NCBI GenBank assembly: GCA_903813345.2
Contig: CAIIXF020000011.1
Coordinates: forward strand, 7,464,571-7,528,570
From: Owenia fusiformis
Taxonomy: Eukaryota; Annelida; Polychaeta; Sabellida; Oweniidae
Direction: 5' to 3'
DNA length: 64,000 nt
Shown here piece by piece: positions 1-64,000 of this stretch (the first letter of the stretch is position 1; each line of letters opens with the position of its first letter). The notes under the pieces are model-generated. The model did no database searches, was not told where the DNA came from, and was given only the letters and a program-made list of their open reading frames with translations. The translations under genes were made by a program, and so were the position numbers.

Positions 1-1442
1 GTACAGAACTGCTTTGTATAGTTAAGGTTTTACATGATTAAATGTTTTATTTAGTGTGTATATGTATTGAAGACACAGTCATGGGTAATGTTAAAGGATT
101 TTACAGCTTATTTAACCGGAATATCAAGTACATAAATGGCTTAGGAGTAAATAGAAACACAGAGACTTGGTATGATTAGTAGTTTATAACTAAGCTGGAT
201 TGTGAAAACTACAGCAAAACTAAATCTCAATTCATCATTTTTTCATTTTACATCATGAAAATTAAAAATGATCTGCTTTTAACTTTAAGGGACTGATCTA
301 TTCTAAAAATGGTGTGAATTTATATCAATGGGTTAAAGTTTCAGTACAGTGTTGAGTGTTAAAAACTGAAACATAAAGTGCATTTATAAGTTCACTCTTA
401 ATAATTGCAAACTACATTAAGAGCATTTATAAATCCACTCTTAATAAGATATCAGACATGACGAAAAGAAGATCTGTTGTCTTATTTACAATTTCTATTT
501 TATTGTTATTAACAGTTATGTTTATTTTACATTCAACTTTAACTTATTTGCACTGTTACATTTCTTTTAAGGGCACTCATGTTTTTTAACATCACATTTT
601 TGTTGGTCCATACAGCTAGTTCTGAAATATATGGTAACAATGTTTTAATATGTAGATCTGTAAAAAAGCTTTACTTGTACCTATTGTAAATAATAATGTA
701 ATGCCATAATTTGTGTATTCATATCTTTTCATACTAGTATTTAGCTATACTGTACTACTTAAATATTTGTTGATTATTAACCCTTTGAGATGGTTACCCT
801 TTTGAAAGAAAAACTGCTCTACGCATTTATTTAATCTCAATATCAAAACAGCAAAAAACTACCTCGGGATCACCGATCGCCTTGTTTGTCAAATGTTGTT
901 AACCTATTTGGAAATGCTGTAAGGGGGTGACATCTTTTCATCAATGTTAAAACTTTTATATTATGGCCATGTCAATTTGTTAAAATGACTTCAGATTTTT
1001 AAGTTGTAATTGTGATTCAATGTTCAACAAAATAATAGAATTGTCTCATTTTACATCTACCATGATGCCACATTGTACCATTGGAAAGGAACTTGTAATG
1101 TAATAATATATTACCATTGGAAAGAGATTCCCAATGTAATATCTAAAGCAGACTCCCAATTGAATTTTTTGAACTGATTTGCATCATTTACTACTTAAAT
1201 ACTTTGTTTTTATGAAACTTACTCAAAGTTGAAGCAATAGAAATGATATGATCACTTCAATATTTTGTCAAAACTTAAAACTTGTCCTAATCTGCCCTTT
1301 GGGAGTCTCAGCTTTTGTATCTCAACCTTGCAAGTATTTGTATCTTTAATATTATTGGACAGTATGATTATAAATCTTGTATTTTATGTATACTTATATG
1401 AAGACTATGTTATTTTGTCAAATTGTCAATGCATGGCAATGC

Positions 1443-1448
1443 AATAAA
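1443..1448 (+). terminator. Possible polyadenylation signal of an unseen plus-strand gene
   Basis: AATAAA lies in T-rich sequence with a T-rich tail after it. No coding sequence for it is visible in the window, so this is weak. Confidence 0.2.
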
Positions 1449-1696
1449 TTTTTGTAATTATCTGCATATTTTAAATAATTCTTTTGTCCATTCAATGTGA
1501 GTGTCAGAGTGTGTTGGGAATATGAGTTTTTCCTTGCCTATTTTTGCCCCATGCCATCTCCAGATATTTATTCCTCCCATTTGGAGGGTTCCCGATATTC
1601 ATTGCTCATTCACTAATATGTCAGTATATGTATGTTGCTATGGTGAAATTAGAATTGAGTACATTGAATTTAGCACTTCTATTTGCTGTTTTGAAC

Positions 1697-1842
1697 ATTT
1701 GGCGGCTACTTAATTTGGCGGACTTGCAATATTACAATGTATTAATTTACATGGTACTAAAATTACCAGGGAATTTCAAAGCCAGTAAATTTGATGAAGT
1801 TTAACATTTGACAGATCCGCCAAATAAAAACAGCCGCCAAAT
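1697..1842. repeat. Foldback (MITE-like) element with TTTGGCGG ends
   Basis: The left end has ATTTGGCGGCTACTTAATTT followed by a second GGCGGAC. The right end carries GATCCGCCAAAT followed by AGCCGCCAAAT. The arms (about 30 bp each) are inverted copies of one another around a 90 bp centre. There is no coding capacity. Confidence 0.65.
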
Positions 1843-2407
1843 TGAGTAGAAGTACATTAGTTTGAAACTTAACTCTGCACTCGGGTAACTGCTGCAATCG
1901 TAACCTCTTCAAGTTTCAAATCCAGAATATTTTTTGAGATACTTGGTGTTCAGTTCCCAGTGGTCACTAAGAATAAATAAAAATATTGGATGATTTTGTT
2001 CAACTCATACACACAATCATGAAGGTCTAAATAATTGAGAAAGATTTGTATGAATTTATGGCATATTTTATTAATTTTTGCTGAACAGTCACGATGAGTC
2101 AAAAAGACCAACGTTAAGCAAGTATTTACATTCATAAATTTTAATTCCAAATACATGCACAGCATTACAATAACAAGCATTCAATATTTTTCTCACTCCT
2201 CATGAAATTGATCTTTCATTTTTGGTTAAAAAATCTGTAAAACTTGAGAAAATGAAACGGCTATTAGTATTAATAAAAGTACATATGAGAAATACTTCAC
2301 TTCAATTTAATACTTGGTATATTGAAATACTGGAAGAGTGAGTATCCTCGGATCTGTGTGAAAATACATCTTTTTGTAAAACACCAGTGCCATCTTTAAA
2401 TATTTCG

Positions 2408-2480
2408 TTTATTTAATGGATTTTTAAGATAACATCACAGACCACTTCCAAGTACATTTGTGGCTAATACTATTTTTATT
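2408..2480 (-). terminator. Candidate PACRG polyadenylation signals
   Basis: Two minus-strand AATAAA hexamers, at 2475-2480 and 2408-2413, lie about 400 and 470 nt beyond the distal PACRG stop at 2881-2883. They are placed suitably to end the longer transcript. Which one is used is not visible. Confidence 0.35.
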
Positions 2481-2880
2481 GAAAACATTTTAAATTATAG
2501 CCAAGCTTTGAGCTTAGGCTTGACATCCAAGTTATAAAATACAATATTTTTTTATGTTTCATTTACTGTCCAAAGACACCTCACCTGAATTGTCCTGATT
2601 TGAAGTCAATATATGACATCTGTATATATGACATCAATATATGACATCTTTATGTATGTACACTTTCAATATTTTACACTAATAATTTACATATTGTACA
2701 ATGAATAAGCTACCCTCCCAAACTATACCAAGGCAATCATCATTTTAATTAACTCTTTCAAAAATATACAACTCATTATAAATCTTAACCCCCATAAACC
2801 TACTCTGCCTTATCACTGTGATTAAATATGGAAAATGACTTGACAACCATGTCACACTTTGAAAGGGTGCTATACACAAT

Positions 2881-3041
2881 CTAATTGACGATGCAGGACT
2901 CGTAGGTTGGGATGAGATATTTAATGTTTATGAACGCATCTTCGCCACCGTGACGCTCAAACGCTGAGAGAGTTTCACCGACAAGATCCCCAATATTTTC
3001 ACGTCTCTGTTGGCTGTAGTCTATTCCATCTCCTGTGTTCA
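2881..3041 (-). CDS. PACRG: PACRG last exon, distal copy (5b)
   Basis: The acceptor TTTTCAG precedes TGAACACAGGAGATGG. The exon enters in phase 1 and ends in TAG after ESCIVN. That ending resembles the short hydrophobic-Asn tail I associate with the family, so this copy looks ancestral-like. It encodes about 53 residues, nearly identical in length to the copy at 4895-5058. Confidence 0.9.
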
Positions 3042-6000
3042 CTGAAAACACCAAATGTGGATTAAGGGTTAAAGCACACATTTGTTAAATAAAAACACAC
3101 AATATTCATTAAATAATTCAAATAAATGAATTAGTTCAACAGTGTTACCTTGACACAAGGTTATAATAAAAAGCTATCGACAGATTATACAAAGTTACTG
3201 GATTTGTGTAAAATCAAATGATTATCTCTGGTGCCAATGCAGGTGCCTTGGAAAATAGAAATCATGATTTGGGATATTTGTGAATGTTAGGCTTAAATGA
3301 AGAAGCAATATTGATGTCATGTCAATTACACATGTTCTTTGATGTCATGTCTATTACATGTCATGTTCTGTGAAAAAATGATTGTCATTTGCTGTGATGT
3401 AATGTTTCCCTAAGATCTTTTGTGACTTTTGGCATTTATAATTCTTTTATCTTTCTTTTGTTTCTGGTTTTGTTATTTCATTCATTTCTCCAATTTCTGC
3501 ATTTGAAACAAAACTATGACAACATTTTAAAATATAAGAGAGGTTTTGCACGACAAGTTATAAGCTAAAACATATCCACAACCGCATCTCGTTTTAATTG
3601 AACAAGCTTCTATGCTTCAATCTTGTAAATGCGTTACAGGTTTTAGATACGTTGGGCTAAAAACATTGACAATGTGTGAAACCTCACTGTAGGTTCAGTT
3701 GACATTATTATAAAGATGTAAATAAATACCCTGAAAACACAAAGGACTAGTAGATAAAGTTTTTCTTAAGAGATGCAAAGTTAAACTCTTTCAAAAAGGG
3801 TAGGAAAAAGATTGATAGAACAAAGTGGAAAATATGAAAGTATATTATTAAAAATTAAACATCACACCCACACTGTAAGTAAACAACAAACAACAGTTAG
3901 TAAATTACAGGGTGTCCCAGAATTCTCATGAGTTCTGGAACACCCTATATAGTATATGAACTATAAAGTTATGTACATGTATGTTACAACATATCACCAC
4001 CTGGGAAGTGACAAAGAACTGTGGCTTTACAAAATATGTCACCACTTCCTAGTTGTGACATAGTAAATCCCCGGAGTAAATCTGAGTTTGAACAGGAAAT
4101 ATGATGGTGGTCTTAAATTAATGAATATGACTACTATGTATGGTATATTTTATTTAGTACTTGTTAAGTTTTTATTCATAAACAATGATAGTTTTTACAA
4201 AATATACAAAAGTTATATTATGATATGTACAATAAATATTTACATTTCTTAACAACTGAAAGTTCAACATGAAACATCATATTTTATATTACGACGTGAC
4301 TAAACAGCAGCTCCCTCTATATTATGACTTCTTGTAAAATGAATTCTTTACTTGAATTCCATTGTTTGATTCTAAACGTTATAAACTAAATTTAATTCAG
4401 AGAACGAATGTACATTGTATTAATTGTTATGCATTGTCAAAAGAAAGAGTTGAAAAGCTCATGTCGCAGGGACTTAAGTAAATATTTTTATGTGAAATAT
4501 GATTTTCTTCAAAATGCTTAAAAGCAATTGGGTATTTTCCAATGAGGTTTTTTTAAATTTGAGCTTTGGTATTTAAGAGAGAAGATTACAAATCAGTTGA
4601 CATTCAGATTCATTTATGTTGATGTTTTTTCTGTTCATTGATAGAGTCCTTATTATCATTATGAACAATGGATTGCCATTTGGATTCAATGGAGTTCCAA
4701 TGGAATATCAGGGAAATCATGGAATGTCAAACAGCGGTTGTAAAACATTAAAGTCCAAATTGTCTATCATCTGATATCACTTGGGGCAACTAGGGGTAGT
4801 CAATGGACTACAAGGCTTCATAATGTCTCCATTCCTGAATAATCGTTCACTTATGTTGAGCTATTGGACACACATATAACGTCTTTTTTCCTGTCTAACT
4901 ATTGCTCTCACACGATTCATATGTTGGTATGAGATATTTGATATTAATGAAGGCATCCTCTCCACCATGTTTTTCGAAAGCTGTTAGAGTTTCATCGATG
5001 AGGTCACCAATATTTTCTCTTCTTTGTTGGCTGTAGTCTATGCCATCTCCTGTGTTCACTGTTTGAGGAAAGAAAGAAAATATTCTAGTTTCTAACACTA
5101 AATATGCATAATAACTAAGTATTAAATAAGAATTAAGTTAACTAAAATGCGGAACTTACTACTATGTAAACATAACTACAACTACAGTATAAAACATTCA
5201 CCGACTATACTGTACATATAAGCTAAACTACAACCAGGTTTTCATTTTTGGTATGATTGTTACTTACAAGTTCGATAAAACCATTGTCTATTTTTGAAGA
5301 ACAATGACTTGGTACCAAATCGTAAGTTACAACGGTTCCAAAAACAAACCCATAGTAATAACTTATTCCATAAATAAATGATAAAAAGATGTAGATAAAT
5401 ATTTCATTTGGTTCAGAAAGAACTGGCAATTGGATTGTACATCCCAGACCGAAACAATGACTCCCTAAAGAAATCACAAAAGTTCACGACAACTTTTCAC
5501 TGACTGAATAAAATATTTATTGAAAATATCACGATGAACGCCTAAAATTTCAAAGTGAGCAGCCTCTTGTATATCCATTACACATCTTCTTAACAGAAAC
5601 TATGAAATACAAGAGTCATTTTGGCAAAACAACAGATTTTTACGCACGTTTTTTAAACAAAAAAATTCAAGATGAGATATCTGAATTTTAATTTACTTTC
5701 ATAATGTAAAGAGTAAAATTCATGAATTGTCAATTTTCAAGAATTGAATTGTTTTAACAATGAGATAATTGTTCATTCAATACTGAGAGAGAAATACTAA
5801 GCTTCTCAAGGTTTACTAATTGCGTCAATTGATGATTTGCGATCACCGAATGGATTCTGTCTTTTAGTGACGTCACAATTAGGTCACACAGCTTTAGATG
5901 CTTGATTTTGAGAGATTATCTTCTATATTTTGTGCTTTATTGATTTATTTTTCACGAAAGCGTTCTATTTGACTAGATCAACATTCATGCTAAGCACATA

Positions 6001-8922
6001 CCAAGTCTAAGGTCTTACTGACATGATTTAGATAGCGGTTTAGCGCCCCCCGATTTTGACAAAAACGGGGGGCGCTTATAGGCATCAATGTTTAGTATGA
6101 ATTTCACCCAAACTTCGCATATATATAGACATACTCATGATCTAGTCAAATAGGCATACCTGGTAAATATCCGACCCATGGTTTTTATATAAGAAACGAC
6201 AATATTTTTAGCTCAAAACTGCCACGTGTCCGCCATTTCGTGATTCCATCATGTCTAATATCATTTCTATATGATGTCATACCAATAAGACGAAATACGT
6301 GACAACAGTATCCATAAACAAAATTCCTGAATTCTGATCGCAAAAGGTCAATTTATAAGATCATGAAATCATATCATGCTATTACTAAGGGCAATCAGGT
6401 ATATGATATTGCGATGAAAAAATCAATAATACGGCATAGCTGGTAATGTATATTGTATACTGCATGAAAACTAATATACATATATACTTGTTTTTGTAAT
6501 ATTGCTTTATAAATGTCCATTGTGTCATTATTGGCAGAAAATGAGACAGCGAGATAGCATTTGGTGTGTTATCCATATCTGAGAGCTATTATATGTACCT
6601 ATAGTAGGATGTATCATATGTATTATTTTTCATACTAAAACATGCTAGGAAGCAACTGGTAGTTGCAACTAAAGCTACATGCAGCTATGGGGAATACAGT
6701 CCTAACTACATGTACTAACTACTTACTACATACATACTCAGGCAGAATCAGAGATAGAGAGCAACTTATTCAAAACTGTTATGTCATAATATTTTTGGCT
6801 CTTTGAAACTCATTTCGACAAAGATTTCAGCATCCAGTGTTTATGTTTCTACAAATGTTGGTATTCACACCTCTATTGTTGTCTATCACTGATTCTGCTA
6901 TCATCAATACAAGTCAAAATTATCTTGAATAACAAAATTCATGATAATTTTGCATTGATGCATATAGGAGATTCATATTTGGAAGGTATAAAGATGTAGT
7001 GTATGGTGAAATTCATGTGTACTTACAATTTTTACTTTTAAATATGTTAAGTACTGGTAGGATCTGTCTGTAATAGGGTACGAGAGCTTCTCCAATGTGT
7101 TCTCCTGATACAACTAAATGCTGCATTACTTTTAGAGTTGTACACAAAACTTTGGGAGTTCTGGTCTCTAAAGCATCTAAAATAAATAATAAAAAATAAA
7201 TTAATCGTTCATTCATTTTCAATATGCATGTACTTCAGTAGCACATTCAAATGTGATAAATTATATATTCTTCACACATTGCCAAACTGTCAATCAAATT
7301 ATGGGGTTGTATAACTAATATATTATCACATTAATTAAGAACAGCATTTTTGCAATACATAATTACATGTACATTTATAAATCATTTAATAGGAACAGTA
7401 AGATTTATCATGAATCGAATAAATGAAATTCAGGAGCCTAATATGAGATAGCAATAGTCTTGAATAGCATATCAGTAAACATGTTTACAATATTATTTTA
7501 ATGCAATTAAAGAAATTGTAATTCTGTTCGAAATGTACCACATCAAGTGGTATATTCTTTTATGAACTGTGTACATCTAACAGTCCAATGTTCTTACTTT
7601 TTATTGGGATAATGAGCTGTGGGATTACAGGTAATATTTTTGAGCCTCCATGTTCTAACATATCATGTACACCTTGTCTCGCGAAGAATTCATAAGGATG
7701 TGTGGTTTCACGGAGACCATCAAAGAACAATGGTAAATAATGGTGATAGTCTAGTTTTTCAATTTCAACCTGGAATGAAAAAAACAAATTTTTCATTTTT
7801 CAATTTAATTAAAACAATATAATCCTCTTTTAACATCAACATGTTACATGTACATTTAGTATAGAATACAGAATTACAAACGGGATAACTATGCCACACT
7901 ATATGATTAACATATTTGAAGATATATTCAACTTGTGAACTGGATCTTCAGGTTGGTTGGATATTACATCATGATGTTTCATCCATCAAAATGACATATT
8001 CCAGGGTGTTGCGATAATCCAAATATTACACACCTTCCATGCAATCTTGTTGCCTTTTGTGTCATGTTCTAGCGCAATAGGAAAGTCTCCTCTTTCATAA
8101 CACTTTCTGAACTGTGTGGGTGTGGTGTGTCTTGGTTTGAAAGCACCTGCTTTGTGTGGGGATCCAACCTGAAAATATCAAATATAAGTAAGTGGCGGGA
8201 TGGTATGAATTTTTATGACAAAATTAGGCTACACTTAAGACTTTAAAAGAATCAAAATCAATTAAATCGTACATCAAAACTGTAATCAATTCAAACATCT
8301 GTGATGATGCTGAAGGTAGCCAAGCTAACTGCTTATCTAGTCCTACAGTGTATACCAACTATGTATAGGCCTAAAGTAGATTTTATCTAATTTAAAAAAG
8401 AATCATCAAAATCTGAAATCTCACAACAATCTTTTGAATTTGACTCATTTTAGAATCACACAACTTATCACACAGTTGCAGGCCCGTAGCCAGGGGGGGT
8501 TCGCAGGATTCGGGCGAACCCCCCCTGGCCAAAAATTATTTCAAAATCATGCAGTTTTTCACCATTTTGAGCACTTCTCAAGTGATTTTAGCCATATTTG
8601 GGCCAAAATTGTCAAATGTGAACCCCCCCCTGGAAATTTTTGAAAACTGAACCCCCCCTTGGCAAATCCTGGCTACGGGCCTGCAGTTGTGTCTATGTTG
8701 TTACAATGATAGACATAACCAACCATCAGTCTAAAAAGACTTCACAAGCGGATTCCGAGAAGTATCGAACGCTATAAAGGATACAAACAAACAACTTTAA
8801 AGTGAAATCATAAATTGCTAAAATTGTCTGTGGAAAACAAATGCAAGCCTGAGCTTTAAACTTACGTCTGCGTTTTTCATCAAAGATTTGATGGTAAAAG
8901 CATCGTTTGCTTTGGTTGTCAT
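2881..8922 (-). CDS. PACRG: PACRG (parkin co-regulated gene protein), complete, with alternative last exons
   Basis: PACRG is a small armadillo-like helical protein of cilia and flagella. In the family it sits at the inner junction joining the A and B tubules of doublet microtubules. Exons on the minus strand: 8922-8866 (start, 19 codons), 8168-8034, 7769-7598, 7176-7027, then either 5058-4895 or 3041-2881. All introns are GT-AG and the phases (0,0,1,1) agree. The predicted protein is 224 or 225 residues. Recognisable blocks are [64 protein letters not shown] and [17 protein letters not shown]. The start is the only ATG in exon 1 followed by a frame joining exon 2, and the family's longer N-terminal tail is absent. 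It lies head-to-head with MRPS15, and an RFX X-box 131 bp upstream of the ATG fits ciliary regulation. Identity is secure. Confidence 0.95.
3908..3946. repeat. Minimal palindrome with CAGGGTGTCC ends
   Basis: CAGGGTGTCCCAGAA is followed by its near-complement TTCTGGAACACCCT, and TA precedes the left end. It resembles two mariner-type terminal repeats brought together with almost nothing between. A sister copy is at 46497-46535. Confidence 0.55.
3985..4072. repeat. TATGTCACCAC palindromic repeat
   Basis: It contains TATGTCACCACTTCC and GTTGTGACATA as inverted arms, preceded by a related half unit (CATATCACCACCTGGGAAGTGACA). Related copies occur at 22275-22297, 36372-36506 and 37289-37438. Confidence 0.5.
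4895..5058 (-). CDS. PACRG: PACRG last exon, proximal copy (5a)
   Basis: It has the same acceptor context (CAAACAG), the same phase and the same opening TGAACACAGGAGATGG as the copy at 2881-3041. The protein differs at scattered positions ([10 protein letters not shown] versus [10 protein letters not shown]) and ends ESCESNS before TAG. Many codons differ silently while the frame is intact, so both copies look selected. A minus-strand AATAAA at 4149-4154 could end this shorter transcript. Both copies carry a stop, so they must be alternative, not sequential. Confidence 0.88.
6043..6075. repeat. GC-rich perfect hairpin
   Basis: GCGCCCCCCG and CGGGGGGCGC form a 10 bp perfect stem around a 13 nt T/A-rich loop, in otherwise AT-rich intron sequence. 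Flanking bases (TTTA on the left, TTATA on the right) extend it imperfectly. It could be the core of a short palindromic element; function is unknown. Confidence 0.6.
6741..6899. repeat. Inverted repeat with GGCAGAATCAG ends
   Basis: GGCAGAATCAGAGATAGAGA on the left pairs with TCTATCACTGATTCTGC on the right, about 160 bp overall. A similar end pair occurs at 9679-10060, suggesting one element family. Confidence 0.45.
8479..8683. repeat. CAGGCCCGTAGCCAGG inverted-repeat element, copy 1
   Basis: It is a 205 bp element with 16 bp terminal inverted repeats (CAGGCCCGTAGCCAGG and CCTGGCTACGGGCCTG). It is flanked by a 6 bp direct repeat, CAGTTG, at 8473-8478 and 8684-8689, which looks like a target-site duplication. 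Poly-C and poly-G runs sit just inside the ends. It lies in PACRG intron 1. Other copies: 18085-18300, 32740-33005 and a decayed one near 45600-45765. Confidence 0.85.
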
Positions 8923-9052
8923 GTTCCTGGTTTCTGTTATAACTTTTAAATATCTTTTTGAATGGCGTGTAACGCGCCTTATTTGCAATTTTCAACTTAT
9001 CCTTCTACGTTCGATGCCAACTAATTCCAAAATGGAGGTCAAAATAACATAA

Positions 9053-9067
9053 GTTGCTCATAGCAAC
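9053..9067. promoter_or_regulatory. RFX X-box
   Basis: GTTGCTCATAGCAAC matches the imperfect palindrome bound by RFX factors (GTTGCY, 1-3 nt, RGCAAC), with both half sites complete. It is 131 bp upstream of the PACRG ATG. X-boxes at this distance are typical of ciliary genes, which matches PACRG's role. Occupancy is inferred, not shown. Confidence 0.8.
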
Positions 9068-9106
9068 CTAGAAATGTCAGGAGCCCGGATGTAAAATGTT
9101 TACAAC

Positions 9107-9114
9107 TGACGTCA
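9107..9114. promoter_or_regulatory. Cyclic-AMP response element (CRE)
   Basis: TGACGTCA is the full palindromic CREB/ATF consensus, followed by CG. It lies about midway between the two start codons, so it could serve either gene. Confidence 0.65.
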
Positions 9115-9308
9115 CGTAGTTATAACAACAAAATAAATCGGATCTTTCCGTCAACACTCGGTATAATTCGGAAATTTAATGGCGACTTCCGTTTTGGGCG
9201 AAAATATGTGATTTGCCTTAAATAAATCAGTTTTAACCAATATCCACTGGGTTTTTACAACTTCTTTGAACATACGGTATAAACGTATAATCCATCAAAC
9301 CTTCAAAC

Positions 9309-12300
9309 ATGTTTTCCGGGATGAACATTGCTCGAGCATGTACAGGAGTTGTAAAACATGCTTTTTTTCCAAAAATTATTTTTCCCACCTCAAGCTCTCC
9401 AACGTTGGCTAGTGTTCAGGTGCTTTTGCTACATACAAGTGGTGAGTAAAATCACGGACCTCGGCCAGATTCCTACCATTGGTCTCTAGGCTAAATATGT
9501 TGTTGTAAATTTACTCAAAATCTTGTAGTTGGTACCTCTTGCTCTTATTGGTCTTTCATATTCTGCAGTCAGTTTATCGATAAATATAACACGTCATACC
9601 TCAAATGTCTTGTCTCAGTCACTAGTCTAAACCATGTTAGCATCTCTTGATAAAAGAAGAAAATAGTTGAGTGGAAAGTTAAAGGCAGAATCAGATCTTT
9701 AGGGGGGTAACAAAATTACAAGCAACTTGTATAATTGACCTACCAATCTATTCCTTACAATCTCAAATACAATATCTCCAAAAAAATTCACAATATGTTA
9801 TAAATTGGTGAAGTTATTAATGATTCAAGGTGCAAAAATGGGTGAAAAATGTTTAAATTCTCCCAAATAATAAGAATGGTAACCATTCTTATAGAAAAAT
9901 AATACATTATTGTAAAAATCTTTAGTTTTCCTTGAATAAAGTATGCACTTTTGTGATTTTTAGAAAATAGACATGACAAGGAATGACATGAGCCAAAAAT
10001 ATTCTAAAATTGAAGCAATTTTTTGTTTAGCCTGCTAGCTATATCTGATTCTCTCTTTAATGTCTGGCTTTGGCAATTTCCGGTGATCATGACATCTATT
10101 ACGCTTTCAATTAGAAGGATATGCAACTCTGTGTAATAAACACAAGACCTTCAAAATGAGCAATGCCATGCTTCGCTTTTATGGCAATATTTCAAAAACT
10201 ATTAGATAGATATATATAAGTATTAGAGTCAATACGTCTAAATCCAAACGGGGGGGGGGGGGGGGTAAACCCGAACGGGTTGCAAACAATGGCAAGCAAA
10301 TCATTGAATTGAATAATAGCCCCTCTACTACCTCTATATTACAATTATATCCTGAAAGATACCATATAATGATATATACCAAACACTCTAACGATAAAAT
10401 AATCAATTATGATGATCTAGGTGTTCGGAATTACCCCCATGCTAGTGTTTGGAATTACCCCCACAAACCCTATGCCTTAAAATAAATAGATGTCACTTAT
10501 AAATCAATTATATTTGGGGTTATTGATATGCAGGGGTGTCAGGATCGAGTATCATTACTTCAGGGTACCATATAATGATATACCATCAATCTAACAAGTA
10601 AAACAATGAAGTTTAGTTAAGTGTTTGGATTTACCCCCATGCTAGTGTTCGGAATTACCCCCTAAAAAATCTCCTGTTTGGATTTACCCCCATAAAATAC
10701 ATTGTATTCAAAGTGGTATAACCCAGATTTTTTGACAATTTATCGGAATATTTTTTTGCAAATGCATTTTACAGCATCTAATTCACATAACATATATAAA
10801 ATTATTCTACAGATGTGCAGTACAGCCAAGCTAACTACATTTTTTGATGGGGGTGTTTGGAAATAGACGTATTGACTCTAGTATTATTTTGAATGAAAAT
10901 TAATTTTCAATGTGATTAAATCATAAAATATATTCAGTCTCATGTAAAAGTAAACAAAAAGACCAATAAGAACAAGAGGTATCAACTTCAATATGTTCTC
11001 TTCGAGTATTGCATTGTGGGTAATTATTTAAGAACACATTCCAATACAAACATAATATGTGGGAGAATGTTCACCTTCGGTATTGTCATAATTATGGTGA
11101 ATTCCATTTTTTATTAAATTACCAAAATGTATGGAGATAATCATGTTTTTATTTTTGAATTTCACTAAAATATGAAGAGAGTACAGGGCAAATATTTATC
11201 ACTCGAAGCTTGAGAGATGGTAAATGTAAAGGTCATTACGAGGGTCATGTTTTTGGGTGGTTATATTTTGGATGTACTATTTTTTGTTTCATATCTGATC
11301 CTCTCATTATTTTATTGAGCCTACCACCAATGGGGACTGGCTCGGGAATTGGAGTAAAATGTTTATATGATAAAAAAAATGTTTCTGCCAATGACATTTT
11401 AGAGGACAGGGAGACAATGTCACCAATGTAAGAAATAACAACATGAACCTGGACTGGATTGACATCTTTAGAAACTCTGATTCCATACTATAGTCAAGAG
11501 GGGGAATTCCCTGGAGTTCAGTGATGATTTGATTGGTCAAATTTTGTAAAAGTGCTTCGATTAAAATATTATGTTGATTTCTTTGGTGTTTACCAATATT
11601 ATTAATTATTCCATGTCAAGAGAAAGAAAGATGTAAGGAATATGTTTATATCAAATAAAAAATCACATCGACGTGTGATATTCAGAAACTCACGCTGACG
11701 CTTGGCGATCGGAAAAAATGAATGGGGGAGTAGCTGATTTCTGCTAGAAAATTCAATAAATCCAGAAGATTTATTTTTTCAAAAGAAAGCTTATTATCTA
11801 ATTACTGAATGAATAGGCACACAGTATGGAAGAATATGTTAGGTCTAGGGGTTTTTCTTTGGAGGGGGGTCAAACTAAATACTAAAAATGATAAAAATAC
11901 TAATTTGAAATATATTTTTCATCCCATTCTCCTTTCCTTTACCATTCAAGTTACAATAATTCATCTTGTATTCAACAATATTGTTTGTTATGAGAAATGA
12001 TGACCTGGTAGGTTTGATTGATAAGAGAGATTGCTATAAGGATAGATTGCTATAAGGATAGATTGCTATAAGGAGAGATTGCTATAAGGGGAGATTGCTA
12101 TAAGGATAGATTGCTATAATGAGAGATTGCATAAGGAGAGATTGCTATAAGGAGAGATTGCTTTAAGGGGAGATTGCTATAAGGAGAGATTGCATTTACT
12201 TACAGCTGATACTTTTCTGTTTGCAGACGTTGACTGTGGCAAATATACTGGCAGGAGATCAAAGAAGAGAACCAAGAGATTTCTTCAGCGTGCCAAACCT

Positions 12301-15300
12301 GAAATCTTAGACCTTGCCTTTGCAGGTAAATATATATTGTGGTTAAGATTACTCCCGTATGTCTATCAGTCCTTCATTCACTACTCCATGTTATTCCGAA
12401 CTTCTGTACATATTACTCTTCAATTTTTTTTCAAATTTCTTTTATTAAACAATTCTATGAAATCTTATATCCACTAATGGATATAAATGATTTTTTCAAA
12501 GCCATAAATATTCCTATATTTTTATGGACTGAACATCATTTCATGTTTGGATCATCACATTACTTATTCTTATATTCATAGGAGACATGGCAGAACAACC
12601 GTCCGTTGACTTGAGTTTACCACGTGTGGATTACCAGCAGTCTGAACAGGTCAAAGTGTGAGTAATACCAGTTCCTTTAAGAAAGTGTGTTTTCAAATGA
12701 AAATAGTGTCATGTGGTTAAGGAATAAATAATGATAGGCCATTCAGTATGGTGAAATTCAGCACAGGTTGGACAGAACAAAGCACGAATTGAAGATGAGT
12801 GCATTTGTACTGACATTCTGTCCAACGAGTGTAGAATTTCACCATATTTAATGGCCTATCATTACGTATTTATTCTGATTCAAACATAAAAATAAAAACA
12901 TTGTTTGGAAAATTGGGGTTCAGGGGTCCATAAAATAACCAAACTTGCTGCTGTTTTCGCCATTCATAAGTGTGACGTCACAATTTATAGATACATGGAT
13001 GATTGAATAGAGCACGGTCGTGCATCTATGGAGAATTACAGAATGTTCTCTATTGGCTATGCTGCATTCTGATTGGTTGAGAAATTCAATTTTAGCACGG
13101 TCATGTTTGAATTCATGATATTTTTGAAATGTGAATGTTTCTTTGAGTCCATATGTAATAGAATCTACCCTCAAAATAACTTAAGCATGTGATCATTATT
13201 TTACAGTGCCGAGGAAGCAGTTCAAAAAATCTTCAGTCTGGAGTTTGCAGATGGGGTGAGTGTAAAATAAATGTTTATCAATATTTTAAATGATTTTTGG
13301 GGTTTAAAAACAGCAAATATACACACAGGCCAATGGAAGCCAGGACTCAGATAGACTGCAGCTCACTAATTTTCCATAGTAGCTTGCCCTTCACAAGAGT
13401 CACTTTGGGTTGTGTGTAAATATTGCAGTATTAAAACTTCAAATACACTACATTAATCAAACTAATATCTTGTTTCTCTTCATATTTATTCACTTATATG
13501 TTTTTAATTAATTTTAATACCATAATAAGCAATCTTTTCAGTAAAAATGGTGACCTTATCGTACTGAACATGCACACATCTGTGGCTAAGGCTTTCTAAC
13601 TTTTCTATCCACAGATGCTTGTTTGTTGTCTTTATAAAGTACATTAATTTCCCTTGAGAATGCGCTATACAGAATCACACCCTGAACTTGTTGTTGAACA
13701 TAATCTTCATTTTAGTAGGATAAGGTCATCATTTTTACTGAAAAACCGCTGATAATCCTTAGTAATGTAAGCAAACCGAATAAAAAGATGGGTAGTTCAC
13801 CCAGGATGATAAGGTCTTGGATATTAACATTGAAATTTATCTTGGTAGATTTTTGAAGTAATTTTTACATGTTAAAGTATATATTTAAACTCACTAATTC
13901 TTCACCATATATCAATGGTCCTTAAGGCCATTTGGCAGTTGTGAAAATCAACCCACAAGTTTCAATGCATCAATCAGCATTTATGTTAGCAATGACATTT
14001 TGTTTGTATCACAACAGACTTTGAAGGGTCAGAAACCTTCTTTTATTTAAGTATCTAAACTTGAAAAGAAATATTTATCTAATAAGTTAGTCTCTTATTT
14101 TTATCTAACAGGCAGTCTTTTACACTAACAGTGTTCCTCAAGATCCTGTTATATCTGCTACACATTCTTTCTTCTACATGACAGTTTTCTTAAAGGCCTT
14201 GTTGTGTTGGGTGGACAGTCGTTCCTCTACATGTGACAATATTCTTAAAGGCCCTTCTGTAGTCAGAACTCCTTGTGATATAGATCAGTACATTTGTAAA
14301 TGAGTTAAAAACTAAGATATTTGTGGTGATATATATAGCTGTAGGACCTACATATTTGCCTGGTTCTATTGAATAAATAAACACACAGACTAAAAATGGT
14401 GTGTAGCAACACACAAATGATAGGAAAATGAAGCTGATTAGGTGAGCAAGTCTGGCCATTTGTAAAGTCCACTGGTAGTTCACCTCTCTATAGTTATAGA
14501 GTCTTCCACTAGACTCTTCTCTGGTATCTTTGGAAGTTCCTGGTGCAACAATCTTATTGGCTACAACATGATCCTTCAAAGAAATCTCATTGGTCACTGC
14601 CTTTTCCATTGATGAATCTTGATTGGTTTCTAGATCTTTCTCAGAAGCAATTTGATTGGTCGCTGGAACTTGTGGAAGTTTTTGCAAAGAAGCCTGATTT
14701 TTTAATTCATTGTTTTCAGTATCATATTTGAATATTTCTGAATATTTTTCTTCATGACATATTGCATTAATAGATTTATTTAATTCTTTAAAATCATTCA
14801 CTCTATCTTTGGAACCATCAATAGTTGCCTTGGAGATTTCTGCATTATGTTGTGATTTTGTATGTTTATTGTTTGCATTTTCACTGCTCTCTTCACTTTC
14901 ACCAGCTTCTGTTGTATGTTCAGGGATTGCATCTTCATTAGTGATTCTCTTGTTTTCCTCATCATGTGCTTTGTTGATAGAGTGTATCTCATTTGGAGTA
15001 CATGTAGCTATCTGGGAAACAGTCCAAGCACTTGTGCAAGGTATCACCTTATCACATGCTATTACATTTATTTTGATATTTGGCTTTGTATAATCCATAT
15101 TGATATTAAATTCTTCTCTAGGAGGTCCTTGCTGATCCCACTTGTAATCCATGTTACCTGGTATATCATCATCAGCCAACTTTTCTGTGTTATTTCTTTG
15201 TTTAGTGGAATATTCTGTGTGCTTGTTAGGAGCAATCTTTCTCTTACTTGATGTCTTTATTGTAACATGTTCCTCTTGTGGTATATCTACTGATACATTT

Positions 15301-18300
15301 TTTCTTCTTTTGCTTGGTACTCTGAGATATTGTCCTGATTGTATATTCTTCTGTGAGGAAGTAGATGTATCCTTAGGTTTAGGGTGTGAATGGTTGTCTT
15401 TGATTTGATTGGTTGCTTTCACAGTCCTTTCACTGACTGGAGTAATTCTGTTATGTTTGATGGGTACATATGATATACTGATTTTAGGTGGTATAACACC
15501 CTTTTTTGTAAGTCTTTTTATATGTCTGGACAACATTTTGAAGGTTGCAATTTGAATTCCAATCAGTATAAATATATGTATCGCTGTAATTATACTCAGG
15601 CTCATCAGAAAATATTCATTGTAACCATTTGTTATTAAACATCTCTTGTCTATAGATCTGTCATTTAAAAAAGCCAAGCTAAGAAATCCATAAACTGTCC
15701 ATATTCCCCATGTAGCGAAAATCATCTTTGTAGCAGTTCTCTTACTAAACGCACCTTGGTGATTATGTGATCGTTTTGTCAACAAGAAACTCTCGAGCCA
15801 CAAGAGAAAAATTCCTGTGGCTGTGGCGCACCCTGATGTGATGAGTATAATCAAAATGAACAAACATACATATGGCATGTCCAAATACCCAGTGCTTGCT
15901 AAAAGCGCCCTCAGTACTAGCATACTTCCAAATGTGATATCACTGGCGGCTAAATGGGTGCGGAACAGATTTGAAACTGTCTGGAGTTTCTTGTAGCGCT
16001 TGACGGCCATTATGACCAATGAGTTTGTGAATATCATTAGTGTCCCTAATATAATCTGAAGTGATATTATAATCGGACTATAGTATGTTGGTCCAGAGTC
16101 AGAATTGTTCCAAGTTGAGTTATTCATCGTCTCAAATATTGAAAGAAGAAAAGTTACTTCTGATTTTATTTTGTGTGTAGTGGATAAGTATGTTATTATC
16201 TTCCTCCAGCTTATTCTATACTACAGTTGTATATACACATATATTTAAGAAATTGTTCTCCTTTTCTGTGTATAACTTGAGTGTTATTGTAAATTGTATA
16301 TCGATTGAAGTAAATGTTCACTTTTTTTTTATTATTTCATTCACTTAGTTGCTTTATATTTTTATAATTTGAATGAAATTCTGAAAGTTGAGTACAATTA
16401 ACATGTGACCATTTCTTGTTTATTTTACAATGAATTCCATCAGTTAATTTGTAAGCAATCCCTATTCTAGCTCTGTTGAATATATCTTTAGACAAAATGA
16501 AATAATCTAAAAGATTACATGTCTCATTTCCGCTGTCATGTTTGCCTTATATTACTACAGTGTACATCCAGGGTGGGTCAAAAAAACATCCTTATTTTTT
16601 ATTTTGTGATGTTTTTTAAAAATAATGTATGGTTTCAAAAATCGATTTACTGGAGGTGCAGGTGTAATTGTTCCTAAGAATGGCATTAACAAGTCATTTC
16701 ACCCAGAAATTAGCTAAAGAATTCTATTTTTATATTAAAGGGATTCTGTGTGTGAATATTTCAATTATTTAGATTTCGCTGTGGATTCAATTTTAAATGC
16801 TTCTAAACGATCTTCTTATACTTACTTTGATTTCTATTAGTAATTATTAGACTTCCCCGTTTCATAAAAACAACGTTATCACAATTTACTCGACTGGAAA
16901 ATTCCTTTCTGGTCTATCGTAATAAAGATGAGCTGGAACACCTTTCAATCCTCAGTCTAAATATGGCTTTTCAAGGTTCAATAGAAGACTTTGAATGGTC
17001 CTTCATGCATAGTTCGTAAATAGAATCATCAGAAAAGGTTTTAAACCACCAAATAGTCTCTATGCCTGCAAAAAAATGTTGAACCATTTTGTCAGTTGTA
17101 TGTAAATCTTTTGGAATATACTCCCAATGTTCCGATTTTAACAAAAATATAAATTACGATAGTGTATGACCATAACATGTCTCCTATAATATATAAATCG
17201 CTTAAAATGTCCTTCTCGTATGAACAGTAAAATTTCAATGTTGATTATAACCTTAAAATATGGAGTTTACATTCACTCCGCCATTTTCTGTCAACCTTTC
17301 TAATCTCAAAATACTGCTTGAGAAATTCTTATACCAGTTTGGAGTGTATCGTGTAATCAATAGCTGCATTCCTAGCAGAAATATTTGTGATATTAATGCA
17401 AAATTTGATAAGCAACTTTTAAAAGATAAAACATATGGACATTTTTTGACCCAACCTGTAGTGAACACTCATTTCATTAGTGACTTAAATTCTACACCTG
17501 GGGTCTTATATGCCTCCCTCCCTTAGCAGATTGATATCAATTTACAGAGTTCTCTCTAATGAAATAAGATTTTTAACAGCTAAACATGTTTTACCTCACA
17601 AATTATACAATAGAGGAGACACCATCATGCTGACAAGCGCATGATCTGATTTCGGTATTTATTATATATTCATCACAGCTCAAATTATATTGATGGGCTG
17701 TGATTGATCAGATTACATGGCATGACCATTTGACAATTCAATCTAACGCATTGAAAGTCCTTGGTGTCATATGTGATGTTGTTAAAGCTAACTAAGTGAT
17801 AATGTCATATTGCCTGGATGAGCTATACGATATTCCATCCCAATATCACATGAAGACAATGTTGTTACACTAATGCATTTGCTGACATAAATATTATATC
17901 TAATTTCATTATCATGACATTTTATGTAATGTTTTGTTTTGAAAATGTGTATTATTTCATGAATAAAACTGCTCGATTACTTGATCGTTTGAATTACAAA
18001 TTAATTTGAGTTACGACAGATTGAGCAATAGTCCTGGGTGATAATTAGTGTATTGACGCTGTAGATGTTGTAATTTTATAAAATCAGGCCCGTAGCCAGG
18101 GTGGGGGGTTCGCAGGGTTCGGGCGAACTCCCCCCCCCTGGCCAAAAATTCTTTCAAAATCATGCAGTTTTTCACCATTTTGAGCACTTCTCAAGTGATT
18201 TTAGCCATACTTCGGCCAAAATTGTCAAATGTGAACCCTCCCCCTGTAAATTTTTGAAAACTGACCCCCCCCCCCTTGGCAAATCCTGGCTACGGGCCTG

Positions 18301-20695
18301 AAAATAGTATATGTATTTATATTTCCAGTCAACCTCTTAGTCTTTTTGCCAGTGAATGACTTCTACATATTTATATTTCCAGAAAGAAGTCCTTAAACAC
18401 AGAATGGAAGAGATGAGATTGAAAATGCAGAAGAATCCAACTGATATATTCTCAGCAGAAATCAGAAGTGAGTATGAGTTTGCGGAATCATCACCTGGGT
18501 AATGTAACCAAATATGGTCTTGTTTTGAAATAAAACGTAGAACAAGTAGAGAACAAAATAAAGAGACATCTATTCAACACTCTATGAATTAATAGAAATA
18601 GCAGAAAATAAGGTCACTCTTATGAGTAAACTTTTTTCTTTTTTTCCATATGACTTTATTTCCTTCAGTGTAACAATTACATTTACAAAAGGAAGATATG
18701 ATAAATAAATGTTTCTTGTGTTGTCCTACAGTCATATGGTTTTGAGTTAACTTGGTAAGATAGAAATTATATGCAGCTCTTTCTCATTTGTGTATTTTCA
18801 CTTCAAGGTGATATGTAAGGAGTTAACTGTGCATTGAAAGGTCCATGTGCAGTATGGCAAGTGATTTTAGACAGTCATATCTTTCACCATTAGTATTTTT
18901 TGGGTATAAATACAGTGGTTTTTATTAAAACAATATGTTTTCTTTAAAGTGACGTCCCCGTGATAGTAAAATATCAATCCCACTCTCTGAAAAATTATGG
19001 ATTAGGACCCCACCTTGTCACTTTTTTAAAAATGTAAGGCTTATTTTCTAAAAAGAGGATCTTGTTTTTCTCAAATTAAATATATCAGTTTCTTCTACAC
19101 TATATTAATAACTTCTGAAAAGAGAAATGCGATAAAGTTAAAAACCACATTTCCCATGTTATTTTCCCATAGGGAAAACTCATGCTACCCATTGTTTTCA
19201 GCATGATTTTGGTCATCGAAAATTGATATCTTCAAAATTAGACTTTCAATACCATTCTACTTTTGAAGATGTTTTAGACCCCTTGTTTCATATTTTCATG
19301 CAATAAAAATCAGAAAAAGAAGATCCTCTGGATCTTTGCTCATATTCTGATGTTTGTTGGATTCTCCAAAGTAGTTATGTGCTGGGTGGAATCACATGAG
19401 GTTTTGGGGCAAAATACATTTTTAAACATAAAATATACACTGTATTTGTATACATGCTAGTCATTTATTTACATGTACTTGTTTTGTTTATTTTAGTTGC
19501 TCTCATGACAGTTCAGATCAGAAATTTGATTCCTCATGTGACACAATTCAGAAAGGTAAGTCAATCACTTTAGGTCACTGGTCAATCACTTTAGGTCACT
19601 GGTCAATCAATTTGTCACTGATCAATCACTTTAGGCCACTGATCAACCATTTTTTGTCGCTGGTTGATCACTTTAGGTCACTGGTCAATCACTTTAGGTC
19701 ACTGGTCAATCACTTTATGTCATTGGTCAATCACTTTATGTCACTGGTCAATCACTTTAGGTCACTGGTCAATCACTTTAGGTCATTGATCAATCAATTT
19801 ATGTCACTGATCAATCACTTTAGGCCACTGGTCAATCACTTTATGTCACTGGTAAATCACTTTATGTCACTGGTAAATCACTTTAGGCCACTGGTCAATC
19901 ACTTTATGTCACTGGTAAATCACTAGGTCACTGGTCGATCGCTTTAGGCCACTTATCAATCAATTTTTGGTCACTGGTCAATCACTTTAGGTCACTGGTC
20001 AATCACTTTATGTATGATTTATGTATGATTTAAAATACATGTTTAGTTCCATGAATTATAATATGATTTATACTTTAACTGCAATGCTCAATCACACCCA
20101 TGATACCGCATTATTCTTTTCAATATTCAATCAAATAACTCAATTCTTTTTTCAGATGATCATATTGTAAGGCAAACAATTGGTACTAGTCTTTTGAGTA
20201 CAGTTTTCATTTTGAAGCAGGAATCTAAGCCTAGTTGGAGTTGAAACAGAGCCTTATACGTTTAAAGAATTTTCTGTTTATTTTCAGGACAAGTGTGCAA
20301 AATCTAAGCTGTATTTAAAGATCGCTAGGAGGAAAAAGTGGCTTAAACTCCTACGTATGTTGGACTACAGCCGTTTTGTCTGGCTTTGCAATGAACTGAA
20401 AATTAAATGGATTCCATATCCTGTTTATAAGGTTGATCCATCTCGTAGTGCTACTAGACGTAGGGAAGCAGTACTCGCAGCTCATCAGATAAAATTTGCC
20501 AAACTTGATGCATTGAAAAAAGAACTTTCAAAGGAGAAGGATGATTTTATGATATATAAAGAAACATCTTTAACGGAGATTGAAAGGCAATTAGCTGATT
20601 TGAAAATCGAACAGGAAAAAATTGGGTTCGATTTTGACGTTGCTATGAAAGAACAGCCACCTCATTTCAAACCCAAAGTTCATAGAATGCGCTAG
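9309..20695 (+). CDS. MRPS15: MRPS15, mitochondrial small ribosomal subunit protein uS15m, complete
   Basis: This protein binds the small-subunit rRNA in the mitochondrial ribosome. Seven exons: 9309-9441, 12227-12325, 12582-12657, 13207-13255, 18383-18467, 19497-19555 and 20288-20695. All are GT-AG and phases 1,1,2,0,1,0 join cleanly, giving 302 residues. Residues 1-45 are rich in Lys, Arg, Ser and Thr with no acidic residue, like a mitochondrial targeting sequence. The S15 helical core ends in exon 7 with KIARRKKWLKLLRMLDYSRF, the family's RR-K-LL-L-DY signature. A charged coiled-coil-like tail (about 220-275) and a basic C-terminus follow. The ATG at 9309 is chosen as first in the exon; an in-frame Met four codons on is possible. 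Intron 4 houses a GPCR gene. Introns 1 and 6 carry minisatellites next to splice sites. Confidence 0.93.
9528..10986. mobile_element. 1.46 kb element with 29 bp terminal inverted repeats
   Basis: GTTGGTACCTCTTGCTCTTA at 9528 continues to TTGGTCTTT at 9556. Its near-complement lies at 10958-10986 (AAAGACCAATAAGAACAAGA onward). Internal sequence includes a second inverted-repeat pair (9679-9696 with 10043-10060), a perfect 23 bp palindrome at 9870-9892 and the separate element 10221-10884. No transposase frame is visible, so it is non-autonomous or decayed. Confidence 0.6.
10221..10884. mobile_element. 664 bp inverted-repeat element with GAGTCAATACGTCTA ends
   Basis: The left end TATTAGAGTCAATACGTCTA and the right end TAGACGTATTGACTCTAGTA are inverted copies, followed inward by ATCCAAAC-G-rich and C-rich counterparts. 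A run of 16 G sits at 10250-10265. Inside, a unit containing GTTTGGAATTACCCCC and GCTAGTGTTCGGAATTACCC recurs several times (10420-10700). There are no coding frames. It is nested within 9528-10986. Confidence 0.75.
12029..12195 (+). repeat. 16 bp minisatellite before MRPS15 exon 2
   Basis: About ten copies of AGATTGCTATAAGGAG with variants GGAT, GGGG and one shortened unit. It ends 31 bp before exon 2, within the zone where branch point and pyrimidine tract would be expected. Confidence 0.85.
12728..12866. repeat. Foldback element with AATGATAGGCCATT ends
   Basis: The left arm TAATGATAGGCCATTCAGTA continues through TGGTGAAATTCAGCAC. The right arm carries GTGTAGAATTTCACCATATT and AATGGCCTATCATTA, with inner TTGGACAGAA and TTCTGTCCAA pairing too. 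About 139 bp, almost one long hairpin, in MRPS15 intron 3. Confidence 0.75.
13535..13745. repeat. Inverted-repeat element in MRPS15 intron 4
   Basis: The left end TTTTCAGTAAAAATGGTGAC plus CTTATC pairs with GATAAGGTCATCATTTTTAC plus TGAAAAA at the right. The length is about 210 bp with no coding capacity. Confidence 0.7.
14042..14047 (-). terminator. Candidate GPCR polyadenylation signal
   Basis: A minus-strand AATAAA about 145 nt beyond the GPCR stop codon, a normal distance for a short 3' UTR. Confidence 0.4.
14190..16127 (-). CDS. Rhodopsin-class (class A) GPCR, intronless, nested in MRPS15 intron 4
   Basis: The product is 645 residues with seven membrane segments, presumably a plasma-membrane receptor. 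The N-terminus is short, with glycosylation sequons at Asn2, Asn3 and Asn7. TM1 carries Asn35 (1.50); TM2 LAASD with Asp63 (2.50). Cys88 (TM3) and Cys163 (loop 2) can form the usual disulfide, and Trp140 marks TM4. The DRY position, 24 residues after Cys88, is Glu112-Ser113-Phe114, so the key Arg is missing. TM5 lacks the usual Pro. The third intracellular loop is huge (about 200-555), hydrophilic and Lys/Glu/Ser/Thr/Asn-rich. TM6 reads CCYTP (Tyr for the toggle Trp). TM7 ends NVLIY in place of NPxxY. The frame is intact and the start is the first Met. Ligand and subfamily are unknown. It is antisense to MRPS15. Confidence 0.88.
   Translation of the reverse strand: MNNSTWNNSDSGPTYYSPIIISLQIILGTLMIFTNSLVIMAVKRYKKLQTVSNLFRTHLAASDITFGSMLVLRALLASTGYLDMPYVCLFILIILITSGCATATGIFLLWLESFLLTKRSHNHQGAFSKRTATKMIFATWGIWTVYGFLSLAFLNDRSIDKRCLITNGYNEYFLMSLSIITAIHIFILIGIQIATFKMLSRHIKRLTKKGVIPPKISISYVPIKHNRITPVSERTVKATNQIKDNHSHPKPKDTSTSSQKNIQSGQYLRVPSKRRKNVSVDIPQEEHVTIKTSSKRKIAPNKHTEYSTKQRNNTEKLADDDIPGNMDYKWDQQGPPREEFNINMDYTKPNIKINVIACDKVIPCTSAWTVSQIATCTPNEIHSINKAHDEENKRITNEDAIPEHTTEAGESEESSENANNKHTKSQHNAEISKATIDGSKDRVNDFKELNKSINAICHEEKYSEIFKYDTENNELKNQASLQKLPQVPATNQIASEKDLETNQDSSMEKAVTNEISLKDHVVANKIVAPGTSKDTREESSGRLYNYREVNYQWTLQMARLAHLISFIFLSFVCCYTPFLVCVFIYSIEPGKYVGPTAIYITTNILVFNSFTNVLIYITRSSDYRRAFKNIVTCRGTTVHPTQQGL
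16569..17458. mobile_element. Mariner-type non-autonomous element, 890 bp
   Basis: The left end is CAGGGTGGGTCAAAAAAACA. The right end TGGACATTTTTTGACCCAAC continues CTG and is followed by TA; these are inverted copies. Ends of this shape recur at 34983-35605, where the TA duplication is complete. Only short frames lie inside and none resembles a transposase. It sits upstream of the GPCR within MRPS15 intron 4. Confidence 0.65.
18085..18300. repeat. CAGGCCCGTAGCCAGG inverted-repeat element, copy 2
   Basis: It has the same 16 bp ends and body as 8479-8683. A 5 bp direct repeat AAAAT flanks it on both sides. It lies 82 bp upstream of MRPS15 exon 5. Confidence 0.85.
18468..19496 (+). other. MRPS15 intron 5
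   Basis: Nothing beyond ordinary AT-rich intron sequence is seen here. Confidence 0.5.
19560..20015 (+). repeat. 21 bp minisatellite starting at the MRPS15 exon 6 donor
   Basis: About twenty copies of GGTCACTGGTCAATCACTTTA, with variants GCCACTG and GTCATTG. The first partial unit (GTCAATCACTTTAGG) overlaps the splice donor GTAAGT at 19556. Since 21 is a multiple of 3, one frame reads as a repeated SLVNHFR-type peptide of about 100 codons; this is almost certainly not a gene. Confidence 0.92.
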
Positions 20696-20977
20696 AGATC
20701 AAAGGATTGTTGCATTTATTAGGTTATCCACATTTACAGTGATTTTCCTGGACAGATACAATGCTTGGTTAGGCAAGGGATTTTTGAGGTTGGCTATTTA
20801 TGACGTAGAAGCCCATCGTCCCAATATTTACACGGAAAGTTCAAACATATTGAATCTTATCGGTAGTCATATTCTTTGCCAACTCAATTCAATTTTATGC
20901 CAAGCAGTTTCATGGAGTGCAAGAATAATTTCTCCATCTTGCTAATATATTTTGTTTTTATCTTAACATTTTGATTT

Positions 20978-20983
20978 AATAAA
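20978..20983 (+). terminator. MRPS15 polyadenylation signal
   Basis: AATAAA lies 283 nt after the MRPS15 stop codon and is followed by AT-rich sequence with T-rich stretches. It is the first such hexamer after the stop. Confidence 0.65.
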
Positions 20984-21079
20984 CAAAATATATGAAAGAA
21001 CCTTTGATTTTTTTGTAAATTTTTATGTACGTCATAGTATTATTATCCCAACGAACGAAGTTCGGTAGGGATATAGTGA

Positions 21080-21128
21080 AGCCCTCCGTCCGTCCGTCCG
21101 TCAGTCCGTCCGTCCATCTGTCCGTCCG
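21080..21128 (+). repeat. CCGT tetranucleotide microsatellite
   Basis: A CCGT run interrupted by CAGT and CATCTGT, at the front of the element at 21042-22230. A GTCCGTCCG block followed by a sequence starting GGAAGATAACTCAA is a common start of interspersed repeats in marine invertebrates. Confidence 0.75.
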
Positions 21129-21210
21129 GAAGATAACTCAAATATTAGTTGACGGATTTTCTTCATATTTGGTGGAGAGATGTATATTGATGAATAATTT
21201 TACGCAAGAT

Positions 21211-22180
21211 TTTCAAGATGGCCGCCGCTTTAAAAATGATGGGACTTTTTCGCAAAAATCATAAATTTTTCATTCTATACCAAAGTAATTAATATTATTG
21301 TTTGAAATTTTGGTAGTATATTTGCAACATCTATCTATTTCACATATATTCCGTGTTTTTCATCCTGACCCCCAGGGCCGTGTATGGGGGGTCAGGAAAA
21401 CAGAAATTTTCGCTAATTTTTAGATCTTTCTGAAGTATGGCTTTATTATACTCAAATGAAAGGCAATTTAGAGTAGATTGCAAATATTGTATCTTTTTTC
21501 TGATTCGAGCCTCGTAAAATTCAAAATGGCCGTCTAATGTACGATTTCGCAATAATTTTTCGATCCCTTCAAAGTATGGCTATATAATACTCAAATTGAA
21601 GGAATTTTGGAGTAGATCACAATTATGGTAATATTTTTCAGATTTGTACCTCAGAAAATTCAAAATGGATTTTTTCAAGATGGCCGCCGCTTTAAAAATG
21701 GCGGGACTTTTTCGCAAAAATCATAAATTTTTCATTCTAAACCAGAGTAATCAATATTATTGTTTGAAATTTTGGTAGTATATTCGCAACATCTATCTAT
21801 TCCACATATATTCAGTGTTTTTCATCCTGACCCCCAGGGGCCATGTATGGGGGGTCAGGAAAACAGAAATTTTCGCTAATTTTTAGATCTTTCTGAAGTA
21901 TAGCTTTATTATACTCAAATCAAAGGCAATTAAGAGTAGATTGCAAATATTGTATCTTTTTTCTGATTCGAGCCTCGTAAAATTCAAAATGGCCGTCTAA
22001 TGTACAATTTCGCAATAATTTTTCGATCCCTTAAAGTATGGCTATATAATACTCAAATTGAAGGAATTTTGGAGTAGATCACAATTATGGTATTATTTTT
22101 CAGATTTGTACCTCAGAAAATTCAAAATGGCTGCTTTGCAGGAATTCGCAATTCTAAAATCTAAATTTTTCAATTTTAAC
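21211..22180. repeat. Tandem 462 bp repeat, two copies plus remnant
   Basis: The unit starting TTTCAAGATGGCCGCCGCTT at 21211 repeats at 21673 with only scattered differences, including a shared GACCCCCAGG / GGGGGTCAGG mini-palindrome. A third partial copy begins near 22130. No coding frame persists across copies. Confidence 0.85.
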
Positions 22181-22274
22181 CAAAGTAATGAGTATAATTG
22201 ATTGGAATTCGGTAATTGATATTTAATTGAAAGGGTAACCATTAAAAACTCCATACATGCCATATCCATCATTT

Positions 22275-22297
22275 TATGTCACCAAGTGGTGACATAT
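22275..22297. repeat. TATGTCACC palindrome
   Basis: TTATGTCACCAAGTGGTGAC followed by ATA: a perfect 11 bp stem with almost no loop. It is a minimal member of the TATGTCACCAC family (3985, 36372, 37289). Confidence 0.6.
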
Positions 22298-22440
22298 AGT
22301 AAAACATGTGTACAGTGAACACCTATAAAGCCACAAAAATGTGTTCACTATAGGTAGGTGTTCATTACAGAGAGACAGTTCCATGCAGAACTCAATGGAG
22401 TATGTGCTGAGAATAGGTGTTCACTAGACTACTGTTAAAG
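22298..22440. repeat. TGTTCAC-type repeat, copy a
   Basis: It contains TACAGTGAACACCTATAAAG, GTGTTCACTATAGGTAGGTG and TAGGTGTTCACTAGACTACT, arranged like the clear member at 56325-56505. The CAGTAAAACCTG ends are decayed. Confidence 0.5.
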
Positions 22441-22472
22441 TCTCCAACTTTTTTGTGTTCGGTGTCTGTAAC

Positions 22473-23086
22473 CTGGGGGTCATTAACAGAACTTTCGCAA
22501 AGTTACGAATTCGTTATTCGTAACTTTATGAAATTCGTAAATATTTAAAAAGTTACGAATGACTTACGAATTCGTAAAGTTACGAATTGGCCATTAACAG
22601 AACACTTTCGTAAGTCATTCATAAGTTTTATCGTTCGTAAACGAATTTCAAATTGTGACGTCATCATTTATCATTATTTAGCACAAATAGAAATATGATA
22701 TCATTTGATATCATTGCGCGCTATGATTAAACCTGTCTCCGCGATTTCAAAGATTCCCAGCTCAGGAACATATTTGCTTATTATGTAAGAATAGGTGGAT
22801 ATTTTAGCTTGAAACTTAGCAGGCATATAAAGAACAATTTCTTTTTGCCAACCTGTATACCTTACATAAGAACTGTATGAGAAATATGCCATTCGCAAAG
22901 TTATGTAAGGGTCTGAGGTGCTATTTAAGTTACGAACGAAAGCATACGTGACGTCATTTTTTCGTGACTTTGCGAATTGTTCGTAAGTTTACGAAAGTTC
23001 TGTTAATGCACATTTACCAAATTCATAAAATTAACAATTGACTTGCGAATTCGTAACTTTGCGAAAGTTCTGTTAATGACCCCCAG
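22473..23086. mobile_element. 614 bp foldback element with doubled inverted repeats
   Basis: The outer ends are CCTGGGGGTCATTAACAGAA plus CTTTCGCAAAGTTACGAATT, and their complement before CTGTTAATGACCCCCAG. A second inner pair (CCATTAACAGAACACTTTCG near 22591; CGAAAGTTCTGTTAATGCAC near 22994) repeats the same motif inside. The ends are dominated by TTACGAA/TTCGTAA words. No transposase is present. Confidence 0.8.
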
Positions 23087-23249
23087 TAGGACAAATGTTG
23101 TCACATGGCAGAGAAATGAGTGTTCAAAGTTGAATAATGATGTCTCTTCATTAGAGGGATATTTTCGAATGATAGTTTCGCTGATTTTTCTAATACTTAA
23201 GTGAAAGGCAAATCAACATTTTGAAATTTCATATGATAAGGGGAGAGAT

Positions 23250-23331
23250 TAGCCTTGCCCAAGTCGGTCTCTTTTACTTATCTTGATTTCAAGATCAGAT
23301 AAGTAAAAAAATACCAACTTGGGCAAGGCTA
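23250..23331. repeat. 82 bp near-perfect hairpin
   Basis: TAGCCTTGCCCAAGTCGGT with TTTTACTTATCTTGA pairs with TCAAGATCAGATAAGTAAAA and ACTTGGGCAAGGCTA. The stem is about 35 bp with few mismatches and a short loop. Confidence 0.8.
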
Positions 23332-23511
23332 GGGAGGGATGGATCCAAAATGAAATAAACCGCAACTGAGCCAAGGAGCTAACTTAACTCTTATAGGGCC
23401 TTCTAATGTTTGATGTCCTTTTGACAACCAGAATCTTGTATACTACTCGCACTATCCATTCATTAAAGAAAATCAACAAAACACAATGTTATATATTTCT
23501 TAACTGCATTG

Positions 23512-23517
23512 TTTATT
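23512..23517 (-). terminator. Candidate CELF polyadenylation signal
   Basis: A minus-strand AATAAA followed about 30 nt on by a GT-rich stretch (AACATTGTGTTTTGTTGATT), the layout of a real cleavage site. It would give an 8.3 kb 3' UTR. Nearer signals exist, so this may be one of several ends. Confidence 0.4.
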
Positions 23518-24667
23518 TTCAAACAGCAGTGTGTAGACAACAGACACATCATACAAACTAAACTAAAGATGTCTCTAATGTACACATACACTTTAAACCA
23601 ACAAAACACAGTTTTTATGCTTTACTTTACATAAAATTCCAATTTAAAAAAGAACACGACATTTTTTCGAGACATTACACCAAATATTGGCAATTGTTAG
23701 TGAGGACACAGATCAAACTTCAAATCAAATTGCTGTTTTTGAAACGAAAAAAATTATGCAGTTTTAATGAGGGGACTGGACATGTGAACATTACGGTGTA
23801 TTACAATGCCATTTTGGCAGGTTCCCACCCATCACCCCGGCAACCCCATATTTACATTAGATTATAATAGACGTGGGTGGAAGGATGGGAATTATGGGTA
23901 GTATATTTTACCAAACATCCTGGTATAACAATTTATTTAGTATATATAATATATAACTATTATAGTTAAACAAGCAGACAGGCATGCCTTTATATATAAA
24001 CACATTAACAAACCCATTGCCATGGAAACAGTGACAAATATATCACCATGGCAACACATGAAACAATCTTGTATAAATCTATGTGTCTTGTATAGCACAT
24101 ATATAAGCATTCAAATATCACATACTTCTACAAGATATTTGGTAAAATACATTCCCTAAAATATTTCTTTATAATAAACAGCACTAATCTATTTTTCCAA
24201 ACTTGGAACATACAGTCTCATATAATTTAGACACAACAATTTGACATGAGACACATTAACTAAAAATGACACAGACACTTTTGTTTTTTAAATATACATA
24301 AATGAAGAGAATGGGATACATTACATATGCTCACATTTTGTGTACATAATCAAAAATTTTGAGGATTTACTCAATAAAATAATTTTATAATATGAAGTAA
24401 CTTTTACTTTCAAACAGACAGATTACCATGTTCCACGTATACATCTCAATGATATAAAATAAATGAATAAAATGAGTGAAATATACATTTTGATAATAAA
24501 TGAAACAAAATTCTATAAAACGAAATAAAATACAGCCTCCAAGTTTTGATTATCTACACAACTGTTGAATAATCATTGAATAGAATGTTGACTAGACTGT
24601 TTTGTTTGTTTACGTTACAAGTTAAGGCAAGATTAACATTGTTTTTATATCACTATTCATGAGACAT

Positions 24668-24850
24668 GGTCATGGCGGTCATTCCTTTTTCACACAATTC
24701 CTCTATAAAATTTGAATAAACTGCCGGATTTTCTGGCACTTTTTGCAATTCAGAGTGTTGATTAAACGCATGTTTGTTTTATTTTTTGCTGAGTGAACAT
24801 ATTTTTACTTTATTTTGCATTCCAAAACATGACCACCATAACATTTCTAT
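24668..24850. repeat. Interspersed repeat ending AAAACATGACC, copy 1
   Basis: The words AAATTTGAATAAA and AAAACATGACC recur in the same order at 53590-53727, with a shorter piece near 38700-38776. The left end TCATGGCGGTCATT is a partial complement of the right end. Non-coding. Confidence 0.45.
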
Positions 24851-25027
24851 ATCTTTTTCTCTCTATCCCTTAATAATTACATGTGTATAAAACAGGGTTA
24901 ATGCTTGAAAATGAAAGCATAGGAGTAAGTGTAAAATATACATGTGTTCTGTTATCTTATATAGTATCTATCTGTACAAAAATGAACCTTTGTGTGAATT
25001 TGTAAAGTCCCATTTTAGTAAGATGCA

Positions 25028-25625
25028 ATCTTGCAATCAAATACATTGCCACAACTTGTATGCAATCTTGCATTCAAATATATTGCCACAACTTGTATGC
25101 AATCTTGCATTCAAATACATAGCCACAACTTGTATGCAATCTTGCATTCAAATACATTGCCACAACTTGTATGCAATCTTGCAATCAAATACATTGCCAC
25201 AACTTGTATGCAATCTTGCATTCAAATACATTGCCACAACTTGTATGCAATCTTGCATTCAAATACATTGCCACAACTTGTATGCAATCTTGCATTCAAA
25301 TACATTGCCACAACTTGTATGCAATCTTGCATTCAAATACATAGCTACAACTTGTATGCAATCTTGCATTCAAATACATTGCCACAACTTGTATGCAATC
25401 TTGCATTCAAATACATTGCCACAACTTGTATGCAATCTTGCATTCAAATACATTGCCACAACTTGTATGCAATCTTGCATTCAAATACATTGCCACAACT
25501 TGTATGCAATCTTGCATTCAAATACATTGCCACAACTTGTATGCAATCTTGCATTCAAATACATAGCCACAACTTGTATGCAATCTTGCATTCAAATACA
25601 TTGCCACAACTTGTATGCAAATTAT
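25028..25625. repeat. 37 bp minisatellite, about 16 copies
   Basis: The unit is CTTGCATTCAAATACATTGC followed by CACAACTTGTATGCAAT, with very few changes (AATCA, TATATT, ATAGCC, ATAGCT). No stop codon occurs in any plus-strand frame, which makes long spurious open frames of about 200 codons. High copy identity implies recent expansion. Confidence 0.95.
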
Positions 25626-28600
25626 TGTAAACATCCCTAGGGGGAATATATTGTATCTAGTATACAAACTTATTTGTTGTAATAAGAATTCTCCATGCTT
25701 CTTAATTCATCAAGCAGAATTTTCTTTGGAAACTAAATCAGGTCTTGGTATTGGTATGCTGATTATTTATTTTTAAGGAAATTAGTTCCCACAAGCAATG
25801 ATTTCATATTTTCCATGAAACTATTTGAATATGACACGTCTATGAATCTATTTCTTCACTAGCACTATGAAACAACATGGCTATTTCTGCTAGATTTCAT
25901 GAAAACATATGAAAAGTGCCATCGTCTGCTAGGGTAGCCTCAGAGAGGATTATGGGATATCACTACTTTTGTTCCTGATGTAATTCACAACCTTGTAGTT
26001 TTAATAAATTATATAGCAATAAATATAAATACTTATTACAGTACTTTCTAGCTAATCATCAAATAAACAAGTGAAGCCCTCTATATGTTATTATAGTTCT
26101 TGGCGCCCTCTATACATGTGATAGTTCCTGGCGCCCTCTATATGTTATAGTTCTTGGTGTTTTTGACTACTGAACTGTGTGTGGAAGTCAAAGTGGGACA
26201 CATCAGATAATAAAGAATAAATATAAAAGATTTGGGACAAATAAATTACCAAAAATGTCATGGCTTACTTTTATCACATCAGTACATTTAATGGAAAAAT
26301 TAACAATTGTAATCAATAACATAAAAATGAAAATTTTGATTTATTTATAAAGCATGGGTAATGGTGACATGAACAATAAATAGCATTGTTAACTGTGGAA
26401 TCTAGTTGAGTTAGGCATTCATCTAATTTTGGTCCCTTGTGTAATATATCACAGGATAGTTGATACTGTAAAGGTAATAAGAAAAGTTGAAGTCAGTGAA
26501 ATTGTACAAATCAAATATGAAATCAAATGATAGGGAAGATAACTGATAAGGCATGGTTGCAATTTCAAAATATATTGATTAAAAACAGAAAATATGTTCC
26601 CATTTTAAGTTCCCCACAGTTCAGAGTTCGAGAATCCATTTTTATGAAACAATTTTCAATTAATTCTTCCTATGAGTTATCACACCATTATTATAATCTT
26701 CTAATCGCTTCTTTATACAGTGTAAGTTAATAATGTTAAAATATAGCCTTTAACATATTAAAGCCCAACTTTCTACATTTATACAAAACTCAAGGTCATA
26801 CTAAAATTAGACCTTTGCTTAAACTAAAATGAATGACCTCATACTATTGTTGAGGGTCACAAAAAGATACCAACATTTTTCTTTCTGAACTAGATGACTT
26901 CATATCATTTTCTGGATATCTGCATTCATATACTGGGGCACTCTAGAATCCAACCAATGCTTATCGCAGGTGCTTTCAACTTCCCTGTTGTATAAACAGT
27001 TCAATATCAAATGTAATTGTAAAATATTTTACTGGTTTATATCACTGGACTTGGAACACAGAGAATGAATGATATTTCAATATAATAGCATCCATTGCCC
27101 ATCCCCTCCCCCTTACCTGGACCCTCTTCCCATCTCCAAATTTTCACATCAAGGTTATTAGGGGAACGTTGAACCATTTTGTTGAAAACAGAATCCAGAC
27201 TGGCCGTGCATACAATGCACATTAAACTGACACTAAGGACGTCAGCTCAAACTGACACCAAGGATGTCAGCTAGGGCAAAATTTGTATAATTACACTATG
27301 AAGATAACATGACATTTGAGCATTGTCACCATACACTACAATACATACAATTAATATAATAATCATTGTATAATCTTATTAATCATTGTATAATCTCTAA
27401 TATGAAATCTTCTTGAGACAGGCGTTCTACATAATCAGTCCAGGACACAGCACCAAGAACATAAGATGAAACATTCTCTCAATTAAAGCCAAATCTTGGG
27501 GCTGTCCACGAGACTGTACAGTACTTATGACGTGTACATACATTAATTCTACAGATTAACGAATACATGTAAATAAATAAGACACCATAAAACAAAAGAG
27601 TACAATGCTGTACTGTAGATCAATGTCTTTAATACTTTTTTATTGCATGTCAATGTGTATGTTAACTTAAATAATTAGATACTCATTCAAATACTCAGTC
27701 TTACACAAAGCCTTGGCCAATGCCTTAATTCACATGCCCCAGTTATCTTATTGGCCATATTTTCCTGGGACTGTGCACATGAGTGTGAACTGAGTTAGCT
27801 ACTTTCGAGAATTTTGCGTAGAAAGTTTGAAATTTATCACTGGGATTAAACACTTCAGGGTTCTCAAATAAACTACATAAATTATAACAAGTAATAATAA
27901 TTATATTTAGAATTTAATATTTTGAGATTCCAGTTTTTTTTTATATCTTGTTGAATAATTATTTCAAAATTAACAACACCTTGACACCCAATTGCTGTAG
28001 CGAAGGAGTATTTCAAATAGCTTACATTTGAAACCAACACAAAACTCATGTCTCATTTAGCTATTTTTTCATAGCAGAACATGAGTGATGTTTGGCAGTG
28101 TTAAAACACTATTAAGATGTAACCATAGCTTTGTCAGGAGAGAGGGATTCACAAGAATTCCAAGAGTCTCTTATACAATATGACCCCCCCCCCCTGTATA
28201 AAGTTCAAATCACTAGTTGGGCCCCTGATATTAGAGGGCGCTAGGGGTGACATCTTAAAAAATGTAGCCTAATTACACTGTATTTTAGCACAGATCAAGA
28301 GCAGCAGCCAATTTATAATGTGGCTGATTCAAGATTTATTTCTGATATAATATGTATTACAAACCTCAAGATCACCCAAGTTGCCTCAAGATCACCTCAT
28401 TTGCCTCAAGATCACCTCATTTGCCTCAATGAGAAACATAGATAAACCCAAAATAAAACATCTGCTATATACTGACCGTACATATATAGGCCAAAAATTA
28501 ACACTAAGTCATAATAATAAAAAACAAACGAAAAACATAATTTTGCGTTAAAATGTAACTTCACAGCACACTACCATATTTTACAACAGAAACCAAAATA

Positions 28601-30714
28601 ATTTAGTATAATATCACTACTGTGATGAAATATAATACAGTACATATTGTTGTTGAGAACTGCTGTCTCGTGCGTATCATAACCGTTAGATAACCGCCAC
28701 CTATAGGCCTCTTGGGACACCACGCCTCCTTCTGGATACACTGATACTTTTCAAGTATGGCGAACATGTAATATACAAGTGAGAAGGTAGGATACTATCC
28801 ATCAGTGATACATTGTAGCTTTCTCTCCTTTATCTCAATGTCAAGTGTTGTGTTGGATAACATAAGTTGATTTTGCTTTTGAAGCTAATGTGTTATATGT
28901 CCACCTAGCATCCCACGTCGTGACACCGTATCTCTATGTTGTGAACACTCTAATAGACACGTGTATATATAGTAACAAACAACCAGTTTTTGTACAACCC
29001 TCTTTTTATATAAAAACCCGAGGGTAAAACGTCATAAAAATATGCTACGGTGTCACGCAAGGGAGGGTATAATGGACGAGAAGTCGTGAATACACTTACG
29101 ACAGGACAACCAGCGAGTGATGCGGAGAGATGGAGCTGGACATGTAGAGCGAAGACAGCACGTAACCACGGTAACATGGGTGACAAACTGGTACGCTACG
29201 CCACGTGTATCTACCAGAGAAAAGACAAAGCAACATGTCAGTATATGCTGACTACATGGAATTAACAGCTTGAATATTAAAACACAAATCTCCAAACATT
29301 TCTCAGTCAACAGTAAGACTTCGTTTTTATAAATGTAGTCTATAGTACACTGCCCAAAGAAAACATGACCTATTCCATAATTAGACACTGAAAATGAATG
29401 AAAGGATCAAATGTTTCTTAGACCTAGGTGTACTTGATTGTATTCTTCTTTGCTATACCATATGGTTCACATTTGAATTGACTTCATGTTTGCAAGTTAA
29501 TGTATTTTAATTACGAGCTCTGTTAAATATAGACTTCACAAGTTGCATATTACAATATGAATCAATCTTTCTAATTATTCTATTTTCTTGCTATATAAAT
29601 ATACATCCTATTTTCTTGCTATATAAAAAGACTGCAATTTATCACAAACGTTTATTTATAAATTCTACAAATTTTCAGAAGATTTTCAGAAGGTATACAA
29701 ATAACTGACAAAGAAGCACATAACATGGGGAAATCAAACCCACATAGAAATGGCCATGATTATCATATCGCCATTATCTCAAAAACATTGATTGTCCTTT
29801 TATCCCCTGTATGCCTGTGTGTAAGTCCTTGACTACTTTAATATTTCTATTTCGACACAAGGGGGACGAATGAATTAGAATGACATATGCAAGACATGAA
29901 AGGTTTCTGTAATATGCAACACATGAGGCTTTAATAAGTTATATTTACACAATGAATTTAACATTACTGATAATCATTACATGAGCAGTGACATCTTTTA
30001 AACTAAAATGGAAAAAACTGTGATTTAGTTCCATTAGAAGTTCTTTCTTATTTCTTCAATAAAAGTAATAAATACTTGATTTAGTTAAGTACTTTCTAGT
30101 ACAAATCACATACATATAAACATTGAACATTATAAACAAACTTTTTGGTTTTCATCAGCTTGTACCTCAACATAAATAAACAAAATTTTTAAGAAATGTG
30201 GATAGAATCTGTAAAGAGCAATTTTAAAGTAAATAAATAGTAAAAACAAATAATGAAATGAAACAACAAAATTAAAAAACAACAGAAACAAGCAAATTCA
30301 TATTTAATGACTTGAGGCCTTAACATCCGCCACAGAGATGCTAAGTTTATTATCACCCATTTGATTTGATCATTTTAGCACCCGCACCTATATCATTAAC
30401 AGCTTGGCCCAATCCTTGGTGTAAACATCATGATATAATCTAGTTTTACATATCTCTGCCATAGTATGGTGATTCATTCTTGAGTTGAGCATTTGAACCA
30501 CTTCAACATGCAGACAAGGCTATACTACATTGGCCACTGCCAGATAACCCAGAAATGCCAAAACCATTTATATGTTAATCTCAAATAAAAAATAAATAAA
30601 TTTTAATCAATAAATAAAAGTAATAAAACTATGAATAGGAAGAATAATCCATTTGGAATAATAGGATCTCTAGGTAGAAAATATCTACTGAATAATCATG
30701 CAAAACAACAGTAC

Positions 30715-30717
30715 AAA

Positions 30718-30752
<35 letters not shown>

Positions 30753-30756
30753 ACAA
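30715..30756. repeat. AAAT microsatellite
   Basis: About ten AAAT units ending in AAACAAATAG. A simple repeat. Confidence 0.85.
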
Positions 30757-31427
30757 ATAGACTACAATACTAAATGACCAAAATATGAAAACCAGTTTGC
30801 TTTTAACATTCAACATCACAATGTCTATAATGCTGACATCAAACTTTTATAATATTATGATGTCAAAGAATATTGGAGGTTGAATTGTGATGTCACGGCA
30901 CACAAATATATTAAACAGCACATAAACTATGAAAGCACACTAAGCCAGGCAGCACATAAAATTGTCACTCCGCATCAAGTACCAAAAATAACTGATAATC
31001 ATTTCAACTCGAATGAACCATGTGATATCATATTTTAAAGCAATGTGTAATAATATGGTTCTTTCAATTATTTTTGGTATTATTAATCAGTATACAACAT
31101 TTAATTAAACTGCTTCCACAAGACGTGTATACTTTTAAAATTACATTTCACTTTCTGAAATAATATCTTGTCAAAACCAACTCATGTCCATTCTCAAAAA
31201 ATTAAACGTCAGAATATGATTTCAGAAGAGTTTTACACATATACTGTGCATTATCCAGCAGTGGATATATATGATTCATAATGTTATTCTATTTGTTGCA
31301 TTTTTCCAACTTACCTGAGTTTACATGAGACATATTGAAGCATTGGTAAGAGCTAAGGACAAAGCTGAGAAGCTTGGAAACAAAGGGAGGGGGGTATTTC
31401 ACCAAACTCTACTATGGTAAAACAATA

Positions 31428-31614
31428 CAGGAAAACCTGTGTATGGGAACATCTCTCTAAAAGTGAACCCTGATATGTGAACACTTTATTTGTTTCATTT
31501 ATTTCACAAGGACTTCAATGTTATCAAATGCAGAGTTCTTTCAATGTGAAGACTTATCAGTGTGAAGACTTATCACAAATCACAGAAGTGTTCAAACAAC
31601 ACAGGTTTTACTGT
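31428..31614. repeat. CAGTAAAACCTG palindromic element, copy b
   Basis: The left end is a decayed ACAGGAAAACCTGTGTATGG and the right end is ACACAGGTTTTACTGTTCAC. The body holds TGTGAACAC and GTGTTCAAAC words, as in the other copies. Confidence 0.65.
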
Positions 31615-31777
31615 TCACTCGGATCTTTTTGAGGGAACAAATGCATTGCATTTGATATTGCCAATACTTCAAAATGTCAAATTGGAGCATTTAGTCATTT
31701 TCTATGTGAAACTATCATTCTGAGACACCAACCTTTATAAATCTATCATTTTGAGACACCAACCTTTTAGAACCCTC

Positions 31778-31902
31778 CTAATAGGGTTTATCATTCTTGG
31801 GACGTTTGAGTTGCACTTTGAGTCTCTTCATACCAATCTGGAAGCCATTCATGGCCTGGATAGCTGCCTGGGCAGACATTGGGTTATCATAACTGGCAAA
31901 AC
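31778..31902 (-). CDS. CELF1/2: CELF last coding exon v14
   Basis: Enters in phase 1 and encodes [20 protein letters not shown] to KRPKNDKPY, with TAG at 31780-31778. This is the family's invariant C-terminus. Confidence 0.97.
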
Positions 31903-34900
31903 CTAACAACAAATATAATATTATGGGATGTATAACCATAAACTGTCATGGTATGGTTTCAATAGCTAATAAGAAATTAGCGCTGAATGACATCAAGGGG
32001 TTTCAGACATAATTTTAACATAGTTCATTATGAAATCTTTAGTATTCCCCCAAAAAACATTTTATTATTCTTTAAATATTATATATTTGTATGTATGATA
32101 TAATATTATTGAATTCAAAACATGAGATGCTCTTTTGGCTCATCAAGTGCCATCTTCATCATGGACTTCTGTTCTATACTAATTTATTACAATACCCCTG
32201 GTACCAAACTGATTGTTTCTATATAATGTACTAACCAAAACATTTGCTGAGATTTGTCTGTTTGTCAATGAAGACTTTAGAAGAGATCACATTGCCGAAG
32301 GGCAGGAAGGTTTGCATCAGGTCATGGTCACTGAATTCTTGGGGGAGGTGGTAGATGAAAAGATTTGCACCCTCTGGACCTAGAAATAATACAATAAATT
32401 GTTTAAGTCTGATTTAGACTATAGAGCTTGAATTTCTAAATCCATATAGTACTTTATTGTTGTCTTATTGGTACATCTATATATTACAATATCTAATAAT
32501 AATGATAATCAGAGTATTTACATGTATATATAGGGATGAGAAAAGAAAACTAAGAAGCAAGAAATATCAACACAGTATTGTTGAAGCAATGACAACTGTG
32601 TGATATACCCTCATGAAAGCACTCAAGCCTATTCCACATTTTGCTTATCAAGAAAGTGAAAGAACATTGAACTACCATCTCTTCAATTATAATCTTTCAC
32701 TGCATATCTGTTTCCTTCCTCCATTCCTTGTTGACCTCACAGGCCCGTAGCCAGGATTTGCCAAGGGGGGGGGGGGGGTTCAGTTTTCAAAAATTTCCAG
32801 GGGGGGTTCACATTTGACAATTTTGGCCCAAATATTTGCCAAGGGGGGGTTCAGTTTTCAAAAATTTCCAGGGGGGGTTCACATTTGACAATTTTGGCCC
32901 AAATATGGCTGAAATCACTTGAGAAGTGCTCAAAATGGTGAAAAACTGCATGATTTTGAAAGAATTTTCGCCCAAACCCTGCGAACCCCCCTGGCTATGG
33001 GCCTGCCTCGCTGTATAATTCTCAAACATGAGTCATTTAAATTGTTGATATTTACCTTCCGTTTGTTTTCCAGCAGGAGTGTCTGTAGCATTAGCTTGTT
33101 GAAACTGTGCTGCGGCTGCTTGGTTAGTGAATGCTGTAACATAAACCACAATTAGGAGTCAAAATGCCAACTTTGGTCTTTTCTTGTGTTAAATAATAAA
33201 GTATACGATCTACATGCTCCCTCTCTCATTACATTTTTGAAATAGGCCTGTTATAATCAAGTCAGTTGGTCTTATTTAACATATCTGATGAAACCAATTG
33301 CAAATGAATATTCTCAAAAATGTTTCTTTGAACATTAATCGAATTAAATCTAAAATATTCTATTTTAATTTTCAGTTCATTTACTACTCTACATTAAAAT
33401 ATCTTAAATATTGAATTAAAATATTTTCATCACATTTTAAGATATACATGTTTACACAGCATGTAAGTTTACAGAAAAATGTGCATAGAAATATTGAACA
33501 CTGTATTTCAATAGTCTCGTGTTTGTCAAGATGGACAGTTTACACCACAGTCCCAAAATTATATAAAATATCAGCTTAAAGTGAGCTATTTCTCAGGCCT
33601 GTGAGCAAGACTGCACCTCAGAATCAATACAAATCTTCACATAGTTCAAGTAGAAAACATTAGAAATATTTATACAACAGTATATGTAAAATATGTGGGA
33701 TGTGTTACATCTAGATGTGGGAGTTAGTAGGGTTACAACTACTTTTCAACACACCATGCATCAATGATATTTGCCATGCATCAATGATACAAAGCATGCA
33801 TCAATGATACAAATCATGCATCAATGATACAAACCATGGTTCACTGATACAAACCATGCATCAATGATTACATATACCATGCATCAATGATACAAACTAT
33901 GCATCAATGATACAAAGCATGCATCAATGATACACACCATGGTTCATTGATACAAACCATGCATCAATGATACAAACCATGAATCAAAGATACATACAAT
34001 GCATCAATGATACAAATCATGCATCAATGATACAAATCATGGTTCACCACTGATACAAACCATGAATCAAAGATACATATACCATGCATCAATGATACAA
34101 ACCATGCATCAATGATACAAACAATGCATCGATGATACATAACATGCATCAATAATACATAAAATGCATCAATGATACACACCATGCATCGATGATCACT
34201 CTCACTCTAAAACTTGACATCCATACTGAATCTTACAATCTAAAACACCATGAGGCATTCCCCACCAAAATATACCAATCGGTTATTAAGATTTTAGAAC
34301 AACTAACATCAGTCAACATTACAACTATCACAATGTGCTGGGGTTTGTTATTAAGTAATAACAAGAGCTTCCCTAAACATGAACTGGTAAATTACATAAA
34401 TAACATATGGCTTTTATATACCGATTATTTCATACATCATACTTGTTACATAATCTATGAATATCTATAAACCATTGTTAAAATATTCAGTTCATTTCCA
34501 GGGAAAACTCTCTTCTGGCATTGCTTATAATTATACATAAATATTTGTTATTATAACAAAATAATTTTATCAGAATATCACAAAAAGCCACCAACACGTA
34601 ACCAGGGCATCTTAATTTACTTTATCATATACAATATGTACCAGAATGGTGGTTGTTTACAGCAACAAGTGTGTGCTTTAAACCAATCAGTTACCATAAT
34701 GGACTTTTCAATTGAGATACTCAAGACCAGGGGTGAAATTTTGGTGTGAATGAGGTATCTACCCAGATACCATAAAACACATTGGGTGAACTTTTATAAT
34801 TATGTCAAAGGACCCTAAAGTTTGTGAAATATGTCACAGCTGTGTGAAATATGCCACAGCTGTATGAAACATGTCACTGCTGTGGGAAACATATGGCAAC

Positions 34901-37900
34901 TGTGGGAAACAAGTTACTGCTGTGTCAAAGATAGAACAACTTTGTGGAACAAGTTCATCAGAATTAAGCTTACCTTTAAATACAGGGTGGGCCAAAAAAA
35001 CGCCACTTTTTTTTCAAGACACTACAACTTTTTTATTTTCCAACCTACATACCCCAAATTTTGCAGTTATATAGTGCCAGGGGTTCTTAGTAATAATATA
35101 AGGTAAAAAGTCCTTCAACTTGGATTATATTTCATCTAAAAGAGGAGTTCAATTGGTCCGTCACCCTATTTGATGATATATTTTAGTTTTAGTCGCCTTG
35201 CTGATATAGCAGTATCAATGAAATGTTAGCTAAGTTTTTTTCAACCTGTCTTAATTGCCAGCTTTAGTTGAGCAATTTTCTAGATTGGATGCCTTCATTC
35301 AATCTCCTGGAAACCTTTCCATACCCTATATTCACTGGGGTTTGCATCAGGGCTATCAGCTTGGTGATCATCAGGCTGTATCAGTTCAGGAACATTTTGC
35401 AAATTATGCTTATTTCTCATGGCACACCACATGTTTAAGTGAGACACTGGTGACATATTTTATTCAAGTAAAGGTTTATAATTCATGATCCATGGCTAGA
35501 TAACAACCTCAAGTTTCATTTGGTATGCAAATTATGAATTTGTCTCAAAAATTAAAAAAGTTATAGCATTTTGAAAAAAAAGGGTCGTTTTTTTGGCCCA
35601 CCCTGTATATAGCAGCTGTTCTCAGCTGTAGGATATAAATGTGTCACATCTGAGTGTATGGGGCACGAAATAACTATAAACACATCACAAGTGTGGAACA
35701 TAAAACTCTAGTTTACTGGCACAATTCAGACAGACACAATACTGTTCATATTTTGCCCCTCAATCTTCTTATTATGTGGATTATTCCAAGAAGTATCATA
35801 CCAGATTACAATTCCCAAAATTCAACTGTCATTCATGATGTTACTCGGCGACAGCTCAATTTCACAAATTGTGATTCATAATATTTTCCAGAAATTTCAG
35901 CCATAGAGAATTGGATTTGTAGATGGAATATCAAGTGGCAATTGATACAAAGCTTTAGATAGAAGAATATGGTATTTCAAAGGATTTAGTTTTAAGGGGT
36001 TTGGGCCAGTAAACTTAACAACAGGGTTCAACGGCAAACATCCGCAAACACAAAATAATCTAGGGTGACGATAATATGGGAATTTTACCTTGTGACAAAA
36101 TACCGGACAAACCTGCGTATTGCTGAATTCCCGAATATAGAGCCTCCATCCCCGTTTGAGATGTGGTGGCGCCCCCTATACCATTCATGCCTGTGAGACT
36201 GCTGTTACCATTTAATTGGGCAAGACCATTGAATGTACTGTTCGTGGTATTCGTACCTGCCATGCTACCTGTAAAATAATGAACAAATATTACAATTCTG
36301 AATTATTTCAGGCATAAAAATGAAAGTAAAGGACTATAAAAAAGAATAGGGCTTTTAATATCAAGTTTAAACAAGGCATTAACATGCTAAATGTCACCAC
36401 TTGCCATTTGTTACAGACACTGACTGCCAAATGCTAAATGCCGAACGCTATCAGTAAAGAGGTTGGAGACTAGAACAATATATCAAAACTTGTGGTGATG
36501 ACATAAAAATAATAATTTAAAAAAAATTCTAAATGCTCTTCTTTAGTTTTCTTCATATTTAATATTCTTTCATTTCCAATATATGAACAGTGTATTCAGT
36601 TAAATATTGAAACATTAGACATACAGTTAAATGGGTGATACAAGCAAGCAAAGGCAGATAAAATTGTAATATGCATGTACATAACATATGCTGGTGCGAT
36701 CAATAATGCACACATGTGTCAAGCAGATTGCTCTGGCAAACGATAGGTTCAAATTCATATCGTTTTTGAATCTATCTGTTTGCACATGTTTTGCAATGGG
36801 TTCGAGTTAAGCAACCACTCTTGAATTGCGTTTGAATTAAGCGACTATTCTAACATGTCTCACCATTAAATAGGCCTTGTTGTTTTCCTATTAGTGCAGC
36901 TTGTTAAAAAAGCAAATATATTTGATTTTTATATTAATAGCACATTAGGTATAAAAGCAACATGTCTTAAGATTACTCATCATAGCAGGGGATCTACAGA
37001 AATAAAGTAAATGGGCCCTCAAAAAATCCCATTTCTGTGTTGGGTATAGTGAGCGAGACCTCAAGACATGAGGTATCAGCTTAAAAAGGTAAAACAAATA
37101 TATGGATCTGATCTCAAATAGATCCCCAAAGCAAAAGTATTTCTTGTAGGACAACAAGCCTACAATCAAAGAAATTGCATTTTGACCGAATTACCAATCA
37201 AATACATTAAACCTGGTTACTTTTACTACCTATAAGCCTAATAATTATTTTTAGTTTGTGCTCTTGTGATTTGATGACATTTATAATACAAGGCATTAAC
37301 ATGCAAAATGTCACCACCTGCCATTTGTTACAGACACGGACAACCAAATGCTGTTACCAATCCCAAGTGCCACACTCTCCATAAAAAAGTTGGAGACTAT
37401 AACAATATGTCACCATTTCTGGTGTTGACATAATAATAAATGCAATCAAATACTAATATCTACGTGAAGATAAATCAAGAATTTCTCACTATTTTCAAAA
37501 CTAAATAGTAGATCCATTCACCAGGTAATATGTACATGTAGTTGATAATTAGCTTCAACGCACAATTGCTTATCAAAGTGCCCAAAATCTAAATCAACTG
37601 ATGCACGCATTTAGTTAAGTGATTAACAAGACCTGCAAACCATTGAAATCAAGCTCAGAATTCCAAAGCCAACCAAGCAGTATACACTTTCAAAGATGTG
37701 CCATAATTATCGAAAATAAGGCAGAACAAATTCCAGCCCAAAACTAACAGAGGATATTATGTTACTACAAATGATGAGTTATGACTGAGTGGAAATAAAT
37801 CTGAGATGGACAGAGAGATCTGTTGTAGTGATTCATAAAGATAAAAAAACTTATATACACCAACTAAACCCTGCATACAGTATTTCATTTATACCTTTGA

Positions 37901-40900
37901 AGTAGTAAGCATGCACCATAGCATGGAAAAATCAAAATAAAACATTATTTTCTCCATAATTACACACTTTTTAAATATGCATTGTGGATGACTTTCATGT
38001 TTGAAATCTTAAAGGTGATAGTGTCAACAAAGAAAAGTGTGTTGTTGAAAGCAAAAGCTTATTCAGTGAAGCCCAAAATAACAAGATTAGACGCAATAAA
38101 ATAAAGCCAAAGCTCAATTCCAAGGTAAAGCTCCAAAATTATGTAACACTCCACTTCAAGATAAAGTTTTAACACAAGTTAAAGCTACACTTCAGGGTAA
38201 AGCTCTAACATGAAGAGGCTCTACTTCGAGATAAAACTCTCAAATCAAGGTAAAGCCATTAATTCAAGGACCCTTAGGCAAGACTTCACTTGTGTTAAAG
38301 CTCAACAATAAGATAAAGCTCCAAATGAAAAGCTCAACATTTCTAGATAAAGCTCCACATGAAGGTGAAGCTTCACTTTAAAGTGCAGCTCCACCTAGTG
38401 GAAGAATTGCCCACCTGTGCTAGGGGACACGGATGTGCTACCTGGAATTATAATGTGACATTTAGCCAGTATTATAGTATCATCTAGATTAGAGAACCAT
38501 GCTGAATATTACTCTATAATCATGTCTATTCCATTCCATTAAACAACTCGAAAACTCAATTGAAGTTACTGATTTTCAATCTGTTCTTATGGATGTGTTT
38601 TTTCACAGTCAGAAATATACACAATTTGTGTCACCCCCTCATCATATTTTAATCAATAGCTTAAATATATAAATTTGGAGCAAGCTCATTAATACATGTA
38701 TGTCTGTTTCATTTTTCATTTTTGCTTCCGATTCCACTCTTTATATTCAGGGATTTAATTCAAAACATGACCCTCTCAGCATTTTTCTCATTGAAGTACA
38801 GTCAGAGGGACACTTATGATTTGCCAATTACAATTTTTTATAATTCATTAGCAAAATGTAAAGTTTCTCTCAATACCCAAAGTTCAGTGATATAATTACG
38901 TCTTAAATAAAAGCCAAGGGGTTCAGTCAAACACCAATGTGTCAGATTTTGTTATAGAATCATTGTTATATTAGGTGATAGATGATAAAACAAACACAGA
39001 TGACAATCTCAACCTTAGGTTTTATAAGAAAAAAACATTGTATTTTAACCCAGGCTCTAGCAATAATAATAATAACAATACAGTCTAACACAAAGCACCA
39101 AGAAATGGCTTGAGTTATCCCTTCATCCATTTATGGGTTATTAAAATACCATGTTTTCTTGGGGTTGTGGACTTGACTGAGAAAGCAAGGAATTAAAGTA
39201 AAGCTAGCAATAATTTTTCCTTTGAGTGTACTTCTCAAAATTATAATCTTGAAAGTATCTTAAATATGGGTTTCCAAACATTTATAGTGCAACAATTACA
39301 CTACTTAATACTATATAATAATATATATTAAGTATATATGCTATATGCATGGGTGTTGTGGTATATCATAAAGGTTCATGCTGAATGTTAACCTTTCTTA
39401 AGTTTTAGAAAGTTTTTATATTCAGCATCAATCTTTTACAGGGTCCTTAAATCTACACATACAAGTACAAAACACTATCCAGGAGGCAGAAATCATCCTG
39501 GGAATCGTAAAATCTACTTTTCACTATGTTGCTATGGTAAAAGACTACTGTTTCTATGGAAACCAGTATGGATGCTACATTAACCAGTATGGTTGCTATG
39601 GTAACTGGGCTAACCTGATGTTGGCATGGCAGCAGCAGTTGTAGGACTAGCAGCAGCAACAGCAAACTGGGAAGGGAGACTTGGAACACTTACTAAACTC
39701 TGGCCACCTTAAATAGAAACACAAATACATAGTAACAGCTTGTTACTATGGTAACCAATGGTCTGACATCAAGGTGCCCTAAAATGGTTACAAACACTTA
39801 ACATCCTAAATGAAAAGGAAATAAAAATACTGACTGATACTAACATGAAGCGTCAAAAGTAACAGTGCTTATACATAAAACTGTCAAAAATAACCTATGA
39901 TTTCTACCTCCTGTTTAAGACACATAGCTTATACTATAGACATGTTTACAACTTAACAAAACATAAAAAGGTTAGCAACAGATTCTCAAAACTCAAACAC
40001 AAAACATTAACACAAAAACATCAAAGCAAGAATGCACAACAGAATTATAATTTAATTCCTTACCTGGGCTATAGGGGGCACTACCGGGAGTGTTTGTGAT
40101 ATTCGCTAAGGCCGCAAGATTCTGTAAGTTCTGGAGATTTTGTAAGCTCGCTACGTCACCTGTAACCATAGTAACAGCTTCTGTAACCAATCAGAAATAT
40201 ATCAGTATTTTGACATTAATATGAATCAACCATGATTAAATCAAGATTGATAGTATTTCAGAATCATACTAAAACTGCTCAAGAAACTTGAAGCAACATC
40301 TACTAAATTTGATGCATAATGAAGTTCTTATTAAATGTTATGCAATATGACCTTTTCACCACTTGCTGTTTCATCCCATCTACATGAGTATGCTAAAATT
40401 AAATGATGGTATAAACAGTTTTAATCATGTGTTTGTCTACTAAAATCAACACGGCACAAAATATACCAAAAAGTCATGCTGTCTAAATGAAAAAAACAAA
40501 AACAGACTTTCAAATAAAAAGGTCATTTGCATAAACTGTTCATGAGGCAAAACATGAAAATCTCAAATACTGAAGTTGAATAAGTGATGAAATTAACGTG
40601 ACTTAAAAAATCCGAGACACATTTCATCAGAGATTTAACTTCTCGATTTTGGCCAGATAAATTGAACGAAAATTCATATTTTGCATTTCAGAATGCTTAT
40701 GATGCAGTAAAACCATGTTTGCCAATCTGGTAGGCTACAAAGCAATGAAAGCAGGCAGAATTAGTGGCAGCTTGCGTCATAACTAGAGACACATACAGTA
40801 TAACACGGACACATCACAACATCAAAGACACACCAACTTATACTGTACGACACTTAAACTTATAATATGACACACAAACTTATGGTATGACACACAAACT

Positions 40901-43900
40901 TACTTCAACAAAAACATCACTACACATAACTGAAGTGAATTGAACATCGAGGACTGACAAATAAGATTTAACAGTCTCTTGATAATATCCGAAAATGATC
41001 ATGTTACTAGACAAAATTTCTTGTTTTGTACGATTGGAGAGTAGTAGCGCTTTGTAATTCAGAGTGTATTATTATAAAAAATCATATTTTTGAAATTAAT
41101 CTTCTAGTATCTTCTAGTAATTAATCTTTTAATCTTCTACGATAATCGAATTTTGTACAAATGCCATCATCATTCATTTTAAGCTACACTGGAAGATTAT
41201 GCTGCATAAACTATTATATCATACGCTAACTAAAGCAAAGTTACGGCAATGTATAAAGCGCAATTAAGCAAAGTCCACACACATGAAGAACACACAAACA
41301 GAGAACAATGTACAAACACAAATGGCAATTTCAATACATGTGAATTCAAATTCAATTTAAAAATAATTCTTCAAATACTAAAATAAAGCTGTTGTTTCAA
41401 CATTAACAACATCCCACCCATTAATACATAAACTTCACATTTATTTCATCCACATTTAACTTGAAACAGACATCATAAAGACAAACAATTAAATCATTAA
41501 TTCAATAAACATACACAAATAGAACATGTTGAATCATCAGGTGTATCAATTTGTAAATTACATAATTTTGAACAAAAGTTTCATTTTTAAAAGAGCTCAC
41601 TGGGACATTTCTAAGACTTTTATTTCTTCTCATTTCCAGAATTTAAAGAACCTGTGCCTACAAAGAGGGGAAGGAAAGTTGTGGGACACAAAGGGTATTT
41701 GGTAGATAAGATATGGGACAAATAAATGATGGAGAAATATTTCAAAGAAACATCATGTTCTTTTGTATATTTACTGAATCAACAATCCATGCATGCAGAA
41801 ACAATCTATTTGGATGAGAAAAACAGAAGAGTTAAAATATGATTATGTTGACTGATATTATAACACTGTACTCTAGCAAATTCTTGAAAATTGATAAAAA
41901 AGATTTGAAACTTTCTTCTTTGCATTTTCAAATGTTTTTAACCGAAGTACTCATAAATGTGAATTAGAAGCATTAACCTGAACTCATATGTACAAACATA
42001 TATATCCTTTTCATTATTTAGCATTCAATAAAATGAAACATGTGTTTGACATTAACCAATAGTTGTTCAAATAAATAAACTTAATGGTTTAATATAACGC
42101 TTATGCCAGACAACAGGTGCTTTTTTATATAACAATCGTACAATAAATTATATCATTTTTTCAAATAAATCAACATCATTATGAACATTAGACATTCTAA
42201 ACCATGTTTTCTATTGTTTGACTATGTATTGTATGTTACAGTTTTCAATTTTACACTTTATATTTAATGAATCAAATAATTAAACATGATTATGAATGAT
42301 CTTATATTATAACATTTCCACATTTCAAGGTTTTCAATAATTAATATCAGCATTACATTTTGACTTGATTTGAGTTTAACAATGTTTGTTGGATATGAAT
42401 TTTTAGATTTTACAACTTGTAATGAATATGTGTTTATAAATAATTATTAAATCTCATCCAAACAGATTGTCATATGATTAATGGTATATAAATATACAGT
42501 TTATATATGATCTACGCAGGCAGCCATGTACCTGAACCATTACTAGTAGGTGGCGCCGCCGTGCCATTCCCGCCATTAGAGCTGTTTGTGTTACTCAGGC
42601 CGAGTAGATTTCCTAGTGCAGCTGCGATACCTAGAGAAGTGCGAGAAATAATGCAAAGAGGCATGAATGATCGATGTTTGGATGTATGGATCATCAAGAA
42701 GCTCAAGGCACATGGATGGAACTAAATTATACATGGTTTCTAATGTGCTATTACAATAGCAGAGGCAAGGGTTTGTCAATTTTGATAAAATTCACGGAAA
42801 AAGCCATGTAGCAAAAATATATAAATATTGGCAATTTGGCAAATTTATATGACAGGCAAGCTTGAAATAAGCTTTAAAAAGGAAAAAAGTATGCATCTTT
42901 TATTAAAGAAAAGCCAATATATATCTGATCATAAAATATATGAAATAAATGTCTGAAATATTAAATGATATAGACGAACATTGATAAACACACAGTTTCA
43001 GATATCACATCAAAACATAAATAATAAATACACAAACACCAACCATAAGGCAATGTTTTTACATGTATGATATATAAGCTTCAACTAGAAGCCTCAAACA
43101 ATACAGCCACAAATAAATATAAACAAAAAATATATAAATAATAAAATAAAAAATATTAATTATACAACTAAAAATGAAACTGATAAAAATAGAAATGAAA
43201 ATACTAGAAATTGCATCACTGTGAGACAGATGTTTGATTATAATACAATGTGTAAAGCTTGGTCACATGTGGGTGGATACTGACAATAATATACAGTACA
43301 TGTCACAACTAACCCCATAATAACAATGTTACGCCTTTAAATGTGCGTATTATATTTATATGGTATCGCAACTAATTAAAGTTCAGTAAACACTAAAAGA
43401 ACTAGATAAGAAAAATATAATTTCATCAATCTGTAGAAATGCCAATCTTTTCCACTTTTTGGGCAGGAAACTATAGATTTTTCTTGGTTTCAAGTACAAT
43501 TTTTTAATTGGTCTAAGATACCAAGGAATCAACAAGGAATCAATGAAATTCCTCAGAGTACACACACGAATCAAGTGTTTGCTTGAGTCAAGTATTGAAA
43601 CAAGAGTTGTTATTCGCAAAAAAATATGAAATGCTGAGTAAGGGATTTCAGTTGAACTGTTGAAATGTAGGGTTAGTTATGAGTTGAACTGTAATGCAGC
43701 TTTTTACAAAATGTAATGTAGCTGTATTGAATTACAAATATATGAGGTAATGCAGCTTATTACATTAGGGTTACTTGCATACATAATGGGCAATGTAGCT
43801 ACTTAGACTACTAAAATGCAGCTACTAGGATAGAAGAAATAGCAGGAAAATGCAGTAATAAACATACCATTGGTGTAGCTACTTACAATAGTGAAAAAGT

Positions 43901-46900
43901 GTAATGCAGCTATGCTACAGTAGTGTAATGGAGCTTTGACAATAGTATGACAGTTACAAGGGTGTAATACAGCAACTTACAATAGTGTATATATCTACAT
44001 GTAGGAGGGTGTATTGCAGCTATCTACACAGGTGTCATACAGCTACAAGAGTTGATGCAGCTACTTACACTAGTGTAGTGCAGCTATACTATTATAAAAC
44101 AGTTATTTACAATAGTGAATGCAGCTGTAGAAGAGTGTAATGCAGCTGTATACACCAGTGTACAACAGCTATATGGGTTTATTTCAGCTACATACAATAT
44201 TGTAATACAGCTTGAAGGGTGAAATGCAGCTATATACATACACTCGTGTAGTGCAGCTATACAGGTATACTGCAGCTGCTTACAATAGTGTAGTATCACT
44301 ACAAAGGAGTAATGCAGCTACTTACCTGGGTTGCTGCCAGCTGCTACAGAGGCAGCTGCTGCTGTGATAAGCTGCTGGAGGGCAAGGGCATTAATTCCTA
44401 CAATAACCAGAGCTCCCATTAGATTACACTGGACAGAAAGGGGTTAACAGATGCATGGGCTTGGATGGCAAGGGCATTAATTCCTACAATAACCAGAGCT
44501 CCCATTAGATTACACTGGACAGAAAGGGGCTTGGATGGCAAGGGCATTAATTCCTACAATAACCAGAGCTCCCATTAGATTACATTGGACAGAAAGGGTT
44601 AATGGATGCATGGGCTTGGGGGGCATGAGATTAATTCCTACAATAACCAGAACTCCCATTAGATTACACTGGGCAGGAAAGGGTTAATGGATGCATGGGC
44701 TTGGGGGGCAAGAGATTAATTCCTACAATAACCAGAATTCCCATAAGATTACACAGAGTTAATAGTTGCATTGGCCTTGCGGGCAAGGGCATTAATTCCT
44801 ATAATAACCAGAACTCCCATCAGATTACAAAGGACGGGGAAAAGGTTAATGATTGCATTGGCTTTGAGGGCAAGGGCATTAATTCCTACAATAACCAGAG
44901 CTCCAATTAGATTACATTGGACAGGAAAGGGTTAATAGAAGAGGCCTTATCTCAAAATAATATCAGTTACAATTCTTAAATTTCACAATTGTCTCATGAT
45001 TTTGCCAGAACTTAGCTGAATTTCACAATTCTGATTAAAGAATATATCACAAAACAGCTACTATTGTTCTCTTGCTATATACTGTTGACCATCCATCAGG
45101 ACAAAAAGAGTTAATAATGACATCATGGTAAAATCATGAATCAGTTAAATTTTATGAATTGTGTTCTCTGATACATTTGCAAACTAGTGTATTTATTTAG
45201 GATTAAACTATGTTGAATCAGTTATCTAGAAGTGAAAGTATGAGGTTAATACACAAATTAAGCATTAAATAGTTTCTAAAATATTTTAGTCTACAAAGGA
45301 TGGAAGATTTATAAGTTTCAATGATATTCTCTATACATAAAGGCTTCTCTGAGAATTCCTAAAAAGAACCTCAATGATACAAATAAAGCTATTTGTGTTA
45401 AGTCTAGCAAGGGTTAATTTGAGCCATAACCTGGAGCAATGCATGGGACTGTGGATAAGTAGTCTATAGTTTACTGTAATGCTTTTGCAATACTACAGGC
45501 TATGCACAGCAACAAAAAATATATTAACATGTATATAGCTAGCTACAGGTTCAGTAAAACCAGATCATGTGAACACCTGAATAATATTTATGCCAAACCC
45601 AGACTTGAGCCGGGGAGGGGTCAGCGCCAAAAAGTTTTTTCAAAATCATGCTGTTTTTCACCATTTTGAGAACTTTTCAAATGATTTTGGGTCAAAGTTG
45701 TCAAATGTGAATCCCTGGATTTTTTTGAAAAGTGAATCCCTTAGCAAAAGCTGGCTACAAGCCTAGAACCCAAATTCCAATAATTTTAGCAAAACATTCT
45801 ACCCCTTAAAATGTGAAAACCCCTTAAAATGTGAAAACTACGAGAATAATGTTCACATAAGAACGTTTTACTAATGAATACAAGAACTAGCGTATTAGCA
45901 CATATTTTGTTATCTACTACAATTATACATGATTTTATTTGTAATTTGCCAGCCTTTCACAGGAGAATTGATTGATTCTGCACAATTGTGCATAACTTTT
46001 TGACTGGTCCTCATAATAAATGTACTTCCCCAGATTGATTTTAATTGCTTTAATATTTTGTTTATCAATTAATTTTTGAAGAATTTTCTGAATTTAAAAT
46101 TACAATTGCACATTGAGTCTCCTATGAAAGGCATTTACTTTTCATTGTACAAACAAACATTTCTAAGATAAGACAAACATTACAGACTTATTTCTTGTTT
46201 CTATTTCCACCACCTTTTTCTTTGAAAAATTTGAGAATTCATCATAATATTGTGACATCTTGTTAACTAATAGATCGATGAGGATAGACACACATATATG
46301 CAAGATGACCTGGCCATTACTGGTTGTGTAGAAAAAAATTCATATTTCTAAAATCTGATAGACTTCAAATTCATTTGAAGATTTGAGACCTTTCAAGTGA
46401 TAAATATATTATGTTTAAAAATAAAACTGATCGTGAATGATTTACTCACAGAATATTTTTCCCATAACACAGAGATGGCCTTAGCACTGCAAAAAATACA
46501 GGGTGTCCAAATATGTGTACAACACCCTGTATTTCAGAAAATGTATTATATGATTGATCTAGATACATCATGTATAGATGGCGACTAACCTGGTTGGTTG
46601 GCAAGGTTACCGAATGCATTGACATTTCCACCCGAAGCTGCTTGTTGAAGTAACTGAAATAGTAAAAAAAAGAGAAAGTTTATTTTTCTTGAAGGCAATT
46701 GAAGAATTGACATTGTAAACTTTGTGATATATGTTATTGTATATTCATGTAAAATATTGTTGTATACTTACTGCATGCTATTATAATATGTTATAGTATA
46801 CTAATGTCTTATTGTAAGATATAATTGTATACTTACTGCATGGTATTGTAATATGTTATTGTATAAGTATAGCGAGATATTGTAATATCTTTATAGTTAC

Positions 46901-49900
46901 TGCGATATTGCACTATTTTATTTATACTTACTGCTAGATATTGTGGACTAACTCCCCCACCCCCTGCTAAGCCTGCTAACCCAGCAGTGTTTATGATGCT
47001 TGCATTCATTTGTTGAACCTTTTTAAAATCTTTTTCTTTTTGGGTATCTGCGAATTTTACTACTAATGGCGCTCGGCACCCCTGCAATCAAAGAGTAAAA
47101 GACAAGATTAGTAGATGAAGAGTTAATCTGAAACCCTTGTAACAAACTGCAAATGATGTCCAATTTTTCTGCAAAAGTGTCAAATGTAACAGTTATTCCC
47201 CCTTTATCTAATGCTTATATGCAACAAGACACTCTACCCCCTAACCCCTTCTCTCTTACTGAGTAAGAGGTACAGAGTTTTAATACAAATAATATCCCGA
47301 TAATATAACTAGAAAATGTAGTAAAATGAATAATATAAGTATTTATGTTCAAATGTTATAAAGTTATGAATGTAAAATGCAGATTATGTTGTGATGACTG
47401 TAGAAATGAGAAATCATGTCACTAGAATAATATGTCCTCAATTTGCTAATATCTTTCTGTACATATTAACACAATTAACTGAGAACAGTCAATTATGTTA
47501 TTTTTCTCTTTTCTATTAGCACATCCCACGAGAAAACATTCATAATATTATCATGTTTTAATCACAAAACAAGAGAATTTCATGAGATTAACAAAAAAAT
47601 GAACATTCAGTCATGTTGTCAAGAGTCAAAATAGTAAAGAAATGTTAGAGAATCAGGCAGTTATTGACATTTTGCAGAGAATTGAGTAAAATAAAGAGAA
47701 CTTCTTGGCAGGGCCCAGTGCCCTATTTCCTTCATTTATCTGTTTTCCAATTAACACTTTTGATGAATATTTTCTTAATTATTTTTGCCTTAATATAATA
47801 CATGTGGTATGCTCAAATATATATTATTAATTCAAACAGATGTTTTTTTTCTGCAAAAGCATCATCTGAAGATATAAATTTTATACAATAAATTAATAAA
47901 TCAATTTATTGATGAATATTGAATATTTTGGTATATCTCATGAACTTTCCTAATCAAGCAAAATAATTTTCAATAGAAAGAACGAAAAAAGAATAAGCCT
48001 CATAATGAGAGCTCAAACAAATAGCTTTATCACATTGTATTAATCTAGAATCTGACATTCTTATTTAATTGATGATCTTCTTAAGCCTACCTCAAAAACT
48101 AATAATACTGAAATCATAATCATTTCTACAGAAATTATTCAACGTTAACTAAACAAGACAAGATAACTATTGTCTCTATTTTTGTATATTTGCTGTACAT
48201 GTATTTGTCTCCTAGAAATCCAATTGCAACTATCACAGTTGCTATACTTTTTTCACAATACCAGTTCATTCTGGACATACTTAGCCTACATCTATAGAGA
48301 GATGACAAGATAATCTTTAAATATTTGGAAGGCAACTAAATCCTGATGAATCGGCCCTTTCCGACCTTGTCTGGGGGATACGGATTCATAGGAATTAGCT
48401 GGTCTTGTTTAGCTGGATTAGGGATTGAAGTATTGATTCGCGTAGGCGCTTTAATCTCTAAGTCCATTGTCAAATCGACTCTAGGGTTTCTGAGGATGAT
48501 ACAGATAGACTCAATCATAACTTTAAGGTTGTCTTACTTTACTTTCTTATTAATTAGTTTGTTACATTTTTCCTATTTAGTACACACAGTAAATGAAAAA
48601 GAAATTCTGAGCTTTTTAGATGCTATATATTCAATTTAGCCTACCCTTTTCAATAGGTTGTTTTCACTTAAAAGAGAGCTTCGTGTACAGGCTCTGGGCT
48701 CAGGGTATATTTTAGCCAGGAATCATAACAGTAAAACCTGTGTCAGTGGAACACCTTTGGCACCTCAAAATAGTGTTTAAGAGGCATTCCACTTGCAGAG
48801 GTTCATTAAACACTAATAATAACTATGGGTAAAAGACAATTGAAGTGTTCCACTTATGGAGGTTTTCTACTTAAAGAGGTGTTCAACTTGCATGTTTTAC
48901 CCTATTTAGATACCTCAATACCCTCTTTTCAAATCAATAAATGATATTCTACTTACTTCCATAGTTTGTGAATGGTGCATGGCTTTTATAGCATTCTGGG
49001 CACACTGCCGACTTGAATATGTTACAAAGGCACAGCCTAAAACATAAAAGCATAATTATAATTCCTTTAATTTTCTAGTATACATTTAGTTATAATGTAT
49101 TTAGAATCATAAAGCATGGCTATACTAGATATCATATCAAAGCCTAAGTTTCGCATAGAGCTATAAAAAATACTTGTACTCATTGAGACTATTGCCATTT
49201 GCACAAATATAATTACAGAGATTCCCGCATCTTAACAACAAATTCAATTAAATCTTCATCAATAGATAACAAAAGCAACAATTGCATTTAAATTCCAATC
49301 GATTATCTTGCTGTTATTACCAATAGTCTTGCATCAAATCCCTGGAACTCCCCCTTCCCCTTTCCCCTTCCCCCTTCCCCTTCCCCCTCCCCATATTAGC
49401 CTCACATCCAGAGGGTGGTTATATGAGGGAGTTACAAGGGCTTGAAGCAAGACTACTGCCAATATGAAACACTGGAGCAACTTAATAATTTAAAGTTCAA
49501 ACTTGACATATTTCATATTCATACCTCTGCTTTGACTGTTCTGTTCACGTAATACTGTACATTCCTCTATGCTACCAAATGGAGCAAACATCATACGGAC
49601 GTCATTTTCTGTACACTTTTTAGATAACATTCCTATAAATAATTTTCTTTCTTCTGCAAATAGAACAAACAAATCATTTAACAACTTATTAATAAAAAAC
49701 ATAACAAAAATTCACACCAATGTGACACATGTAAAACTATCATGCATGTGAAGGTGATGTAGGAAGGAGTTTTAACTGTACCTTGAATATTCCCAGAGAG
49801 TTTAGCATTTAGTATTTCATGTTAAAATAAACAAATAAACAAGAAATGCCACAACTGTAAATGTTAGGTACTATTACCACAAAAGTAGTAGTAGTTACCC

Positions 49901-51244
49901 CCAAAAACACAATCTCTTAAATTGGTGAAAATATACTATGAAATGAAAAAAATGTGTTTAACATGTATCAAGTTCAATTTACAAACAAAAGGTGTCACAA
50001 CTTCAAGAGGTTAATTTTTCCAAAATTAAATCAGTATTTCCTACTTTACCCCCTTCTAATGATAATGGTTTAAATAAAGCTACATGTATATACTTGTTAG
50101 TAATTCAATAACCAGTGGTTTAACCATTTCTATTACAAACATCACCTTTCTAAAACTGTTTTTCCTGATAATGTTATATCATAACCTCAAGTAGCAATTT
50201 CCACAAAAACTCTAAAGGTCATCTTAGCATTTTCACTTATACATTCAATCCAAAATATCAGGAACTGTCGAAATGTTGGCATTCTCAAAATTGTAGTGTA
50301 ATGTTTGTTTGAAGTTACTGATAACAGTATTACTGCCTTTACTTTAGGTAATAAAACTCATGCATGACAACCTTCCACTTGTGAATGTTTCTCAAAGAAA
50401 ACCATATTAAAGGTGATATGCATGATGAAAATTCATTTGTAATTTTCATGATAATTATGAAATAGGTAATATTTGAAAATTCATTTGGATATCTAGATGA
50501 TATGGTAGACTATTATATATCTTTTATTGACTCTTTAGATGTCATATCATGACATATTAGTCACTAAGGTAGAGCAGTTCTTCCCATTGTCAAGTTGAAG
50601 AACTGGTATCTTTATCCTGGCTAGAACCAGTCATGTAGGTCAAAGACAAATCAATTACATTGTTCAAAATCAAAACATTTTATGTAAATATTAAAATGAT
50701 ATTTTCCAATTTTATGTTGACCTTTTCGTGTTTAACTCTTCTATTCCATAGTTGGGGATGTATCTTGAAGGAGAGCAGGCTACTGTTTTATACTAGCTTC
50801 TAAATATCTATATTTTTTAGATTACAGGAGATGTAAGAATAATGGTAGTTTTACTCCCCTTCCCTCACTCTATTCTATTCCATACTAGTAAAGCAAATGC
50901 CTAATAGGGAATAACAAAAGAGAAAAAAGATTGATCTATGTCTTGAGAATATTCACCCTGAGCTCATTTTATATTATACTTCCCTCTGAATAAGATCAAT
51001 CATTTCACAGTTTAGAATTCAACCAATCAGAGAGCTCTGGAGAACCATATAAATGTTACAGAGGAAAGAGAACTGCTTTGAAAGATGGTAGGCTTCGATT
51101 GGCTCTGCAGTTCCAAGGGTTATCAGTTACATAAGTAAGAGTATAAAATGAGGACTCTTTCAAAGGGTAGATGATGACATAATAATGAAACTTACCATTT
51201 TTCTTCTCACTATCTGCGGGTTTCATCTGTATTGGGTGCTGCAT
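31778..51244 (-). CDS. CELF1/2: CELF1/2-type (CUGBP/Bruno-like) RNA-binding protein, 3' fourteen coding exons
   Basis: CELF proteins bind GU-rich RNA and control splicing, translation and decay. Exons 5' to 3': 51244-51196, 49653-49525, 49036-48957, 47081-46932, 46653-46590, 44397-44326, 42630-42532, 40159-40064 (or from 40180), 39707-39615, 38441-38415, 36268-36089, 33133-33056, 32379-32236, 31902-31778. All junctions are GT-AG and all phases agree, giving 461 residues. First comes the inter-RRM peptide ([14 protein letters not shown]). RRM2 follows, with RNP2 LFIGML and RNP1 GCAFVTYS, then [13 protein letters not shown]. The long linker is rich in Ala, Gly, Asn and Ser ([13 protein letters not shown]). 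RRM3 has RNP2 LFIYHL and RNP1 CFGFASYD. It ends [13 protein letters not shown]1 is missing and must lie upstream. Most linker exons are phase 1-1 cassettes, so many in-frame isoforms are possible. CELF1 and CELF2 cannot be told apart here. Confidence 0.95.
32236..32379 (-). CDS. CELF1/2: CELF exon v13: most of RRM3
   Basis: 144 nt, phase 1 to 1, donor GTTAGT. It contains RNP2 LFIYHL, then [20 protein letters not shown] and [13 protein letters not shown]. Confidence 0.96.
32740..33005. repeat. CAGGCCCGTAGCCAGG inverted-repeat element, copy 3
   Basis: It lies in opposite orientation to copies 1 and 2. An internal segment of about 60 bp containing GGGGGTTCAGTTTTCAAAAA is duplicated in tandem, making it longer (266 bp). 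Flanks carry CCTCA and CCTCG, an imperfect duplication. Confidence 0.8.
33056..33133 (-). CDS. CELF1/2: CELF exon v12: linker before RRM3
   Basis: 78 nt, phase 1 to 1, encodes [20 protein letters not shown] and GKQTE. A CAGGCCCGTAGCC element ends 50 bp past its donor. Confidence 0.9.
33748..34195. repeat. 20 bp minisatellite in CELF intron v11-v12
   Basis: More than twenty copies of ACCATGCATCAATGATACAA, with variants ACCATGGTTCACTGATACAA and ACCATGAATCAAAGATACAT. ATGCAT is palindromic. Confidence 0.92.
34815..34935. repeat. 20 bp tandem repeat
   Basis: About five diverged copies of TGTGAAATATGTCACAGCTG. It lies just left of the mariner-type element at 34983. Confidence 0.75.
34983..35605. 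mobile_element. Mariner-type non-autonomous element, 623 bp, with TA duplication
   Basis: CAGGGTGGGCCAAAAAAACG at the left and CGTTTTTTTGGCCCACCCTG at the right are perfect inverted ends, flanked on both sides by TA (34981-34982 and 35606-35607). This is the Tc1/mariner insertion signature. Internal frames are short and not transposase-like. It is inserted in a CELF intron. Confidence 0.85.
36089..36268 (-). CDS. CELF1/2: CELF exon v11: linker
   Basis: 180 nt, phase 1 to 1. Asn/Thr/Gly-rich, then [20 protein letters not shown], a strongly conserved CELF1/2 block. Confidence 0.93.
36372..36506. repeat. TATGTCACCAC-family repeat, copy in CELF intron v10-v11
   Basis: It shares ACAAGGCATTAACATGC, ATGTCACCAC, GCCATTTGTTACAGACAC and GTTGGAGACTA with the copy at 37289-37438, 900 bp away. 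The right end TTGTGGTGATGACAT is an inverted partner of the left. Confidence 0.75.
37289..37438. repeat. TATGTCACCAC-family repeat, second copy
   Basis: Same order of words as 36372-36506, with a better-kept right end (AATATGTCACCATTTCTGGT then GTTGACATAA). Confidence 0.75.
38040..38400. repeat. Degenerate AAAGCTCCA repeat beside the CELF microexon
   Basis: Words such as AAGGTAAAGCTCCA, AAGATAAAGCTCC and AAAGCTCAA recur about every 25-35 bp up to 15 bp from the microexon. The array is too diverged to define one unit. Confidence 0.6.
38415..38441 (-). CDS. CELF1/2: CELF microexon v10 (27 nt)
   Basis: Acceptor TATAATTCCAG, donor GTGGGC. It encodes STSVSPST within a phase 1-1 frame, like all its neighbours. 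It opens GTAGCA, as does the next exon. No homologue was recalled with certainty, so this rests on splice sites, phase and Ser/Thr-rich composition. Confidence 0.55.
39615..39707 (-). CDS. CELF1/2: CELF exon v9: linker
   Basis: 93 nt, phase 1 to 1, encodes [20 protein letters not shown] and [10 protein letters not shown]. Acceptor TATTTAAG, donor GTTAGC. Confidence 0.9.
40064..40180 (-). CDS. CELF1/2: CELF exon v8: linker, two in-frame acceptors
   Basis: The core exon is 40064-40159 (96 nt, phase 1 to 1) with repeated LQN units ([20 protein letters not shown]). A second GGTTACAG acceptor 21 nt upstream, at 40181, would add EAVTMVT in frame. Both acceptors share the same GGTTACAG word. Confidence 0.88.
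41640..41725 (+). other. Possible plus-strand terminal exon (weak)
   Basis: TTCTTCTCATTTCCAG is followed by a 28-codon frame ([20 protein letters not shown], then VDKIWDK) ending TAA inside an AATAAA. No upstream exons were found on this strand. A frame this short is expected by chance. Confidence 0.15.
42532..42630 (-). CDS. CELF1/2: CELF exon v7: linker
   Basis: 99 nt, phase 1 to 1, acceptor TTCTCTAG, donor GTACAT. It encodes [20 protein letters not shown] and a Gly/Thr/Pro-rich end. Its GC content is well above the surrounding introns. Confidence 0.9.
43680..44320. repeat. GCAGCTACTTACAATAGTG array downstream of CELF exon v6
   Basis: Units of about 25-35 bp built on AATGCAGCTACTTACAATAG. 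Read on the CELF strand, several units contain GTAAGTAGCTGCA, the same sequence as the v6 donor, so the true donor is the last unit of the array. Confidence 0.85.
44326..44397 (-). CDS. CELF1/2: CELF exon v6: Ala-rich linker, flanked by splice-site arrays
   Basis: 72 nt, phase 1 to 1, encodes [20 protein letters not shown] plus SNP. The acceptor TTATTGTAG and the first 17 exonic bases are repeated in tandem upstream (44468-44935). Downstream of the donor GTAAGT lies an array of GTAAGT-containing units (43680-44320). Confidence 0.9.
44378..44935. repeat. 67-87 bp tandem array copying the CELF exon v6 acceptor
   Basis: Seven copies counting the exon itself. Each carries GGCAAGGGCATTAATTCCTA then CAATAACCAGAGCTCCCATT, that is, on the CELF strand, TTATTGTAG plus the first exonic bases. 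Changes are few (AGATTAATTCC, CCTATAAT). Confidence 0.92.
45598..45765. repeat. Decayed CAGGCCCGTAGCC element, copy 4
   Basis: The body AAAATCATGCTGTTTTTCAC to GTCAAATGTGAATCCC and the end GCTGGCTACAAGCCTAG match the family with many substitutions; the left end is almost lost. Confidence 0.65.
46497..46535. repeat. Minimal CAGGGTGTCC palindrome
   Basis: AAATACAGGGTGTCC and its near-complement around a 12 bp centre, with TA on both sides. Same kind as 3908-3946. It lies just past the CELF exon v5 donor. Confidence 0.65.
46590..46653 (-). CDS. CELF1/2: CELF exon v5: linker
   Basis: 64 nt, phase 0 to 1, encodes [21 protein letters not shown] mariner-end palindrome lies 55 nt beyond its donor. 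Confidence 0.9.
46932..47081 (-). CDS. CELF1/2: CELF exon v4: end of RRM2 and start of linker
   Basis: 150 nt, phase 0 to 0. [20 protein letters not shown] completes RRM2; a Gly/Ala-rich stretch ending SPQYLA follows. Confidence 0.95.
48729..48903. repeat. CAGTAAAACCTG palindromic element, copy c
   Basis: The left end is ACAGTAAAACCTGTGTCAGT and the right end GCATGTTTTACC. The body uses GTTCCACTT and AGTGGAACACC words, as in the copy at 63810. Confidence 0.65.
48957..49036 (-). CDS. CELF1/2: CELF exon v3: second half of RRM2
   Basis: 80 nt, phase 1 to 0, donor GTAAGT. It encodes [20 protein letters not shown], including RNP1. Confidence 0.95.
49348..49392 (-). promoter_or_regulatory. G-quadruplex-capable tract in CELF pre-mRNA
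   Basis: The plus strand is almost pure C/T (CCCCCTTCCCCTTTCCCCTT and more). The CELF transcript therefore carries seven runs of four or five G separated by one to three A, 130 nt beyond the exon v2 donor. Such tracts can act as intronic splicing enhancers; the role here is inferred. Confidence 0.6.
49525..49653 (-). CDS. CELF1/2: CELF exon v2: first half of RRM2
   Basis: 129 nt, phase 1 to 1, acceptor TTTGCAG, donor GTATGA. It contains RNP2 LFIGML and the [20 protein letters not shown] helix-strand block. A G-rich tract (in RNA sense) lies about 130 nt downstream of its donor. Confidence 0.95.
51196..51244 (-). CDS. CELF1/2: CELF exon v1: peptide between RRM1 and RRM2
   Basis: 49 nt, phase 0 to 1, acceptor GGTTACAG, donor GTAAGT. 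It encodes [16 protein letters not shown]. The Met is internal by homology, because this peptide follows RRM1 in the family; an isoform starting here cannot be excluded. Confidence 0.9.
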
Positions 51245-51984
51245 CTGTAACCAACAAGAAGGAAACATTTTACGTCTGATTGTCACACAAGTTTCCAAAC
51301 TACAACTGTGTCTTGTTTGATTGGCCCCACGTTTTTACTGTTCTGATAACGATGCTCCAATTGCTTCTCTAGAAATTCTGCAAATTATCTCAAATAGAAT
51401 TCTATATATATCTCATTTGTAAGCCTTCAAAGCTTTGCAACATGTGTAGATATCATATAAGTCAGTCACTCTATTGTATTATTCCTAATATGTATTCAGT
51501 TGTCAATTACAACATCACAAGTCTGGTATTCCATTCAAATCACTGTAAACAATATCCCACGCTATTGTTTCAAAGTAATATGTAGATTTCTTGATTAGGC
51601 AATATTGCATGATATGTGTCCTTTCTTATATATAACAGAAGTGATAATGAACTTTCTTAGAAATACTGGTTCTGTTCAACACATGGATTCCTCTACCACT
51701 ATTGCATGTTACCACAGTCTGTATATATTTAGATATTGGTGTGTGTTCATTTATTGTGTGACATGACATGCTAATATAATTCTGTTACATAATATCACCC
51801 CACACCTGCTGTCTTGCCTACTTTACTCACTTTTTATTTCAAAAACTAAGGGCTTATACTTATATAAGGATTATTCCTATCTTCAACTTTCCAGTCTATA
51901 GCACAATGTCCAAAAGCTCCAACTGTGACAAGGCCTGCTCAAAACGTATCTGTTCAGAACCCCCATAATGTCCCTTGCTAATGC

Positions 51985-52130
51985 CTGGGTCACATTTGCT
52001 GCGATTTATCGGCCGGTGCACAGCCGATCACCGGCCGATTGAGTATTTTGTTCAAAATTGAATATATTTCTGAACAAAATACTCAATCGGCTGAGCGCCG
52101 TAGTGAAAATCGGAGCAAATGTGAATCCAG
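51985..52130. repeat. 146 bp foldback element
   Basis: The ends CTGGGTCACATTTGCT and AGCAAATGTGAATCCAG pair. Inside, GCCGATTGAGTATTTTGTTC pairs with GAACAAAATACTCAATCGGC almost perfectly. It is markedly more GC-rich than its surroundings. Confidence 0.85.
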
Positions 52131-53589
52131 AGAAAATCCATGGAAAGTACATCATATTTTTAAACACCTTGTATTTGTATTTGACATATTTGACCCTATG
52201 TATGTAGATGTCATGACAAGAAACATATTAACTAATCTATTACAGGGGTTTTCATTAGGTTCACCCAACCTTGTGACATTTATTGAATGCAATTTGGGGT
52301 GGTCACAGCTATTATCACTTAACCACATGCAATGGAAATATGTACCTCTTAGCATGAGTTTTCTTGTCAACTTTCTTTTCTGCATCTTGCACTTATACTA
52401 GGATCATGAGTATGGCAAAAACCAAAACACATAAAATTTCAACTTATAATAAATTCATATTCAGCTTTGTTGACAGTGATATTCTCATATAAACCCTTTG
52501 CTGTTTGGAGTAAATGTAATACTAATTTGTCTGTGTTTCCAAAATAAATTAACAATCAATCTTCAATGAGCCCTTACCTTTAGTTCTATATTCTCTTCCT
52601 GTATACCTTTAATTGTACACCTGTATATATTATCTCTATAATCTTCGATAATTATGTCTATATATATTTAGTTTCAGTCAAATGCCTAATTGTATCCCGA
52701 ACTTAAAAATTGCAATATTGAGTCTAATGAATTTCTTAAATCACTCGTGCCGTGCTAAATAAAGTTGTATATATTGTACATGTATGCATATGTTATATGT
52801 ATGTATGATCACAGATAAGATTATAATAAATGTATCTTTATATAACTTTGGCTAGACAATCTCCAACAGCTTCCGTATCTAATTCAATCACATAATCCTA
52901 TTTACTTATTATCATAAGTCATGCAACATGCCCAGTGGCTTATGATCTTCCTTAGTTGTAACATTCATATAAGATACTAGTAATTAAGAAAACAGCACCC
53001 CTGTTGATAAATATACATGAAACAGGTCTTAAACTGAGGGAATCTCCAAGTAAGTCATTTTTTCACGACAATTTCATTCAAAATTGTTTTGTTTTTCAGT
53101 TCAAAAAGTTTGACAATATTGAGTCAGCAAATTCAAATCTACTAATTACGTAAAATAGAGAGACCTGTAAAAATACATTGTTGACCAATTTCATAAATAA
53201 ATAATAGGTAATAATTTTGATTAATGAGCACCTCATGTCATCCATGGATTTGTGATGATAGATTCATACACATTATTCTTTGTCATCATATCCCTGCAAG
53301 CCCTTTACCAGGTTTTGCAAAAATCTCAAACCTCCCACACTGGCTATGGGCCCGAGGCTATGACATCATATCCTAGGATACACATAGGTCTATAGCACCC
53401 TCCTGTATCCATGCACATACATACGTCTATGACATCATATGTATACCTGTAAATTATTCTGTTGAATAGAAACAGATGGAATGCAATATTTATATCAAGA
53501 TACCATGATTACTTTATTCGCTTCCCACATCTCTACAGGTGTTTCCCATCAATAACATCCGTCTGCTCATGCCTCTTTTACTCAATTTC

Positions 53590-53727
53590 TCCCTAAAATT
53601 TGAATAAAGTAACTTATTTTCTGTTATTTCTGTACAATTTGGAGTATTAGCTACATGCCTGTTTACTTTATTCCTTGCTCATTTCACTTTTATTCACCCT
53701 ATTCCTCATTTCAAAACATGACCGTCA
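53590..53727. repeat. Interspersed repeat ending AAAACATGACC, copy 2
   Basis: Contains AAATTTGAATAAAGTAACTT, GCTACATGCCTGTTTACTTT and TTTCAAAACATGACCG, in the same order as 24668-24850. Confidence 0.5.
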
Positions 53728-54682
53728 ATGAAGTTTTCTCAGGGGAATCTAGGAGCAGACTCCTGGCCTGTTCCTCAGCCAATGTAAATATTTGAAAACT
53801 CTAGATTATGTTAATAATAAATGTGTACCTAAGTCTACCAGCTACTGCACTTACAATTAAAAACTCAGACAGAATCATTGATAAAACCTGTAACTAAAAA
53901 GTAGAGAAAAACAGTATATTTGAAAATATGTCTTCAACTTTTCAATAATTATTTTGTAAGCAGACCAAATATAAAGCAAGGCCAAGGCATTATTAGAATA
54001 ATTTGAACCATATTTGTTAAATGCCTCCCCCTATTTCAAAAACTCTAGTTGCAATAAAAATGTATTAACTAAATGCTTTTAATAGGACCATGTTGTTGAC
54101 ATGGTTACCATGACAATCTATTAATAACAATTTCTAATAGAACCCTAATTAAAAGACATATAGATGGCATCATATTCAATTATAATTGTGACGCTACTTC
54201 ACAATATTTTTAAGTCAAGTGATATATTTTTACACTTCCTAATTCTTCATAATAAAATAGACTCAAACGCATTAAAATAATACTATTTTGTACTTTTTAT
54301 CAACTGAATATGACACAGGCAATCTGTTGCTACCTATACCATAGTTATAACCCCTTGAACCCAATCACATGTTTAAATGAAAAACTCAGAAAAAAGATAG
54401 CAAAATGTAATTAATGCATAATCAAACTCAATTCCAATATTATTACATAGAAATAACAGATATTCAGGTATTTCAATCTAATAAGAGAGAAAAGGTAGAA
54501 CGAGCATGATTACATAGAGAAATATTTCAGTTGGGATACACACATATGTTTTATGGAACATATGGAATGAAGCAATGTTTACACAACATATCTTAGCTCT
54601 GATATACTATATTCAACTGGAAACTGTATCCATGTAAAAAATAACTTGATGCATTATATGTTTTTCTTTCTTTTTTCCAAAG

Positions 54683-54780
54683 CATCTGATATTCTCCAGT
54701 CAGTTGATGAGCTTTTGAGGAATGAAGAATCCAGTTCGCAGATTAAAAGATACAATCAGGATTTAAATAATGCATTGTAG
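54683..54780 (+). other. Possible plus-strand terminal exon (weak)
   Basis: A strong pyrimidine tract and AAAG precede a 31-codon frame (SDILQSVDELLRNEESSSQI, then KRYNQDLNNAL) ending TAG. The peptide is hydrophilic and could form a helix, but I do not recognise it. No partner exon was found, and chance frames of this length are common. Confidence 0.2.
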
Positions 54781-54852
54781 ATACAGGAAGAAATATTTTA
54801 TATTAGTCTGCTCAAGAGAGAAGAAAGCAAGAATTAAAGTTGATACATACTG

Positions 54853-55946
54853 TAGTACCCCGGACAGGTTGTATGATGCAGTCGTTTTTTTACTCTATAT
54901 TTGCAATAGAACAACCATTCTTATTGAAATTTTCCTATTTTATTCTGGAGACAATTTCCAACATGGAAAAAAAATATTTTAACGTAATTCCTAATTTTAT
55001 GATTTTGATAGGCTTTATTCAAAAACACTCCACTGTCAATAAAATACAGGTTTTGCTTGAACAATTAAACTTTTTAAGTCATTTCAAAGATTGTCTAGCA
55101 ATTGAATTTTTGACAGCCTAAAGTATTTCCAGGTGTATTTGATGCCATATTAATTATGGCTGATTATTGTTATTCATTTTTGTCATATACGATAGGCCTA
55201 ATATTATTACAGTGCATTAGGCCAATGAAAAACTTGTCACTCGGGGTCATGTTTTCTCTGAAAACGCACCTTTTTCTCCACTGGGTTCCGCCACCGTCAC
55301 TCAGCATGCAAGCCCGTGGCACGTAAATTGTACCATGCTTTTAAAATGTCAGGTGTCCCTGACAATTTCTTGACAAAATTTGACACAGCTGTATTAACAT
55401 CTCTGAAGGATCTAATGCCAAGAATACTTCAAATAGGAGATTCGTAATGTTTTACTTCATTTCTGACAGTATTGAACAGTGACCGGGTTGAACTCATGTC
55501 CGTGGACAAGAAGATTGACCTCCTCTATCTGGGCTCAATCTAGGGAACGCTTAGAGACCCAGAGCAACACGTTTTTATTGGCCTAATGCACTGTAATAAT
55601 ACTGAATATGACTTAAGTGAATAACAATAATCAGCCACAATTATTAATATGGCAACATATATATCTGGAAAGATTTTAGGCGGCCGTAAATTCAATAGCC
55701 AGACGATATTTGAAATGACGTTAAAAGTTCAATTGTTCAAGCAAAAAGCTGTATTTTATTGACAGTGTAGTGTTTTTGAAAAAAAGCCCGTCAAAATCAT
55801 AAAATTGGAAATTTTGTTAATTTATTTATTTTCCATGTTGGGAATTGTCTCTAGAATAAATCTTGAAAATTTCAATAAGAATGGTTGTTCTATTGCAAAT
55901 ATAGGGTAAAAAAACGACTGCATCATACAACCTGTCCGGGGTACTA
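54853..55946. mobile_element. 1.1 kb inverted repeat with 380 bp arms
   Basis: The left arm starts TAGTACCCCGGACAGGTTGT and the right arm ends ACAACCTGTCCGGGGTACTA. The arms stay alignable for about 380 bp, to AATATTATTACAGTGCATTA on the left and its complement near 55585. The 340 bp centre is more GC-rich and unrelated to the arms. Mirror-image short frames (VPRTGCMMQSFFY) appear on both arms. No transposase is seen. Confidence 0.85.
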
Positions 55947-56324
55947 TGATATATAGAACAATATAAACCTTTTGGTGATGATTTGTTTTTATATTTGTGT
56001 TCAGTTTGAGGAACATTTCATTGTGGTTTACTCTTTGGACTGATTTGTGGATTCATTGGTTAACAGTTTTTCTTTTATGGATGCTTTATGAGTTAGCCAT
56101 GATATTATTTTCAAAATATGTTTAATACTCAACATTAAGGTAAACTGGTTTCCCTCACCTCCATCCTCCTCCTGGTCCATCTTGATTATGCGATTTTTAC
56201 TTAAGTTTTTCTGAAGTTGCCAATCAAGTATAAAATAACCAAACATTGAAGAAAAATTGAACTTATAAAGAAATGTACTGCATTACTGCATTTATGACCT
56301 ATGATCAGATGAAGATTTTCTAAT

Positions 56325-56505
56325 ACAGTAAAACCTGTATATAGTGAACACCTTTAGAGCTGCAAAAAGTGTTTACTGTAGGTAGGTGTACACTAACGAG
56401 AGGCCATTTTATATAGAAGTCAATGTAGAATCTGACTTGAAGTAGTATTCACTAAACACAAGTGTTCACTAGAGAGAGATGTTCATTAAGACAGATTTTA
56501 CTGTA
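56325..56505. repeat. CAGTAAAACCTG palindromic element, copy d (best kept)
   Basis: TA, then CAGTAAAACCTGTATATAGT, and at the right ACAGATTTTACTG then TA: inverted ends with TA flanks. The body repeats GTGAACACC and GTGTTCACTA words. There is no coding frame. Confidence 0.8.
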
Positions 56506-59342
56506 CATGTACATACACATATGTATTTATTAACTGCAGGTTTTTATAATAAATAACATAAATTATTCTCGAACACACATGACGCTTCAACTTTCTCTAT
56601 ATTTCTTTCACATTGTGCATGTTTGCATTGCATGTGAACAAACTAAAACTATCAATATTTCTAAATATTTTTTGTATGACTTCAATGCAACCTACAAGCT
56701 GTGACAAAGATTGTCAAATAAATATGGCACCTTTTAGCTTTGAAAATTTAATTAAACCAATCTGTCACAGGATTTTACTAAAAGTTTCCGAAAACCAATA
56801 TTAAAATGAAATACAAATAAAATAAAATTTGTTTCCGATCTCTTCATCTTAAGCATCCAATGTTACATATCAAGATCAGTTTCTATATTAAAGAAATAAT
56901 TTGTTTCGAACATATTGACTTAAATGTTAAACTTCTCAATTGTATGTTTGTTAGATATTTGCTGACTTTTGTTCGCAGAACAAAATATTATGTTAGCGTT
57001 CATAAATGAAAGCTAAATAAATGAAAATAAAGTATCATTCTAACCATGTATGTTATCACAGATAAATCTTATAAGCTGGCTTTCCATTGATATATAACAT
57101 GTAATTATCTCCATGATGTATTTAGGTCTAAAATTACTTAGATAAAATTACAAGATCTTGGTAATAGGCAATCTATTCCTGAATCAAGTTATTTTCTCTC
57201 ATATCTTCTCTGTATCAGTATAATTCTACCTTTAAACTATGATCTAAGAAGTCATACTATTTTTCTCAACACATGCTTTATTAAAAGAACCCTTTGTTCT
57301 TATTTCTACATGATACATTTCGAGTTTCACTTTATTCTCTGTCTTTGTATTCTTTTCTATTGCCTTGAAATATGATCAACAAGATATTTCCCAGAAAGTG
57401 TCTTTAAACAATACTTATTTTTTCAGATACACTAAAGCTTCAAAAATTAAATATTTGATGAAACAAAAGAATGAATCAACATATACACGTAAATAAGTCA
57501 GATTATTTTCACTAGAATAACAAGTGACCATTCAACAAGATTGTGTTTAACCTGCTTTCATCATGTAAGCTTTGATCAAGATGAAACCACCGTAAAGATT
57601 TATCATAAACCGGAATTAACCTGCGCCTGATTGGCTAGCTATATGAGGCTTCAATTGAACGTAAAGTCATTCCACGTCATCAAATTTAAGTCATTTAGAC
57701 TTCCTGACATGTTCATTTGCTTTGATATGTAAATATACAGAACGAGAATAAAAGCTGGATATGTTATTATTTTCACTCTGTAACACTTCCCCTCCTTCAA
57801 CAAAAATGATCAGCTGCATACAAATGACATGAAAGTTACATATTACATTTATAATCTTATTGGTAACTTTACCTCCTCTCCTCATTTCCAATATTATACT
57901 GTAATTCTGTATCTAAATGTCATTAAAACTGATCTTGGTTTATGCGGCAGCAGTATAGAACATTCAACCAATCTTCGCTGCAATGTTTATCCTCTGTATA
58001 TACTGTACCTTGATATTCAATCTATATGCCAGGCCTTTCAAGATTCTTATGATGAAAAAGAGTGGAATCAGTGAGAAATACAATGGCCGGACATGCCATG
58101 TGACTAACACTTTATTTTTGTGTAATGATTAAGAATAGAAACAATTGATTTAATAAATAAAGGAGAGGAAATCTATGATATAAATGCTGACCAGAGAATA
58201 ATTGGGATTCAGGTTTTCTGAGAAAATGCTGGAGGAAATAAGATTCTTAGAATATCTTTGTTTGAAATGCACACATGTACAGGTACCCAGGTGGTTGCAT
58301 GTTATCCTAAATTAAAGATCAAATCTCCCTTCAGGCACATGAACACTGAACATTCTGCAGAACACACAAGGACACTAACACTGGTGTGAGTCACACTCTT
58401 TTGAAACAGTCCTATTTTGGAATTAAGATTCAAAGAAGTCGCCTGCTTTTAGGATCATAGGCCCAATTTCAATTTTAGGGTCTTCCAAAAGCCCAAACTC
58501 CATGTTACCTAAGACAATTAATTCTTAAAAAGTCAAAATTCAGGACAATCAAGCATGGTGAACTTTGAATGTTAAGAACTAAAAAATTGCAAGACTTAAA
58601 ACTAGTCTCATCTTTCTCCAGTAACATCTTCATTTCCAATCTAAATATCTTGAGAGGAAGAAATCACTAGAATCCATTTCATTTTCTTCAAATATAATTA
58701 GTGATTGGAATGACGAATTGGAAATCTAAAACTTCTAATAATTCTTACATCTGGACTATTGATTTCTTTGATTGGAAAAACAAAGTCTTTCCATCATTTT
58801 AGAAGTTGCAATTTTTAACAAACATATATCAATTCTTGTATTCACAACTAGTATTAGATTATCATCTTCTCAAGTGATATATGTGTATATTAATGGGAGT
58901 GACATCTCAATGTATTTATATTCAAAGCAAAAATATATCAAGATGATATTGTTTGTTCAAAGTAACTCAAGTAATTGTCTTTTAGAATGCTTTGTTCTTG
59001 AAATGTCATCTTAAAGATCCTGGGAATTGTCTGTTAATGAGAGAATATGGTATTTATAATTATAGCAGCGTGACATAGTCAAATAAGATAGCATATTGCT
59101 CTGTAAGACAATCACACTAAGCAGTACGTCTTAAAACACAAAATAAAGTAAAAACATCTTTTAGATTTACTGACTTCCAAGTTAATGAACACTTTGAAAG
59201 TAGGATTTTCATTTTTCATTTTCATTTTCATTTGAGTTACATCTCACACAGACACCATAGAGCATATATGTGTGGTAGGATAATGTAACTTGATATCCTA
59301 AGGTTTCTATGGGGAATACCTTAGGCTATCTCTTGGGTACAA

Positions 59343-59380
59343 ACAGTAAAACCTGTTCACTATATACAGGTTTTACTGTA
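59343..59380. repeat. CAGTAAAACCTG ends joined directly, copy e
   Basis: ACAGTAAAACCTGT, nine bases, then ACAGGTTTTACTGT: the two ends without a body. Confidence 0.85.
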
Positions 59381-59584
59381 TTTCCATATGAAACACTTAA
59401 AACAAATGTTTTTTTCCATCGACATACGTCTAAATGAACCCTTTCTCTATGGGAAACCTGTCTGCTAGAAAGTGATACACTTTTCAAATGCCAAATTTTG
59501 AAATATGTCTTACCAGTAAAGAACATGAAACAATTGATGACACTTGACATCCTGTTATTCCCTTATGGTAGATGGGATCATATA

Positions 59585-59766
59585 CAATAAAACCTGTATG
59601 TATTAACACCTAATCCAAACACTTCTCAATATGAACACTTTTTTGATATCCAATTTATTATCACCCTTTGACTTACATATTAGGAAACCTTGAAATGTGA
59701 ACACCTGCTAATCTGAACATTTTAGGCCAGTCCCAGTGGTGTTAAGATTAGACAGGTTTTACTGTA
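59585..59766. repeat. CAGTAAAACCTG palindromic element, copy f
   Basis: The left end is CAATAAAACCTGTATG and the right end GACAGGTTTTACTGTA. The body carries TGAACACTT, GTGAACACCTG and TCTGAACATTT words. Confidence 0.75.
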
Positions 59767-62700
59767 CTAATAAACGTAAAGTGCACAAAACATACTAAGG
59801 CTCAGACTATTTGAAGTAGAGGAAAGCAATGTAATTTGTAAAGACTGTATAATAGTATTACAATACAACATAGGTTAGGCTCTTACAACATATACTACTT
59901 AACAAATGAATAAATCACATTAATCATATTATTCTACTACTTAATTATCAATGACATTTTTGTAATCACGCATTGATTTATATGATTAGACGTTAGACTC
60001 TAATCACTTTATAGGGCAAGATGAATTAATATTGATAGTGTACAAAAATTATGTTTCTCGTCCTAAAACATTCAGATTTTCCCTTCATCTGAAGTTTATG
60101 AGAGAGATCTCTTCCTGAAAAAGTGATCCTAAACTTTTAAAATGTCATTTCGTAACACAAAATCAGATATCCAGGAGAGTAGCAAAGGCCTAAAATTTGG
60201 CAAGGCATGGCAAACTTTGAGGCAAAAGTGAAATAATACTGTCATAAGTCCCATTTCAACAATTTCTATTGAAAAAAACATCTGAATTATCTAAAACTAT
60301 AGCATCAATTTCGACTCATCTTGTGATAAACTTTACAGAGGTCATCTTTTGATTAAAATCACCTTTCCTGATAAATCTGTCAAATGAATCTCAAAGGATT
60401 AGCGAAATATTTCCAAATTGGATGTTTTGTTGAGCAATATAAGGGTTGCTAGTGTCAGGAATAGAATATTGAGAAAACCTCACATTAAAGTAATCTTAAA
60501 AGGGTCTCTAATTTTCCCATTGACTAGAATGACACAATAAAGGTGGATTAGAATGTCTGATGTAGACTCATATTTTCTCAGTAGATCCCTCTTAACTTTC
60601 AACAGTTCATCAGTCAATCAGAGAGACATTCTTCACGTCCATAGCCCAGGCCTTGCGCTTAACTTATTTTTATCAGGTAGTTGTTTCACTACTTAGTGAA
60701 TTTTCCAGGTAGCTATTTGAGAGAACCAGATAGTGAAGATTTCGATTTTTATTCTTATGACTTACCAGTGCAATAATAAGATATTACACTGTAGTGATCT
60801 CCCCAGCAGCAATTGTGCTGCACCCACTTGAGATTTTGGTAATAGGCATGTACCCACCTGAAAATCAATTTGCACCCAATTGAAAATGAGAAAAAACATG
60901 AAAAATAGGTAGCGAAATCACATCCTCGCTATGCTAATTTCGAGTAAGAATATTGCTTCTATCTTGTTAAGCCAATGCCTATACTCTCTAGTACAGCCCC
61001 TCCACATTAACACCCACCCACACCCACAAGTAGATAGGGTAGGGGGTCCAGACACTCGAAGCAAGACTAAACACTACCTAAAGATAGAATTTTGTTTTAA
61101 AAACAAATCACTCATTGGAACAACAGGTAATACGAAAGGTAGAATGGATACTCATTTATTTTATATAGAAAGGAATTGTAAAGCTGTTGAGATGACATTG
61201 AACTATAGTATATAAAAAAAAGAAAAAAAAACACTCTTTAATCAAAATTCGATGGATTTAGGTAATACAATTTTCAGACACTAACAGTTTTCGATAATTG
61301 TGTTACCACAAAGTACACAATTCCGACTCAAGAATTTCCTGTATATAAATATATAGTAAAAGTGGATATATGTCAAGATCACCGTGTTTCTTAAAACAGC
61401 GTCATTTATTATAAAGGTTCGTACAAACATCTAAACTTAAAAAGGATGTTTTTGCAAGCAGTATACTAATGCACAAAAGAATATTTCAAAATACATCTCG
61501 AAGAAAAATAACTAGAAAAACAGCAACCGATGGAGGACTTCATTTTCTCCTAACCAAACTTCATTACTTCTGAACAATCACAGACAGAAAGTACTTTCCA
61601 TAGCAATCCTATTTCATGACAGAGTTCTTTCATGATTTAATCAATCAAACGATACAATATTACAATACCTAAGCCAGTACAATCATCTAATCCATGATTA
61701 CTTTGAAATGCTCTACCTGCTTAAATGGGCTTTTTCATTTTCTAATCTGATCTACCTCACTCTTTTCAATGGCTTGATTTTGCTTACTTAAAAGGGAGCT
61801 TCGTATACAGTACTAGGCTATGTCACCCAGGGTAGTCCACTAGTTCTCCCTCACTTTGTGAATGTGATTATCAAGGAGGATAGAAGAGAGAGGGACAGCA
61901 ACTTGTAAATGTTGTCTTATAAGTCTCTTATATTCTTTAACAAAATGAAAGAATTTTTAATGATTTTTTGTGACATAGATTATCAAATAGGACAATAAGG
62001 TGAAATGTTATGATACACATTATTACCAAATAATGCATTCTAATTACAATTATAAAAGAAACTTCTGTAAGCTCATTTATAACTCATTCAAAAAGATCAA
62101 TGTAATATACATATAATCATGCAGTATATAACTAAAAGATTTCAAAAAGATTTCAAAACATTTATAGCATGTAAGTAACTTGATAAGAAGACTTTACAAT
62201 AAAGACATGTGTGTGTGATTTATATAAATGTATTCAGAAAATCCCTAATATCTATACCCTACAAAACTACAACAAAAATGAGTTAAGCTTAGGTTACAAA
62301 AGATAAAAATTCTTTTAATTTCAATGTAAACAATATTCTTAGACTGGATTATCTATTTCTTGTCTGACCACTAAGTATTTCAGCTAGATGTTTACTTTCT
62401 TTACCCTTCAAAAACCTACACATGTCTCTGAAAGTTGAATCAACATTTGGAATTACCTGTTTCAGCTGAAAAACACATGGCCTGGGAATATAAAATATAA
62501 TTTCTCCCTGGCCTAGCTCACATCAGGAAAGCATTGGTGCATACCACAAACATGCCAATTTATATATTTAAAGGAATGACATGATCGTTGATATAATGTT
62601 CCCACATTACCACTATATCAATCAGTTAAAGGTACTGGTATCATCCTCCAGGATCTACTTTTGGTTTTTCCAAGGTACTTAAAAATACTGAAGCCCCATA

Positions 62701-63809
62701 AAGAAAGAAAATAAACCATAGTACATGTATATTCAAATTATAATTAATCTGAAGGCAAAATCTCCACCAATATCCAAACCTTACATATTCCATACGAATA
62801 CTTTGAAGCTCACCATAAAGTACAAGCCAAGGTCATTTTTCATTTGATTCTATAAACCACAGTTTCTTAAGAATCATCAGTGGATTTCTGAATTTGATAA
62901 CGCTACTCATATGAGACGTACCCCTCGTATAAGCCACCGCTTGTGTCTTTCTGCAGTGTACCACGATAACACACTCGGCTCCATCTATAATGCTATCTCT
63001 GTGCAACCGTTAAATATTAATCCAATATGTAATCAAAATACTCCCTAAATGGCTTATAAATCCTGGTTTTACGTTGTTACTGTACAGTTATCATGTCCCT
63101 GGAGGAATTCAAATTTCAACAGAGTAACAATCTATAGTATACTGTGTATGTGTACAAAATGGTATATGGTTTATATATTATCATCACCTTACTACAAGTC
63201 TAAATGCAATGAATACGCTCTAAATAACAAGCTAAATTTTGGTAGAAAAGGACACGAATTAGAATAAAACATGCTTTGAAAATAACTTTAAAAAGATACT
63301 TGTATGTGAATGGCTGATAGCAAAAAGAAGTCATTGGAACTGTACTAAACCTGCAAATTAAAATTAAGCTCAAAGTTCGGGTATTCATTCAATTCTATGA
63401 AATTAAAATAAATAATAGTTTTCAGAGTTTTAAATAAGCAAACACAGTATGGATATTTACTTGAATTCTTACTAAATCCACTTAATTCCACTTCATCTTT
63501 TGTTTCAAAATGTCTCTCAAAATATTTTATTTACCGGAATGCCAAAAGGTCATACTGATTCTAAATTATATTAATTGCCCTTTTAAATGAACATTCGTGT
63601 GTAAACAGGTAAAAATCACGCACCATATAGGCCGATAAATCTTGCTTTTTATGATAAGTGAAATATGAGTGCAGGGTGACATGTTGCTTATTACTACCTA
63701 GTTGAGAGTGCTCCTGAGTGTCTGGCGTTGATAAACCAATTTTTAAGATATATTTCAGATATGAAATATGAAATTATAATGATATATAATTATGATGATA
63801 GAATGTAGA

Positions 63810-63900
63810 ACAGTAAAACCTGTGTAGGTAGATCACATTTGAAAGTGTTTTACTTGGAGGACGTTCCTCTTATAGAGCATTATTAACATTGAGTCAATAG
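63810..63900. repeat. CAGTAAAACCTG element, copy g (right end not clear)
   Basis: Begins ACAGTAAAACCTGTGTAGGT; a body with TTTGAAAGTGTTTTACTTGG follows. The right end is not clear. Confidence 0.5.
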
Positions 63901-64000
63901 ACTAGAAAGCGAGTAGAAATAATCTTGATTTACGTTATTAAATATTCAAAATTCAGTCAAAATGATGTCATATTTGAAATCTGCATGTAAAAGTACATCT

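Follow-up and report, generated by a model that had tools for sequence, protein, structure and literature searches.

Why does a short linker exon of a CELF-type gene in the annelid Owenia fusiformis lie between tandem arrays that resemble its own splice signals? The initial annotation of this locus attributed the arrays to minisatellite growth seeded from splice sites, and suggested that they might tune the inclusion of the exon (v6) in a gene that itself regulates splicing. The v6 arrays are a local case of a recurrent, known class. Quite probably, they are minisatellites of the "mirage" type, i.e., tandem duplications which contain or border on a splice junction, with growth on the intron side.

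The CELF Gene and Exon v6

All positions refer to the window (the whole 64-kb stretch of DNA that was analyzed), and the features described lie on its minus strand. The gene, identified as CELF1/2-like, carries the first part of RRM2 at 49525–49653, and the best PDB matches of this domain are CELF2 and CELF1. The end of RRM1, RRM2, and RRM3 were located by tblastn; the end of RRM2 falls in the exon at 46932–47081, and RRM3 with the stop codon in the last two exons found (31778–32379). Beyond the window, some 40 kb upstream and again on the minus strand, lies the start of an RRM, probably RRM1. The gene has the three RRMs and the divergent linker by which CELF1/2 are recognized.

Exon v6 (44326–44397), defined by its frame and splice sites, encodes 24 amino acids and matches a CELF linker query at 50% over 24 aa (tblastn, E 0.063). 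As annotated, it is an in-frame exon of 72 nt; since it is symmetrical (phase 1-1), skipping would keep the reading frame.

The Acceptor-Side Array

At v6 (first exonic base 44397), the minus strand reads TTATTGTAG/GAATTAAT, where the slash marks the junction and the authentic acceptor TTATTGTAG occupies 44398–44406. Six further copies of the intron tail, TTATTRTAG, and the first exonic bases lie upstream of it at 44407–44937, all following the consensus TTATTRTAG/GAATTAAT. Numbered from the distal end, their acceptors are found at 44886–44894, 44799–44807 (TTATTATAG), 44723–44731, 44638–44646, 44554–44562, and 44484–44492, with first exon-like bases at 44885, 44798, 44722, 44637, 44553, and 44483. 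The resulting spacings, down to the authentic site, are 87, 76, 85, 84, 70, and 86 bp, so that the array stands as annotated while its claimed range of 67–87 bp becomes 70–87 bp. Over 17 nt, five of the extra copies are perfect and the one at 44798 carries a single mismatch. A search of the 64-kb window with this 17-mer, allowing up to three mismatches, returned seven matches on the same strand, all seven inside the array; the opposite strand gave one match, at 46809. Tandem Repeats Finder reports the array as 44457–44598 (98% matches) and 44527–44936 (82%).

The copies cross the junction, with an alignment span of −25 to +22, and the AG is kept in 6/6 extra acceptors. Repeats are prone to misassembly, but these copies differ from one another by substitutions and indels, unlike a duplicated read stack, and similar arrays occur at other loci; the chance of an assembly artefact is close to nil. 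Within the unit, variation is lowest at the acceptor core, where 1 of 23 columns varies (scan p ~0.02 for a length picked post hoc, other window lengths giving p 0.01 to 0.43). Such low variation is unexpected under neutral decay. No reliance is placed on strong conservation of the copies as a conclusion, since the window length behind the p of ~0.02 was chosen after seeing the data.

Donor-Side Arrays at v6 and at Exon 46932

The authentic v6 donor GTAAGT (44320–44325) is followed at 43694–44319 by 13 degenerate copies in a register of about 21/42 bp, GTAAGTAGCTGCATTACAC. Past the true donor at 44325, the register GTAAGTAGCTGCAT recurs at 12 places with up to three mismatches and at 13 with up to four. 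The array begins exactly at the donor and decays downstream. The annotated GTAAGT array at the true donor is present, although exact GTAAGT survives in only 3/13 copies (starts 44068, 43980, and 43886). The alignment span is 0 to +25, i.e., the copies hold intron bases only, and seeding from the donor junction is therefore unproven here. The proposed seeding from splice sites agrees with the anatomy of the acceptor side and with the recurrence of such arrays in the genome.

A second exon of the same gene, at the end of RRM2, also has a donor-side array. Its donor (GTAAGT start 46931) and the downstream repeats, including a 34-bp array, span 46748–46931, and copies of GCA/GTAAGTATA have their GTAAGT starting at 46836 and 46771. 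These cross the junction, aligning from −13 to +25 with a score of 30 (mean of shuffles, 17.8).

Neither v6 array has a relative elsewhere: within the stated limits of the search tool, each matched only itself in the 498-Mb genome. A dispersed repeat or transposon origin was rejected, as no second genomic match was returned for either array within those limits.

The arrays could also be unrelated intronic minisatellites which reached the exon edges by chance, without any seeding from the junction. Tandem arrays cover about 5.5% of 80 sampled RRM loci, so contact with an exon is not rare, and the v6 donor side, with its intron-only copies, would agree. The acceptor-side units, however, extend across the junction into the first exonic bases, and 20/21 exon-edge arrays found by the two word scans described below copy 10–52 exonic nt, which makes chance contact very unlikely.

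A mirage-type origin, by comparison, is matched by units that run across the exon–intron boundary at the v6 acceptor and the exon 46932 donor, though not at the v6 donor, by an authentic copy joined to the exon body with the rest intronic, and by splice signals kept in extra copies. On the acceptor side, a segment running from the intron tail through the AG into the first ~20 nt of v6 would have been duplicated, and duplicated again in the direction away from the exon body; the donor-side array starts exactly at the donor. Splicing may normally pick the exon-adjacent copy only, because that copy alone joins the exon body and a strong donor. The extra copies would then be mostly silent and near-neutral, their occasional use yielding a stop-containing transcript.

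Predicted Consequences of the Extra Splice Sites

Thirteen acceptors and 12 donors of the gene were scored with a human-type matrix. The v6 donor is the highest of the 12 (8.7 bits) and the v6 acceptor the lowest of the 13 (0.9 bits). The in-register donor copies reach 3.0 bits at most; the highest-scoring donor-like site of the array, at 43867, reaches 3.7. Among the extra acceptors, copies 2, 3, and 4 score 1.5 bits and copies 1, 5, and 6 score 0.9, so three are higher than the authentic site, three equal it, and none is weaker. Every extra v6 site tested (6 acceptors, 8 donors) would, if used, lead to a premature stop, which for the six acceptors lies in frame after 14–45 codons.

UGUU/UGUG, taken as CELF-type motifs, occur 4 times in the donor array against 12.9 expected from shuffles, and twice in the acceptor array against 8.7. 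Plain UGU points the other way, at 48.7 per kb in the donor array versus 30.7 per kb in the other introns of the gene. Self-regulation by CELF through its own motifs is weakened by the depletion of UGUU/UGUG in both arrays.

The array could nevertheless be a functional decoy, in which competition between the weak v6 acceptor and its six equals tunes inclusion or a stop-containing (poison) isoform, perhaps by CELF self-regulation. The scores at the acceptor, the stops behind all six copies, the little-varying core, the symmetry of v6, and the density of UGU would all suit this explanation. Since the acceptor copies score as well as the weak true site, decoy competition at the acceptor is possible. 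Against it stand the low motif counts, donor copies far weaker than the authentic donor, the reliance of the site scores on a human-type matrix, and the same architecture in unrelated genes, which makes a link to splicing regulators unneeded. On balance, we regard a functional decoy as rather unlikely. As to the annotated idea that the arrays tune v6 inclusion, the donor copies fall far below the true donor in score, while at the acceptor the copies match the true site. As similar repeats occur at other exon edges of this genome, the arrays flanking v6 resemble common repeat expansion at exon boundaries, of the type known in amphioxus, and do not yet have the look of a regulatory switch.

Recurrence Across the Genome

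Tandem arrays of two junction words were collected from the genome. Among the matches listed for CAG/GTAAGT, 8 of 10 arrays extend from the donor of an open exon, and their units copy the final 15–52 exonic nt together with 10 or more intronic nt (L087 and L090 do not fit). For TTTCAG/GT, at least 22 distinct arrays were present among the matches listed, of which 20 were fetched (the other two being the array of L082 and one left out). Thirteen of these 20 run up to the acceptor of an open exon, and 12/13 copy at least 10 exonic nt; L091, L093, L095, L096, L103, L106, and L110 do not fit. At E < 0.01, Pfam backs the exon in 4/8 donor cases and in 8/12 acceptor cases, 12 of the 13 having been submitted; several of these fall below the curated cut-off, and the query for L109 had a wrong start, its true acceptor lying 31 nt further upstream than the automatically picked site.

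Two acceptor-array exons, L094 and L109, are bracketed on both sides, as is v6, whereas 0/8 donor-array exons checked had a junction-spanning acceptor array. Clustering on both exon sides was not retained as a finding: 2/13 against 2/147 gives a Fisher p of 0.03, post hoc and on tiny counts, with two of the 13 exons lacking a testable donor.

In two protein-family samples, such arrays were found at 2/147 junctions, namely 1/80 in RRM genes (L072) and 1/67 in kinases (L123), after rows with low site scores had been set aside (17/97 and 12/79 junctions, respectively). A borderline kinase case (L120, score 28, −11 to +8) was left uncounted, L118 and L128 reach a score of at least 28 without crossing the junction, and L039, outside the tested set, is excluded from the rate. 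In the donor arrays of L072, L039, L123, and the CELF gene (two arrays), five in all, none of the 39 copies scores above the authentic donor and 4 score the same.

The donor word yielded at least 10 distinct arrays per 4,020 occurrences (100 of 139 matches listed), and the reversed word 7 per 4,455. With word counts so similar, the comparison gives no clear sign that arrays arise more readily at the donor word, which fits generic repeat growth. Local copies were found for 1/80 junction 18-mers versus 52/634 18-mers from random flanks, and a gapped test gave 3/80 junctions (two without crossing the junction) versus 15/198 random positions. Junction 18-mers are thus copied locally less often than random flank 18-mers, and junction arrays are probably not fully neutral.

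The units of the CAG/GTAAGT arrays read GT...AG, and at L072 the frame stays open for 140 codons beyond the donor. Both features would be expected if GT...AG or AG/GT units were on their way to becoming new introns or exons, as proposed for amphioxus mirages (PMC3087553) and human boundary repeats (PMC2812944). Single units of 17–87 bp are short for introns, however, and each v6 extension tested meets a stop; creation of introns or exons is a highly improbable account of these arrays. A bolder thought is that splice-junction arrays, seen at 2/147 junctions of a small sample, form a large class in this genome and a reservoir of near-identical decoy sites, and that copy number at the weak v6 acceptor would set the rate of stop-containing splicing, so that a fast-mutating repeat tunes a splicing regulator. 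We consider this unlikely and offer it as speculation.

Relation to Known Systems and Significance

The 31-bp VNTR at the exon 13–intron 13 boundary of human CBS, a polymorphic repeat studied for splicing, is a variable repeat which copies a donor junction. Amphioxus mirage minisatellites are described in Adh3, the globins BflGb6 and BflGb9, troponin C, and PGBD5; splicing is reportedly not disturbed, and the units in BflGb6 are 81–100% alike (PMC3087553, PMC3902484). They share with the v6 class tandem repeats across intron–exon boundaries at 5′ or 3′ edges, an authentic copy at the exon, and many AG/GT units. The v6 class differs in its annelid host, in the bracketing of v6 on both sides, and in its recurrence across the word scans and both family samples.

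Human internal tandem repeats at exon–intron boundaries are likewise minisatellites at exon edges, with units of 30 bp on average; unlike v6, they were found via segmental duplications and have transcript support for altered introns (PMC2812944). In polyubiquitin UBC, tandem dual-specific AG/GT splice sites mark off a coding repeat and are reportedly used (PMC10809524). UBC and v6 have in common a tandem array of splice-competent sites, predicted ones at v6. For annelids, we found no report of splice-site minisatellites; this rests on a search of the literature on minisatellites, introns, and splice sites in annelids, which led to one earthworm metallothionein paper (PMC12783039), and on a search for mirage minisatellites, whose two papers both concern the lancelet.

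Each array is a natural experiment, in which a transcript offers several near-identical splice sites and one has to be chosen. An annelid genome with a number of them would extend a phenomenon which the papers found describe from single amphioxus genes, and could be used to test directly how exons are defined, whether decoys are selected against, and whether introns are gained by tandem duplication. They are also a hazard for annotation, inviting false exons and false alternative splice sites; at L072, the automatic site pick was a copy within the same array and not the true donor.

Exon v6 and its flanking arrays

The minus strand of the window carries a CELF1/2-like gene, identified by tblastn and by the PDB match of RRM2, whose exon (49525-49653) has CELF2 and CELF1 as top matches. 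With CELF stretches as tblastn queries, the end of RRM1, RRM2 and RRM3 were located, and 13 exons were deduced from frame and splice sites; further exons are possible. The linker exon v6 (minus strand, 44397-44326; 72 nt, phase 1-1) was described in the initial annotation as bracketed by tandem copies of its own splice signals. Apart from small numeric corrections, that description is right and the arrays are real, since a recount recovered both sets of copies and, in a genome search, the sole match of the acceptor array and of the donor array was in each case the array itself.

Upstream of v6, TTATTGTAG/GAATTAAT (slash, junction) is repeated in six additional copies at spacings of 70-87 bp; five match exactly and the sixth differs by a single change. 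Each unit contains a TTAAC branch-point-like stretch, a pyrimidine run, CAG-terminated in some copies, and then TTATTGTAG. By tandem-repeat detection, the units closest to v6 are almost identical (period 70, 98%) and the wider array is more divergent (82%); growth at the exon end would be the simplest reading. Downstream, degenerate repeats of the intron side of the donor, in the register GTAAGTAGCTGCAT, occupy about 620 bp in 13 decaying copies, three with an exact GTAAGT.

Splice-site choice and predicted outcome

Site strengths were scored in bits with a human-type splice matrix. The authentic v6 donor (8.7 bits) is the highest of 12 scored; its register copies reach at most 3.0 bits, and no donor-like site of the array exceeds 3.7. 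The authentic acceptor (0.9 bits) is the lowest among the gene's 13 scored, its six copies score 0.9-1.5 bits, and CAG sites at 44668, 44514 and 44428 (2.1-3.8 bits) lie above the TAG sites of the array. Strength fails to tell the authentic acceptor from its copies, so that, by exon definition, position beside the exon body and its strong donor would have to decide.

Any of the six extra acceptors, if used, would lead to a stop after 14-45 codons; joining at the CAG adjoining v6 would, from sequence and phase, read GTG TAA, an immediate stop. Each of eight downstream donor-like sites tested would bring a stop two codons beyond the normal end of v6. Given these stops, splicing to the extra sites would be expected to bring waste or regulation, with no longer protein as its product. 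Tuning of v6 inclusion had been suggested, and a regulated role at the acceptor is possible. A version of such regulation based on CELF motifs is weakened. UGUU/UGUG occurs 4 times in the donor array versus 12.9 expected from shuffles, and 2 times versus 8.7 in the acceptor array; plain UGU, by contrast, reaches 48.7 per kb in the donor array versus 30.7 per kb in the gene's other introns.

Other junctions of the gene

Beyond the initial annotation, exon 47081-46932 (minus strand) ends in the donor GCA/GTAAGTATA, followed by repeats that include a 34-bp array; GCAGTAAGTATA occurs twice exactly, the other copies being decayed. Alignment places the copies at donor 46932 from -13 to +25 of the junction. 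The same test applied to 25 junctions of the gene found copies or an abutting array at three: junction-spanning at 46932 and 44397, on the intron side alone at 44326. Matches at 40180 and 39615 do not span the junction.

At exon 40180-40064 (minus strand), acceptor-like TGGTTACAG occurs twice at a distance of 21 nt (40159-40180), so that a start at 40180 or 40159 makes an in-frame difference of 7 residues. At 39528-39615 (minus strand), a 21-bp array of GTTACCATAGCAAC-like units starts a few bases past the donor of exon 39707-39615, and motifs resembling these units lie directly upstream of that exon.

Junction arrays elsewhere in the genome

Word scans select arrays by splice words and so give no rate, which family samples do provide. 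Among 80 RRM and 40 kinase exon loci, a strict count found positive junctions at 1/80 and 1/67, respectively, with 17 RRM and 12 kinase junctions put aside for low site scores. In the RRM locus L072, the exon end TTCAGTCGCTATGGCAAT/GTAAGTCATTC is followed by 12 more copies of the 30-bp junction unit. The frame there stays open for 140 codons beyond the donor, with YGNVNHSFS recurring; inner donors, if used, would add in-frame peptide repeats. By eye, and outside the tested set, locus L039 shows the exon end CCCCTACA/GTAAGTACAAAGG and then six copies with decayed donors; in the kinase set, L123 has an array of the same kind at the donor of an exon that is MAP2K-like by eye. Across five donor arrays (three family loci, two CELF), none of 39 copies outscores the authentic donor: 4 tie with it, and the other 35 score lower or lack GT.

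The donor-word scan (triple CAGGTAAGT, gaps 15-45) gave 139 matches versus 50 for the reversed word; the 100 listed belong to 10 arrays. In 8 of these 10, the first copy is an open exon's donor and the repeat includes the exon's last 15-52 nt. Pfam assigns four of these exons to NIF phosphatase (L081), kringle (L084), PF15874 (L085) and PP2A B56 (L088); at L082, L083, L086 and L089 the exon is recognized by open frame alone. The acceptor-word triple TTTCAGGT (gaps 20-50) gave 373 matches versus 114 reversed, with 22 arrays among the matches listed. Twenty were fetched, and 13 finish at an open exon's acceptor. Pfam searches of 12 of these 13 exons returned 7tm_3, UPRTase, SSF, HMA, zinc finger, GMC, CRAL_TRIO and Cep192 at E<0.01, part of them under the curated cut-off, and tRNA_SAD at E 0.034; three of the 12 had no Pfam match. 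The nearest parallels to v6 are L094 (UPRTase, Pfam) and L109 (USP-like, by eye), where acceptor and donor arrays surround one exon.

Origin and known systems

In the genome, 4,020 occurrences of the donor word give at least 10 arrays and 4,455 of its reverse give 7, no clear array excess for the donor word over the reversed word. A nearby copy was found for 52/634 random flank 18-mers and 1/80 junction 18-mers, and gapped matches for 15/198 random positions and 3/80 junctions. Together, these counts suggest that arrays arise anywhere and, if anything, are thinned at junctions. Tandem duplication over or up to a junction would leave the exon body unharmed if the exon-adjacent site were still picked; surplus copies would land in the intron, free to grow and decay.

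In amphioxus globin genes, tandem repeats span exon-intron boundaries at both edges; these "mirages", a name taken from Adh3, have 6 units in one haplotype and 3 in another. RT-PCR, together with data on Adh3, suggests that they leave splicing undisturbed, the Adh3 mirage shows somatic instability, and an intron-gain model was put forward (PMC3087553). Further mirages are described for PGBD5 and troponin C (PMC3902484), and human repeats at exon-intron boundaries are the subject of PMC2812944. Judged by their sequence, the v6 arrays are a new case of this already known, mirage-type kind. The genome has three matches to the annelid erythrocruorin linker family of Pfam (best E 5e-7), a family not known outside annelids. 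What is new is that the kind recurs in a probable annelid and that a single exon can have such arrays at both of its edges.

Other features of the window

About eleven 16-bp repeats that have CAATCTCTCCTTA in common come after GTAAGTAAATGC at 12203 (12021-12203, minus strand), a candidate for another donor-adjacent array, although no exon was recognized there. An unbroken 676-aa frame (14190-16220, minus strand) resembles, by eye, a seven-helix receptor whose third loop is long. A 37-bp array at 25023-25620 has 16 copies with 97% matches, and its long plus-strand open frames probably result from the period itself. At 21210-22130, a 462-bp unit is duplicated in tandem with 96% matches.
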